Source: Owenia fusiformis (lineage: Eukaryota; Annelida; Polychaeta; Sabellida; Oweniidae). From it: a stretch of 64,000 nucleotides of DNA. The stretch is taken from contig CAIIXF020000012.1 in NCBI GenBank assembly GCA_903813345.2, positions 9,694,432 to 9,758,431 on the forward strand, given 5' to 3'. Positions within the stretch are counted from its first letter, which is position 1. Each line of letters opens with the position of its first letter. Below the pieces are notes generated by a model that was not told the origin of the DNA, ran no database searches, and worked only from the letters and a program-made list of their open reading frames with translations. Both the position numbers and the translations under genes were made by a program. This document shows positions 1-64,000 of this stretch, one piece after another.

Positions 1-505
1 TGTACACTGCCATCTTTCAATAAAGTAACTACAGACCTTCGTATACAAAATACCAGAATGATTGATGTAATACCTGTATACCATTTCTTCTGGGAGAAGG
101 AAAGTTCCTATATGTATTCCATGGCCGTAGCCAGGGGGCCTCACCCCCCTCCCCCTTGCCAAATATTCGTTCAAAATCATGCAGTTTTTCACCATTCTTA
201 GCACTTTTCGCATGATTTTTTTGCCATAACTGTCAAAAAGCTCCCCCCTCTTGGCAAAATCTCCCCCTTGGTAAAACCACTCCCCCAGGTTAATCCAGGA
301 TACGGGTCTGTATTCTTAGACGAGATTGTTCAAGAACATAAGGTAGACATAAGTGCCACCTGTTAAAAGCTAGGAGATCTTTTCTAAGTTATTAAGTCAT
401 CAATCAGCAGATTGGTAATTGTATCTCCCACCCACTTCAAACTCCATACACTAACATACTATTACAATTTTATCTGTGTTTATTTGACTGTAGAAGGTGT
501 ACATT
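1..505. other. Gene-free start of the window (probably exchanger intron)
   Basis: No exon is recognisable here. There is a C-rich patch around 138-290 with repeated CTCCCCC runs, of the kind seen at the edges of decayed non-autonomous elements. Because the first recognisable exchanger exon at 5510 is internal to the protein, this stretch is probably part of the long upstream intron, but that is inference. Confidence 0.4.
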
Positions 506-1790
506 CATAGCATTGAATTGCATTTCATTGCATTGTATTGTATTGTATAGCACATCATTGTATTGTATTGTACTGCATTTTATTGTATTGCACTGCATTG
601 TATTGTATTGCACTGCATTGTATTGTATTGCACTGCATTGTATTCTATTGCATTATATTGTACTGTATTGCACTGCATTGTACTTTATTGCACTGCATTG
701 TATTGTACTGCAGTGTACTACATTGTATTGCGCTGCATTGTATTGTATTGCACTGCATTATAATGTATTGCACTGTACCACATTGTGTTGCACTGCATTG
801 TATTACACTGCATTGTTTTGAATTGCACTGCAATATATTGCACTGCACCATATTGTATTGCATTGCATTGCAGTGCACTGCATTGTATTATATTGCACTG
901 TATTGTATTGCAGTGCACTGCATTGTATTATATTGCACTGTATTGTATTGCACAGTATTGTATTGCATTGTCTTGAATTACACTGTATTTTATTACACTG
1001 AATTGTATTTTATTGCACTGCATTGTATTGTACTGCAGTGTACTGTATTCTATTGCACAGCATTGTTTTGTATTGCACTGTATTGTATTGCATTGTATTG
1101 AATTGCACTGTATTGTATTTTATTGCACTGCTTTGCACTACATTGTATTGCACTCTATTGAACTGCGATGTATTGTATTGCACTGTATTGTATTGCACTG
1201 CACTGAACTGCGATGTATTGTATTGTACTGTATTGTATTGCACTGCACTGTATTGAACTGCGATGTATTGTATTGCACTGCATTGTATTTTATTGCACTG
1301 CATTGCACTACATTGTATTGCACTGTATTGAACTGCGATGTATTGCACTGCGATGTATTGCACTGCATTGTATTGCACTGTACCACATTGTATTGCACTG
1401 CATTGTATTGAAATGAACTACATTGTATTGCACTGCACAGCATTGTTTTGCACTGTATTGCATTGCACTGCATTGTATTGCATTATATTGCACTGTATTG
1501 TATTGCATCGTATTGCACTGCATTTTATTGTATTATATTGCACTACATTGTATTGTATCATATTGCACTGCATTTTGTGCATCATATAACACTGCTTTGT
1601 ATTGCATCATATTACACTACATTGTATTGCATCATATTGCACTGCATTGTATTGCATCATATTGCTCTGCATTGTATTGCATCATATTGCACCGCATTGT
1701 ATTACATCATATTGCACCACATTGTATTGCATCATATTGCACTGCATTGTATAACATCATATTGCACTGCATTGTATTGCATCATATTCC
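506..1790. repeat. Degenerate pentanucleotide satellite (YAYTG)n
   Basis: About 1.28 kb made almost wholly of 5-base units CATTG, TATTG, CACTG and TACTG, that is (C/T)A(C/T)TG. The right third (from about 1590) shifts to a higher-order unit containing CATCATATTG. Pentamers read through all three frames without making stops, so long Cys/Ile/Leu/Tyr-rich open frames appear on both strands; they have no domain and no codon structure beyond the repeat and should not be called genes. Confidence 0.9.
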
Positions 1791-2530
1791 GTATTTACCA
1801 TTTCGTTACAGTTTTATTACATAAAATGTTATTTATAAGATTATAATTTTCAAACATTGAAAATATTTTATACAATATCAATTAAAAGATATGAAATGGC
1901 CCAAAATAATATATTTTCAATGGAACCCTTTGCAAGGGTCACTTCAACATAACGCCATGTGTAATCTGTATGCATACGCCCTCTTTTAATGAACATTATC
2001 TTTGAAACCATATTAGAAACGAATCTGATAAAAGTGCGCATCATGGTCCTGGATGTGCTGCGCGGTAGAATCGGGAAATTTCAAAGTTCTCCTCGTTAGA
2101 GCCATCAATATTATCCAAAATTGTCATTTCGCTGGTTCACTCCGCAGTCTTTCGAAAAAAATCAAATTCGTGGTGCCACGAATTTTTATTCGTTATTTAT
2201 TCACAGATAATCATTTTTTCATCGCGCACTGAATGCCGGAATTTCTGCGCACTTTATTTTAATTAACTTTGCACAACGCGGCCCCTGTAATTCATTCAGT
2301 GCGCGATGAAATCTATCTGACTGGACCGCGGTGTGTGATATCACTCCCATGTTAAAACTCCATTCGATTTTGAATTATGCGCATGTCCCCTATAGCTTTC
2401 CGTAAAGTAGCGATCAATTACTGTTATATTTCTTGAGTCAATATTAAAATCTTGTTGTATGCGTAATATTAAAGCTGGATATGGCGTCAATAACTTGTTA
2501 TTCAACTTTGAAATCTTGTTCGAAAAGTGA
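1791..2530. other. Gene-free stretch, probably including U3 of the solo LTR
   Basis: No coding exon is seen. Two inverted repeats lie here: a near-perfect palindrome at about 2164-2185 (arms AAATTCGTGG and CCACGAATTT with a two-base centre), and a 16-base perfect inverted repeat CATCGCGCACTGAATG at 2220-2235 and 2293-2308. By length comparison with the complete LTR at 53488-57263, the solo LTR would begin near 1830, where TGTTATT occurs at 1828. No target-site duplication matching the right flank (ATAGG) was found to confirm that. Confidence 0.4.
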
Positions 2531-2553
2531 TGACGTCACCAGGCCTATATAAG
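2531..2553 (+). promoter_or_regulatory. LTR core promoter: CRE palindrome plus TATA box
   Basis: TGACGTCA at 2531-2538 is followed by TATATAAG at 2546-2553. The sequence shared with the other LTR starts about 22-29 bases after the TATA box, where a start site would be expected, so this probably separates U3 from R. Confidence 0.6.
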
Positions 2554-3265
2554 TATTTCGCCGATGTAAACTCGGCAGATTACAGCTAGCTTTCGTTCGG
2601 GACAGAGCTCCGTTCAATTTCATATTTTTATGTGAAGTTGGACTTAGTCGTTTTTCAAGGAAATATTTTTGGACTTTGACAATTTTCAGTAGAAAGTTGT
2701 TGGGACTTTGAATATTTCCCGAGGCAGATAGGAGATACATAGCTGCACTTCAGTTCAGTGGATGATAACTTGGACATCTACTTGTGGTGAAGGATACCTG
2801 AGAGGGAAGACTGCTACACCGTGATTCTGTAGATGATAACTTGGCCATCTACCCGTGTATTTGTGTAGAGGATACCTCAAGAGGGAATATTCAGTACCGT
2901 GTTTGGAGGCAGCATCAAGCCTATACTAGATTTCTGAGCTCTGTCAGTTCAATTTCATGAACACATGAAATTGGACTTTGCGTATTTTTGAGAGAGAAAT
3001 TATTGAACTTAGTCAATATTTGGAGAAACATTATTTTGGACTTTGTTTTTTTTGGAGAATAAATATTGAACTTAGAATATTTCAATATCAGTATAACTCA
3101 ACATTAACTGAACTTAGTTATTTTCAAGGGCACATATTTTGAGTTGTAATATTTTTGCCTATGTTGTTGTGTGCATGCTATATTTGTAGGTAGCCTGATT
3201 ATTTAATTGTGAAGGAAGTATTAGACGTTTTTGGACTTAGTAGTTGGAAGATTGTGATAGTTTAA

Positions 3266-4995
3266 CTACAACACATTGAGGAGGATCCAGGAGATAGTCG
3301 TTTCCAGACTTGATAATTTGACTTAGATTATTTCACATAATCAAAGTTGAATTATACTACAACACATTGAGGAGGATCCAGGAGATAGTCGTTTCCAGAC
3401 TTGATAATTTGACTTAGATTATTCCACATAATCAAAGTTGAATTATACTACAACACATTGAAGAGGATCCAGGAGATAGCCGTTTACAGAGCAATAGTTT
3501 GACTTAGATTATTTCACATAATCAAAGTTGAATTATACTACAACACATTGAAGAGGATCCAGGAGATAGCCGTTTACAGAGCAATAGTTTGACTTAGATT
3601 ATTTCACATAATCAAAGTTGAATTATACTACAACACATTGAAGAGGATCCAGGAGATAGCCGTTTACAGAGCAATAGTTTGACTTAGATTATTTCACATA
3701 ATCAAAGTTGAATTATACTACAACACATTGAGGAGGATCCAGGAGATAGTCGTTTCCAGACTTTATAATTTGACTTAGATTATTTTACATAATCAAAGTT
3801 GAATTATACTACAACACATTGAGGAGGATCCAGGAGATAGCCATTTACAGAGCCGATAGTTTGACTTAGATTATTTCGCATAATCAAAGTTGAATTATAC
3901 TACAACACAGTGAAGAGGATCCAGGAGATAGCCGTTTACAGAGCAATAGTTTGACTTAGATTATTTCACATAATCAAAGTTGAATTATACTACAACACAT
4001 TGAGGAGGATCCAGGAGATAGTCGTTTCCAGACTTTATAATTTGACTTAGATTATTTTACATAATCAAAGTTGAATTATACTACAACACATTGAGGAGGA
4101 TCCAGGAGATAGCCATTTACAGAGCCGATAGTTTGACTTAGATTATTTCGCATAATCAAAGTTGAATTATACTACAACACAGTGAGGAGGATCCAGGAGA
4201 TAGCCGTTTACAGAGCAATAGTTTGACTTAGATTATTTCACATAATCAAAGTTGAATTATACTACAACACATTGAGGAGGATTCAGGAGATAGTCGTTTC
4301 CAGACTTGATAGTTTGACTTAGATTATTTTACATAATCAAAGTTGAATTATACTACAACACAGTGAGGAGGATCCAGGAGATAGCCGTTTACAGAGCAAT
4401 AGTTTGACTTAGATTATTTCACATAATCAAAGTTGAATTATACTACAACACATTGAGGAGGATCCAGGAGATAGTCGTTTCCAGACTTTATAATTTGACT
4501 TAGATTATTTTGCATAATCAAAGTTGAATTATACTACAACACAGTGAGGAGGATCCAGGGGATAGCCATTTACAGAGCCGATAGTTTGACTTAGATTATT
4601 TCACATAATCAAAGTTGAATTATACTACAATACAGTGACAAGGATCCAGGAGATAGCCATTTACAGAGCCGATGGTTTGACTTAGATTATTTCATATAAT
4701 CAAAGTTGAATTATACTACAACACAGTGAGGAGGATCCAGGAGATAGCCATTTACAGAGCCGATAGTTTGACTTAGATTATTCCGCATAATCAAAGTTGA
4801 GTTATACTACAACACAGTGAGGAGGATCCAGGAGATAGCCATTTACAGAGCCGATAGTTTGACTTAGATTATTTCGCTTAATCAAAGTTGAATTATACTA
4901 TTACACAGTGACGAGGATCCAGGAGAGCTGATAGTTTGACTTGGATGATTTCACATCATCAAACTTGAATCATACTACACTATATAGAAGAGGAT
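3266..4995 (+). repeat. Tandem array of about 19 units of 90-91 bp inside the solo LTR
   Basis: The unit runs through TACAACACATTGAGGAGG, GATCCAGGAGATAG, then a TTTGACTTAGATTAT arm, a short loop and ATAATCAAAG, so each unit can fold as a small stem-loop. Units vary at a few positions (GTCGTTTCCAGACTT against GCCATTTACAGAGCC), showing at least two interleaved subtypes. The last units near 4915-4995 are degenerate. Confidence 0.9.
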
Positions 4996-5509
4996 CCAGG
5001 AGCTTACTATTCCAGGTTCAAGATACAATAACAATACAAGACGTACAAGTGGTACAATTTACATGAACTTTGCATATTCGGGATACAACAGTGTTATATA
5101 GTGATCATCAGTTTCAGTTTATATGGACTCTGGATATTATTTTATCAGTGATAATTATTATTAGCTCATATGGACTTTTGAGTTGTGAGTTTTGAGAGAA
5201 ATAATAACATCGTAATATTCTTACATTACATTTGAAATTGCATGTACATCTTATTTGGGCTTATAAACGCCACAATATATTGTTTTATATTATATATATA
5301 AAATTGTATATTTTGTTTATTTCTTTAGGGACAAAGCACATTTAACGTGTGCCGTGCAATCCACAAGTAAACACCGTTTACTAAACAGTGGTCTTTTTAT
5401 TAGCCACACTACCACATATCCACAAAAAGGCCAAACTGTTACAATAGGAATTGCATCTGATGAATTAAAAAAAAACACACATAAGGACAAAAAATTACTT
5501 TTCTTTCAG

Positions 5510-7427
5510 TTTATAGCACAGTCCTTGGTGGTGTTTTTCCGCTGTTTGGAGTGACACTTATTGTTGGATTTGCTTTAGCAGCCCTTGTATATTTTACCTC
5601 AAAGAACGAGCGACCACCAGTATATCACAACGTAAGGAAACTGCATCAATATCTTACGTAATGTATGTAAAAGTGGTAAACGACCACCAGTATGTCACGA
5701 CGTAAGGACAAAACGTCAATATCTTACGTTATGTATGTAAAAGTGGTATTCTACTTCCAGTATATCACGACGTAAGGACACCACATCAATATTTTACGTA
5801 ATGTATGTAAAAGTGGTAAACAATAATGTGGAAGCAATAGATCTTGGTGGACTTTTGAATTATTTTAGCCATGGATATAAAAACAATTTACTAATTTAGG
5901 AATTCCTATATGTATGATATATGAATGATTGAAAGTCTCAAATGTCGTTTCCTTGCGCGCAAGGTCATAAATATTTGTTGTTTTGTCCCTATGATTGCTT
6001 GTACTCGAAGATGTTTTTAATACTATGGTCATGGACAATTGTGCTGACATGTTCTTGTACATTCATATCTTTTTAGGCGTTCGGTTTCCTTGGATTCATT
6101 GTTGCAATAGTGTGGATCTACGTCATGGCCAATGAGATCGTGAACCTGCTCAAAGTAAGTGGTATAACGGTATTGTTTTCGTACCTTCGTACCTTCAAGC
6201 GCTTCTTTATTCTAACATTAATCGGTCATACAAACGCATTCATTTGATTTACTGTTAAACTACTCATTCAAAGTACACATGATTCACATCGTATCTTTTT
6301 GTGAATGATTTTGTTTTTGTAGATGTTTGGTGTTGTGTTCAACATTAGTGATGCTATTCTAGGACTAACATTGCTAGCGTGGGGTAACAGCGTAGGCGGT
6401 GAGATATCCTGTTTTATATGTCTCTGATTAGTACCAGAGAGCATCATATTATTCGGATTTAAACAGGAATTTTATTAGTGTAATTTTTGTACACTTTCCT
6501 TCAACTGGCACACAATCCTTGTGCCAGCACATGAAGTTATATTTGAGTATTACATGTTTTTTTTACTTTTGCCTATATGTCAACATCATTATTAATTTCT
6601 TCCGCAGATTTTATAGCTGATACTGTAATGGCAAGAATAGGTCGACCGAGAACTGGATTTGCTGCATGCTTCGGAGGACCATTGTTTAGTATCTTTTTTA
6701 AAATTTCAACATTGTTCAGTACATTATTGCGTATACTATTTTAATTTTTGACATGATGTACTTCCCCTAAACACCAACATTTAGTGTTCAGTACATTACG
6801 TATAAAATTCTATATTCGACATGATGCACTTCCCCTAGACATCAGCATATAATAGTGTTCAGTTCATTATTGCGTATACTATTTTAATTTTCGACATGAT
6901 ACACTTCCCCTAGATATTATGTTTGATCCTACCAATTTTACATCCATTGAACAGACAAATGTCTGCTTTTGACGACACTCTATTGTCCAAAATATCCTTT
7001 GATATTCCTTTAATGTTATGTCTTAACCTATATTAGATCTTCTATTGGGAGTTGGGATTCCATTTACAATAAAGATTGGTGGTAAAGGATCCGTTCCAGT
7101 AAGTACATGACCTTAATGTATGTATTTCAAACTACCTTATTATCTTATACATATATATGAATATATTAACATCTGATTGTGTTTGAAATGTATTTTACTA
7201 AATCTTTTCCATTTTCATTTTAGTTAGTGTATTCTTTACAACAAGTGATATTAACGGCCGGTCTTGGAGCGAGTCTGGTATCTTCCTTTGTTAGTATCCC
7301 ACTCATCTTCAAATTCAAAATTAACAGAGCGTATGGACTTTATTTAGTACTTTTATATGTATCTTTTCTCGTGGTAGCAATATTGGCAGAGGTAGGAGTG
7401 ATCAAAGGAAAACTGAAATTTATTTGA
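5510..7427 (+). CDS. SLC8B1: Mitochondrial Na+/Ca2+ (Li+) exchanger, C-terminal exons
   Basis: Partial gene; the 5' exons lie upstream of the window. Exons 5510-5631, 6077-6154, 6323-6398, 6608-6688, 7037-7098 and 7224-7427 (stop TGA) join in phase to about 207 residues. They encode the second half of a cation/Ca2+ exchanger of the NCLX type: the GLTLLAWGNSVGDF alpha-2 repeat signature, the following CFGGPLFNLLLGVG segment and a final pair of hydrophobic helices, ending in KLKFI. In the family this protein sits in the inner mitochondrial membrane and extrudes matrix Ca2+ in exchange for Na+. The assignment rests on the alpha-repeat motif, the order of hydrophobic segments and the family-typical C-terminus (VSFLVVAILAEVGVIKG). 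Splice donors are GTAAGG, GTAAGT, GTGAGA, GTATCT and GTAAGT. It converges with the minus-strand TEP gene. The related NCKX exchangers are less likely because of the short C-terminus. Confidence 0.88.
5611..5820 (+). repeat. 70-bp tandem triplication across an exchanger exon end and its splice donor
   Basis: Three consecutive 70-bp units start at 5611, 5681 and 5751. Unit 1 contains the last 21 coding bases of the exon and its donor GTAAGG at 5632. Units 2 and 3 keep the pseudo-exon end and a CGACGTAAGGACA donor. Reading past donor 1 meets TAA after about nine codons, so use of donor 2 or 3 would truncate the protein. Confidence 0.9.
6708..6921 (+). repeat. Intronic minisatellite, about three units of 70 bp
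   Basis: Three diverged copies of a unit containing GTTCAGTACATTATTGCG and CATGATGYACTTCCCCTA follow the 6608-6688 exon of the exchanger within its intron. No coding content. Confidence 0.8.
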
Positions 7428-8425
7428 GTTGACAGAGGTGTGTCACTTTAGGTGACTTATATTTGTAAACGGATACGAGTGGTAAAGCTCTAAGGAGGCT
7501 TAGTTTGAAATTGTGATCAAAACGAGCATTTGGTCTGTCTTGATATGTGGTGTCGAGCTGCACAAGGAGTCGTAGGTACATTGGGCTAAAATTGTGATAG
7601 TACAACAGTTCAGAGTAAGATGAAGCGCAAAATGTTTCAATTTTTTCCAGTCTATATATTTTACTTAGATATCAAAAGTTTACATGTCCGATTTGGGCAT
7701 ACCTTTCAAATATGTAGTCCTGCGATGTTAGATTTATAAAATCGACGATCCATAGATCCAAATCGTATTGTTATGCTCAAATCAGATACAATCTCGAACA
7801 CTCTACATCTACCATTACATGATAGACGCTCTCATATTTAGGGTTTATATAATTTCTTAGCCATCCCCGCCCAAACATCATTAATACGAAATCATTTTCA
7901 ACAGAAATCATTTTCAATCAGATTGATGTGATTTCATCTGCTTAATTAAAGTATTCTCCAACTGCTCAAAATTACATTGTACTAATACATGCAATTATCA
8001 ATACTTTTTTATTTTAATGATGTAAATAGTGTTATTGACTGCTATTACAAAGCTGTTACTTGCATAATATTTATTAATTAATTTTTTAAAGTTGTACAGT
8101 GCAAATGAAATATACATAATATATACATATTTACACAGTGTGGGTATTTAAGTGTATCAAATTTGGAATAAATATATGTATAAAACAACATCAAGCTTTC
8201 TATATTTTCTCTTTTTCTGCATAATTGCAAGCATGCGCGTGCGTTGCCTATTCTTTTCGCCAGACTGTTGTGACGATATGGGATGACAGATGTGCTGGAC
8301 TGCACTGTTGAGATAAGAATTCATGGACGGTTCGCCGACCACGCCACGTCTGTCAAACGTCTATATAGACATATATAGTTGTTGTAGATATATAGTTGTC
8401 ATGGCACAACTTTTAGTTATTCATA
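7428..8425. other. 3' UTR and flank of the exchanger gene
   Basis: No further coding exon. A canonical AATAAA lies at 8167-8172 and could be the exchanger polyadenylation signal, giving a 3' UTR of roughly 750 bases. AT-rich, otherwise featureless. Confidence 0.4.
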
Positions 8426-9202
8426 CACTCCCCTCCATAAGTTTGGCAGCCAAAGCTCCCCATTGAACTACGTGTTAAAGCCTCTTTACGTTTGAATTTT
8501 TATTTACTTAACCGGCGATAAAACGTAACTTGACTTAATTTCCAATACCTCCTTTCTCAATTTTTTTCCTCAATTACAATAGGTCGAAAATTGGCGATAA
8601 ATTTGATGAATTTTTGAAAATCGTCATTCCTATGTAATCCAATGGGAAATGGAGGGTTCGGGGCAAATCAGATATCAGGATATCTTTTCAGTTAACGATT
8701 CAGAAAAAATATTTTTATATAGAAAATTGAATTGTCTAACTTTTTTGTACACTAAGTGTTTAGTTTATTTGATGAATACTAAAGTTACAGCGCTTCAAAG
8801 TCATTTTTGAAATAACTTTGTTGAACGTGAAGACACATATCAATTCTTTGTTAAATAAAGTTAGCAAATTCAATTGCCTGCCTAACTCGTATATTTTGCA
8901 AGGACTCGGATGGATGGATGTTCTGTCATATGACTTGCGGCAAACCTACCATTTCCCATTGGTTAACATGGGAATGTCGATTTTCAAAAAATCATCAAAT
9001 TTATCATCAATTTTCGACTTATTGTAATTAAGGAAAGAAATTGAGAAAATTTCGAGGTATTGGAAATAAAGTCAAATTACGTTTCCATAAATAGTATAAG
9101 TATTTTCATCGTAGGTTAAGTAAATAAACATTTAAAGGTAAAGGGACTTTAACACGTAGTTCAATGGGGGAGCTAAGGTTGCCAAACTTATGGAGGGGAG
9201 TG
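8426..9202. mobile_element. Non-autonomous TA-flanked TIR element (MITE), 777 bp
   Basis: The ends are inverted: CACTCCCCTCCATAAGTTTG at 8426 and its complement ending in GGAGGGGAGTG at 9202, flanked by TA on both sides. Similarity between the ends extends inward (AACACGTAGTTCAATGGGG on the right, its partner around 8460-8480). No transposase is coded. A diverged relative ends at 13043 in a TEP intron. Confidence 0.85.
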
Positions 9203-9337
9203 TAAATCACAACATTAAACAAAACTCGTGTCTTCTGTTCACAGGTCAATAGGGCATATGGCACGTTGAACAAACCTCACACGTACACAGTTCGGCATAC
9301 AACACATAGTTCGGCATAGTTATATGTTAGTCCTATA

Positions 9338-12300
9338 TCAAGTGTTCATATTATCAACGTATTCCCTCCACTTTTGGTGATTTATGATGAACAGTATACT
9401 AATTGATATAATCATACAGTACTGTAGTGGTATAGCTTTCAATAAAGAAGCACTGTTGTAAAACGGACAGTATGGACACTGGAAGGAACCACATACTTGG
9501 CAGATATGTAAAAAGTTCAAATTGTACACCGAGTACATCGTTTTGTTCTGTATTTCTGAAACAAACAAATGGAATATACAAAACAACTAAGTAAAAAATC
9601 AATGGTTCAAATTTAAAAAAAGTACAAAATTCAAGATAGGAAAAATTCACAAAATACACGTTGGAAAAGCTCAATGACATACATTTATTCCAAATGACAT
9701 GTAGCCTAATGTGTATGACTGTCAGTGTATATGTACCTGGCTCATAATATTCAGCAACAATTGCCCAATTCTGAATACTTATGTTAGCACTAGGATACCA
9801 TCTGTCAGCTCGTATTCGTGCACACATCCACTCAGTACTAATCTAAAACGGGAGAGAACCGATGCACAGCCACCAAATATGGTTATATCAATAAGATGGC
9901 CGAAGATGCTTCAAAGAACCAATCAAATTCCTTGAAAGACCAGAGTTAGATCCTCGGCCATCTTTGTTACCCAATTATGTTACACATCGCATTATTATGT
10001 AAAAAACACATAGAGAAACTCAAAGGATCTAAAAACAATGATGTAACATACAGTGTTAAATTCATCTCCACGGAGTCCCCTACAGTTGCACATTTGATTA
10101 CTTTTAGTATATTAAGTTCTAATTTGAAACTCAACTATTGTTCGCTCATTTACCTTTTCGAACCACATGATTAGAAATCTTAGTTTCTCTTTGAAATGGT
10201 TTCTCTTCACGAAACTATATGTATTCAATTGTCTGTTGAGCTCCTCCTTCAAAATGATATATCCTGTGGGTATTTCTATCTCTATAAAAGCCAGCTGGCT
10301 ATGTGGCCCTAGATCAGTGCGGAGCCATCTGAAGTTAAAAAGTTTATGAATACAATATAAAAGAAGCATTTCGGATAATGCATTTTTATAATATTTATTG
10401 TATACCAAGTGTGATACGATTCTGATAACAAGAAAATGAAGCTCATACCATTTTAATTATAAATAACAATATAATGAGAGTTAGTTTGAATACCACTACT
10501 TTTAAATATGCATTATTAAGAAAGTATTAAAATGTCCTGTTTACCTTGTGCATAAATCTAAGTACATTATACTGAAGTTTTTTCCACCCCACTCCAAAGC
10601 TATATCAAAATCAAAGTGTCTGTCAAAACCCTTTGGCAGCTGTGCAGGAGGCAATATTTGCTCTGGGAACTCAACATGTACCTTGGACTCCATCTAAAAC
10701 AACAGGAAACCATGACAAGACTCAAAAGTTATTGGAACATATAAGTAACGTTATGGTAATAACTCTGTGATGAAGTGATTTCGTTTTTGATCCATTTAAA
10801 TAATTTAAGTTCACCGATTTTATTCAGTTTTTAACCACTAGTATCATGAGAATTACGACGACATATTTTGAGGTCGGTTAAAAAGATCTTATTCATATTT
10901 GAGTTTTACGGTAGAAAATCCAAAGTATCGAGAACACGAGAAAATCAATTTCCAAATGTGAGGATGTCTTCCTCACATTAGACATGAAGTTATATGACTG
11001 TTCGATGATTTACTCATTTATTGTCGATGGCAATTATCACGGTGTACCTGTATCAGTGCCAATCCATTTCCCCTTGCTGTAACTTTGACACTCCCCCAAG
11101 CTTCTGGTATCTATGCAACAAAAAACACAATGTTAGGCAAGGAGAAAAAAATTCCCGTTCTCCTTATGCGATACAATAATAATACGATCTCCTTTCACAA
11201 TGACGTAGATTGCGTTTATCGAGTGGACACTTTTAGTTAAATAAAAATATCAAAATCTGAATTACAATATTTTATTTAAAATATAATCCGTATGTTTCCC
11301 TTACAAGCAAAATCTATATAAAATATTTACCTGTATATTCTGAGCAACGTTAAAGTTTGTTCTATCCAGAACGACTGTTTCTGACCAGCTGGGCGACGCT
11401 GTTGACGTCACAGTCAGTTCCATGTGGTATAACTCGCGATTTGGATTAGTTAGTCCGTAATTATGCAAAGCTTGCATTGCAGTAACTGTATCCTATAATA
11501 AGATATCAGAAACATTTAAAAACAGAACAATTCAGATTTGTATTGAACTATTATTTAAACTATACAATGTTGAAAAACATGTTGAAAAGTATTTTATTCG
11601 ATAAAACAATATATCCATGGCCCATTCCCCCCGTTGCTATGACAACCATAATTTTTTGCCATATATGGTAATGGGCTCGAAAATATTATCAGAGGATGAT
11701 GCGAAATACGACAATGCAATTTCAATGAAAGTGAACAAATATAAAAGAGAATAAACCAAAAAGAAGTGAATATATTGATCGATATTCTTGTATTGTCATG
11801 AGTCGATGGTGATAGAAAACGAATAGTTAAGTGAATTATTTCAAGTCATCTAAGAATACAAGAAAATTGTTTTTAAGTAATATTTAACTTCATTCTATAA
11901 TACGCAAATATATCAGGCCCGTCAATCTTTCAAATTATAAATTATGCATTGGAGGTCAAACAGCTTAAATAGCAATCAGATGCAACAAAATAGTCAAAAA
12001 TACTAATTGAAAGCAAGTACTTACGATTGAATTTGACCATCCTCCCAACGCCTTGCGTCTATACTGCAACCAATACATGATCTTACCGGCCTCATCTAAG
12101 TAATTGTTATGTACAAAGCACATTAATGCATATGACGTAGCCATGACTGCGGGGCTTTCATTGTCCCAACCTTCTTGTGGATACTGGAAAGGGGTGACGT
12201 CTATTATCTCTACTATTACTGAAGGTATTTCCTTAGAAGCCCAATACGGCCATTGTTCTCTTGCGTCTGAAATGAGATATTTGTTTATATGACTAAAATA

Positions 12301-15300
12301 ATTGCCAAGCCCTCATAAGGCAATATAGATAAATAACCATCTTCTTGGTCTACATACTCATTCTAAGATAAAAGGTCAATCATAAGGTATTTGGATTTTT
12401 TTAGGTATTTTGAGCTGTTATGTCATGGTCAACTTAATAGGCCAAGGTCATTCCAAGGTCAATATATAAATATCTGGCGTTATATGGCATTTGGGGGCTG
12501 CTGTGACCATTGGCGACCAATGATTAGGTGACCTGAGGTCAAGGTCAACTTTATGGATCAAAGTGAAACTCAACAGCGTTCTCTCAATAATAGAAGTGAA
12601 ATAGGCAATCAAATTTGCTCACTTTATCTAACACAAAATCAATGTGTTTCTTCAGGTTTAAAGTAATACATGTAGGTCTCTAAAGTCAAACCTCTCCCAT
12701 TGAAATAACACAGGAGGTGAAAAATTTTGACTTTGCGAAGCTCTATAACTTTAATTTTTCGTAAATGTTTCATACGACGAATAGATATATCCTGATCTCT
12801 GATTTGCCCCGAACCCACCATTTCCCATTGGTTTACATTGAAATAACGATTATAACGATTATTGGACCTATAATTATTGAGAAAAAAGTCTTGAGGTTTA
12901 GGAAATAAAGTCAAATTACAAATTCGCCTTCATAATCAGTTTTTTCATTGCAGGTTATGAAAATAAAAAAAAATAAAAAAAAATAAAGCTGCTAAACACG
13001 TAAGCCTATGGTAAAAAGGTTACCAAACTTGTGGAGGGGAGTGAACCTACCTGCTCTCGCAAGGCTCTTGAGTTTCTTAAAGAACTCAAAAGCATCGGGA
13101 TGGTTTGATATATGAAGTGCCCAGGATACAATAGCAAAGTCAAATGGATCATCAATGTCAGCTAATGTCCCGGCGAGGAAATCACTAGCCTTGTCCCTGG
13201 AGTTTATGACAGCATTTGCAGCTTCCTAAATCAAATTCATGAAGAGTTACTGTAAAATTACTTAAAAACGTCAAATGAATATTTATTTTCTTCACTATTA
13301 TACAACAAGTGTCTGCCATGGAGGGGAATTGTACAATATGTTTTTTCCAAGGGGGAATGCTGTCCACTGACAGTCAGACATGCCTCGAGGCAGCAGTCCT
13401 ATTATCAGTGGACAAGATATCCCCGAATGGAAAATATCTGCTCCATTTTACGAAAATGTGGGAGTCATTGTTTTTCTATTCGAATGTTTAACTGAATGCT
13501 TTTTTCGAATGAATACAATACCTCATTCTTCCACTCAAGTTATCATGGATCTGAAGCACATTCACCATAACGTCCAAAATGTTGTGTTTACGTGCAATAT
13601 CAAGACAGAAAATAACTTTTCTAAATTTTGCCAATCCGAGCAGTCAACCTCTATGAGAAAGGACGATTCTCGGTTTGGAGAACAGTCTCCTGGGCTAATA
13701 ATTTTTTTCATGAAAAATATAGAAATATTACCCAAATTAAACTATGAATATTCAAAAGAGGACATTTAGATCTACAAGATGTAAAAATAACAAATTGGTC
13801 TGAAGCAGGGATAACAATCAATTAGACCAATTCAATAAAATACAAGTCTCGATTTGGGGAAAAAAGTTCATAAGTGTACTGCGCTAATATTTTTTTGCGA
13901 AAAATCTAGAAATATTACCCAAATTAAATTATGACCATTCAAAAGAAGACCTTCAACTCTATATTATGAAAAAAAATCAAATTTGTCCGAAGCAGGGATA
14001 ATGCTCATTTATATTGATGAACTTCGTTCTCCAAACCGAGAATCGTCCTTTGTTATTTATTTCATTCAATTACCCCTGTTAGTGATATATCCCCGGACAG
14101 TGCAATTACGACATGTGCCGTAAGTGAGATGTTCCAATAGCCTTCGACACCTTTCAAAGTAGTGCGCTTGGGGTTCATAGGCCGGAAGTATAAAGGTCCT
14201 GATTCCATAAAGGCTCCACACGATGTGTTCTGATTACTTATTATCCAGGTAGCCATATCATTCATCAGATCAACGGGAATATAGAACTGATTTTCCCAGT
14301 TTGAATCCCTGGCGTATTTTAATTGGTTGAAGAAATGCGCAGTCAGCCTTAATTAATAAATCAAAATCGTTACACTTGATATTCATTCAGATGTTCTAGA
14401 TTATGATATTATTTAACGTATGTTAAAGATATATCCTCACACAAAAGGGTATTTTATTTACGATAGGACACATCAAACGAAAAAAATCAAAAATTATATG
14501 AATCAACCTCAAATTAATGATAAACATATCAAGCAAGAACTGATTTTATATTTACCACAAACTTGGTACTTTTTCTCGTGTAAACATCGAGTATCCTCCA
14601 CGTACTTTCTCATGTCTCACCATTTGCATATAATCTGAAAATCACAGACGATTAACTTATAATTTCTGCAAAATCGACATTTATTTATACACTAAATATA
14701 TCCAAACTACTTGGTTTGGAACTTCTTTTTATTGGAAACAGTAACAATTGTCATTTGTTAATGTCAGGCTATGATGATTCATCCCACCAAGGTGCTACCC
14801 TTAGGCTACCATATCGACCATTCATTATAACTGGGGCATGGCGAAAAAGATTTAGGGCCCCAAAAATTTCGTAGGGCCTCAGAAATGTCGTATGGGCCTT
14901 TTTGGGCATTATTTTGTCTATTGAGCCTTTCTTAGGTCAAATTATCAAAATTGGGCCTTAATTTTTAAAGTTTGGCCCAAATTTTGGTTTCAGGGGCCCA
15001 AAAATGTGCACCCCCCCCCCATTGTTAACTTTTGGATCCGCCAGTGATATATTTTCATACATTTTACGGCAATTAGAAACGCACGGAAAAAAATTTGGGC
15101 TGTCGTTTGACCATTTTCCTGCAACATTTCAACGAATCTGAATTGATTTTCTCCTTGAAAAATTACATGTGGAATTTTTAATGTTTCTTCAGCAAATTCT
15201 TCAGAAACTAGTTTCAAGCGTAAAATTGAATTTAGCAACCACTTTGTGTAACTTTACAATCCCCCTCTTGGTCCTCAGTAGTAATTTCCATGAACTGTTC

Positions 15301-18300
15301 ATCTTCCTTTATTTACCACATTTTTTATTGTCTTTGTAATTTCTATTTACAATATATATGGTTGAAGATTCTTACTATAAATCATTTTATCCAGATTCTT
15401 AGTTTGCTGTTCATTTGTAAGTTGATCTGTAGCTTTGAAGTATTTCAAATACCAAAGATTGTGTGTGAACTCAAAGAAATAACTTTCCATATGTCCATTC
15501 GGTATACCAAGCGTTGGGTATGTGGATCTGCTCGATGTGTAAAATCCTGGTCCAATAACATCCCCTATAACAGGTATAATATCTATATAGTGCTAGTATA
15601 AGTAGTTATATAATTAGGAATGCTTTGAAGTTTACCTTTTGTGTTTATAGTCAATTACCCTGAGTGTCTTATGTACATGTATATTAGAAGGTCATTTACT
15701 GAATATACAATGATTCATTTAGATATTAGCCTCTGCATTTTTGTCGAAAGTGATGTTAATAAATTGTAAAATTTGACTTACCAACTATTGATACGACACA
15801 GGTATTTGATCCAGGAATATAAAGATGGTTTCTCTGTTCTAGCACAATGAACCTCTCAGGAATGGGAATCACGAGGTCAGGTATCATGAATTGACTGTAT
15901 TTCACGAGATCAACAAAATAGGTAGTTGGCCACCTGTTTGGAATTCCATCCATCTATAAGTAATGATACCTAATTAGTATTTCAATTAAGGATTTAAGCC
16001 TTGGACTCAGTGCATTGTGTGCTGAACCATTCCATGAAGATGTTGTTTCCAAATATTTGCATGACCGCGCAGCAGGAATCCAAAGTTTAGGAAACAACAC
16101 ATTTAGTCTTAGGCTTAAATTCTTTTCACACATTGCAAAATATTTTTTACAAAATCATCAGGAACGAAATCACTAAAGAACACATTTTCAATGGAATTTT
16201 TTGCAAGTGTCAAGTTGGCAAGTCATCAAATCATATGTGAAAAGTTCATTCATCACCATGACAACTGTCTAACTAGTGACCTTGAGTGTGAAATTGATTA
16301 TTTCACACATTGTTCTATATGTGAAATACTGTGTTCGGATTGACTGGAATCAGACGCACCTTACCTAGCTATGTGTGAATTAATTTTAATTACCAAGGTG
16401 CAAATACGTAGTTTCATAACTGGTGGCTCATTCGGGTCAAATAACATGGATGATAGAGGAAAACATCCTCTAAACAAAAAGATTTGGATTTATTAGTTCG
16501 ATTTTCATATAACTTTTCAAAGTTTGATAATTATCAAATAAAATATATATTCTGATATGATATGTGTTTTGCTCAATCAATCAATCAGAATATATATAGG
16601 GTGTCTCAAAAAATGTACCCAAAAGTATATCAACAGCATAGACAAACCAATCAATATTTTCAGACATTTTTGCATGGTCTTGTAGTCAAAACATATACGT
16701 TTTTCCCATATACACAGTTTTTAATTCAGTTTTGCCTTTTTGATACTTTAACCCTTTACCTTTTACACCGCATAATCAATGTTACCTCATATTTTGATGA
16801 CAGTCTGCATCCTTACTACTACATTCTTCATCACATTTGATATTCCTAGTGAAATATTTTGATTTCTGTTTGAATGCTTGTCTGAAGTAGTTCTAGGTCT
16901 CTTAGCTTGGGTTTGGCATAAAAATGGTCCTTCAAATAGCCCCAGAGAATAAAGTATTGACCGTCAAATCTGGTGAATAGGGAGGCCCTCACAATGTCTT
17001 ATAGGCCCCATACACAGAGAGGTCGGACGTTCAAGAAACTGAATTGGCTGTAATTCTAGTGTAGCCTTTGTTGTGTGTAGAGGGGCTCAATCAATTTGAC
17101 ACCACTGTGTTTTCATTTGGATATCATTTGGTCCCCAGGCTAGCCTGCGTAACTCTGGAAGGTAACTCCTGAATCATTTGCCGATATGTTGATCTGATTG
17201 TCTGTGTTTGTTCTGCCATCGTCATCCTCAAACATCTCTCTCTGTGGCTATTTGAAGGAGTGTTTTAATGCTCATTCCAAGCAAAAAGACCTACAACAAC
17301 TTAAGGGCAACATCCAAAGAGAAATCTAAAACATTCCACAGGAATTAATATCAAATGTGATGAACACTGTAGAAGTAGTAAGGATACAGGCTGTCATCGA
17401 AATATGAGGTTACATTGATTAAGTGGTGTAAAAAAGTAAAGGGTCAAAGCATCAAAAAGTCAAGACTGAAATAAAAATGGTGTATTGGGGAGAAAACTTT
17501 CATGCTTTGCCTCCATGACTATACAAAAAATGTCTGAAAATATTGATTGGTTTATCTGCTCTGTGATATATTTTGGGGTACATTTTTTGAGACACCCTGT
17601 ATATTCATACTATGAACTATACAGTAAATTTTAATTGGTAACATACTAACCAAGACATAAATTTTACCGGAACAAATTTCACCGTGTCGAAAGTTTTCTA
17701 TACTAATTTTAAACTTTGTAGAACCTTTCCGAAGTGGCAGTATCGGCATGTGTACATATCTACTTTCCCCGGGAAATAACTGAAACGGTGAATATTTGAG
17801 AACATCATGAATACTGTATAAATATAATTATTATTAGGGGACTACTAATATACTATGTAATCCTCCTAGCAGTGACCTATATATGAGTTTTGAGCTACCA
17901 AATGTTTATCATTTCATTATAGTATATATTCAGTTGGTAATCTGAATATGAACTTTTTAACAGTAGTTTTTCTTTATTCCATAACGCTTTAATCTGGGTA
18001 GATTTTTTGAGGTTTATGATAAACATTGATCAGGTAGTGCACAATTAATTTCTCATTACAAATTAAGTATGATTCTACGTCAAAATTTTATTATTTTCAA
18101 TATTTCCTCAAGATTGGTCATGGTATAAATATATGTAATGTCGTTTTCTCGTGTATAAATATATTGTACCATAAGAATAAAGTATGGTACTTACAGAAAC
18201 CATTGTTTGGATATCGCCATCTTTTAGTTCAGGCGCAAAGTGGCTTAGTGTTTCACCGCTTTTAGCATCAGCTACTACAAACTTGTATTGTTTAGAACCA

Positions 18301-21300
18301 ATAAGCGTCACCAGAACCTAGGTCAAATAGACAAACAAGGGTCAACTGTGTAGCTAAAAACCTAAAAATCCTCGATTCAATTATTAAACTAAAAAAAACT
18401 ATTAAAAAATTATTAAACTAAACTAAAACTAACTAAAACTATTAAACACTAGATGGCGATGTGCTGGTTCAGAAAAGGAGAAAAGGGGTTTTATACAGGA
18501 AACCAAATTAACAACAAGTACCAATGACTATATTCCATGTTGCAGTATATGCTGTGAATTATGATGCTATATTTATTTCATAATGATTGCAGGTTTTTTA
18601 AAGTGTGGCTCATTGCGGCTTTTTAGGTTTAGCTTTGATCTGACCATAGACACAAGTGATGTGGAGGAAAAATATTAATAGTATACGTTTTTGAAAAAGG
18701 TTACATGTATGTCCCTAGAAGAATAAAATATTAAAGATTTTGTCCTTGGATTGCCATAGTGACCAATGGTCAGAACTTTTGCGAACCATTGCAAAACCGT
18801 ATCACATATTTTTATAGGGACTACTACTTCTGTACAGTACACTATACTAGAGTACAGTACATTACAGTACAGTATTGTACAGTGCGGTACACTACACTAT
18901 CGTATAGTCTAATATAGTATAACATCTCTTCTGATTAGGTACTGTTAATCTGTGGATTACCTCAGATGTATAATCTGCGTTATTAGTCAGTCCTATTTGT
19001 ATCCCAATCTGTTCACCTAGTTTAGCCGTTTTGGGGAATTCACAACTGGTATACAGGTCCCTTATTGTTTCAACCTGGAATGTTAGATCCATTTGGTTGT
19101 AACTTAAAGCATACATGAGTAAACGGACTGCTCGTTAGCACACTACTATACCTAACACCTAGAAATGCATAAGATACTTTGTTTGTCTAATTGGATTGTT
19201 TAGTATATTTTTGAAAGTACCTTATCAACATCTAACTTTCAACCGATAAACCATTAATAAGGAACAGACAAATAAAAACAAATATATAATCATTACTAAT
19301 AAGCCAAATTCGTTGCTCATGAAAGTCAAATGCAAGGTATAGTAGAGTGGTTAGGCTCGAATCAACGACCTCTTAGGTACGACTCATATCCTCTAACTGC
19401 TTGGTCGAATCCCCAAGTCAATTTATGTTTGGTTTATCAACTTAGCTGACTTTATCTGGAGGAGGACGTTGGTATTCCTAGACGGCATCATGTCATATAT
19501 GAATATCAAATAGTTATTTACGAATATCCTTTGAACATTCATTATTTTCCTTGATTTTGGCAATTTAAAAACAATTTAATAAAAAAAATATATACGAGGG
19601 TTGTCCCATAAGTCTTGAAATTTTTATTCTAATTCAAAAAGATTTTGATGAATTTGGCTGAAAATTGGTATATATCAAGATCAATCAATTATCTTCAACA
19701 TGTGATAGTTTCATAACAAAATTATGAACTTGAGTAACTATTATGGTTGCTATGGTAACCGGGGGAGTCGGGGGGTGGGGCAGTAATGAAATATAGTAAA
19801 AATGTAAAATGGAGCCGTGGGAGTATTAAGGATTTTAAAGGATGGTATGTATCTTAAATTGTGAATCACCTGTCAAGATTGACAAAAACACTGTATTCTT
19901 GGTAAAATCTTATGAAATACCTCTGTGATGTCATAATAAACTAGCACAATTGCTCAATTTTGGTACAGAGCCACAGCATTTTGAAAATCAAAATGGCAGG
20001 GATTTTGTCACCAGATGTTAAATCTTTGCGTGCAGTTGTGCAATACCACGCCTCCTTAAGGCATACACCTACACAAACAAGAACAGCCATGGAAAAAGTA
20101 TATAGACAGTAAACTCCAAGTGCACCTACAATATGGAGGTGATAGAAGAAGTTAAAAACTGGAGATACCAGCCTGGAAGATCCTCCTAGAAGTGGAAGGC
20201 CAAAATCCAGTGACAATCTCATATCACATATTGCAGATAGAGTAGGCCTATAAGGGCTGAAATGAGAACTACTCAGTGTAGGAAGATCGCTTAGACTTTG
20301 ATATTAGTAAGAGTACTGCTCACAGAGTGATGAAGAAAGACCTTTGGATGTCAAAGGTAGCCCCTAGATTCATTCCACATATTCTGACAGAGGAGCAGAA
20401 AAGGCAACGTGTTGAGCTGAGCCAGGGGTTCCCAAATCCTTAATTTTTACGTCATATTTGTATTTTTATCCTGTTTTCTGCCCCGGGTACCCCCAACATT
20501 CCATTTTTAATCATCTGTAACATTACCAAATGATCTTATTATGCTATGAAACTTACAGAGATAGTAGAAATATATCTACGTTAGAAAATGTGAAATTTTT
20601 ATCATTGTATCTCAAATATTCTATGAATAAGAATAAAAATTTCAAGACTTATGGGACAACCCTCGTATATATACTAGTATTACTTAAAACAATGAATAAT
20701 CCAAATCCATTTAGTTTTTTCAACTTACCATTTTTGGAAACTGTGATACACCCAATCCATTGTCTTTGCTCATTGAGATGGCCGAGACGACCCAGTTGAT
20801 TGGCTGTGAAGGAGGCTTCACCATTGAATAACTGTCCCCTGTGGGCCTGTTCATAATTAATAAAAAATATTGATCAATTTTGATATCATTAAACATTTTA
20901 TGTGCAATGAAAGGGACAAGCAATTGAAGGATTACTCAAAAACAGAGCCCGTCAAAGGTGCAATGCAACCAACAAAACTAAAATGATCAATTCAAAAATA
21001 ATCATAGTTTGGACAAAAACGTTTAGGAAAAACAAACAAGTAAATCATTATTTAAAATAGGGTAGTTGGACTTTTAATTTGAAGAAGTATTATTGCGCAC
21101 AGTGCTGTCTTAATAGAAACGTTGTTCTCTTGTGGTTCAAATCATATTTAATTACCTACTTTGTATATCCTCCACTCCAAGCCCATGTGATATCCGTGAA
21201 TGGGTACATATATGGCAAATGCATGAATACATCTTTTTCTAATGCAAACTCTCTACTAGAACTAAGTTGGTCTGCAGTCTTAGCACCTTAAAACAAAATA

Positions 21301-24300
21301 CAAAGAAACATTGGTAGATATAATCAAAATGGTATTTAGACAGGAATGATATTAAAAAATGTCAAATCTATACAAGAATAGTATTATAAAGCAAGAAAAA
21401 GACAGCACAGCTCGCCGTTCCATTGTCTTAGTTAAGTCCAGCGTTTTTATTTACAAACTTGATAAACTTTTTAAGAACAGTATTAAGAACTTACTCGTAT
21501 AAGAAGGTTATAAGCTCCACAGCTCAACAATTTTACAAATAACATCGTGTATTGTGTCTTGTCTAAGACATTAATTCGCCAAAATTCCGTTACATTTTTA
21601 ATTTATTGTATAAAATATACAAGTTTCCTCAAGTAAATATCTCAACGGGACCTTGAAGCACAGTTATTTGAGCAGTTCATTGTTTTCACAATTGACATTG
21701 TACTCACATCCCATTTCATCAGCTCCATCATCGCAGTGATACGTTCCATCACAATGATGTTCTATTTTGTAGCACGTACCATCAAAACATCTTAACCAGC
21801 CCAATGTCCCATTACATGTGTCTGAAAAGGTTTGAAATCAAATAATCAATAGAACTTTCTATATAAACCCTATCACCTTTGGTAAGTAAAAAATAAGCTG
21901 TTATACAGGATGGGCCAAAAGCGTCCACATTTTTTTATTCTGATTTAAATCCCACTTGGGTAGCAACACAATAGAATTTGCTGTGGTTTATTTTTAAGAA
22001 TGTATGGTTTTATCAAAAGGAAAGTGCATTATTTTTCTATTGTTTTTAAAGAATGTACACTTGGCAAGCTATCAAAAACAAGTGAGACATAAATGACCAT
22101 TGACAGTTTTTGATAGTTTTCATTCCCTAAAAACAATATACAAAAATACATGTACCCTTCTCTTGTTACTGTGCATTCATTAGAATAAAACAATTTATCA
22201 ATTTTTGTTGCTATCTACATCATTGATCTTATCTTACTTACAAATATTCTGCTGTATTCAAATTCAATGTTCTGGACTGGACAGTCACCTGTAGTGCACT
22301 GACAGCTAAACTAATTATAGCCCACTCAGTCACTTACATCAACTTACACTCATGAGGTCAATGCAACCAACTCTTTTTGTTGTTACAATTAATTGGCTAT
22401 ATAACAACAAATTTTAACCAATAAGAGCCAGGGTCATTGTGAGCCTGGTTGAATTTTGGAAAATTCACAGTTTGACATGTTTGAATAGTCAACACAAAAG
22501 AAATAAAATTTTCCAGATTAGATCATGGACCACTTACCTGCAATATACCATTTACCTGTAATAAGAATGTGTGTGATTTAAGTAAGATAAAGCATTCGAA
22601 TTCGATTTGATAAGAAATAATAACCTCAGGCCTTCGGCCTTCGGTGTATTATTTCTTATAAAATCTCATTCTTATGCTTTATCCAGTACATAACTTTTGG
22701 GAAAATTCATGGATTTATTAAAAAATCTTGATGCTGAATCAGATCATCTTTATCTTACTTATTTTTCTAATATTTCACTTTTTCTAGAAAGTATTTCAGA
22801 ATATACTGAACACAATATACCCACTATGTTTCTCTGACGGACCAGATGACATGTCAGTTTGGTACTTGGAGGTACAGGGTGGTCAAAAAATGGAAACTCT
22901 GCATTTTCCTCATATCTTTGTCTTTTTACAAAATTACTCCCTGATATTTCAGACATTTGTACATCATTCACTTTCCTACCATCCTACTATATTTCATGAC
23001 TATCAGAAAGGTAGTAACAATTTTACAGCACTTTGAATAACATGCTTTAGGTTTGGCCATCATTGTTCTGTAGGCAAACTTGCACAGTTGTCAATGGCCC
23101 GAATGCATTCCTGCACATGAACAACTTTATCCTATTTTTGTTGGAGTAACTGCAACCTACACACAATGACATAATCAATCTATACTAGCCACTATGTCAT
23201 AGTTTTCGATAAACCAAATTGTGGCAGTGCTTGAATATTTGTTCCAACCAAAAGCTGTATAACTTACTTGGAATGGTTGTGACATTAGCATCAGAGAAAA
23301 CATGTAGACCAGCATACTGAAATGAATATACATTGTTGAAGCTTAACAGAGTGTAAACATGGCATCAATTCTTAGAATATGTCGCGATGTTTAGCAGCTA
23401 TTTCATGAATGGTTTTATAAAACTTTCCACAGGTCATTAAGATAGTATCAAATGGTGGCATTGTATAATTGTATACCCTACGCAGCGATTCAGGGTAGAT
23501 GGGTAATTACTAAAAGCCAAATAAATGCATGTGCTCTGTAGATGCGCAAGTACAGAGTTTGAAAGCATTCGTATTCACTGAACTATTTATAGAAGTATTG
23601 GATGTAAGGAAGAGGTTGAAATGTAAAATGAGAGAACAAAGTTGGGTTTGTTGATCTTGACCTTTAGTGGAGCTAGAATAATAAGCTAAATTAATACAAG
23701 CTACTTATAATGGCAAAATATTCAATCTCTTTTTGTCGCCTAGACGAAGCTCTCTTTAATCGAAACCATTAAAAGCGTTTTATCTATGAATTTTTGGTGC
23801 TCTTACTACAAACGTTGTATTGCTGTCTATACCATGGGTCTGCGTATTAAAGTACGTCGTCTTGTCGTTCCAATCGGTACCTCGCCATGTAACCATTGAG
23901 CTGATATTTGTGTGGCTATCATATGACAATAACTCATCAGTTATCTAAAATCATCAGCAGAACATTTCCCTCAACAGTTGGCTTATTTATTACAGTCGGA
24001 ATCAAAGAAAAAGACGAAATATTAATTATGGTATTGTCTGATTAAGAAAGTTAAGACTCTTGAACCTGAAAAGTGTTTATGAAAAATTGAAAATGTATAT
24101 TCACATTTAATCTTTATTTGAATAAATACCTGGTCTTCCGTTATGAAATTTCTTCCACCCATGGTATATAGGTAGTAATTGAGTGCACTGAACGAAACCC
24201 ATGTTCCTGGGTCAGCCTGTCCAATTATCTCAATTTCTTTCAAACTAAAGTCTTTTCCTTTGTTTGTTACCAGATCTACCTTTTAAGTACAATAAGAACA

Positions 24301-27300
24301 CCATTTTGAATACAGCTTAAGTGCAAGGAACATAACCCCTCCATAAGTTGTGATGCCGGAAGACCCAATCGAAAAAAGTATCAAAAAACATAAAATCTTT
24401 TACTTCATTTTGAATTAGTCAGATATGATGCAATTGTAACCTCCAAAATTGTCAAACTTATGCAGGGGGTGTCCTGGTGTATGTCGCATGAACCCATGAA
24501 TGCTACTTTCTTCTTTTCATCGATTTTTAATATGAAAGGAAATCAAGCCACCCAGTGGATTTGATCTGTATGATTGATCTTACCGTAAATATTTAAATGT
24601 ATTATTCACGAGGTTCTTTAAGCAGATTTGATCTTCCCAAAGGAAATGTGGGAAAGGTATATTTCCCAGTAGAACTAAACATGCCCGTGTTCGCAGATAT
24701 GATGACTATTATGAATACAACATTATACACTTACTTGGTGAAGACCTAAACCATCAACAAAGAAGGAAAGAGAATCAGCTATGATCTCGCCATTCTTCGC
24801 ACATGATACCACCATCCGGGCACTTGGCATCATATCACGTGACAAGGCAACCGAAAATGTTTTCTGCTTTGATGTCAAGGAGATGTGACTCGATACAACA
24901 ATGTTTCCCCGAGATACAATCTGAAATGAAATCAGTGCGATTGGGTAGTTACTCTTGACATTGAACTTGAGCTACTCTTCAGGGATTGAGAACAAAAAAG
25001 GTAGAATATGACCAGATCAAAAATAAGCACAACATATTTTGTCAAAAACGATTTGACTTACCTGATAGAAAAACTTCTGAATGTATGCACTACTTCGAAC
25101 TGTAAACACCATATAATGGTTCACCTGCAAAAAATGTCATTCGTTCAAAGAATGAAACAAATGATTATAAGAATAAAATATATTATTCAAAATATCTTGA
25201 TATGACTCTGCATATTTACCTCAATAATAATTGCTAATCAGATTTTTGCAAATATACGAAATTATAAAAACCGGATAAGAAATAAAGCGAAATAGTTATA
25301 AATCAAATCTAAAGAATGTTTATTATACCTTTGGGTGTCTTGTTGATGAGGTCACCTGTATATAATTGTTACGTAAGCTATACGTTCTAGAAGCAATCAT
25401 CCTTATCTCTGGCAGAACTATTCCTTTTACAGAATATTTTGCCTGAAAACAAATGCAAAATATTGACAAAAACAAATTACAGGACAAACAAACAAACAAG
25501 CAGGCAAAAAACAATTAACAATGCCGGCAGTCTCTGAGGTGAGTATAGGATTCTTAATCTACTAGGTGTATGCTGCATGCCATTAATGCATCACAAATGT
25601 TTCCGGCATGCTGGAACAAATTCTCTATGAGCACTAGTAAGTCATTAGATAATGAGATATCAATTATGACTGACCTAAAATCAAGATACATCTTCATGAA
25701 TTCATATGCAGATTTATTGTCAAGGCACTGTCCTTTTCTATGGAGCTTTACTTCAATCACTCCTTGTGAATATATATTTACAGCTATATTGTAATGTTAC
25801 TAAATATTACACACCTTTATCGTTATTGACTCCATGTCGTTGCCAGGCGTGATGGAATGATGAAGAATGTGGTCGTCAGGCATAGGAAAAATATCCGTCC
25901 TGGTTTTGGAACCCCCGCCCTGTGTCTGGTACAGTATAGTCAGTTGGACTGCTCCACCGTTTAGAGCATTAGGTTCATAGCCATCGCTTTGTGACAGAGC
26001 TATCTGAATAACACAGTGCATGCTGTCAAATATCAATGAATAACCATTTGATGGGTCAAAATGTTAAGTTTTTTTCTCTGAAACTTCATATCCATCAGGC
26101 AGGATCTTCAAATTACAGATGTAACACACATATTCTTAAGAAATCAGCAGAATTGTAGATAGGGTAATTAAATTAATATGATGTCAACACATAAGTTCCA
26201 ATAGACAAAACCGGAAAGGCTATACCATGATAGTTGGTACTACATTATATTGTAGATAATTGAATGAAGTATATTTGAGGAAAGTTTCAACAACCTAGCT
26301 TTACTAATAACGATTTTACAAGTGGAGTCCCCTTTTGACCCCCCCCCCCCCTGGGGCTCATGTGAACCTTTTTACATTGGGGCTTCTAGGGTTGAATGCC
26401 AGCAAAAACAGCAAACGAAGAACTTACTAGAACTAGTACAAGACAATTATCAACAATCTTAGCCTCATGATATCAACTTACTGATCGATAACAACAAAAT
26501 ATACTTCATAATAGAATTAGTGAAACAAAGTTGCAGAAAATGCATGTTTTAAATAAAGAGAATGTTTATAGTTGACACCTTTAAAATGAACAATCTATTT
26601 TTTGATAATTTCACTATTTAAATGAATGATATTATATGAAAACAAAGTTAACAACTCCTTTTAACCATACATGGAAGTCTAATGCCATATTAGGCTTGAA
26701 GGTCCTCACGTCCCCTTCGACGAAATGGATAGAGTATCCTCCTGGTTGTATGAAAGTTGTCGCAGTACCCCATGTTGACTCGCAGGCTTGGTAATCATAG
26801 ACACGCACGGTACATTTCAACACTGTTCCTTCTAAATTTAAGATGCCCTTATGGGCACGAAGTTCCTCCATTGTTATTAGGAACTGGTGCTCTCTATCAA
26901 ACTGGAATGGATAAAAATGGGCAAGAAATATTGGTATCGTAAAATAACATAGGTAATTTTTGTATACATTTATGTGATAATATAAGTTTGATTTGATACT
27001 TTGATGAATTTGGATTAAATTTTTACCAACGCTATTTGATGACTTTAGAGTTATTTTATAAGTTTAGATGGTCGACCACGATTAATTGCTCAAAAGAAAT
27101 CAGGAAAAATCGAGAATTAGGAAATGTCATGGATACATGAGAAAAATAATTGAGGAGCGGACATTGTTTGAGGCCCTCTACATGTATTATCGTCTCATTG
27201 CCTTTCCTAGGGAAACTGTTACATAAGGAATGTCTTTGGTGAGCAGACAGCGATTATGGTCCCCTAAAATGCACTTAAAGATCTAATAGCAAAGGTTTTG

Positions 27301-30300
27301 CAAAAATAAATCAATGTAGTATAAAACAAATGTATGTATTATGAAGAAATAAATATATAATGAAAAAAATAGATATGTGTTTGTAATATTGGTATAAACT
27401 TAAGATTAAAAAGTGTCACTATCTCTTTCATTTTTCAACAAATATAGGCTCACGTGACATGTGACGCGGGGCAGTCAATTTTGATCTATCGTAGACCATA
27501 CCAGTATCAAATTACTGATATTTCAACCTCGTCTTGCGAGGCCATTTTGATTTGAAACATCTTGAATTTGGTGTCAAAATGAAGCTGGTCACGCCCACTT
27601 TCAGAGTTATCAATGAATCATTTACTACGACTACTATATTCATTTAGGAGGCGTGTAAAGTTAACCAATCAGAAAGACAATTGTTCCATATATGGCAGTT
27701 CATTAACATATTCAGTGTTTACTACTGCTTTTCACGTCATGACAACACGAGTAGTAACCAATCAAGATGCCGTATTTTATCACGTGAGTTCAGAGTGACA
27801 CGCACGCGACATGTTGTCTGGGGTGATCGCGATGTTGAACAATTTCTCTCGGAATTTGTCCAGAGAAATCAGCGATTCTAAATTAAGGTAGGATCTGCCA
27901 TTTTTTCCTGTACAAGTTATAACTTATCTCTATCGAATCCTAAAGTTTTGGAAGAAGATATGAAGCGTAGGTTTAAAAACGAAGCGATTAATTTGACGAT
28001 CTGATTTTGCAATTTGCAATGGCCAATTTACTGCAAGTCCAGTGCATGTATTTGACAAGAGATAGCGCCAAGTCTGGTATCTAAATGCTTGTTAAGCCAC
28101 TCAAAAACAAGATCCATATCTTCTAAATTTGATAACTTTGCAGAAAACCTGTTTTCATAATCTGTTTTCCGCGTCTAGATTCAAACTGAGTATGATAATA
28201 GGATCGCTGGAATCTTCAGTCAATGGCAACGGGTCTTCATTCCAGAACTCACATTTTTAGTTGATTCTCCGTCATAGTTCTTGTTTAAAGTCCCCATATC
28301 TGCTCTCTTACTGCCATACTTGCACACATTTCCCCTCCTTAAATTGTCTTCATTCAAATTACACCCTCTCGCCGATTTATATAGTCATTTCCCAGAACCC
28401 GGGAATCAGAATCGCTGATGTTTGCCATATTGAACATATTATATATCTGTACATTGACTGCTACGCGTTATGGTCACGTGACTAGCGCGATACAGGAAAA
28501 ATGGGGAATTTCGAAACAACAATTTTTGGGCACTTTTATTGCAAATTTCAGGTATTTATAAAGTGTTTGTGGTATAAAATATAATCCACAGACATAAATG
28601 AACATCCAAACTACATATTTCATTAAGTTTTGGAGCCTTTTTTGCTCTTAAATCAACATCTTTAAGGTTATTGTCTCACTGCCTTTAATTGGTAAACTAT
28701 TAAACTTACATAAGGAATGTACTTGATGAGCGGACGGTCTTTATCAGCCCCCATAGTTATGGAAATTGTCCCATTTCCCTTCATTGGGAGCCAGCTTGGA
28801 AAGTATCTAAAATAAGTATTTTACTACAGTACCAAACTACAGTACCAAAAACTGAAGGTCAACAATATTAACGATGTAGATAAAACCACAAAAATAGCTC
28901 AGCCGTTATGGAAATTGTCCCATTTCCCTTCAAAGGGAGCCAGCTTGGCAAGTATCGATCTTTGAAGTATTCGACAAATTACAATCTACAATCTGAGTAC
29001 TTAAAACTGAAGGTCGACAACCGTATAAATGATGTTCATGAAACCACAATAAAATAGCTCAGTAAAATTGAAGTCAACAGGTAGCAGATATCTGCAATGT
29101 CAATCAACAATACCAATGATAATCCAGACTACCTCATTGAAAAGAAAGAACAATGAATACCTACCATATGGTACTTTAGACTCCTCGTGATTTGCAAGAC
29201 CAAACGTATCAAATATAACCATTGAGACAGTGGATATTACATCAATATAAAAATCTGTACCCACAATTCAGATTTTAAGAACTGACAATACTCGATCATG
29301 GTCAATGAGGTATTTACTTTCCATATTTAGAACGAACAATGACTATAATATAAATGGGTACCGTCATACTTATATTATATTCCATATATAGAAAATCTTA
29401 AATGCCTAATATGGTTATGAGACTACTTACACTCCATATATAGAACCAACTATACCAAAGTCTGTATCTTTAGCATAAGGAGGCATCGTAACATTGACAA
29501 GCATTCTCTTTGGGTCTACAAATATAGTTAGGATACATGTATCCTTATGGGAAAACGAGCATGTAGTTTATATCATATTTTTTAAAGACTTCCCGTGTTA
29601 AAATGACAAAATACTTTAAATATGGGCTTTCTTATATTTAAAACGATACTCACACACTCGTTTTACATTGAACTTCTTCGTAAAAACATGACCCTGAAAA
29701 ACAAACAATTTTGGGTATATTTCCCGGACATTTTTTCCACAGAAGACAAACACTGTTGATAAAATGGTTAACATAGGTAAAGAATAAATTTGCTATGTCA
29801 ATGCCGATAATAGTACAATAACGTCATTTCTAAGGGCGATATAGTGAAATATTGGACCGAGGGCCGAATGCCCAAGGTCCAATATTTCACTATATTGCTC
29901 GCAGAAATGACGTTATTAGTATTATTACCACCGTTAACGACCAGGACTGAAACAGCAAGAAAATCTTACGCATTGAACGATATCCAATTTCCCGGGGAAA
30001 ATTGCCGGTCCAGAATATATTCTAGACCGGTCCATATGGACCACCACTATGACGTCACACATTTCTCAGGTCGATATAGTAAAATAAACGCCTTCTAAAC
30101 TAGCACTAAAACCCCTAGAACTGGCCCGGCAAGGTGGTAATAATAGTTTTTTATAATGATGATTTGTTACAGAAACAACATGGAAAATAATTGTTTGTGA
30201 TTATATCGAGGAAGAAACTAGTTACATTATGGACAATTAATGTGTCATTCAAACGAAGAACTTTGACTTAATATGACTATGGCGGATGCAAGGGGGGGAT

Positions 30301-33300
30301 GCGCGGGACATATTATGTACATACAGGGGCAAAAAGGAAGACAAAAATTTACAAAACACATTCACAAAAACATACAAAACCACAATATATTCAATATTGA
30401 ACCCCTTTAAAGCTCAAACTCTTTAACATCAATTACAATTCAATATTGAAAGTAGCAAAATACTTTATTCAATCTTTGATTATTCGTTCGAGGGCTCGTG
30501 CAGTTTTAGAATATGTTTTTATCATTCATTTACTCTTTTTATGACTTCTTTCAGAGATTCTTGAAAAAAAATTTAAAAAGGTTGTCAGCTTTTTATTTAC
30601 AAATATTCAAAGGACCTTATACACCCTCCATTGGGATCTCCCCATGGGAAAAAAATAATTCATCTGATTTTTCAAAATGAGTATTCTGCTTCAATTATTA
30701 CATTTATATGCACACTAGTATCTTGTTGACCTATATTCAGCACTGTGTTGATGTATAGGCCACTTATTAGGGTCATAATTCAATCATGAAGTGTAGAGGC
30801 ATAGATTCCAAACCAGGAAGTATTTTTGTGTCTGTCAAAATCCATTTACATCCTACGCATCCCTACATCTTATCCAAATATGTTACTACATAATGAAATA
30901 TAATAGTATAATCTTTGGTTTTACAAACTTGTATGATATTTGATAAGTGTAAAAGTTGTTTTTGGAGCATTTTTCTATAGCCATTTTGTAGGGAAAAAAA
31001 TGATGAAAAAATGTACAATCTTGTAATTTTAAGTATGACCTGAATCGATTGCAAACTTCATATTTGCACATTTGATGAGATAAACCATTTGTGTCGTATT
31101 GTGAAATTATTAAGTTTGCAATCGATTCAGGTCATAGTGTATTTTTGGTATTTCTGTGAAAATCAATGGAAACCAATGGCCTCTATTTGGATCTGCTGAT
31201 ATCCTCATGTTAAGTCAATGGTGCACAGCCCCATGTAAGTCAATACAACCTTACTGAACGAAATTATCCCTATCTCAGCTTATGTGTGTCCTGGCACTTT
31301 AATATTTTCCAAAGTATTATATGACATTTTATTCTTCATGTTACACCTACGAATGATTCATTTTGACCATAGGGATATTTGCCAATAATTGCACCTTGTC
31401 CTTTCCCGCCATTTTTCAAATAAACAAAGGACACACTATTTCAACAATAAAATATCAAATCTATTAAGCCACTGAAATGTTTTAATTAATTAAAAAATCA
31501 CCCTAACTGACAACATAGTGTTGTCACTGAGGTGCAATTAAAAAATTGAAAAATAATATATCACGTTTCAAATATTACTATATATACCATTGGTTTCTAT
31601 GAGAACTAAAATGTGAAAATTATTTTTCTCTGAACTACAATATTAGCCAAAGTGGTTTAAACTTCATATGAGGCCTTTAAAAATTGTGGTTTTTGCTGAA
31701 TGAAAATGTTTCATTGTAGCTTACATAGGCATGTACTTCAATGGTCCATGGTCTGTCTCTGAGCGGGGAATGTAGTTTCAATTCTTTCTCTATTCGACCT
31801 GAAAAATCGTTAAAACCATTTTTAGGTTTATTTTCAAGAAAAACAATGTACAATACAATTGTAAAATTTGTAATCATAACGTAACGGAATGAAAAAAGAG
31901 TCACGAATTCCTGATTGTTATTGGAGTCTCTCTTAAGGATTGATACATTTACTGAGACATAAGCGAATTTGCATTTACAAGCCGAGACAATAAAATATCA
32001 TGCCCTGTTGATGATGATGTTGATGTTTGGTGATCGAATTATTTCTATTTTATGATTACTACTTGCGTATATGGGTTTCTAAGTGATTGTTGACAATCGT
32101 TTAATTGCTTACATATATTGTTTTTTCAATTATTTAAAAAAAAGGTTCAGTATAAACGTGACAATTGATATAGGAAATATGTATTTCTTGTGTTTACTGC
32201 CAAACGTCTTGAGAACTTGTTTTTAGAATGTGGTGAAATCCTGTACAGAACAAATAAGCGATTATGCCAAAGGCCGATACCGCAGGTGAAAACGTGATTC
32301 AAAAAGCTTTGATTTAATTGGTCGAGTGACTCGACTCTAAATGTAAAACTACGCTGGATTACCAATATTGTTAGCACTTCGATTACTGATATTTGAATCC
32401 TGGAATGATTGAGTAAATTTATTACGTGTAATTGGTTAATTTGTGATACTTCTGAAAGTATACTTAATGTGTAGATCATGGTTTCCAATACAACAATAAA
32501 CCAATACTTGTGACATTGTAGGTTTTACAGGTCTTTATATTGACTGTCAAATTGGTTTAAAAGTCACTCGTATAAAGCTCAACGAATTAGAACCAACAAG
32601 CAAGCCCAAATTCGTACACATGGTGGAAGATACTAAAGTTTAGAGCAGATCAACTTTTAAGCGGCCATCTTTTTTTCTAGCGGCCACTTTGGAAGTTTTT
32701 CCGATAAACCTTGTCATCGCTAGATGTATTTCAAGAAAAAACTATCGAATACAACGTGTATGCCCGTACTTTGTAGCTACCGAGGGGTTTAAAAATGCTT
32801 CAGAATTTATAAAATAAATTAGATAAATTTCAACCATTTACTGCAATTTTAGTACTTCGTAACCCCACGCAATGTTATCAAATTGCTGCACTACTTTATA
32901 ACACTATATGACGATATTCTAAATAGTATATCGACTCCGAAGTGTATCATCCGGACTGAACACTCGATGTATTGCTTTCTCGCCCTAAGTTAACTCTCAT
33001 CTGACTTACTGGAATGTAAAAATCACAATCATCAAGCTCCGAACAAAATGTTGCTTTATGGGCCATATATTTGACCTTTTTGACCTATGTTTGCATGGAC
33101 ACAATGAATACATCTATTTATTTTGTAAGAAAGCATTATTCACATTTTAATTCACTTTTATATAAACAAAACTTTTTGATAAAATCCCATTGGAGAATAA
33201 ACATACATTTAGATAATATCAGGCAAAAACCTAGCATATTTCACAGTGCAAGTTTCTTTTTCCAATCCAATCCTATAAGTAGGGTGCTAGCATTTTCTCG

Positions 33301-36300
33301 CTCCCGAACATATTTCTCCACTCGCGAATATAGATTTGTGCTCGCGAACAATTTGTACCTAGTGCATCCGGGTATTCTAATTGCAAGCAACAACAGGAGT
33401 CTGGTTGCAGTTTACATTGACCCTTATACATGTACATGTGTATTTCAATAGAGTCATAAACTCTCCGCAGCTAATGAAAAGCCGTTTTTATTACCCAGCC
33501 CATTCACTGAAAATGTCAATGCGTGGAATCGCAAAGTAGTCCCAATGTTTTGTGTTTCTTGGAGCTTGAAGATGCTGTTATCTTCATAAATGGATATTCA
33601 TTAACATGCACGAAAAACTGGGAAATTATTTCTTCCGAATTACAAATAAAAACACTTCGTTGGAATTTAAGTTATGCGTAAGCTTAATAAAACGAATAAA
33701 GAGAATAAGACGTACCTGTACCTTAAGCTAGTTTCACACAAACAGCGATTTGATGGCGCTTTAAAGCAGCTTATAAAGCGGCACCAAAGCGTAACAAAGC
33801 GTAGAAAAGCTCGGAGTAAAGCGGAATATTCGGCAAGAGCGCTCTATACGTCTATAAGTGTGATATTCTCATAAATTGTCATCTATACGTAAGAATATCA
33901 CAGTTGTGGACATATAGAGCTACGCAATAAATGATGACGTAATCAAACGCGTCATAAGTAATACGTTATACGAGGATAATAAACATGCTATTAGTGAGTT
34001 ACGAATTCTTTCAATTATTCCGAACGTACCATTCACAACAGCCTGTCCAAGCCAGCGTTTCACTATCACCCCGACATCCTGCTTAATGAATATATCCATG
34101 GAAACCGCAACGGGCATCAGATTTGGCTTCACCGGGATGACGCGGAATCGAACTAAAAACAAAGTTGATAATTATTAAGCTGGTATAAACGTATCCAAAC
34201 AATACAATCTAGTAGAAACCTTTCTTATAATATATATGATATAAACCTGAAAATGAAACTTAAAGGTTAATAGATATGTTTTAGCGCAGCCAATTTCTGT
34301 AAATAATATTCTTGGATTGTGGGTACCTTCTAGTGACCTAGGAGGCAGATGTCTTTCATATTAAGTGCATTATCTCCAAGAAAAACAATTCTCATAAGTT
34401 ACTTGCACCAATTGCACTATCCTAAGTGCTCATTTTGTTGTCTAAAGATAACAAGATATGACGCTTTGTTTTGCTGAAGTCGCAATTTCGATAATGTTGA
34501 CCACAATCATGCTATGTATCTAAATGTAGCTGAACCGTGAGAACAGATGAATGATCTAAGGCGTTTGACAATCTAGTTTGTCTTAGTTTTGGTAATCATT
34601 TACATACTTACTAGGTATTAATTTATTCATTTATCTGTTTCTATGCGAGGATCCAACCGAATAAACATACAAACAAACAAGTAAATAAATAATATCAAGA
34701 CACTCAATTTGAACATTACGTGGCATAAATGACTAGGAATTAGTTCAGTAGTTTTGTCTCCTTTTCCCAAAAACTGCACCCATCTTGATATCATATTTTG
34801 GGATTAATACTGAAAAGGTATGATTAATAATTTTGCCACTGCTAAACAAGTAAACAAGTTTAGAAAGTCAATTGCATTCATTTGCGTTAGATATTGTTCT
34901 GATGACAATAAATCATCTTATTATCTTTGCGAAATCTTCTAAAACATGAAGGAAATCATAATCGCTCATTTTCATATCACGTTTTGACAATAAACAATAA
35001 TTATCAAAAGCAGCACGAGTGTTATTTTCTCTCGATTAAAGAAACACATCCCAAATTTACAAATAGTGGTTGTCCAAATCTGTTTATTCTCCATAAAACA
35101 TGTGAATAGATTCTTGCTCGTTATTTTCATTGGTAATCAGGTCTATTTTATGAAATTGTTATCATTAAAAATTCAGTTTTACTTTATTTCAATATCGCAG
35201 TGCAACTTGAAGACAATTAAAATTAATTTATATTTAAATTTGGAGAACAAAAAGTATCTACGAAACGATCAATTTTAGATTCTTTTGACCGCAAAATCTT
35301 GGCTTTCTGAATCGGGAAAATACGTTTTGTCACAAAAACGTGACTATGGGTCAAATATCTTGTGATCGACAGATATATTGTAAACAATGGAAGGTTTTCG
35401 GTGATATGACAGACAATTCAAAAGTTTTCAAAAATTGTTCAATAGCTTTAACTATTTGCACTAGAATTGTATCGTAGAAGTACTTGAAAACATGATTTTT
35501 AATACAGATTGTAAACATGGTAAAAACATTGCATAAAGACAAAAATGGGGGTAAAATATACAATTTGCTTCTGGGGAGATAATTGGGAATTAGACAGGGC
35601 TTTCATTATTTACACTGTGTGTTAAATGTTTCTCAAACTTATCGTATTTAGATATAATATTTATATTTAATTTTGTTCCTAAGTTACAACTTGCTAAAAT
35701 TGCAAACGTGAACAAGCGTGACCCAAAGGACGACCTCCGGTTACGAAACCTTTGATAAGGGGATGTTGAAGTTAAATTTGAATTAGATGTAGCTTATGAA
35801 TACAAGGAAAGCCAGCATTTATAAAAAGTACAGTTACTATTTTTATTTTAAAATTATAATTCTTAATCTGTAAAAAACTTACGAGTTCCCTTTCTGTTGT
35901 ACATTATCTTATCCGTCTCTATAAAAACAGATATCTGTTTGGTGTTGAACAACAAAGCGGTTTCATTCCAAAATATTGAGCCACCTGAACCAGCATCATA
36001 TTTCCCTTCGACCCTCAGAGAATAGTTTCCAGCGAGCACATACTTTGGAATCTGAAAATAGTTTCATTCCAAAAATATTGAGCCACCTGAACCAGCATCA
36101 TATTTCCCTTCGACCCTCAGAGAATAGTTTCCAGCGAGCACATACTTTGGAATCTGAAAATAGTTTCATTCCAAAAATATTAAGCCACCTGAACCAGCAT
36201 CATATTTTCCTTCGACCCTCAGAGCATAGTTTCCAGCGAGTACATACTTTGGAATCTGAAAATAGTTTCATTCCAAAATAGTGAGCCACCTGAACCAGCA

Positions 36301-39300
36301 TCATATTTCCCTTCGACCCTCAGAGAATAGTTTCCAGCGACCACATACTTTGGAATCGGAAAATAGTTTCATTCCAAAATATTGAGCCTCCTGAACCAGC
36401 ATCATATTTCCCTTCGACCCCCAGAGAATAGTTTCCAGCGAGCACATACTTTGGAATCTGAAAATAGTTTCATTCCAAAATAGTGAGCCTCCTAAACCAT
36501 CATCATATTTCCCTTCGACCCTCAGATAATAGTTTCCAGCTAGTTGTATACTTTGGAATCTGAAAATAGTTTCATTCGAAAATAGTGAGCCTCCTAAACC
36601 ATCATCATATTTCCCTTCGACCCTCAGAGAATAGTTTCCAGCGAGCACATACTTTGGAATCTGAAAATAGTTTCATTCCAAAATATTGAGCCTCCTAAAC
36701 CATCATCATATTTCCCTTCGACCCCCAGAGAATAGTTTCCAGCTAGTTGTATACTTTGGAATCTGAAAATAGTCTCATTCCAAAATATTGAGCCTCCTAA
36801 ACCATCATCATATTTCCCTCCGACCCCCAGAGAATAGTTTCCAGCTAGTTGTATACTTTGGAATCTGAAAATAGTCTCATTCCAAAATATTGAGCCTCCT
36901 AAACCATCATCATATTTCCCTTCGACCCTCAGAGCATAGTTTCCAGCTCGTAAATACTTTGGAATCTGAAAACCGTTCCATCCGTCCATAGATAACTTGC
37001 AATTGGCTTATATTAAATGCTTTATTGTACTAAAAATCCCTTTCGGGTAAGTGCACATCAAATAAACATGATAAAATAAAACTAAAACTATACATACAAT
37101 TATAATAACATACAATGCAAATTTTACATGGCATATAATGACAATAAAATGCGATTGACTGATCATTAGATATATAAGGGTTATGTACTGCGGTCCCTCG
37201 TGAGATACACATATTTCCCGCGGGATAAACACTGTATCCAAAACCGACCGTACATAACTGGTGTATATCATACTTGAGTGGGTTTGGGGTAGATATAACC
37301 TTTACCACCTTTTTCAAATGACAAGATAGACCTCTACTGTAAAAGCACAATTTATATTTAACATTTTCATAATATTCCTTCAGCTCAATACAATAGAATT
37401 GTAACATTTAAACTTTTTGAAAAATTTTAAACTTCTGAAATTTAAATTTTTAAAATTTTTAAACTTTTTTAAACTTTTGAAAGAATTCCCGGGAGCGGGA
37501 TGGATATATTATATCTGCCCGCATTTGGCCTAGAGCGGGACATATACAATATATCCTGCCCGCTCCTCAGATATTATATATATTCCCGGGTGATATCTAC
37601 CCCAAACCCACTCAAGTATGAAATACACAACTGTATATTGGCTTAAGATTTAAAACAGTAATCGGCTTTCTTTAACTTTTATAAATAAAAATCGAATTTT
37701 TAAGATTTATGGCATTATTTAAGCCTGAAGATAGTATTTAGTCAAAATTGATATAACGTATAATATGATATATTAGTATAGACAAGTAAATCAATTGTTT
37801 TAGTTATTTTAACATCGCACAGCATGTTAGAATAATGACAAGTATGTCACAGGTGACGCTGTAAGTAAAATATTTTAAACCTTTGATTACAAAATGATAA
37901 TGAAAGGTTGGTTTCACGCTGCGTAACATGACTGTTTATGAATGGTCTATGTTTGTTTTTCAGTACACAATTTAAACAAAGAAAGAAAAACAAAAAACTA
38001 AATAAATCTTAAAAATAAAAAAGATGTAACATTACCAGATGTTTCATAATTATGGCGGGGTGAACTTTGAAGTGAAATAACCAAGATAAATATTTCGTGA
38101 ATAACAAAAAATGAAGTCTGGGATGAAGATATCTCTTTTCATCCTCGAAAATATTCAACTGTAAACATTTTAGGACACACTTTTTAAATACACCTATCCA
38201 ATGGGGCTAATCCGAACTATTTTCAGGTATATTACTAGGATGCATGTTACTGTCACTGTATGTAGATTGAGTGAGAAATTGTGTAAACATATTAAGAGAG
38301 GATTCCATGTTAATGTACTTTACATGGTTTTCTTGGTGTTTCCGATTTAATTGAAGTAATGTTTTCTTTCTATGACCTTAGGAAAAAAGGGCTTTTAGAA
38401 GTCCATGACAAACATCCAAAACATGTCACATAGTCCTGAAGGATTCTCCGAAAGGACAAAAATTGACCTAAATAAATATGACTAAGTTCGTTTAATGAAT
38501 ATTGCAAAAATTAATATTTCAAGGAAGCAATTGAATTTAACGTTGTACAGTATATTTTTTAATTACCTGCAATTCTAACGTGCGTTCTCCCTCATTTTCC
38601 AGGTCCAAAGTCGCGCTTGAAATTTCCTCGCCCCTGTCGACATTGCGAATTGACGTAACGATGTGTAGAGGAACGTTATGTCTCTTCAGAAGAACAACGC
38701 TTATTCTGTAGATCATATTGGCCCGGAATCGCCTCGGAGCAAGAATCATGTAGGTTCTGTCAAATATTTATTTTACCAGGTTTTAAAAGTGAAAGTAAAC
38801 AAATAAATAAAACAAACAAATATACATAGCATAAAATTAAACATGGACAAAAACATCACACAAATATTTAAAAAGTAATAGTTTTTAGTTCGCATGCGCA
38901 TTGACTTAGGCTAGATACGCCTTATGCGCAGTGACAATTTATTTTCCCGATATTTTAAGGTATTTATACAACAGAAATTAGGCTGACGTGTATAATTTCA
39001 TTCTAGAATTTACTTATTTTCACAGACTGAAGAGTTTTTCTGGCTTTAGAAGTTTCAGAATTTAAATTTCAAATTTGAAATTTAGTGACCATGGAGACAG
39101 ACTGTCTCCGAAACATCTAAAGAAAGAAAAAACTTTTCAGTTTATGATTACAAGAAAGATTACATTCTAAAATAAAACAACGATTTCAAGATTTTGAATT
39201 TATTTAACGAAATAAAGTATCAAATTGTATACTTACCCATAATTGTCATTCGTATATTTGTATGCAAGTGTATTTTGATTTGCAACATCTCCCGTTACCA

Positions 39301-39355
39301 AAGTGACCAAACATAGAGTTAATAAGTTAATAAAGTAAGTAATTGATAAACACAT
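9338..39355 (-). CDS. LDLa-containing macroglobulin/TEP protein without thioester (Mcr/CD109-like)
   Basis: 34 exons, 5' to 3': 39237-39355, 38567-38756, 35883-36051, 34030-34152, 31725-31798, 29654-29693, 29431-29515, 28710-28806, 26671-26901, 25815-26003, 25329-25442, 25062-25124, 24735-24920, 24130-24279, 23807-23944, 23268-23316, 21708-21821, 21160-21286, 20729-20846, 18961-19074, 18195-18317, 17651-17779, 15782-15953, 15376-15564, 14556-14634, 14074-14347, 13051-13225, 12025-12266, 11331-11492, 11048-11110, 10545-10693, 10154-10328, 9737-9842, 9338-9555. They total 4746 bases and join in phase to 1581 residues. Order: signal peptide (residues 1-22, MCLSITYFINLLTLCLV...), MG domains including the LDLENEGERTLELQ, FRVIPVKPNLMP and KRWLG motifs, an LDLa module (about 673-711), thioester domain (about 972-1345) with CGAFMESGPLYFRPM and WLTAHF motifs, receptor-binding domain, EYYEP, then a Cys-rich end (CQVCGSFQCPYCPFY) and a hydrophobic tail that could be a GPI signal or a membrane segment. 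The thioester is lost. In the family such proteins act outside the cell in innate immunity; Drosophila Mcr also works in septate junctions. Mcr-like is favoured over CD109 because of the LDLa and the missing thioester. Confidence 0.92.
12650..13043. mobile_element. Truncated relative of the 8426-9202 MITE
   Basis: The right end (ACCAAACTTGTGGAGGGGAGTG, ending at 13043) and inner blocks (for example GATTTGCCCCGAACCCACCA and GGAAATAAAGTCAAATTAC) match the 8426-9202 element. The left terminus was not found, so the left boundary is approximate. Its right end is 5 bases from the splice donor of the TEP exon at 13051-13225. Confidence 0.65.
13658..14051. mobile_element. MITE with AAAGGACGATTCTCGG termini, copy 1
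   Basis: Inverted ends AAAGGACGATTCTCGGTTTG at 13658 and the complement ending CCGAGAATCGTCCTTT at 14051 bound 394 bp in a TEP intron, 22 bases from the exon at 14074-14347. The inside is a near-repeat of two modules, each with AATATTACCCAAATTAAA and CAAAAGARGAC. No protein is coded. A second copy lies at 50480-50846. Confidence 0.85.
14641..15375. other. TEP intron with degenerate repeat sequence
   Basis: No coding exon. About 14840-15045 is a low-complexity GGCC/GGGCC-rich stretch ending in a C10 run and TGGATCCGCCAGTG, resembling the end of a decayed repeat. I could not assign it to a family. Confidence 0.3.
15482..15496 (-). other. Position of the lost thioester motif (GHMES instead of GCGEQ)
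   Basis: In exon 15376-15564 the family-conserved flanks are present: GDVIGP upstream and YLKYFKATDQLT downstream (canonical GDxxGP and YxLxYLxATNQLT). At the spacing where thioester proteins have GCGEQ, this protein reads GHMES (residues 995-999), so both the Cys and the Gln that form the bond are gone. Confidence 0.85.
16597..17599. mobile_element. Tc1/mariner-type element, 1.0 kb, TA target site
   Basis: Ends are TAGGGTGTCTCAAAAAATGT at 16597 and the complement ending ...GAGACACCCTG at 17599, with TA on both sides. The inverted ends match at about 26 positions with one substitution. It lies in a TEP intron, 51 bases from the exon at 17651-17779. Confidence 0.88.
16880..17280 (-). pseudogene. 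Decayed mariner-type transposase
   Basis: On the minus strand, fragments resembling a DDE transposase can be read with stops and frame changes, including PPYSPDLT followed shortly by a residual LFSGAI...RTIF, the block that in mariner-like enzymes follows the second catalytic Asp. No intact frame remains. Confidence 0.6.
18836..18910. repeat. AGTACAGT-type simple repeat
   Basis: Irregular repeats of AGTACAGTACA / TACACTAT lie just outside the TEP exon at 18961-19074. No other feature. Confidence 0.55.
19595..20665 (+). mobile_element. Mariner-type element, 1.07 kb, TA target site
   Basis: Inverted ends CGAGGGTTGTCCCATAAGTC at 19595 and its complement ending ...GGGACAACCCTCG at 20665, with TA on each side; the match extends about 40 bases inward. 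It occupies most of the intron between TEP exons 18961-19074 and 20729-20846. Confidence 0.9.
19990..20420 (+). pseudogene. Decayed mariner transposase inside the 19595-20665 element
   Basis: Plus-strand fragments with stops: VKSLRAVVQYHASLRHTPTQ, then GDTSLEDPPRSGRPKS (the linker between helix-turn-helix motifs that is typical of mariner transposases) and, after further stops, LTEEQKRQRVELSQ. Non-functional. Confidence 0.75.
21708..21821 (-). other. Exon encoding the LDL-receptor class A module of the TEP protein
   Basis: The exon is phase 1-1, so it can be inserted or lost without changing frame. It encodes a six-Cys LDLa pattern whose sixth Cys is split over the next intron: CNGTLGWLRCFDGTCYKI, then HHCDGTYHCDDGADEMGC. 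The Ca2+-cage residues (D-G-x-x-x-C-x-D-G-A-D-E) are intact. In Mcr-type proteins an LDLa sits at the bait-region position; here it lies between the MG6 part and the segment preceding the thioester domain. Confidence 0.92.
22584..22684. repeat. Imperfect inverted repeat (foldback)
   Basis: Arms AAGATAAAGCAT...GATAAGAAATAATA and TATTATTTCTTAT...ATGCTTTATC flank a GGCCTTCGGCCTTCGG core, giving a hairpin of roughly 100 bases in the intron between TEP exons 21708-21821 and 23268-23316. Confidence 0.65.
24331..24472. mobile_element. Short MITE-like inverted-repeat element, about 140 bp
   Basis: ACCCCTCCATAAGTT near 24335 and AAACTTATGCAGGGGGT near 24472 form inverted ends similar to, but not the same as, those of the 8426-9202 family. 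The interior is AT-rich and non-coding. Confidence 0.55.
26902..28709. other. TEP intron without further genes
   Basis: No coding exon. A somewhat less AT-rich block at about 27440-28490 has CACGTGAC near both ends (27453 and 28466), possibly an element inserted between two partial copies of the neighbouring exon. I could not identify it. Confidence 0.35.
27215..27260 (-). pseudogene. Fragment copy of the 3' half of TEP exon 28710-28806
   Basis: The stretch matches the end of the exon and its donor: on the minus strand it reads CTGCTCACCAAAGACATTCC followed by TTAT and GTAACA, against CCGCTCATCAAGTACATTCC plus TTAT and GTAAGT in the real exon. Flanking intron bases (CTCATTGCCTTT) match too, so this is a relic of a segmental duplication. 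Confidence 0.65.
28905..28962 (-). pseudogene. Fragment copy of the 5' half of TEP exon 28710-28806
   Basis: On the minus strand this reads ATACTTGCCAAGCTGGCTCC then CTTTGAAGGGAAATGGGAC, nearly the same as the first half of the real exon. The surrounding intron is duplicated as well (ACTGAAGGTC...TAGCTCAG occurs at both ends of the repeat). It ends in CGGCTGAGC without a donor, so it should not be a full exon. Confidence 0.75.
29806..29928. repeat. Near-perfect foldback, arms about 53 bases
   Basis: The arms carry AATAACGTCATTTC...GATATAGTGAAATATTGGACC (29806-29858) and GGTCCAATATTTCACTATATT...GAAATGACGTTATT (29876-29928), separated by a 17-base loop. It lies in the intron upstream of TEP exon 29654-29693. 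Confidence 0.85.
29929..31724. other. TEP intron, non-coding
   Basis: No exon is recognised. Apart from the inverted repeat at 31035-31135, only AT-rich sequence and a G8 run near 30290 are seen. Confidence 0.4.
31035..31135. repeat. Perfect 24-bp inverted repeat with 53-bp loop
   Basis: ATGACCTGAATCGATTGCAAACTT, written as ATGACCTGAATC + GATTGCAAACTT, at 31035-31058 is exactly complemented at 31112-31135. It may be the ends of a very small foldback element. No coding content. Confidence 0.8.
31799..34029. other. TEP intron, nothing recognised
   Basis: 2.2 kb between the exons at 31725-31798 and 34030-34152. No exon, TIR element or tandem array is evident. Confidence 0.4.
34153..35882. other. 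TEP intron, nothing recognised
   Basis: 1.7 kb of AT-rich intron with short unrelated open frames only. Confidence 0.4.
36052..36968 (-). repeat. Nine extra tandem copies of a TEP exon edge with its splice acceptor
   Basis: Upstream (minus strand) of exon 35883-36051 the first 100 or so bases of that exon are repeated at a 101-102 bp period. The landmark TTTGGAATCTG occurs at 36044, 36146, 36248, 36349, 36450, 36552, 36653, 36755, 36857 and 36958. Each unit reads, on the minus strand, a TTTTCAG acceptor, then IPKYVLAGNYSLRVEGKY and SGGSIFWNET. Only the last copy continues into the donor at 35882. Copies of 101 bp shift frame; the 102-bp copies near 36755-36958 read through in frame. I model the real exon as starting at the last acceptor because it joins in phase. 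Confidence 0.9.
37269..37620. repeat. Foldback element with perfect 28-bp ends
   Basis: CATACTTGAGTGGGTTTGGG then GTAGATAT at 37269-37296 is exactly complemented at 37593-37620. The inside holds nested inverted repeats around GGAGCGGGATGGATATAT and CGGGACATATACAATATATC. Non-coding, in the intron before the TEP exon array. Confidence 0.8.
37621..38566. other. TEP intron, nothing recognised
   Basis: AT-rich sequence with no exon or repeat that I can support. Confidence 0.4.
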
Positions 39356-41396
39356 GTTTCTTGATCTATTTGATAGTTCTCTTGAATTTGAGCCCTCTGC
39401 CAATTCAAGTTGCAATAAATATGTCCAACTAACAAAAGTTGATTTCAATCAATACAATTAAACGCTTACAAACATAAATTAGAAATAATTAGATTAAAAA
39501 TCCATTTTTAGCTCTCGACACAGTAGTATCCAATCGTTCGCGCCCCTTCTTAAATGGCTTAACAAAAGTCAAAAAGGTATGTCGGCAAATATACCCTCAT
39601 GATCAGTTCGTAAACAAACTTCACAAACGTGTTTGCGCAAATCAGAATGACAGTCATAATTTGAAGAACAAGTGTATTTAAGACTCAAATATCCCCCCCC
39701 CCCTTCGTATAATGCAAAATATGAATGGGAATAATTTGGCAATTGAATTTAGTCGCAAAGTCACTCTTTACTTAAATGTGAGTCCCGGAAAGTTTGCGAT
39801 ACATTTATTAAAAGACAAGCGTGTCAGTTAGAAAACAACATTGTTGAATAAGTATTAATAATATTTTACTCGTCTATTAGAATCTGGTCCATGTGACTTG
39901 ATGCTTCATTGTTAAAATGTCATTTTACATAACATAAAAACAGGATAACCCGTCATATTTCGAAACAAATATTTCATGGCGCAAAACTTGTGTTTTCTAC
40001 TATGGAAGTCAGTTCAGGTTATGCCACCATATTGCTAAATTAAAAGTGGTGCCATGACGTGACTAGTTGACAATACTCAAAAATTGTCCAAACAAGGCCA
40101 GTTTTTATAAACAACGTACTAATTCTCTCTTACGATGTTTTCCAGATTTTCAGGATAAAATGTTTTTAGAGATCATTCGATTTAAACCCAGTGTAAAAGG
40201 GTAAGAGGTCCTACTTATGGTCCTACTTTCCATTGATTTATATGGTGACCTAAATGCAACTCTTTCCCTTATTATCGTATCCACAATCAGGGCCAGTACG
40301 GGCCTTTAAGAAAGGGGACCATAATCCCTAGGGGACCATAATTTCTTTCACACCAGGCCCAAGGACTACGATTTTAAATGTCTCGGGGTAAATTGAGTTG
40401 TTTATGTGTAGTATAGTTTAGGATAATACATGATTTGCTACATGTTTATATCCACGTGCGCATGATATGAGACTATTAAAGCTGGCAACAATGGGTGAAT
40501 AATACGGAAGCAACACAAGAAACGTGATTTTAAAATAATTCATTACTGCATTATTCCCATCGGCCTCCAAACTTGTCATCTTCTGAAACTAGCCAAGCTT
40601 GAAAGAAATCTTGTCCCCTTCAATACAACTTGATTGATGAATAATGTCATTGACATGAGCTCGAAATCTTCGCCCTTGGCCTTTTTAGATTTTTAAATGA
40701 CCATGAAGTGGATTACAAGGTCAATACTTTTTTAAATGTTGTGAGAACAAACCATGCTAGGCGCTGTTGCAATCACAAGGTCGTGAGTTCAAAGATCTGT
40801 GAGCTCCTTGTGATTATTCATTTGTCTCTTAAGTGTATATGATAAGAGTACAACACATTTGTTATAGTCATCATAATAAAAAACACTAGTATGTACTAGA
40901 TGTATGATATTGACATATACATACAATGAAGACAGATAATGTACAGACACAGCTAGTAGACTGAGATACTGCCAATAGAATATTTTGAACAAACATTTGA
41001 TTTATATTTTTGTCGGATTCATAAACCATATGTTTTTCATTTGTGACCTTTATTACAGTAATTTGAATAGGATGACATGATCTGAAAAGGATTAGATAAG
41101 AGAAAGGATTTTTTGAACTTCGTCAAATTCACATGCATCTCAATAGACCAAAAAGGTTAGGTTGTTCTATTTATAAGGCTAGTATCAGTATTGCAGTTTG
41201 TTTAAAGCTAAAAATTTTCTAAATATAAAGCATTTGATGCCAACTTTTGGTTTTCTTTAGCAATAACCAATATTCATCAACTAAATGTCTGACACCTTGG
41301 CAAAACATATACTTAAAAGTTCTTTAAATTCACAAGCTTTGATGCTTTTTCTATAGATTGATCAAGTGATTTGCTATTGGAAAGTTTGCAGACAAG
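39356..41396. promoter_or_regulatory. Divergent intergenic region between TEP and P450 genes
   Basis: The two start codons face away from each other over 2.0 kb, so promoters of both genes probably lie here. A TATA-like TATTTATAAG at 41168-41177 is 220 bases before the P450 start. CTATAG at 41350-41356 could be the acceptor of a 5' UTR intron. A C10 run lies near 39683. No coding exon is seen. Confidence 0.45.
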
Positions 41397-44300
41397 ATGC
41401 TTGATGAGTTACTTCTAGCCAGTGCAGTGGTATTTTTAACATATCACATATACAAGTACATGGTCAGGAAAACCGTACACCTTCCAGGACCCAGAGGCTT
41501 ACCAATCATTGGAAACATCCATAGCTTTATTCAAGATGGAGGCCCAGTTTGGCAAGTTCAAAAATGGGCAAATAAATATGGTGATACATTCAAAATAAGC
41601 ATTCTTGGTGAAGAAATTGTCATACTGAGTGATTATGATAGTATCTATGAGGCACTGGTAGAAAGATCAAATGATTTTGCTGGAAGGCCTTTCGAAAAAT
41701 CATATGCATTGAAAAAATTGTTTTCTCATGGCATATTCACACAGGATTTTACTCAAAGGTTTGAAGCAAACAAGAAACTAGGATTACGTGGACTCAAACA
41801 GCATGGGGATGGAATCGGTAGAATTGTGAACCTCTCAAATGAAAACATAAGCCAGACAGTAAAGGAGTTTAAAGAAGAAAATGGTCAACCTTTCCAACCT
41901 CATGACAAACTTCAAAATCTGTTATGCCGGATCATTATATGTGTGGTAGGTATAACTTAATGAATCTAAATTGTCAGTTGAACAAGATTTTATATCAAAA
42001 GAATCATAATAAGACAAAATACAGGGTGGTCCAAAAAAAGTGAACCCCTGCAACGGGCCATATTTCCCTTATTATTTGCAGGAATTCCTTCATATTTTCT
42101 CATGTTGTAGAGAAAGGTCTAAAATTTATGTTGGTACCACACATTTTTCTTAGTCTTGAAATTTGCAGAAATTATAAGCCCTAACCAAACATTACTGAAA
42201 TGGATAAAATGTGATTTTCAATATCCGCGATTCTTCAACCCTTCAACACCCTTCCCCTGACATTTTTTAAGCTGCACTGTTAAAGAACTAATATTTTCTG
42301 ACTGTGTTCAATTTTAAATCCTGCACATTATGGATTAAAACTAGCATCCTACCTTTGTTAGTTACAAAGTTATTGTGATCCAAAGAAATGTTCTAAGCTT
42401 CCATAGACGAAAAATATTTTATGAACGCCCTGTACCCCTATATGATCTTGGAATGTCAATATCTTCATAAATCATGGACCAATTCTAATGAAATATGACT
42501 CAAAACATTGAATATTGGATTTTCTTTTGATATTTTAAAGCTTATTGATGAAAGGTTTCTTAGATACCCGGTCAAAAGGGGCAACTTCCTTCCACAATAG
42601 CCCCCCTCTAACTGTTTGTGTAAGTAACATACGCCTCAGCTGTTGAGTGGTAAAAACTGCTTCAAAACGATCAATGAACGTGTGAAATGTGTTTTTTGCT
42701 TAAAAGTGTCCCTTTTGTCATATGGTAGGGTATTAAGCTTGTATCTCTAACTGAAAGCTGTTGAAAGATCATCCAATGTGTTTCAACTATTTCCGTGAAT
42801 CACATTGGTAAAATTTTGCACAATATCTTATTTTCAGACATGTTTGTTAACTCTTGTAATTTCTTCAAAATTTAAGACTGCGAATAAATTATGGCATCAA
42901 CCAAAATTGTAGACCCTTCTCTACAATATGTGATAGTTTGAGCCCATTCATGAAACTATTAAGGAAATTATAGCCTGTTGCAGGGGTCCACTTTTTTTGG
43001 ACCACCCTGTAATTTGCAGATGGAAATATATTCCAAAGGGAAACTATTTTTCATTATTTCTTCAAAATGAGGCAGTCATTCATAATATATACATTCATAT
43101 ACTACTACACAAGACTGTAAAACTTGTCAAATTCAAATGCCATCGGGACCAGCTAAAAGAGTTTGGATAAGGAGGTTCCACATTTCCAGGCTTAAGCATT
43201 CATAATATTCTGCATTTTGATGAAATGTGAACAAATTCTCAATAAATCTTTATGGTACTATATTGACCACACGGTATTCCAATAATTTGAAATAATTATG
43301 ATTCAAATGAATTCATTAAAAATGTTAAAAAGACATTATGAGTGAGACCATTCAACTGTTCAATGTTTTTCCAAATCTTTGGATATAAAAACCAGAACAA
43401 CGGCAACGCCAAAGCGTAGCGAATCCCAACAAACAGAAATGGCTGGCATTTTTACAAACGAAATATATAGCAAATATCATGAAATAACACACATAAGAAA
43501 GGCCACCATTTTCAAAATGGTTGCTCACTAGCCAAGTTGTCATCAGAAGAAGTAATATGCTTTTTTTAGTATTCACATACCAAATATGCACAAAATCACT
43601 TCACTACTTTTCAAGTAAAATACTTTAAAATGGTGGCCATTTTTCAAAATGGCCGCCTCTACCAAAAGTGTCATTAGACAGTGTGCCGTGCTTATAGATA
43701 TTCACATACCAAATATGAACAAAATCGCTCCACCACTTTTCAAGTTACAGTAAAATATGTTAAAATGGCGGGAAATCAGCAAACAGTACGTCACTGACGA
43801 AGGATGTAGTCACATCCGAAAGCTATGAAAAAGTAAAGAAATTTCTCAGGTTAGTTAGAGGAACCTTAAATTATTATTAATGCTATTACAGTTTTACATA
43901 TTGCAACTAAATTACTGTAAATTTCTACCTCCATAGGGTATATGTGTACAAAATATGAACGAAATCGGGCCGACGGTATTTGAGTAATTGTCTGGACGGA
44001 CGGACAGCAGACAGACGGACGTACGTACGTACAGACGGACGGACGGAGGCGTTCCCTATATCCCTCCGAACTTCGTTCGATGGGATAATAAAACAGTGAA
44101 AATATTTGAGCAATTTTGTATGAAACATGTGATATCTTATGAAAAGTGTTCATATCACACATGTTAAATGTTCAAATATGACTGTTCAGTGTTCAAATCA
44201 GGAGGTGTTCACATTTTAAGGTTTCTTTAAAATGGGAGTCAATGAGAGGAAAAAATGGGACTGAAAAAAGTGTTCAAATTGGGATAAGCTCGGATTAACT

Positions 44301-47300
44301 GGGTGTTCAAATATATACAGGTTTCACTGTATGTTATTTAAACAAATATATAACAGCATTCCTTTGATTGCAATATAGCAATGTATACATTGCTTCTCCT
44401 AATTTTCTGCAAGAAAATCCTTTAATTTGATGTTGAATCCATGGTTCATTAGTTGAAGCTTTTCATTACCAATTTCAAATATATCTGAACTTTTCTTTGT
44501 GCCTTCACTTCATCATGGAGAAATCTATGATATAAGCTGAATTGGGGGGAAAAAGACAGGGTGATAGGCTAGGCCTAGGTATGTACATTAACCTCTTGAC
44601 TACCTGGAGTGACGAGATATCTTGTCACCTCAGAAATTACCTTGAAACCAAGGGTGACGGTCAAATCTGTCACAAAATTTTTCACTAAAATTGCTCTTAT
44701 AACAATTTCCATCCAATTTAAACAAAACTTGTTTTAGAATTTGTAGAAATGATCTCCGCCGTCTGATTTTACTAAGTTGAGCATCTAAAGTTGTATATGA
44801 ATGTAGTTAAATATCAAAAAGTGGCAAAAATGAAAAATTATCTGGTTTCAACCGATTTTAGAGACTGGGATTCAAGAGGTTAAAGGCACATTAGGCTTCA
44901 GAGACAATAAAACTGTTCAACATTTTTTTCATTGCTTAAGAGTTGATGTCATGGTCTAACTCATTTCCACTGATTTACGAGTTTTTATGACTTTTTGAAT
45001 CTCACGCCATTGTCAGCTGCTACGCCCCCTAACTTGCCCTGGGAGCATATTTTGTTCAGTGTAATTAAAACTCTGTACATGGTCAGTAGTTCGGTCAATT
45101 TTTTTTCAATCATTTCTTAATTTTTCTGTCTATAATCGATCAATAAACTAGTTTAGGAACAAAGGAACGTTTCAACTTTAGTTAATTACGATGCCTAGAT
45201 AGACAATCAATGCCTAGACACCCAGGACTGCAGCCAATATGGGATAGGATAGTAAATATCCCACCCGAAAGTGACATTGAATCAGATGATGAATAGAATC
45301 TTGGGGAAGCTTTTTCATCCTCAGAGTCAGAGGACGATTCTGACTCAAATTCAATTTTCTCATGTTTTTCAGGAGTATCTTCAACAGAAAGGACTTAAAA
45401 CTATACATGAAAGTCCATTCAAAGTAGTCTATTGAACCTTGAAAAGCCATATATACAACAACTTTCAGCTCATCTTTACTTAGTAGAATTTTTTTTATGA
45501 ATTTGTCTGATATCTGATTGAATATGGTATATATACTTGTGTTGATTGTTTAATTATTACATAATAGATTGGAGATACAATATGTCAAAGTTGTCTGATC
45601 ATGTCCCAAAAGCAATATTCTGTCTGTCACCAAAAATACTTTGAATTAACAATTTTTTTAAGCTGCTTGGTGAAAATACGCCCTATAAAGAGGATGACGG
45701 AGAATTCGCTAGGAAATGGTTAGAGGACTACGATGTGAATTTTAGAGGGCCATTTTTCTATCTTATAGAGATGTTCCCATGGACACGTTACTTTGGCAAC
45801 CCTGTTTATTCAACATTGAATGAAATGATAAAATGCCGTAATAAAACCTTTACTGAGTGGATTGAAAGGTTCAAACATTATAAACAGGTACAATACTTAT
45901 GATATAATATGTACAATAAATAAATATGTAAACTATGTGCATTGATATTTTGGTAAAACTTTATCTTTTACTCCATTAATTTCCCAAGTGTTTCATTGCA
46001 TGTTAAAAAACATGGTGCCCTTTAATGGGTTGGATTCTGGGTGACATTTCAACGTGTGTTATAGGAAAGTGGTGAGAGGACACTCATCGCAGAGTTATTG
46101 GCCGCTAAGGAGGAGGGTACAATAACAGATGATGGTATTTTTGGAATCATGACTGATACTTTCGTTGCAGGTATAAATCCTTTTCATAGTTAGACTAGTT
46201 CTTTAGTGCATTTTTCCACTCTGCAGACCCTGGATTTGGTTTTAACAGGAATCTTCCAATTTACTATCAATTTAAATAGTTCTTGATTATGTTTCATTAG
46301 CTAATAACTTTGATCTATTTTGTGTAACCATAGTACAACTGAAGCAGCTTGATTCAAGAGAAAATTTCAGACCTGCAGAGATGGAACGAGATATGATCAC
46401 ATTGAATTAAATGGTCAAAGAAAAGGAAATATAAGATCTGCAGAGGATGGATGTGTCAATTTAATATTAATCATATACATATACATTGGGTATTTGGTTT
46501 TCATTTTAATAAAAACTGGGAAGAAGAATTTTAAGAATTCAACTTAAGATTCTGAAATATCAATAGTTCTTTTTCACTTTTATGATTTGTGGAAAATAGT
46601 ATATATCAAATGATAAATTCATATTTCATATTTTTACACTTTATAGCGGACCTTTAAAACATACAAAGAAATGTGTATTAGCAGAGCTACAATAATCAAT
46701 CAAAGTTCTAGAAGTGTCAAAGCCCTATAACCAATTATTTATCAGGAATTTTCACAACACGTACAACCACATCCGGATTCCTACTTGCAATGATGAACTT
46801 TCCTGACATTCAAAGTAAGCTCCATGAGGAAATTGGTAACAGGACAACTCATCCCTAAGACAACTCATCCCAAGACAACTCATCCCCAAGACATCTCATC
46901 TCAAGACAACTCATCCCAAGACATCTCATCCCAAGACAACTCATCCCAAGACATCTCATCCCAAGACAACTCATCCCAAGACATCTCATCCCAAGACAAC
47001 TCATCCCACTTTTGAAAGAATGAAAAATATTTAGAGATTTTAGCAGTTAGCACACTACTCATGGAATATTTTTGTTTTTTTATAATATACATTTTTCATG
47101 CTGTATTTTAAACTGACACATTTCATATTTTGTCATGCTGTATTTACTTAATATTTTTGTATTTTGTAGTTGGTTTAGCCTAGTTTTAGTAAATTGTTGT
47201 CGACTGATTGGGATCAAAGTTAAACATGTTCAAATTAATATATACTTTGATAATTAAATCAAAGATCATCAAAGGTGTAGGATTAACTCAGTTAGAATGT

Positions 47301-50300
47301 ATTATCCAAGGTGCTATCAGAATAATTCTCTCAGATTAATTCAGTCTTTGTTTAAAAATATTTTGGCCTAATCCTAAATAAGATTGCCAATTTCAAACTT
47401 TCAGATTTATGATGATTAAATTTGGAAATAATGTCTATGACTTTTATGTTCAATTCTATATTCTCAAATATATTAAGAATAACCCAGAATTAATCAAAAT
47501 AGCGGTATAAAACATAACTTTCAAGTACCATTTAAAACGCTAAAAGTCAGTATTAAAAATTGAGTGTGTAATCAAAAATCACTTTGTAATCATAAAAATT
47601 AAAAAGGGATATATACAGGGTGGTCCAAAAAAAATTGGAACATTTGTTAATTGAACGCAAAACCTTTATTTTTCTTCTAAAATGTACCAAACTTTTACTG
47701 AGCATAGTTCAATCACTTATTTATCTGATGTAAAGTTTATAGGTGAAATCCACAAAGTTAATGCATTAAACTAGTCAATGTTTGATAGGACCCCCTTTTC
47801 TTAAATATACACTTGTCAATTCCGCGGCTACTTTTTCAAGTATTATTTATTTCAAAGCTTTAATGCACATGTTAATTGCTATAAATATTTTACAAAATCA
47901 TATTCAGTTGACTAAGTGTATTTACATCTGGGGTTTGCCAGAAAAATATTGTGTTAACTTAAACTTAAACAATACCCAAAATGATCATTTTCATTAAAGA
48001 GGAGAAGAAGGAACATGTCAGAGGTGAGCGATTGCATAACCCTCACAGCTACTCAAGTGACAAAAGCATTCTTCCCAATTTTCAGTAAAGGCAAAACTGA
48101 CCAGTTATTCACATTAAAAACCAACGCTAAGCACATATACAGTGTATAATAAACATATAATATACCATTTGTGTTCTCTCTATGATACTGATAGACATAT
48201 TGATATTTCCAATGAATATTATTCATATCAGAACAATAAAGGGGAGGGGGATTCATTTACCAGTCAAATCAGACTGCCCTGGCCTCTTTCTTGGGAATAT
48301 TCAATCAGTAATACACCCAACAATAGCCATCGAAATATGCTTGATACTCATGAATTTGGGTTAAAAAAATGTTGAATATGTTACTAGATTTGATCTTCCA
48401 AGGCAAACAAATAGAAAGTTTGATCAAGCTAAATTTTTTAATTAAGATGGCTTTGACAAAACAAACGAACAGCAAACTAATTGAATATTTACAAATCTGA
48501 GTCCCAGGCTTCAAATTGTAAGTCAGGAGAAGAGGAGTCATATCAAATATCGACTAGTTTAATGCATTAACTTTGTTGTTTTCACCTATAAACTTTACAT
48601 CAGATAAATAAGTGACTGAACTATGCTCAGTAAAAGTTTGGTACATTTGAGAAGAAAAATAAAGGTTTTGCGTTCAATTAACAAATGTTCCAATTTTTTT
48701 TGGATCACCCTGTATATAATATAGAGGACAAAATAATTTATCAATTATACAAGTGGGATGAGTTGTCTTGGGATGAGATGTCTTGGGATGAGATGTCTTG
48801 GGATGAGTTGTCTTTGGATGAGTTGTCTTGGGATGAGATGTCTTGGGATGAGTTGTCTTGGGGATGACTTGTCTTGGGATGAGTTGTCTTGGGGATGACT
48901 TGTCTTGGGATGAGTTGTCTTGGGATGAGTTGTCTAGAAACCAGGAAATTGATCATGTGATTGGTAAAGAACAGCTTCCGGAGCTATCAGATCGTGAGAA
49001 GATGCCATATATGGAAGCAACAATTCTTGAAACGCTGCGTTACATGTCGATGATCCCAACAATCTTACATAAAACAACTTGTGATACCAATATAGCTGGT
49101 TGTGATCTCCCAAAGAATACACAGGTAAATACATTCATGTCTATTTTGATTATTTTTCATATACAGTACATTGTATTGTTCATTTAATTTTGCTTAATTT
49201 GTCATCTGCTTTAATCAGGCATTTATGAAAAATTCACCAAACCCTGCCAAAATCTGATTTAATATAAATCTGATTAAGTCTAATACTTGGTCTAAGTTTT
49301 ATAAAACTTGTATCAGTAATAATTAAGTATGGGCCAATACCACAAAATAATTTACCAACCAAATTTAAATGCAATCTTCTGGCATCTTTTAGTTTGGTAA
49401 AACAAGATACACAATAATAAATATCCCACTCTAAAAAGCAAAATGGCTGTAATGTAATTTACAAAGCATGCCAAAACTTATCATGTATAATTTTCTAATT
49501 GAACTAATAAGCAGTTTTCCAGGCAGTTGATAATGCAACGACCAAGTAGCAAGCTGTTACTACAGTACAGATGTAAAGTTTGTAAAAACACAACAAGAAA
49601 TAAGGCATTAACATGACAAAATGTTACAACTTGCCATTTGTGACAGACAACGACTGCAAAAAACAGATGCAAACTGCCAAAAACCATCCACAAAAAGTTG
49701 AAGGGGACATCAATACCAAAAAACAGGGATGATTGCGCCAATTTCATTTAATGAATCACAAAACCAAGTTTCTCATATTTTACACAGGGTCATGGTTGGC
49801 TGAATCATTTTCCAACCTGATTATAAAGACAAAATGGATAAACTTCCATATGGGGAATTTAAAATTTCATCATTTTCACCAACAAAGGGGTTCATTTGTA
49901 TCAAAATATTTTACCCAAATGTTAATAGTAACATCTGGTTACTGAAAAGTCACTCATGAGCAAATATATCCAGAAGCTCCAATAATCTAGCAAGAATTCC
50001 TCACTTCAGCATCCAGCAATTAGGATGTTATCTGGTGAATTTCATAGTCTTGGTTGCATTGTGTTTATGTGCTAAAGTGCTCAATTACTCAACTAAACTC
50101 AATAGAGAAAAAGGTCTAAATAACTGTTGCCTGTAAGCAACTTCAATCAAATACATTGTCTTACAGGTTTGGATGAACTTATATGGCATGCACCATGATA
50201 AACGTTACTTCAAACACAACCCAGATTCTTTTGATCCTTCACGATTCCTGGACTCTGATGGCCATCTAGTTCCACATGAGGAAAGAAAAGCGTAAGTCAA

Positions 50301-51325
50301 ATTATAATCTAAATTATGTAGATATCTTGATATGGGCCATGATAAGCATTGCTTCAAACACAACCCAGATTCCTTTGATCCTACAAGATTCCTGGACTCT
50401 AATGGCAATCTAGTTCCACATGAAGAAAGAAAAGCGTCAGTTGGATTCTGACCTAAACAATTGAGATTGACCACTGTATAAAGGACGATTCTCGGTTTGG
50501 AGAACGAAGTTCATCAATCTAAATGAGCATTATCCCTGCTTCGGACAAATTTGATTTTTTTTACATAATATAGATTTGAATGTCTTCTTTTGAATAGTCA
50601 TAATTTAATTTGGGTAATATTTCTAGATTTTTCGCAAAAAACTATTAGCGCAGTACACTGATGAACTTCTTTCCCCAAATCGAGACTTGTATTTTATTGA
50701 ATCGGTCTATTTGAGCATTATCCCTGCTTCAGGATTTAATTGTCCTCTTTTGAATATTCATAGTTTAATTTGGGTAATATTTCTATATTTTTCATGAAAT
50801 TTTTTTTAGCCCAGGAGGCTGTTCTCCAAACCGAGAATCGTCCTTTCAATTCAATCTGACTATTATTTTTCAATGACAAATGTGTGAAGTGTTTTGTGTC
50901 CCATAATTCAAAATCCGAGCAATCATAATAACAATGTCTTTATGTTCAGTAATATTTTGGCATGATTATAAACATTGCTATGTGTGGAAACTTTTAACAC
51001 ATCTTTTTGGGACATTGATATGAAAAATGTTGGCATTAGTGATCACAAATTGTTTTTTCATGCAGAAATACTGTTTTGCCATGTGTGACAAAATGAAATG
51101 AATTTTTATTACAGGGTGCTGGCATTTGGAGCAGGTAGGCGTGTCTGTATGGGAGAAGTTCTTGCAAAAACCAGGGTGTTTCTCCTCTTTACACAGCTGT
51201 TACAAAACTTTTACTTCGAGCAAGCCGACCCTGAAAATCCTGTCCTGTTTGATATGAGGAAATTTATAGCTGGGCCAGATACTTTAATCGCACCTAAATT
51301 TAAGATAGTAGCGAAACCTCGTTAG
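41397..51325 (+). CDS. Cytochrome P450, CYP2 clan, interrupted by a transposon-like insertion
   Basis: Exons 41397-41945, 45663-45887, 46065-46170, 46746-46835 continued at 48952-49124, 50167-50291 and 51115-51325. If the insertion and one target-site copy are left out, these total 1479 bases, 492 residues plus stop, the usual CYP2 length. Visible features: an N-terminal membrane anchor (LLLASAVVFLTYHIY), the LPGPRGLPIIGN hinge, an I-helix AGIFTTRTT, the K-helix ETLR at about 49029, DPSRFLD, and the haem-binding FGAGRRVCMG with Cys at 51146-51148. Family function: NADPH-dependent monooxygenation at the endoplasmic reticulum; substrate unknown. Phases match at every other junction. No GT-AG choice across 46836-48951 that I tried restores the frame, so this allele may be inactive. 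The I-helix lacks the usual acidic residue before Thr. Confidence 0.9.
42022..43009. mobile_element. Mariner-type MITE with long TIRs, 988 bp
   Basis: CAGGGTGGTCCAAAAAAAGT at 42022 and its complement ending GGACCACCCTG at 43009, TA on both sides, with related arms extending about 150 bases inward (CCCCTGCAAC, TTGTAGAGAA.GGTCTA). No transposase could be read inside. It lies in intron 1 of the P450. Confidence 0.88.
43991..44048. repeat. GACG/ACGT tetranucleotide repeat
   Basis: GGACGGACGG, ACAGACGG and (ACGT)4-like units, followed by CCCTATATCCCTCCGAACTT and CGTTCGATGGG. It probably belongs to the end of a dispersed repeat, but I see only this one copy. Confidence 0.8.
44588..44883. mobile_element. 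piggyBac-type MITE with TTAA target site
   Basis: TTAA at 44588-44591 is followed by CCTCTTGACTACC, and GGGATTCAAGAGG is followed by TTAA at 44880-44883. Eight terminal bases are inverted exactly. The subterminal GTGACGAGATATCTTGTCAC palindrome is also typical of piggyBac-like MITEs. Non-coding. Confidence 0.75.
46843..47010 (+). repeat. 15-bp minisatellite, left arm
   Basis: About 11 units of GACAACTCATCCCAA alternating with the variant GACATCTCATCCCAA. Since 15 is a multiple of 3, it reads as DNSSQ/DISSQ repeats, which is not evidence of a protein. Confidence 0.93.
47616..48712. mobile_element. Nested mariner-type MITE with about 165-bp TIRs
   Basis: CAGGGTGGTCCAAAAAAAAT at 47616 and its complement ending GGATCACCCTG at 48712, TA on both sides. 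The arms (47616-47785 and 48545-48712) are nearly identical, so the element is young. No transposase frame. It has the same CAGGGTGGTCC tips as the 42022-43009 element but different inner arms. Confidence 0.9.
48754..48934 (-). repeat. 15-bp minisatellite, right arm (inverted)
   Basis: About 12 units of the same 15-bp motif in reverse orientation (GGGATGAGTTGTCTT and GGGATGAGATGTCTT), some units 16 bases (TTGGGGATGACTTG). Ends 17 bases before the P450 reading frame resumes. Confidence 0.93.
49125..50166. other. P450 intron, nothing recognised
   Basis: Intron with donor GTAAAT at 49125 and acceptor CTTACAG before 50167. No repeat or second gene is seen. Confidence 0.5.
50331..50447 (+). pseudogene. 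Tandem copy of P450 exon 50167-50291
   Basis: The last three quarters of the exon are repeated about 145 bases downstream: HDKHCFKHNPDSFDPTRFLD, then SNGNLVPHEERKA, with a GTCAGT donor in place of GTAAGT. The first codons and the acceptor are missing. Including it would duplicate the segment before the haem loop, so it is probably not spliced in. Confidence 0.85.
50480..50846. mobile_element. MITE with AAAGGACGATTCTCGG termini, copy 2
   Basis: Same inverted ends and modules as 13658-14051, 367 bp, here in the last P450 intron and in the opposite orientation. The ends are identical to copy 1 over at least 26 bases. Confidence 0.88.
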
Positions 51326-52003
51326 AAGGGGATCATACCATGATCTATGTACTATAGTGGCAAAGCCTTATTAAATAAGAGTATAACCCGCCCTCGTCAT
51401 ACCATTAAAGTGATCATACACATAAAGTATCATAGCCTCTTGATACTTATGGTATCAAAGGTCTGGTTAGTACCTGTGTAAAAGACTTGTATTAGACCAA
51501 TAATATAACATTACACTGTATTTCATAAGACTTTGAATGTACCATGTAAGTATAAAAACCACAGCAAATCTTTATTGAAAATGTTAGTGAAGCTTCCAGT
51601 GAGGTGCCAAACTTTTTGTTAGCAAAAAGACAAAATTATTGTGAAAGTTGAATTTTGGTATCTGGACTCAAGTAAAAGAATGGCAGAATCACCAAGTGAC
51701 ATGATGCAGATAATTTTGATACTTATAGCAAGTATATGGTTTAAAACCATTGGTTTGGAACCTCATCATTTTTTTACAAGTGTAAGCAAGTAACTTTTTT
51801 CTCAGAGTTACAATTGGTTGTAATATAAACTTGAATAAGTACGTTAATTGACAGAACAACTAAATATCAAGAGACCATGTAGTAGAATAGTATATACTTT
51901 TATATAGTATCAAACAATGTACAACTATATCCAGCTTCAAATATATCAAATACATATTGAGCACAATATGTAATATGTATAAGTCTAATAAGGATGCATT
52001 ATA
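51326..52003. other. 3' flank of the P450 gene
   Basis: No coding exon. No clear polyadenylation signal was found close to the stop codon. Confidence 0.4.
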
Positions 52004-53095
52004 CGAGGGGTGATCAATAAGTAATGGACATTTTTTTACACAGATACTTTTTACAGACCAATCCCTTTGATTTTCCTACCAGTGATACATCATTCAATTA
52101 TCTATCAACTCTGAAGATTTGAAAACAAAACATGTAATATATTTTGATATATCTTTATTTCCGTGAAGGAGGTATGGGTACCCCAGGACCGACATCACGT
52201 CACACATTCTGAAGCTATTTTAGCTTGTTTAACATGCAATTCAGTTGAATGCAGGCAGGACAAAACTAACCATGATGGCCATGAAATACACCATTTTGTT
52301 ATGCCATGGTTGATTTTGTATATTTCATCATCACTGTGTGGTATTCATGCCACATTCATTTTACAGGGCCCTCTACATATGTTCCATCAAGTGCTACAGT
52401 GACATGTACACACTTCCTCATCCTCTTAACTCAAGATTTTGAGACACGGCTGAATCCATTCTCTGACATGGTAGCAAGATGCAGTTGCACGGGTTGTTTT
52501 ATTTCATCAATGTCAATAAACCTGCATCATTTCTCTTTAGAAATAAGTCGTATAGCAATTAATAAATCACATGTGGGTAGATCTGGACAATATGGTGCAT
52601 TGGCCAAGGGCTCAATTTTAAGGTCGGGGGATATTGTTTTCTGAACATTTTGAGATCTGTTGGCAGGTACATTGTCCATGTGGAGAAGGGTGTTCCCTTC
52701 TCTCACCAACCCCTTCTTCCACAATGCTTTTCAAAATTGACCTGCAAACCATGACCATACAACACTCTGACATTACAATACTTACTGTTTATGTGTTACC
52801 AGTCAGCAAAATATTTCAAACAACACAACACTTGTTGCATATAAAAAAGTTCAAATCCAACTGAAATTTGCCAAACTGGCTAAAAACTGAATATGTGACG
52901 TAAATGTCGGTCCTGGGGTACCTGTACCTCCTTCACGGAAATAAGGATATATCAACATGTATTACATATTTTGTCTTCAAGTCTCCAGAATTGGTAGATA
53001 ATTGAATGATGTATCACTGGTAGGAAAATCAAAGGGATTGGTCTATAAAAAGTATCTGTGTAAAAAAATGTCCATTACTTATTGATCACCCCTCG
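52004..53095 (-). mobile_element. Mariner-type element with about 200-bp TIRs, 1.09 kb
   Basis: CGAGGGGTGATCAATAAGTA at 52004 and its complement ending GATCACCCCTCG at 53095, TA on both sides. Arms remain over 90% alike by eye for about 200 bases, through CCCCAGGACCGACAT. Confidence 0.9.
52430..52740 (-). pseudogene. Decayed mariner-type transposase
   Basis: The minus strand has LLHMDNVPANRSQNVQ followed by IEPLANAPYCPDLPTCDLL. These correspond to the LxHDNAPAH and HPPYSPDLAPxD blocks with the second and third catalytic Asp positions of mariner enzymes. Substitutions and stops on either side show it is dead. Confidence 0.75.
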
Positions 53096-54137
53096 TATAT
53101 TAAAATGTACATGTATACAAAATTCAAAACTTCTGTATGGCACGCTGATTTTACAAGTTTTGTTTTGGGAATATCATCACTGGTGATCCACTCAATTACA
53201 CTAGTTACCGAAATGGTTCGTTTCAGTATCAAAATGTCGGAATCTAGGTGTGATTTTTCTCTTTTCCTTAATTAGCACGTCATAGGCAGAATTCCCAGAA
53301 CATTTTATCACAAGCATATGTCAGTATCATAGTTCAGAAGACAACAGAATAGTCGATTTGGGTTAGAAGTGCAGATCTTAACCTTTTTTGAAGTTCTGTT
53401 TACATAAAATAAGTGAAGTAATAAAATCAACAATTCTGTTGTCTTCTGAACCATTTTTTGCAAACATGTACATTTTCTTAAATATATTGTAACAAATTAT
53501 TTTTTTTCCAAAATTTTATGGTCTTAGTATTTGGAGGTTTTCAGCACTTTATCAGCAATCTCCCCGGTTATAGTTGAGCTTACTAGTTATACACATATTT
53601 GGGCAATTATTTTTATTCCTACTTGGTCTAACAATTGTGTATGTGAATTGTTTACCATGTTTAACTGGCTACTTCCGGTCATTTCGTATATTTTCAATAT
53701 AATTAGTGTTTTCGTTTCACGTTTGGGTAGTTGACATTCAGTAACCACCACCAACGTTTTTAGTGCGGCATTTTGAATCGTCCCCTCATATCGTTCCAAT
53801 ACAGGTTAGTTTGCCTTTATTTCTATATAGTTTTGATAGATTAGTATAACTAACGATCTCAAGTTTTGATTGAGTAACTTTGGAATAGAATTAGCGTATA
53901 CTTTTCGAGATATATAGAGATCAAGTTGAGAATTGCGGCGCTAGGCCATTTTGGAATTAAATTCATGAGGATAACTTTAACTCATTAAAGCTTCTTTATT
54001 ATGTCATTCTGTGCATAATTGTTGCTATATTTCATGTCTCTGTAATTTAAATTCATTTATATTTCATGTTTGGGAGTAATTTTGGCGTTATTTAGCTTGC
54101 AATCGTATGAAGTTGGAATTTGATGTAAACAAGTGGA

Positions 54138-54172
54138 TGACGTCATCGCCGCACCGCTGCTGGGTATATAAG
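54138..54172 (+). promoter_or_regulatory. LTR core promoter: TGACGTCA and TATATAAG
   Basis: CRE-type palindrome at 54138-54145 and TATA box at 54165-54172. The spacing is 27 bases between motif starts, against 15 in the solo LTR. Start of transcription is expected near 54195, where identity with the other LTR begins. Confidence 0.65.
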
Positions 54173-54904
54173 CAGCGAGCTGAGAGCGCTCAGCAGATTA
54201 CAGCTAGCTTTCGTTCGGGACAGAGCTCCGTTCAATTTCATATTTTTATGTGAAGTTGGACTTAGTCATTTTTCAAGGAAATATTTTTGAACTTTGACAA
54301 TTTTCAGTAGAAAGTTGTTGGGACTTTGAATATTTCCCGAGGCAGATAGGAGATACATAGCTGCACTTCAGTTCAGTGGATGATAACTTGGACATCTACT
54401 TGTGATGAAGGATACCTGAGAGGGAAGACTGCTTCACCGTGATTCTGTAGATGATAACTTGGCCATCTACCCGTGTATTTGTGTAGAGGATACCTCAAGA
54501 GGGAATATTCAGTACCGTGTTTGGAGGCAGCATCAAGCCTATACTAGATTTCTGAGCTCTGTCAGTTCAATTTCATGAACACATGAAATTGGACTTTGCG
54601 TATTTTTGAGATAGAAATTATTGAACTTAGTCGATATTTGGAGAAACATTATTTTGGACTTTTTTTTTTTTTTTTGAGAATAAATATTGAACTTAGAAAA
54701 TTTCAATATCAGTATAACTCAACATTAACTGAACTTAGTTATTTTCAAGGGCACATATTTTGACTTGTAATATTTTTGCCTATGTTGTTGTGCGCATGCT
54801 ATATTTTTAGGTAGGCTGATTACTTAATTGTGAAGGAAGTTTGTGTACTTAGCAGTTGATGCCATATAAGACGTTCGTAAACTTTGTCAAGAGCCGATAG
54901 TTTG

Positions 54905-56510
54905 ACTTTGATTATTTCATATAATTAAAGTTGAATTATCCTACAACACAGTGAAGAGGATCCAAGAGATAGCCATTTACAGGGCCGATAGTTTGTCTTT
55001 GATTATTTCATATAATTAAAGTTGAATTATCCTACAACACAGTGAAGAGGATCCAAGAGATAGCCATTTACAGAGCCGATAGTTTGACTTTGATTATTTC
55101 ATATAATTAAAGTTGAATTATCCTACAACACAGTGAGGAGGATCCCGGAGATAGCCATTTACAGAGCCGATAGTTTGACTTTGATTATTTCATATAATTA
55201 AAGTTGAATTATCCTACAACACAGTGAGGAGGATCCAAGAGATAGCCATTTACAGAGCCGATAGTTTGACTTTGATTATTTCATATAATTAAAGTTGAAT
55301 TATCCTACAACACAGTGAGGAGGATCCAAGAGATAGCCATTTACAGAGCCGATAGTTTGACTTTGATTATTTCATATAATTAAAGTTGAATTATCCTACA
55401 ACACAGTGAAGAGGATCCAAGAGATAGCCATTTACAGAGCCGATAGTTTGACTTTGATTATTTCATATAATTAAAGTTGAATTATCCTACAACACAGTGA
55501 AGAGGATCCAAGAGATAGCCATTTACAGAGCCGATAGTTTGACTTTGATTATTTCATATAATTAAAGTTGAATTATCCTACAACACAGTGAGGAGGATCC
55601 CGGAGATAGCCATTTACAGAGCCGATAGTTTGACTTTGATTATTTCATATAATTAAAGTTGAATTATCCTACAACACAGTGAAGAGGATCCAAGAGATAG
55701 CCATTTACAGAGCCGATAGTTTGACTTTGATTATTTCATATAATTAAAGTTGAATTATCCTACAACACAGTGAGGAGGATCCCGGAGATAGCCATTTACA
55801 GAGCCGATAGTTTGACTTTGATTATTTCATATAATTAAAGTTGAATTATCCTACAACACAGTGAGGAGGATCCAAGAGATAGCCATTTACAGAGCCGATA
55901 GTTTGACTTTGATTATTTCATATAATTAAAGTTGAATTATCCTACAACACAGTGAGGAGGATCCAAGAGATAGCCATTTACAGAGCCGATAGTTTGACTT
56001 TGATTATTTCATATAATTAAAGTTGAATTATCCTACAACACAGTGAAGAGGATCCAAGAGATAGCCATTTACAGAGCCGATAGTTTGACTTTGATTATTT
56101 CATATAATTAAAGTTGAATTATCCTACAACACAGTGAAGAGGATCCAAGAGATAGCTATTTACAGAGCCGATAGTTTGACTTTGATTATTTCATATAATT
56201 AAAGTTGAATTATCCTACAACACAGTGAAGAGGATCCAAGAGATAGCCATTTACAGAGCCGATAGTTTGACTTTGATTATTTCATATAATTAAAGTTGAA
56301 TTATCCTACAACACAGTGAGGAGGATCCCGGAGATAGCCATTTACAGAGCCGATAGTTTGACTTTGATTATTTCATATAATTAAAGTTGAATTATCCTAC
56401 AACACAGTGAAGAGGATCCAGGAGATAGCCATTTACAGAGCCGATAGTTTGACTTTGATTATTTCATATAATTAAAGGTGAATTATCCTACAACACAGTG
56501 GAGGATACTA
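54905..56510 (+). repeat. Tandem array of about 17-18 units of 91 bp inside the 5' LTR
   Basis: Very homogeneous units with GAAGAGGATCCAAGAGATAG (or GGATCCCGGAGATAG), CCATTTACAGAGCCGATAG and a CTTTGATTAT-TTCAT-ATAATTAAAG stem-loop. The array belongs to the same repeat family as 3266-4995 but is more homogeneous, as expected from recent amplification. Confidence 0.93.
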
Positions 56511-56579
56511 CAACAACGTGAAGAGAATTAGTATTTTCATTGGAAGCAAGACACAAGACAGTTGCTGAGTTTACAGTGG

Positions 56580-56786
56580 ATGGAACTGGATATCCCCTTC
56601 ATCATCTTGGTCGTGGGTGGAATTTTATTTGTACTTTTATGTTTGATGTTAGTCATATGCTCCCAGGTGTGTATTAAGATTCAAGACGAAGAAGCGCCTG
56701 TTCCAGCAGTTCCAATACCCCCTACGCCAACCCCTGCTTTAAAATCCACACCAAGCTTCAGCATGAGTACTATGAATTTTGTGTAA
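56580..56786 (+). CDS. Small single-pass membrane protein ORF inside the LTR
   Basis: 68 codons from an ATG in fair context (AGTGGATGG) to TAA, after the last 91-bp unit. MELD is followed by a strongly hydrophobic stretch (IPFIILVVGGILFVLLCLML, residues 6-25), then Cys residues, a charged patch (IKIQDEEAP) and a Pro/Thr/Ser-rich tail (PVPAVPIPPTPTP). It lies in a stretch of about 320 bases (56505-56826) that is absent from the solo LTR, which joins array to U5 directly. I do not recognise the protein. It may be a captured host exon, an element-specific peptide, or chance; the clean membrane segment argues mildly against chance. Confidence 0.45.
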   Translation: MELDIPFIILVVGGILFVLLCLMLVICSQVCIKIQDEEAPVPAVPIPPTPTPALKSTPSFSMSTMNFV

Positions 56787-57264
56787 AGTTGCTTCCCAAA
56801 ATTAGGAGACAAGACTTTGTTACGCTCAGCTTACTATTCCAGGTTCAAGATACAATAACAATACAAGACGTACAAGTGGTACAATTTACATGAACTTTGC
56901 ATATTCGGAATACAACAGTGTTATATAGTGATCATCAGTTTATATGGACTCTGGATATTATTTTATCAGTGATAATTATTATTAACTCATGGACTTTTGA
57001 GTTGTGAGTTTTGAGAGAAATAATAACACCGTAATATTCTTACATTACATTTGAAATTGCATGTACATCTTATTTGGGCTTATAAACGCCACAATATATT
57101 GTTTTATATTATATATATAAAATTGTATATTTTGTTTATTTCTTTAGGGACAAAGCACATTTAACGTGTGCCGTGCAATCCACAAGTAAACACCATTTAC
57201 TAAACAGTGGTCTTTTTATTAGCCACACTACCACATATCCACAAAAAAGGCCAAACTGTTACAC

Positions 57265-57283
57265 TGGTGGCAGCGGTGGGATT
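57265..57283 (+). promoter_or_regulatory. Primer-binding site for tRNA-Leu
   Basis: TGGTGGCAGCGGTGGGATT, one base after the LTR end, is the exact complement of the CCA-tailed 3' end of animal tRNA-Leu of the AAG/TAG type (AATCCCACCGCTGCCA plus CCA). The tRNA sequence is from established knowledge. Confidence 0.88.
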
Positions 57284-57328
57284 AATTGTCTGAAGATATA
57301 AGCCCGAGGTGCATTATACTGATTTAGG

Positions 57329-60300
57329 ATGGATCCAGAGTCCAATCTTCCCTATCAAATGGATGATGAGGATATAGAGATTGAAGGGGAGACTACTGTA
57401 TTCATGAAGACAAATCCAATGGAAATAAAGAATCCTGGAGCTAATGACACAACACTACCTCTGCAAATAGATGGCACTTCATCTTCTGAGGCAACCAAGG
57501 AGGTTCCTCTTGGTGCAGGGGCTAGGGCAAAGGATCCGAAGATTGGTATCGAGAAGGGAGTATTGCCCAGTGGTGTAACTACAGGATATTGGTCTGGAGG
57601 AGGATTGGATGATTTGGAGACTCCAGCAAATCGCCATGCATGGGATAAAAGGAATCCTCCTGGTAGACGTATTCCATTGACCTCTACTATGATTAATCAA
57701 CCTTTGATTAAGGGGCAAGCAGAGGATAAAATGAAACAAGAGTTGACCATGGTAGAAGGTCAGCTTAGAGATAAGTTGTCTGCCGTTGAAGATGCTGCAG
57801 AAACACAACAGAAACAGTTGGATGTTATTTCAGAGAAACAACAGAAACAGACTGATGGTCTGACTCAATTAATGGAGAAAATAGCAGAGAGTAGTTGTCT
57901 ACAACAAATAAGGGAAGAAAAGCAAGAGTGTAGACTGCAGAATATGTTTGAATTGCAAGACAGACGATTGCAGCAGATGCAGAGTCACATAGAAGCCATG
58001 AGTAGAACTCAGATTAAGTCTGATGAAGGCAGATATTCGGATGTTGTGGATGACCCTTATGTAACTCCAAGTGGAGCACGTAGAAGAGTGCATATGTCGC
58101 CTCCATTGTCTATGAGTCGGGTTCCACATAGAGAGGAATGTCTTTCCCCTGAACCCCCCACTCCTCAAAGGAGAAAACCATGGAAGTTGGAGAGACAAGA
58201 CCGAATTTATATAACTCCATCACATAAGTCAGTTGGTAGAGACAAACAAGTTCCTCCCATGATGCAGGATAATCAAAAAGATGTTTGTGATCCTGAAGAA
58301 CAATATTCTACACAGAAATTAGGCCAAAGAATGGATCATGTATATAGGAGTGATACCAGGATACCATGTTCAGTTGAAGATAAATTTGAAACTCGTTTGG
58401 CAAGAGAGGATACTACCAATGTGAGAAATGGAAAAAGTAATAATAATGTATCTGGTGATCCAATGGATTTCATGAAAATGTTTAACCAGATGTCCAAGTC
58501 CAAGAATAGGATCAAGCCGGAGACATATAATGGCACTACTCCTTGGCAGGAGTATCGAGCCCATTTTGAAATATGTGCTAAGGCCAACAGTTGGACCACA
58601 GAAGAGAAAAATGAGTACTTAGCTACCAGTCTACGGGGGACTGCCCAACAAATCGTGTTGGAAATGGAAGCTGGGTATACGTATGATCAATTGGTTTTAG
58701 CCTTGGAGAAAAGATATGGGCCTGGAGGAAAAGCAGAGGTATATGAGGCCGAACTAATTGGGCGAATGAGGAAGCCAAAAGAATCTTTACAGACTTTAGG
58801 ACAGGATATCAGGCGACTTACAGCATTGGCATATCCTGAGATGAGTAGGTCAGCCCAGGATAGATTAGCAAGGCGTAGTTTTGAGCAGGCGATAGCGGAG
58901 GATGATATAAGCCGAGCAATACATAATAAAGAATGCACAACGTTAGACAAGGCAATTGAAATTGCCCTGAGAGAAGAATCTTATCTGGAATCGGAAAGAA
59001 TGAGGAAAGGACAAAAGTCCAGATATAGCCGTGTCAATGCTTTAGAAGACAAGGATGATGATTTGAAGAAACTCACTCGGCTGTTAGAGGAATTAGGCAA
59101 CAAGCAAGAGGAAGATCGAAAAAACCTGGAAAAAGATCGCAAAAATGCTGAACAAGACCGCAAAAATCTGGAGAAGAGGATTCAGCTGATGGAGACGAAA
59201 ATCCAGTCTGATGGTGATAATCCGAAGACCAATTCCGAAATAAAGGGAAGTCGATCCAGAAAATTGGAGTGCTTTTTCTGCCATAAACCAGGCCATGTTA
59301 TTGCAGAGTGTTATAGCAGGAAGCGAATGGAGGAGCGAGCTAAAGAAGCACAAGCTGAGTCACGCCAAGCCGCTCCAGTTAAATTCCTCTCTCATTTTGG
59401 GAGAGATGATTCAAAGAATGAGTCCCCAAAAGATGTCCGTAAAGTTATCGCTCATGGTGATGTTTGTGGTGCAGAGGTAGCCTTTTTGTTGGACTCTGGT
59501 GCTGCACGCACCATTGTAAACAGTGAAGTTTACAGAAGGATGAACCCTCGCTATCGTCCTAAACTTATACCAGCTACTCATATTATGCTGCAGGCTGATG
59601 GGGAACCATTGGCCACTTTAGGAGCCATATTCGGTAAGGTGAGTATCGATGGACATGAAGAGGAGTTGGAGATTGTTGTAGCCCCAATTGACTTCGAAGG
59701 AATTTTGGGAAGTGACTATCTTTCTGCATCAGGCGCGATAGTGGACTACCACCGATGCACAGTTAGCTTTGGGACCAAGGACAAACCCAATATTTCAACA
59801 GACAGTTGTTATGAGGATGCTGAAATGAAGTTGAATTCGAGGGAAACAGACAATTCTCGAAGTTGCAGTGTGGGGTCAATGGCCAAACTGGATAAGAGTT
59901 ACAGCTCTGATCTAAAAGCAGATGATTTTATCTCTGAGGCTTGTGGAAAACAAGTGGAATCAGTTGATAGTGGATCCAGTTGTAAAGAGAGAGCAACATT
60001 TAAAGGTACCACACAAACCCCACCTGTAGCCAGGATCCAGTTCCCTGATAGCCCTTCATCTATTCCCGAGGAGAGTATGGAGGACTCTGAGGATTCTCAG
60101 GATTTTGAAGATGCCAGGGAACAGTTGGAAAATATACTTGTACCTGAAACTCCATCACCTGAACAAGGAATGCGATTTCCTGATAGCCCTCCAGGTACTC
60201 CAATCATTATTCCAGAAACGCCTCCTAATACACCAGAAAGTTTAGAGTTGGAGGATGATATATTATCAGATTTAAGGCAAATGTTTGATCCACGACAATC

Positions 60301-63300
60301 TTCGTTATGTTATAATGCTGCCCATGAAGTGATCTTACCTGCCTTTTCTGGTCAATTTATTGAAGTTCAATGGAAGGAGCCACTCACTGGGATGGGTATT
60401 ATTGAACCTTATTTAGATGCCGAAGATTTAGAAGAGCTCGAAATTGTGACAACCTTAGCTGATACAAGTCAAAGTAGTTATATGGAAGTAAGGAATCACA
60501 ATGACTTTGAAATATCCATTCCCGAAGGGGCTGTATTAGGAGTCATTACCTCTGTAGATGAGGACACCTATCAAGTAGATCTCGATAAAGTCACTGAAGA
60601 AATAATTTGCCCGCTTACAGGTTCAGAAGGGACTGAGGATTCACTTTTGCCATTACCAGAGTTTATGCAGGACTTGTTTGAACGGAGTTCTTGTGGACTT
60701 AATCAGACCCAGAGAGATCAATTGCAGAAGCTACTAAGAGGAAATAAGGATATCTTTGCCCAAAGTGATGATGATTTGGGGAGGACTACATTAGTAGAAC
60801 ACAACATTGATACAGGGGATACTACTCCTATTCGACAAAGATACCGAATGTTGCCCAGAAGTCGACAAGATGAAGTGAATGAGCTCATTGAAGACATGTT
60901 GCGACGAGGTATAATTAAGCCATCACAGAGTCCATGGGCATCGCCCATTGTATTAGTAAAGAAAAAGGACGGGTCTTGGAGATTCTGTGTGGATTATAGG
61001 AAGCTCAATAGCGTTACCAAGAAAGATGCTTTTCCTATCCCCCGGATTGACGAAACGTTAGACATGATGAATGGATCAAAGTATTTCAGCACCCTGGATT
61101 TAGCCAGTGGTTACTGGCAAATATTACTTGACAAAGAAGCACAGGAAAAATCTGCATTTACTGTGAGAGGGGGACTGTTCCAATGGGCTGTAATGCCATT
61201 TGGCTTGGCAAACGCACCATCTACTTTTTGTAGACTGATGGAAGAAGTCCTTAGCGGATTGAACAAGGAAGGGTCCCTAGTTTACTTGGATGACGTCATT
61301 TCTTTCGCCCCTACATTTGAACAAGCTCTAAAACGTTTAGAAGTGGTATTTGGGCGATTACGTAGAGCTGGATTGAAGTTGAAACCAAAGAAGTGTACTC
61401 TACTTCAGACACAAGTAAACTACTTAGGGCATGTAGTTTCAGGGGAGGGCATTGCACCCGATCCCAAGAAAGTGGAAGCTATGCTACAATATCCCACTCC
61501 AAAGACTGTCAAGCAGGTCCGGCAGTTTGTGGGAGGAGCATCATATTACAGGAGACACATTCAAAACTTTGCTGAAATAGCAGGACCTTTGCATAAGTTA
61601 ACACGGAAGAACCAGAGGTTTATGTGGAACTCTGAAGCTGAAGAAGCCTTCATTACTTTAAAGGAAAGGTTAACTACAGCACCGATTTTGGCTTTTCCAA
61701 GGGATGATTGTCCCTACATATTGGACACAGATGCCAGTCATGAAGCTGTTGGCGCTGTTTTATCCCAGATACAAGACAACGAAGAAAGAGTTATATATTA
61801 TGCCAGTCACCGACTTAATGGACCAGAGTTAAACTACTGTGTAACCAGGAAGGAACTCCTGGCTGTGGTGCACTTCGCGAAGTATTTTCGTCAATATCTA
61901 TATGGTGTACGATTCACCATTCGCTCAGACCATGGATCCTTGAGATGGTTGACGAATTTTAAGAACCCAGAGGGACAATTGGCTCGATGGTTAGAGGTGC
62001 TTCAAGAATACAACTTTCAATTGGAGTACAGACCTGGACCACGACATGCCAACGCCGATGTTATGTCTCGGAGACCCTGTACACAGTGTTCTCACTGTGA
62101 TGAGGTAGCTCAACAAGAAGATGTGTCTCAATTACAAGTTGCTATGGTTGCTATTGAACCAACTTGGACGTTGGAAAAGATTGCAGAGGCACAGGAACAG
62201 GACCCTGAGATACAGCCCATATTAGAGGCGTTGCGTTCCTCTAACACTAGGCCTATTTGGGATAAAATCAGTTTTAACTCACCAGCAACCAAACATTATT
62301 GGCACCTTTGGAACCAGCTAGAAATTCACAAGGATGTACTTTGTAAAAGATGGGAGGATGCAAGTGGAGAGCATGGTCATTTGCAAATTGTTGTACCATC
62401 CCCGATGAAGCTGGTTGTTCTAGAAATGTGTCATACTAACAAGGTAGCGGGGCATTTTGGAATCCGTAGGACCTTTTTGAAAAGTAGGCAGAGATTTTAT
62501 TGGTTCGAACAGAGGGTTGATGTCAGAGGGGTCGTGCGAACCTGTCACACGTGTGGAAAGAGAAGAAAACCTCTGCGAGCCAGAAGAGCTCCATTGCAGA
62601 TACAAGGGGTAAGTAGTCCCATGGAGAGGTACGCAGTGGACATATTAGGACCATTTCCCGAGACGTCTAGAGGGAACAAGGTGATCATGGTGTGTGCTGA
62701 CTATTTTTCCAAGTGGGTAGAAGCCTTTGCCCTTCCTAACCAAGAAGCCATCACAGTGGCAGACAAGCTGGTTACAGAAGTTGTGTGTAGATTCGGAGTT
62801 CCCGCAGACTTGCACTCCGACCAGGGTCGGAACTTCGAATCTCATGTTTTTCAAGAAGTCTGCAAATTGATGGGGATACACAAGACCCGAACCACCCCCT
62901 TCCACCCACAGAGTGACGGGATGGTCGAAAGATATAACAGGACCTTACTTGACACTATTGCTAAGTTGTTGCAACCCGAGGTCCATCAGTCTGACTGGGA
63001 TGTACAGATTCCATTTGCTCTCATGGCGTATCGCACATCTACACATGATGCTACCGGGGAAACGCCAGCTATGATGATGTTTGGGCGGGAATTATCTGTT
63101 CCAGTATCTTGGATGATAGAGGATCCACAATGTGAAGAAATGAAGACAGACTATGTGATTGAACTTCGACAAGGCCTGAAAGATGCTCATGAAAGGGCAA
63201 GCAGGGTGTTAAAAAAGTCAGCAATCCGTCAACGAGATGTTTATGATCGACGTGTGGTTGGTAAAGGATATAATCCTGGTGATGCAGTATGGTACTTAAA

Positions 63301-64000
63301 CAATAACAAGAAAAGAGGTATTTCTCCTAAATTGCAATGTCGTTGGTTAGGTCCATTTCAGGTTTTGCAGAAGATGTCTGATGTCACCTATCGCATCTGT
63401 GAGTGGGGAAAGCGGACACCCAAAGTGGTCCATTTTGATCAACTCAAACCATACGAGAGCCAACTTCCAGAAGACTGGAAAATACCTTCGGATGAGACCA
63501 AACTGAAGTTGGAGGAGATTCCATCCGACCCAATGACTTTGGATTCGTCCGAGATGAGACAGAGAGAAAAGATGAGAGTGGACAGTGATGAAACTGAGGA
63601 CAAAATACTCCATGATGATGATCCGACCCCACCCGAGACCAAAATGAATATAGAGGTGAAAACAGACCCGATGGATGTGGAGTTATATGAAACTGAGCCG
63701 AGAGATGAAAAATGTGAGCCTAGCGACCAAGGAGAAGTCCAAATGAGGGAAAAAGGAGTGATACTTGATGCAGATAGTGAAACACAGGAAAAAGGGTGTA
63801 GTAAGTCTAAAAATAAGAGAGTGATTGAGGGTGAACAGGGTGGTACAGATTCTATGGGCCAATCAAAAGGGTTGGGAAGGAGGGTCCGGAAACCCCCAAA
63901 ACGCTTGTGTGATTATGAGTTAAATACTGTTTTATGTGCTTCCAGGGTCAAAGACAAGATGTCCCATTGGCCAAGACCAAGATTCGGTGACCGTGGTGAT
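57329..64000 (+). CDS. Gag-Pol polyprotein of a Ty3/Gypsy retrotransposon (runs off the window)
   Basis: A single open frame of 2224 codons with no stop and no frameshift from ATG 57329, first start after the in-frame TGA at 57320, to the last base. Domains by codon: acidic and coiled-coil Gag N-terminus (1-390), Ty3-type capsid (about 394-560, starting RIKPETYNG), charged KDRKN repeats, one zinc knuckle CX2CX4HX4C (59270-59311, codons 648-661), retropepsin DSGA (59492, codon 722), a Pro-rich spacer with FPDSP and ETPP repeats (about 880-980), reverse transcriptase with YLDD (61283, codon 1319), RNase H (TDAS), integrase with an HHCC finger from codon 1702 and catalytic D1771, D1831, E1867 (35-residue D-E spacing), a GPF module at codon 2008, and a long charged C-terminus. 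Gag and Pol are fused. It looks intact and so may be recent. The PR-RT-RH-IN order places it in Ty3/Gypsy. Confidence 0.93.
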   Translation, partial: MDPESNLPYQMDDEDIEIEGETTVFMKTNPMEIKNPGANDTTLPLQIDGTSSSEATKEVPLGAGARAKDPKIGIEKGVLPSGVTTGYWSGGGLDDLETPANRHAWDKRNPPGRRIPLTSTMINQPLIKGQAEDKMKQELTMVEGQLRDKLSAVEDAAETQQKQLDVISEKQQKQTDGLTQLMEKIAESSCLQQIREEKQECRLQNMFELQDRRLQQMQSHIEAMSRTQIKSDEGRYSDVVDDPYVTPSGARRRVHMSPPLSMSRVPHREECLSPEPPTPQRRKPWKLERQDRIYITPSHKSVGRDKQVPPMMQDNQKDVCDPEEQYSTQKLGQRMDHVYRSDTRIPCSVEDKFETRLAREDTTNVRNGKSNNNVSGDPMDFMKMFNQMSKSKNRIKPETYNGTTPWQEYRAHFEICAKANSWTTEEKNEYLATSLRGTAQQIVLEMEAGYTYDQLVLALEKRYGPGGKAEVYEAELIGRMRKPKESLQTLGQDIRRLTALAYPEMSRSAQDRLARRSFEQAIAEDDISRAIHNKECTTLDKAIEIALREESYLESERMRKGQKSRYSRVNALEDKDDDLKKLTRLLEELGNKQEEDRKNLEKDRKNAEQDRKNLEKRIQLMETKIQSDGDNPKTNSEIKGSRSRKLECFFCHKPGHVIAECYSRKRMEERAKEAQAESRQAAPVKFLSHFGRDDSKNESPKDVRKVIAHGDVCGAEVAFLLDSGAARTIVNSEVYRRMNPRYRPKLIPATHIMLQADGEPLATLGAIFGKVSIDGHEEELEIVVAPIDFEGILGSDYLSASGAIVDYHRCTVSFGTKDKPNISTDSCYEDAEMKLNSRETDNSRSCSVGSMAKLDKSYSSDLKADDFISEACGKQVESVDSGSSCKERATFKGTTQTPPVARIQFPDSPSSIPEESMEDSEDSQDFEDAREQLENILVPETPSPEQGMRFPDSPPGTPIIIPETPPNTPESLELEDDILSDLRQMFDPRQSSLCYNAAHEVILPAFSGQFIEVQWKEPLTGMGIIEPYLDAEDLEELEIVTTLADTSQSSYMEVRNHNDFEISIPEGAVLGVITSVDEDTYQVDLDKVTEEIICPLTGSEGTEDSLLPLPEFMQDLFERSSCGLNQTQRDQLQKLLRGNKDIFAQSDDDLGRTTLVEHNIDTGDTTPIRQRYRMLPRSRQDEVNELIEDMLRRGIIKPSQSPWASPIVLVKKKDGSWRFCVDYRKLNSVTKKDAFPIPRIDETLDMMNGSKYFSTLDLASGYWQILLDKEAQEKSAFTVRGGLFQWAVMPFGLANAPSTFCRLMEEVLSGLNKEGSLVYLDDVISFAPTFEQALKRLEVVFGRLRRAGLKLKPKKCTLLQTQVNYLGHVVSGEGIAPDPKKVEAMLQYPTPKTVKQVRQFVGGASYYRRHIQNFAEIAGPLHKLTRKNQRFMWNSEAEEAFITLKERLTTAPILAFPRDDCPYILDTDASHEAVGAVLSQIQDNEERVIYYASHRLNGPELNYCVTRKELLAVVHFAKYFRQYLYGVRFTIRSDHGSLRWLTNFKNPEGQLARWLEVLQEYNFQLEYRPGPRHANADVMSRRPCTQCSHCDEVAQQEDVSQLQVAMVAIEPTWTLEKIAEAQEQDPEIQPILEALRSSNTRPIWDKISFNSPATKHYWHLWNQLEIHKDVLCKRWEDASGEHGHLQIVVPSPMKLVVLEMCHTNKVAGHFGIRRTFLKSRQRFYWFEQRVDVRGVVRTCHTCGKRRKPLRARRAPLQIQGVSSPMERYAVDILGPFPETSRGNKVIMVCADYFSKWVEAFALPNQEAITVADKLVTEVVCRFGVPADLHSDQGRNFESHVFQEVCKLMGIHKTRTTPFHPQSDGMVERYNRTLLDTIAKLLQPEVHQSDWDVQIPFALMAYRTSTHDATGETPAMMMFGRELSVPVSWMIEDPQCEEMKTDYVIELRQGLKDAHERASRVLKKSAIRQRDVYDRRVVGKGYNPGDAVWYLNNNKKRGISPKLQCRWLGPFQVLQKMSDVTYRICEWGKRTPKVVHFDQLKPYESQLPEDWKIPSDETKLKLEEIPSDPMTLDSSEMRQREKMRVDSDETEDKILHDDDPTPPETKMNIEVKTDPMDVELYETEPRDEKCEPSDQGEVQMREKGVILDADSETQEKGCSKSKNKRVIEGEQGGTDSMGQSKGLGRRVRKPPKRLCDYELNTVLCASRVKDKMSHWPRPRFGDRGD

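What the first reader, a model, noticed from the sequence alone, without database searches (positions are those of the whole stretch)
46827..48951. Coding exon of a P450 split by an element whose inverted ends are 15-bp minisatellites
Seen: an 8-9 bp direct repeat (AGGAAATTG) flanks a 2.1 kb insert; joining the flanks gives a continuous P450 frame (LHEEI then DHVIG) and an exact 492-residue protein. The insert's ends are inverted arrays of GACAACTCATCCCAA, about 11 and 12 units. Inference: a transposon family whose terminal repeats are expandable minisatellites, inserted recently. GT at its left tip and AG at its right tip make it look like an intron, but GT-AG removal leaves 7 extra bases and a stop. 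It is either a null allele or a half-made intron.
Basis: partly seen in the sequence, partly recalled or inferred. Interest (0 to 1): 0.8.

Follow-up and report, generated by a model that had tools for sequence, protein, structure and literature searches.

The report
Jumping gene split a P450 exon
A short jumping gene whose two ends are made of many copies of a 15-letter repeat has recently landed inside a cytochrome P450 enzyme gene and most likely broken it; it belongs to a known kind of mobile DNA (Mutator/Foldback), and sister copies as well as relatives with transposase genes lie in the same genome.

Summary
Confirmed. A 2,108-bp element (46835-48942) with an 8-bp target duplication (AGGAAATT) sits in a P450 exon. 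Its ends are inverted arrays of 11 and 12 units of GACAACTCATCCCAA. Eight paralogous exons in the genome (six in one cluster on the same contig) are uninterrupted. The element is a real family: 39 copies with both exact tips pair left-to-right (no left-left or right-right pair), and 32 of 39 have perfect 8-bp (27) or 9-bp (5) duplications. A copy on another large contig differs at 5 of 2,108 positions and carries the same nested Tc1/mariner-like MITE, so movement is recent. Related elements with similar tips and array units carry MULE transposase frames (FLYWCH + MULE in the two tested), so this is a non-autonomous Mutator-superfamily, Foldback-type element. Very similar elements are published (Tm1 in root-knot nematodes, Muta1/Muta5 in Aedes). 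No transposase copy with exactly these tips was found. The allele is most likely null: unspliced translation stops after seven codons of insert. One GT-AG choice would keep the frame, but its acceptor is poor and no RNA was available. New member of a known kind.

The parts
46827..46834 (.). left copy of the 8-bp target site duplication AGGAAATT
   Evidence: the same stretch is uninterrupted in paralogs L058-L061
46835..48942 (+). non-autonomous Mutator/Foldback-type element, 2108 bp; left tip GGTAACAGG, right tip (reverse complement) GGTTTCTAG
   Evidence: 38 further copies with both exact tips
46843..47008 (+). left inverted array, 11 units of GACAACTCATCCCAA
48754..48935 (-). right inverted array, 12 units
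47616..48712 (.). nested Tc1/mariner-like MITE (CAGGG...CCCTG, 185-bp inverted ends, TA duplication), present in the sister copy too
   Evidence: inverted repeat I1; multi-copy in the genome; ends placed; empty site seen by eye in L009 and L017; same nested copy in L018
48943..48950 (.). right copy of the target site duplication AGGAAATT
41397..51325 (+). P450 gene interrupted by the element; exons 41397-41942 (or 41945), 45663-45887, 46065-46170, 46746-46834 + 48951-49124 (split exon), 50167-50291, 51115-51325
   Evidence: Pfam p450; exon ends inferred from sequence, no RNA
46856..46858 (+). first in-frame stop met if the insert is not spliced (after ...LHEEIGNRTTHP, 329 residues)
   Evidence: open frame ends at 46855

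Best explanation
The insert is a non-autonomous DNA transposon of the Mutator (MULE) superfamily, Foldback type. Its ends consist of a short asymmetric tip (GGTAACAGG on one side, GGTTTCTAG on the other) followed by an array of 15-bp units. Inferred mechanism: a FLYWCH/MULE transposase made elsewhere in the genome by a related family binds the repeated units, pairs one left-type with one right-type end, cuts at the tips and inserts the element by a staggered cut, leaving an 8-bp (sometimes 9-bp) duplication. Shown: family, tips, duplications, transposase frames in elements with similar ends, uninterrupted site in paralogs, recent movement. Inferred: which transposase acts, that the units are its binding sites, and that unit number changes by slippage or unequal exchange. 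In the P450 gene it breaks the exon at the HEEI/DHVIG stretch and most likely makes a null allele.
For: 61 exact left tips and 62 exact right tips. 39 left-right inverted pairs under 7 kb, 0 left-left, 0 right-right. Of these 39 copies 27 have perfect 8-bp and 5 perfect 9-bp duplications. MULE domain search: 8 matches in the genome; protein search with one of them: 37 matches. Of 12 MULE loci fetched (L050-L057, L064-L067), 6 carry inverted arrays of CAACTC-type units on both sides of the frames, 5 of these with an 8-bp duplication at GGT or GGC tips. L067 has units GACAACTCATCCCCTA and tips GGTAACCGG and GGCTTACGG; L051 has tips GGTAACCGG and GGTTTCCGG, Pfam MULE E=2.5e-10 and FLYWCH E=3.5e-6. 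Paralog L058 aligns at 96-97% and breaks exactly at 46835/48943. L018 copy: 5 of 2108 differences.
Against: No copy with exactly this family's tips was found to carry a transposase; the longest exact-tip copy (L022, 6.2 kb) is enlarged by another repeat with long inverted arms. 7 of 39 copies lack a perfect duplication. 6 of 12 MULE loci fetched lack CAACTC-type arrays (L050, which has arrays of another sequence; L052; L055-L057; L064), so the association is not universal. 22 of 61 left and 23 of 62 right exact tips are in no pair under 7 kb. Expression and splicing of the gene are unknown.
Confidence: 0.93

Rival explanations
1. Nascent intron: the element is spliced out of the transcript and the P450 still works.
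For: GT at the left tip (46836) and a near-consensus donor AAA|GTAAGC at 46815; one acceptor, AG at 48851-48852 in the right array, gives an open frame of 524 or 517 aa with these donors.
Against: Only 1 of 15 AGs in 48719-48960 gives an open frame (2 donors tried, all GTs in 46780-47030); the pyrimidine fraction before it is 0.40 against 0.60-0.67 for the gene's own five inferred acceptors; the product would have 26 or 33 residues more than the 491-aa form. Paralogs have no intron here; another P450 subfamily of the genome has an intron a few codons downstream, not at this point.
Confidence: 0.05
2. hAT-superfamily MITE (8-bp duplications).
For: 27 of 39 copies have 8-bp duplications.
Against: 5 of 39 have perfect 9-bp duplications; tips GGT...ACC are unlike recalled hAT tips; MULE frames lie in elements with similar ends. 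hAT transposases were not searched for.
Confidence: 0.02
3. The interrupted gene is an assembly or haplotype artefact, e.g. a misplaced allele of the 9.29-Mb paralog.
For: The paralog L058 is 96-97% identical over about 3.2 kb including introns, which could be allelic divergence in a heterozygous animal.
Against: The breakpoints are base-exact with a target duplication; the two genes lie about 450 kb apart on opposite strands of one large contig; the same 2108-bp element recurs on another contig with other flanks.
Confidence: 0.03

Closest known systems
Tm1 (Mutator/Foldback, Meloidogyne; PMC3169594, passages seen)
   Same: Inverted ends of tandem ~14-bp units in variable number, asymmetric 7-bp motifs at the two tips, 8-10 bp duplications, many MITE-like copies, FLYWCH + MULE transposase in a single putatively autonomous copy, nested elements in some copies.
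   Different: Different unit and tip sequences and host; mostly 9-bp duplications (here mostly 8); its authors call it inactive, whereas this family has a near-identical copy pair.
Muta1 and Muta5 (Aedes aegypti MULEs; PMC5225508, passages seen)
   Same: 8- or 9-bp duplications; ends with 9 copies of a 12-bp (Muta1) or 15-bp (Muta5) subterminal repeat; many non-autonomous derivatives, for Muta1 with variable unit number; Muta1 classed as type 2 Foldback.
   Different: Sequences and host differ; Muta1 was shown to transpose in yeast, this family was not tested.
Tetris (Drosophila virilis Foldback; PMC4079207, passages seen)
   Same: Foldback ends with tandem repeats, 8-10 bp duplications, no transposase in the copies, proposed Mutator.
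   Different: About 220-bp units; its authors found no autonomous copy, here related transposase-bearing families were found.
TU elements of sea urchin
   Same: Recalled, not tested: modular inverted ends with short tandem repeats and 8-bp duplications; the Tetris paper lists the sea urchin among hosts of Foldback elements.
   Different: No TU sequence was available for comparison.

Membership tests
Mutator (MULE) superfamily | target site duplication of 8-11 bp (range as in PMC6446971, passage) | tested here: met
   27 of 39 perfect 8 bp, 5 of 39 perfect 9 bp, 7 of 39 neither
Mutator (MULE) superfamily | long terminal inverted repeats | tested here: met
   154-nt ungapped inverted match at 93%; arrays reach 175 and 190 bp from the tips
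Mutator (MULE) superfamily | MULE-domain transposase in the element or its autonomous partner | tested here: inconclusive
   not in this element nor seen in exact-tip copies; present in related elements with similar tips and units, e.g. L051, L066, L067; that they move this family is inferred
Foldback-type MULE | terminal repeats built of short tandem units in variable number | tested here: met
   left 1 to at least 45 units, right 2-25 units over 39 copies, 24 distinct combinations by motif count
Phantom group of MULEs | FLYWCH zinc finger plus MULE domain in the transposase | tested here: met
   for the related elements only: P0001 (L051) and P0002 (L054), Pfam; P0003 (L050) has MULE only
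Phantom group of MULEs | placement in the Phantom clade of a transposase tree | not tested
   no reference transposases were at hand
Rehavkus | 9-bp duplication, PHD finger (table in PMC6446971) | tested here: inconclusive
   duplications mostly 8 bp; Pfam listed no PHD finger at E up to 0.001, though the N-terminus of P0001 is Cys-rich
hAT superfamily | duplication length fixed at 8 bp (recalled) | tested here: not met
   5 of 39 copies with perfect 9-bp duplications
Introner | element is spliced out as an intron at many sites | not testable with these tools
   no RNA data; one weak in-frame option at this site
Tc1/mariner-type MITE (nested element) | TA duplication, CAGGG...CCCTG inverted ends, many copies | tested here: met
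   link to a transposase not tested

The most novel reading that the evidence does not exclude
The element is a nascent intron in an animal gene: splicing from the tip donor (46836) to an acceptor supplied by the right minisatellite (AG at 48851-48852) keeps the P450 in frame. Array expansion by 15-bp units, which keep the frame, could multiply such acceptors, although in the present array only one AG works. A Foldback MULE would then be a source of introns whose splice sites are copied by its own terminal repeats.
Probability: 0.04. Interest if true: 0.7.

Novelty: new member of a known kind. Interest (0 to 1): 0.33.

Why it matters
It is a base-exact, recent example of a Foldback-type MULE breaking a coding exon in a multi-copy P450 group, with filled site, uninterrupted paralogs, a sister copy and possible transposase sources in one genome. 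The ends follow a strict left/right rule (39 to 0 among exact-tip pairs under 7 kb), and unit spacing is mostly kept next to the tips while unit number varies further in, which makes the role of the repeated units testable. Related transposase-bearing families with shifted unit sequences would let one follow how transposase and terminal minisatellite change together.

Tried and rejected
Exact-tip copies were looked at for an autonomous member: the 6.2-kb copy L022 holds a second repeat with its own long inverted arms, and its longest frame between stops is 155 codons. MULE loci L055, L056, L057 and L064 show no CAACTC-type arrays in the 8 kb fetched; L052 gave no inverted 14-mers, contains a run of N and was not pursued. 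L050 has a MULE frame between inverted 15-bp arrays of another sequence; its tips were not resolved. Of 11 loci fetched for family B and other tip variants, 7 were scanned for a duplication; L040 and L043 gave a clear one, L046 a possible one, L041 and L045 none, and L039 and L047 only recurrences inside repeats. Homogenisation of the two arms within a copy was tested and not seen: within-copy identity 0.924 against 0.922 between copies, 418 of 2000 permutations at or above the observed value, 37 of 39 copies used (the two under 600 bp left out). An old intron at this site was rejected: eight paralogous exons are continuous, and in the two loci of other P450 subfamilies inspected the exon starts a few codons downstream. 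A frame-1 translation of L065 was full of stops and was not used. The array and tip words gave 4 listings, none of a transposon paper by title (texts not read). The one left-right pair 47 kb apart was dropped. The species was not identified.

Full report
Observation. The window copy is as described and can be bounded to the base. AGGAAATT stands at 46827-46834 and again at 48943-48950; the element between is 2108 bp, 46835-48942. A G follows the left copy as the element's first base and the right copy as host sequence, so 8 or 9 bp can be read here; most of the family has 8. The inverted arrays are 10.9 and 12.0 units of GACAACTCATCCCAA. Joined flanks give a P450 frame of 491 or 492 aa, Pfam p450 E=1.1e-92 over residues 30-469; the best solved relatives are CYP17- and CYP2-type enzymes.

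Empty site. The exon-4 peptide was searched in the whole genome (144 matches). Six close paralogs lie on the same contig at C12:9.235-9.290 Mb, about 450 kb from the window gene and on the opposite strand, and two more on C1; these eight match residues 1-88 without a break, at 73-98% identity. In the six fetched (L058-L063) nucleotide alignments stop at window 46835 and resume at 48943 (L058-L061) or 48940 (L062, L063); in L058-L061 the stretch GAGGAAATTGAT is read uninterrupted. L058 is 96.2% and 97.1% identical to the window in the two main stretches. Thus the insertion is derived. In two loci of other P450 subfamilies an exon starts nearby, but a few codons downstream.

Family. The tip pattern GGTNNCNNGACAACTCATCCC (up to 1 mismatch) has 358 matches in 498 Mb and 0 for the reversed control; only the first 100 places were listed. 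Two related families share it: family A, to which the window copy belongs (tips GGTAACAGG and GGTTTCTAG), and family B (GGTAACCGG with GGCTTACGG or GGTTTACGG; 16-bp units), where L040 and L043 show 8-bp duplications. For family A there are 61 exact left and 62 exact right tips; 40 left-right pairs were formed, one of them 47 kb apart and dropped. Among pairs under 7 kb there are 39 left-right and no left-left or right-right. Of the 39 copies, 27 have perfect 8-bp and 5 perfect 9-bp duplications; 7 do not: L009 matches 7 of 8 and L010 6 of 8, L018 has a 9-bp repeat ATCTGTAAA set off by six extra bases at the left tip, and L003, L011, L024, L032 show none.

Arrays. By a motif count that reads the outer 700 bp, unit numbers range from 1 to at least 45 on the left (median 11) and 2 to 25 on the right (median 10). 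Next to the tips the spacing is mostly kept: 16, 15, 16 on the left in 34 of 39, and 15, 15, 16, 15, 16 on the right in 26 of 39. Shared descent could explain this as well as function. Left arms resemble other left arms (0.960) more than right arms (0.922), and the two arms of one copy are no more alike than arms of different copies, so there is no sign of arm-to-arm conversion.

Recency. The copy at C6:19547023-19549130 (L018) has the same length, the same unit numbers and the same nested MITE, with 5 differences in 2108 positions (0.24%) and other flanks. The nested element (47616-48712) has 185-bp inverted ends, is multi-copy, and L009 and L017 read by eye as the site before its insertion, with one TA fewer. 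So the composite moved after it was nested. Against the 3-4% divergence of L058 from the window gene the insertion is young, if rates are alike.

Transposase. A search for the MULE domain gave 8 matches, a search with protein P0001 37. I fetched 12 loci. Six have inverted arrays of CAACTC-type units around the frames: L051, L053, L054, L065, L066, L067. Five have 8-bp duplications at GGT or GGC tips: GTTTGAAA, GTACATAG, GTTAATTT, GTATATGC, TAGTCTAG; none was found for L065. L067 and L065 have units with the same 13-base core, GACAACTCATCCC, as the window element. P0001 (L051) and P0002 (L054) hit Pfam MULE and FLYWCH, and four motifs that I recall as typical of MULE catalytic domains are present in P0001, three of the four patterns in P0002 and in P0003. 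The MULE frames of L067 contain a stop, and those of L065 and L066 are spread over several frames. No exact-tip family A copy with a transposase was seen; trans-mobilisation by a related family is inferred.

Effect on the gene. Without splicing, translation stops after 329 residues (...LHEEIGNRTTHP), seven codons into the insert and before the heme-binding region. Of 15 AGs near the right end only one (48851-48852) gives an open frame, with donors 46815 or 46836; it is pyrimidine-poor. A null allele is the likely outcome; intact paralogs would soften the effect (inference).

Comparison. The Tm1 paper (PMC3169594, passages) describes composite inverted ends with variable ~14-bp units, asymmetric tip motifs and 8-10 bp duplications in 45 of 53 elements, with a FLYWCH/MULE transposase. 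The Muta1 paper (PMC5225508, passages) describes 8- or 9-bp duplications and 12- or 15-bp subterminal units, and mostly precise excision in yeast when the duplication is present. The Tetris paper (PMC4079207, passages; [quoted passage not shown] the MULE survey (PMC6446971, passages) puts Muta with Phantom and lists mini-satellites in some Phantom and Rehavkus elements. The window element therefore belongs to a known kind. Its own sequence words were not met in a transposon paper of the open-licence library, which says little.

Noticed in passing
42022-43009: A second element with the same CAGGGTGGTCCAAAAAAA ends as the nested MITE, in inverted orientation, lies in the first intron of the P450 gene.
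   Followed up: no
50337-50441: Partial duplicate of P450 exon 5 just downstream of it; the paralogs match it too, so it is probably older than the insertion.
   Followed up: partly
3265-4926 and 54890-56500: Two long arrays of related 91-bp units about 50 kb apart, about 88% identical, same orientation.
   Followed up: no
35960-36972: Tandem array of 102-bp units, 10 copies, 94% matches.
   Followed up: no
L050:2637-6951: A MULE frame lies between inverted 15-bp arrays of an unrelated unit (CTTCCCATTTCGCCC), suggesting that minisatellite ends of several kinds exist among MULEs of this genome.
   Followed up: partly
L064:5158-5405, L065:2293-2570, L067:1782-2274: The same 31-bp minisatellite (reverse-complemented in L064) lies just upstream of the MULE frames in three loci, although L064 shows no CAACTC-type end arrays in the stretch fetched.
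   Followed up: no
L018 left end: The sister copy has six extra bases (GGTATC), resembling the tip itself, between its 9-bp duplication and the tip.
   Followed up: no
L035: One copy has at least 45 units in its left array against a median of 11.
   Followed up: no
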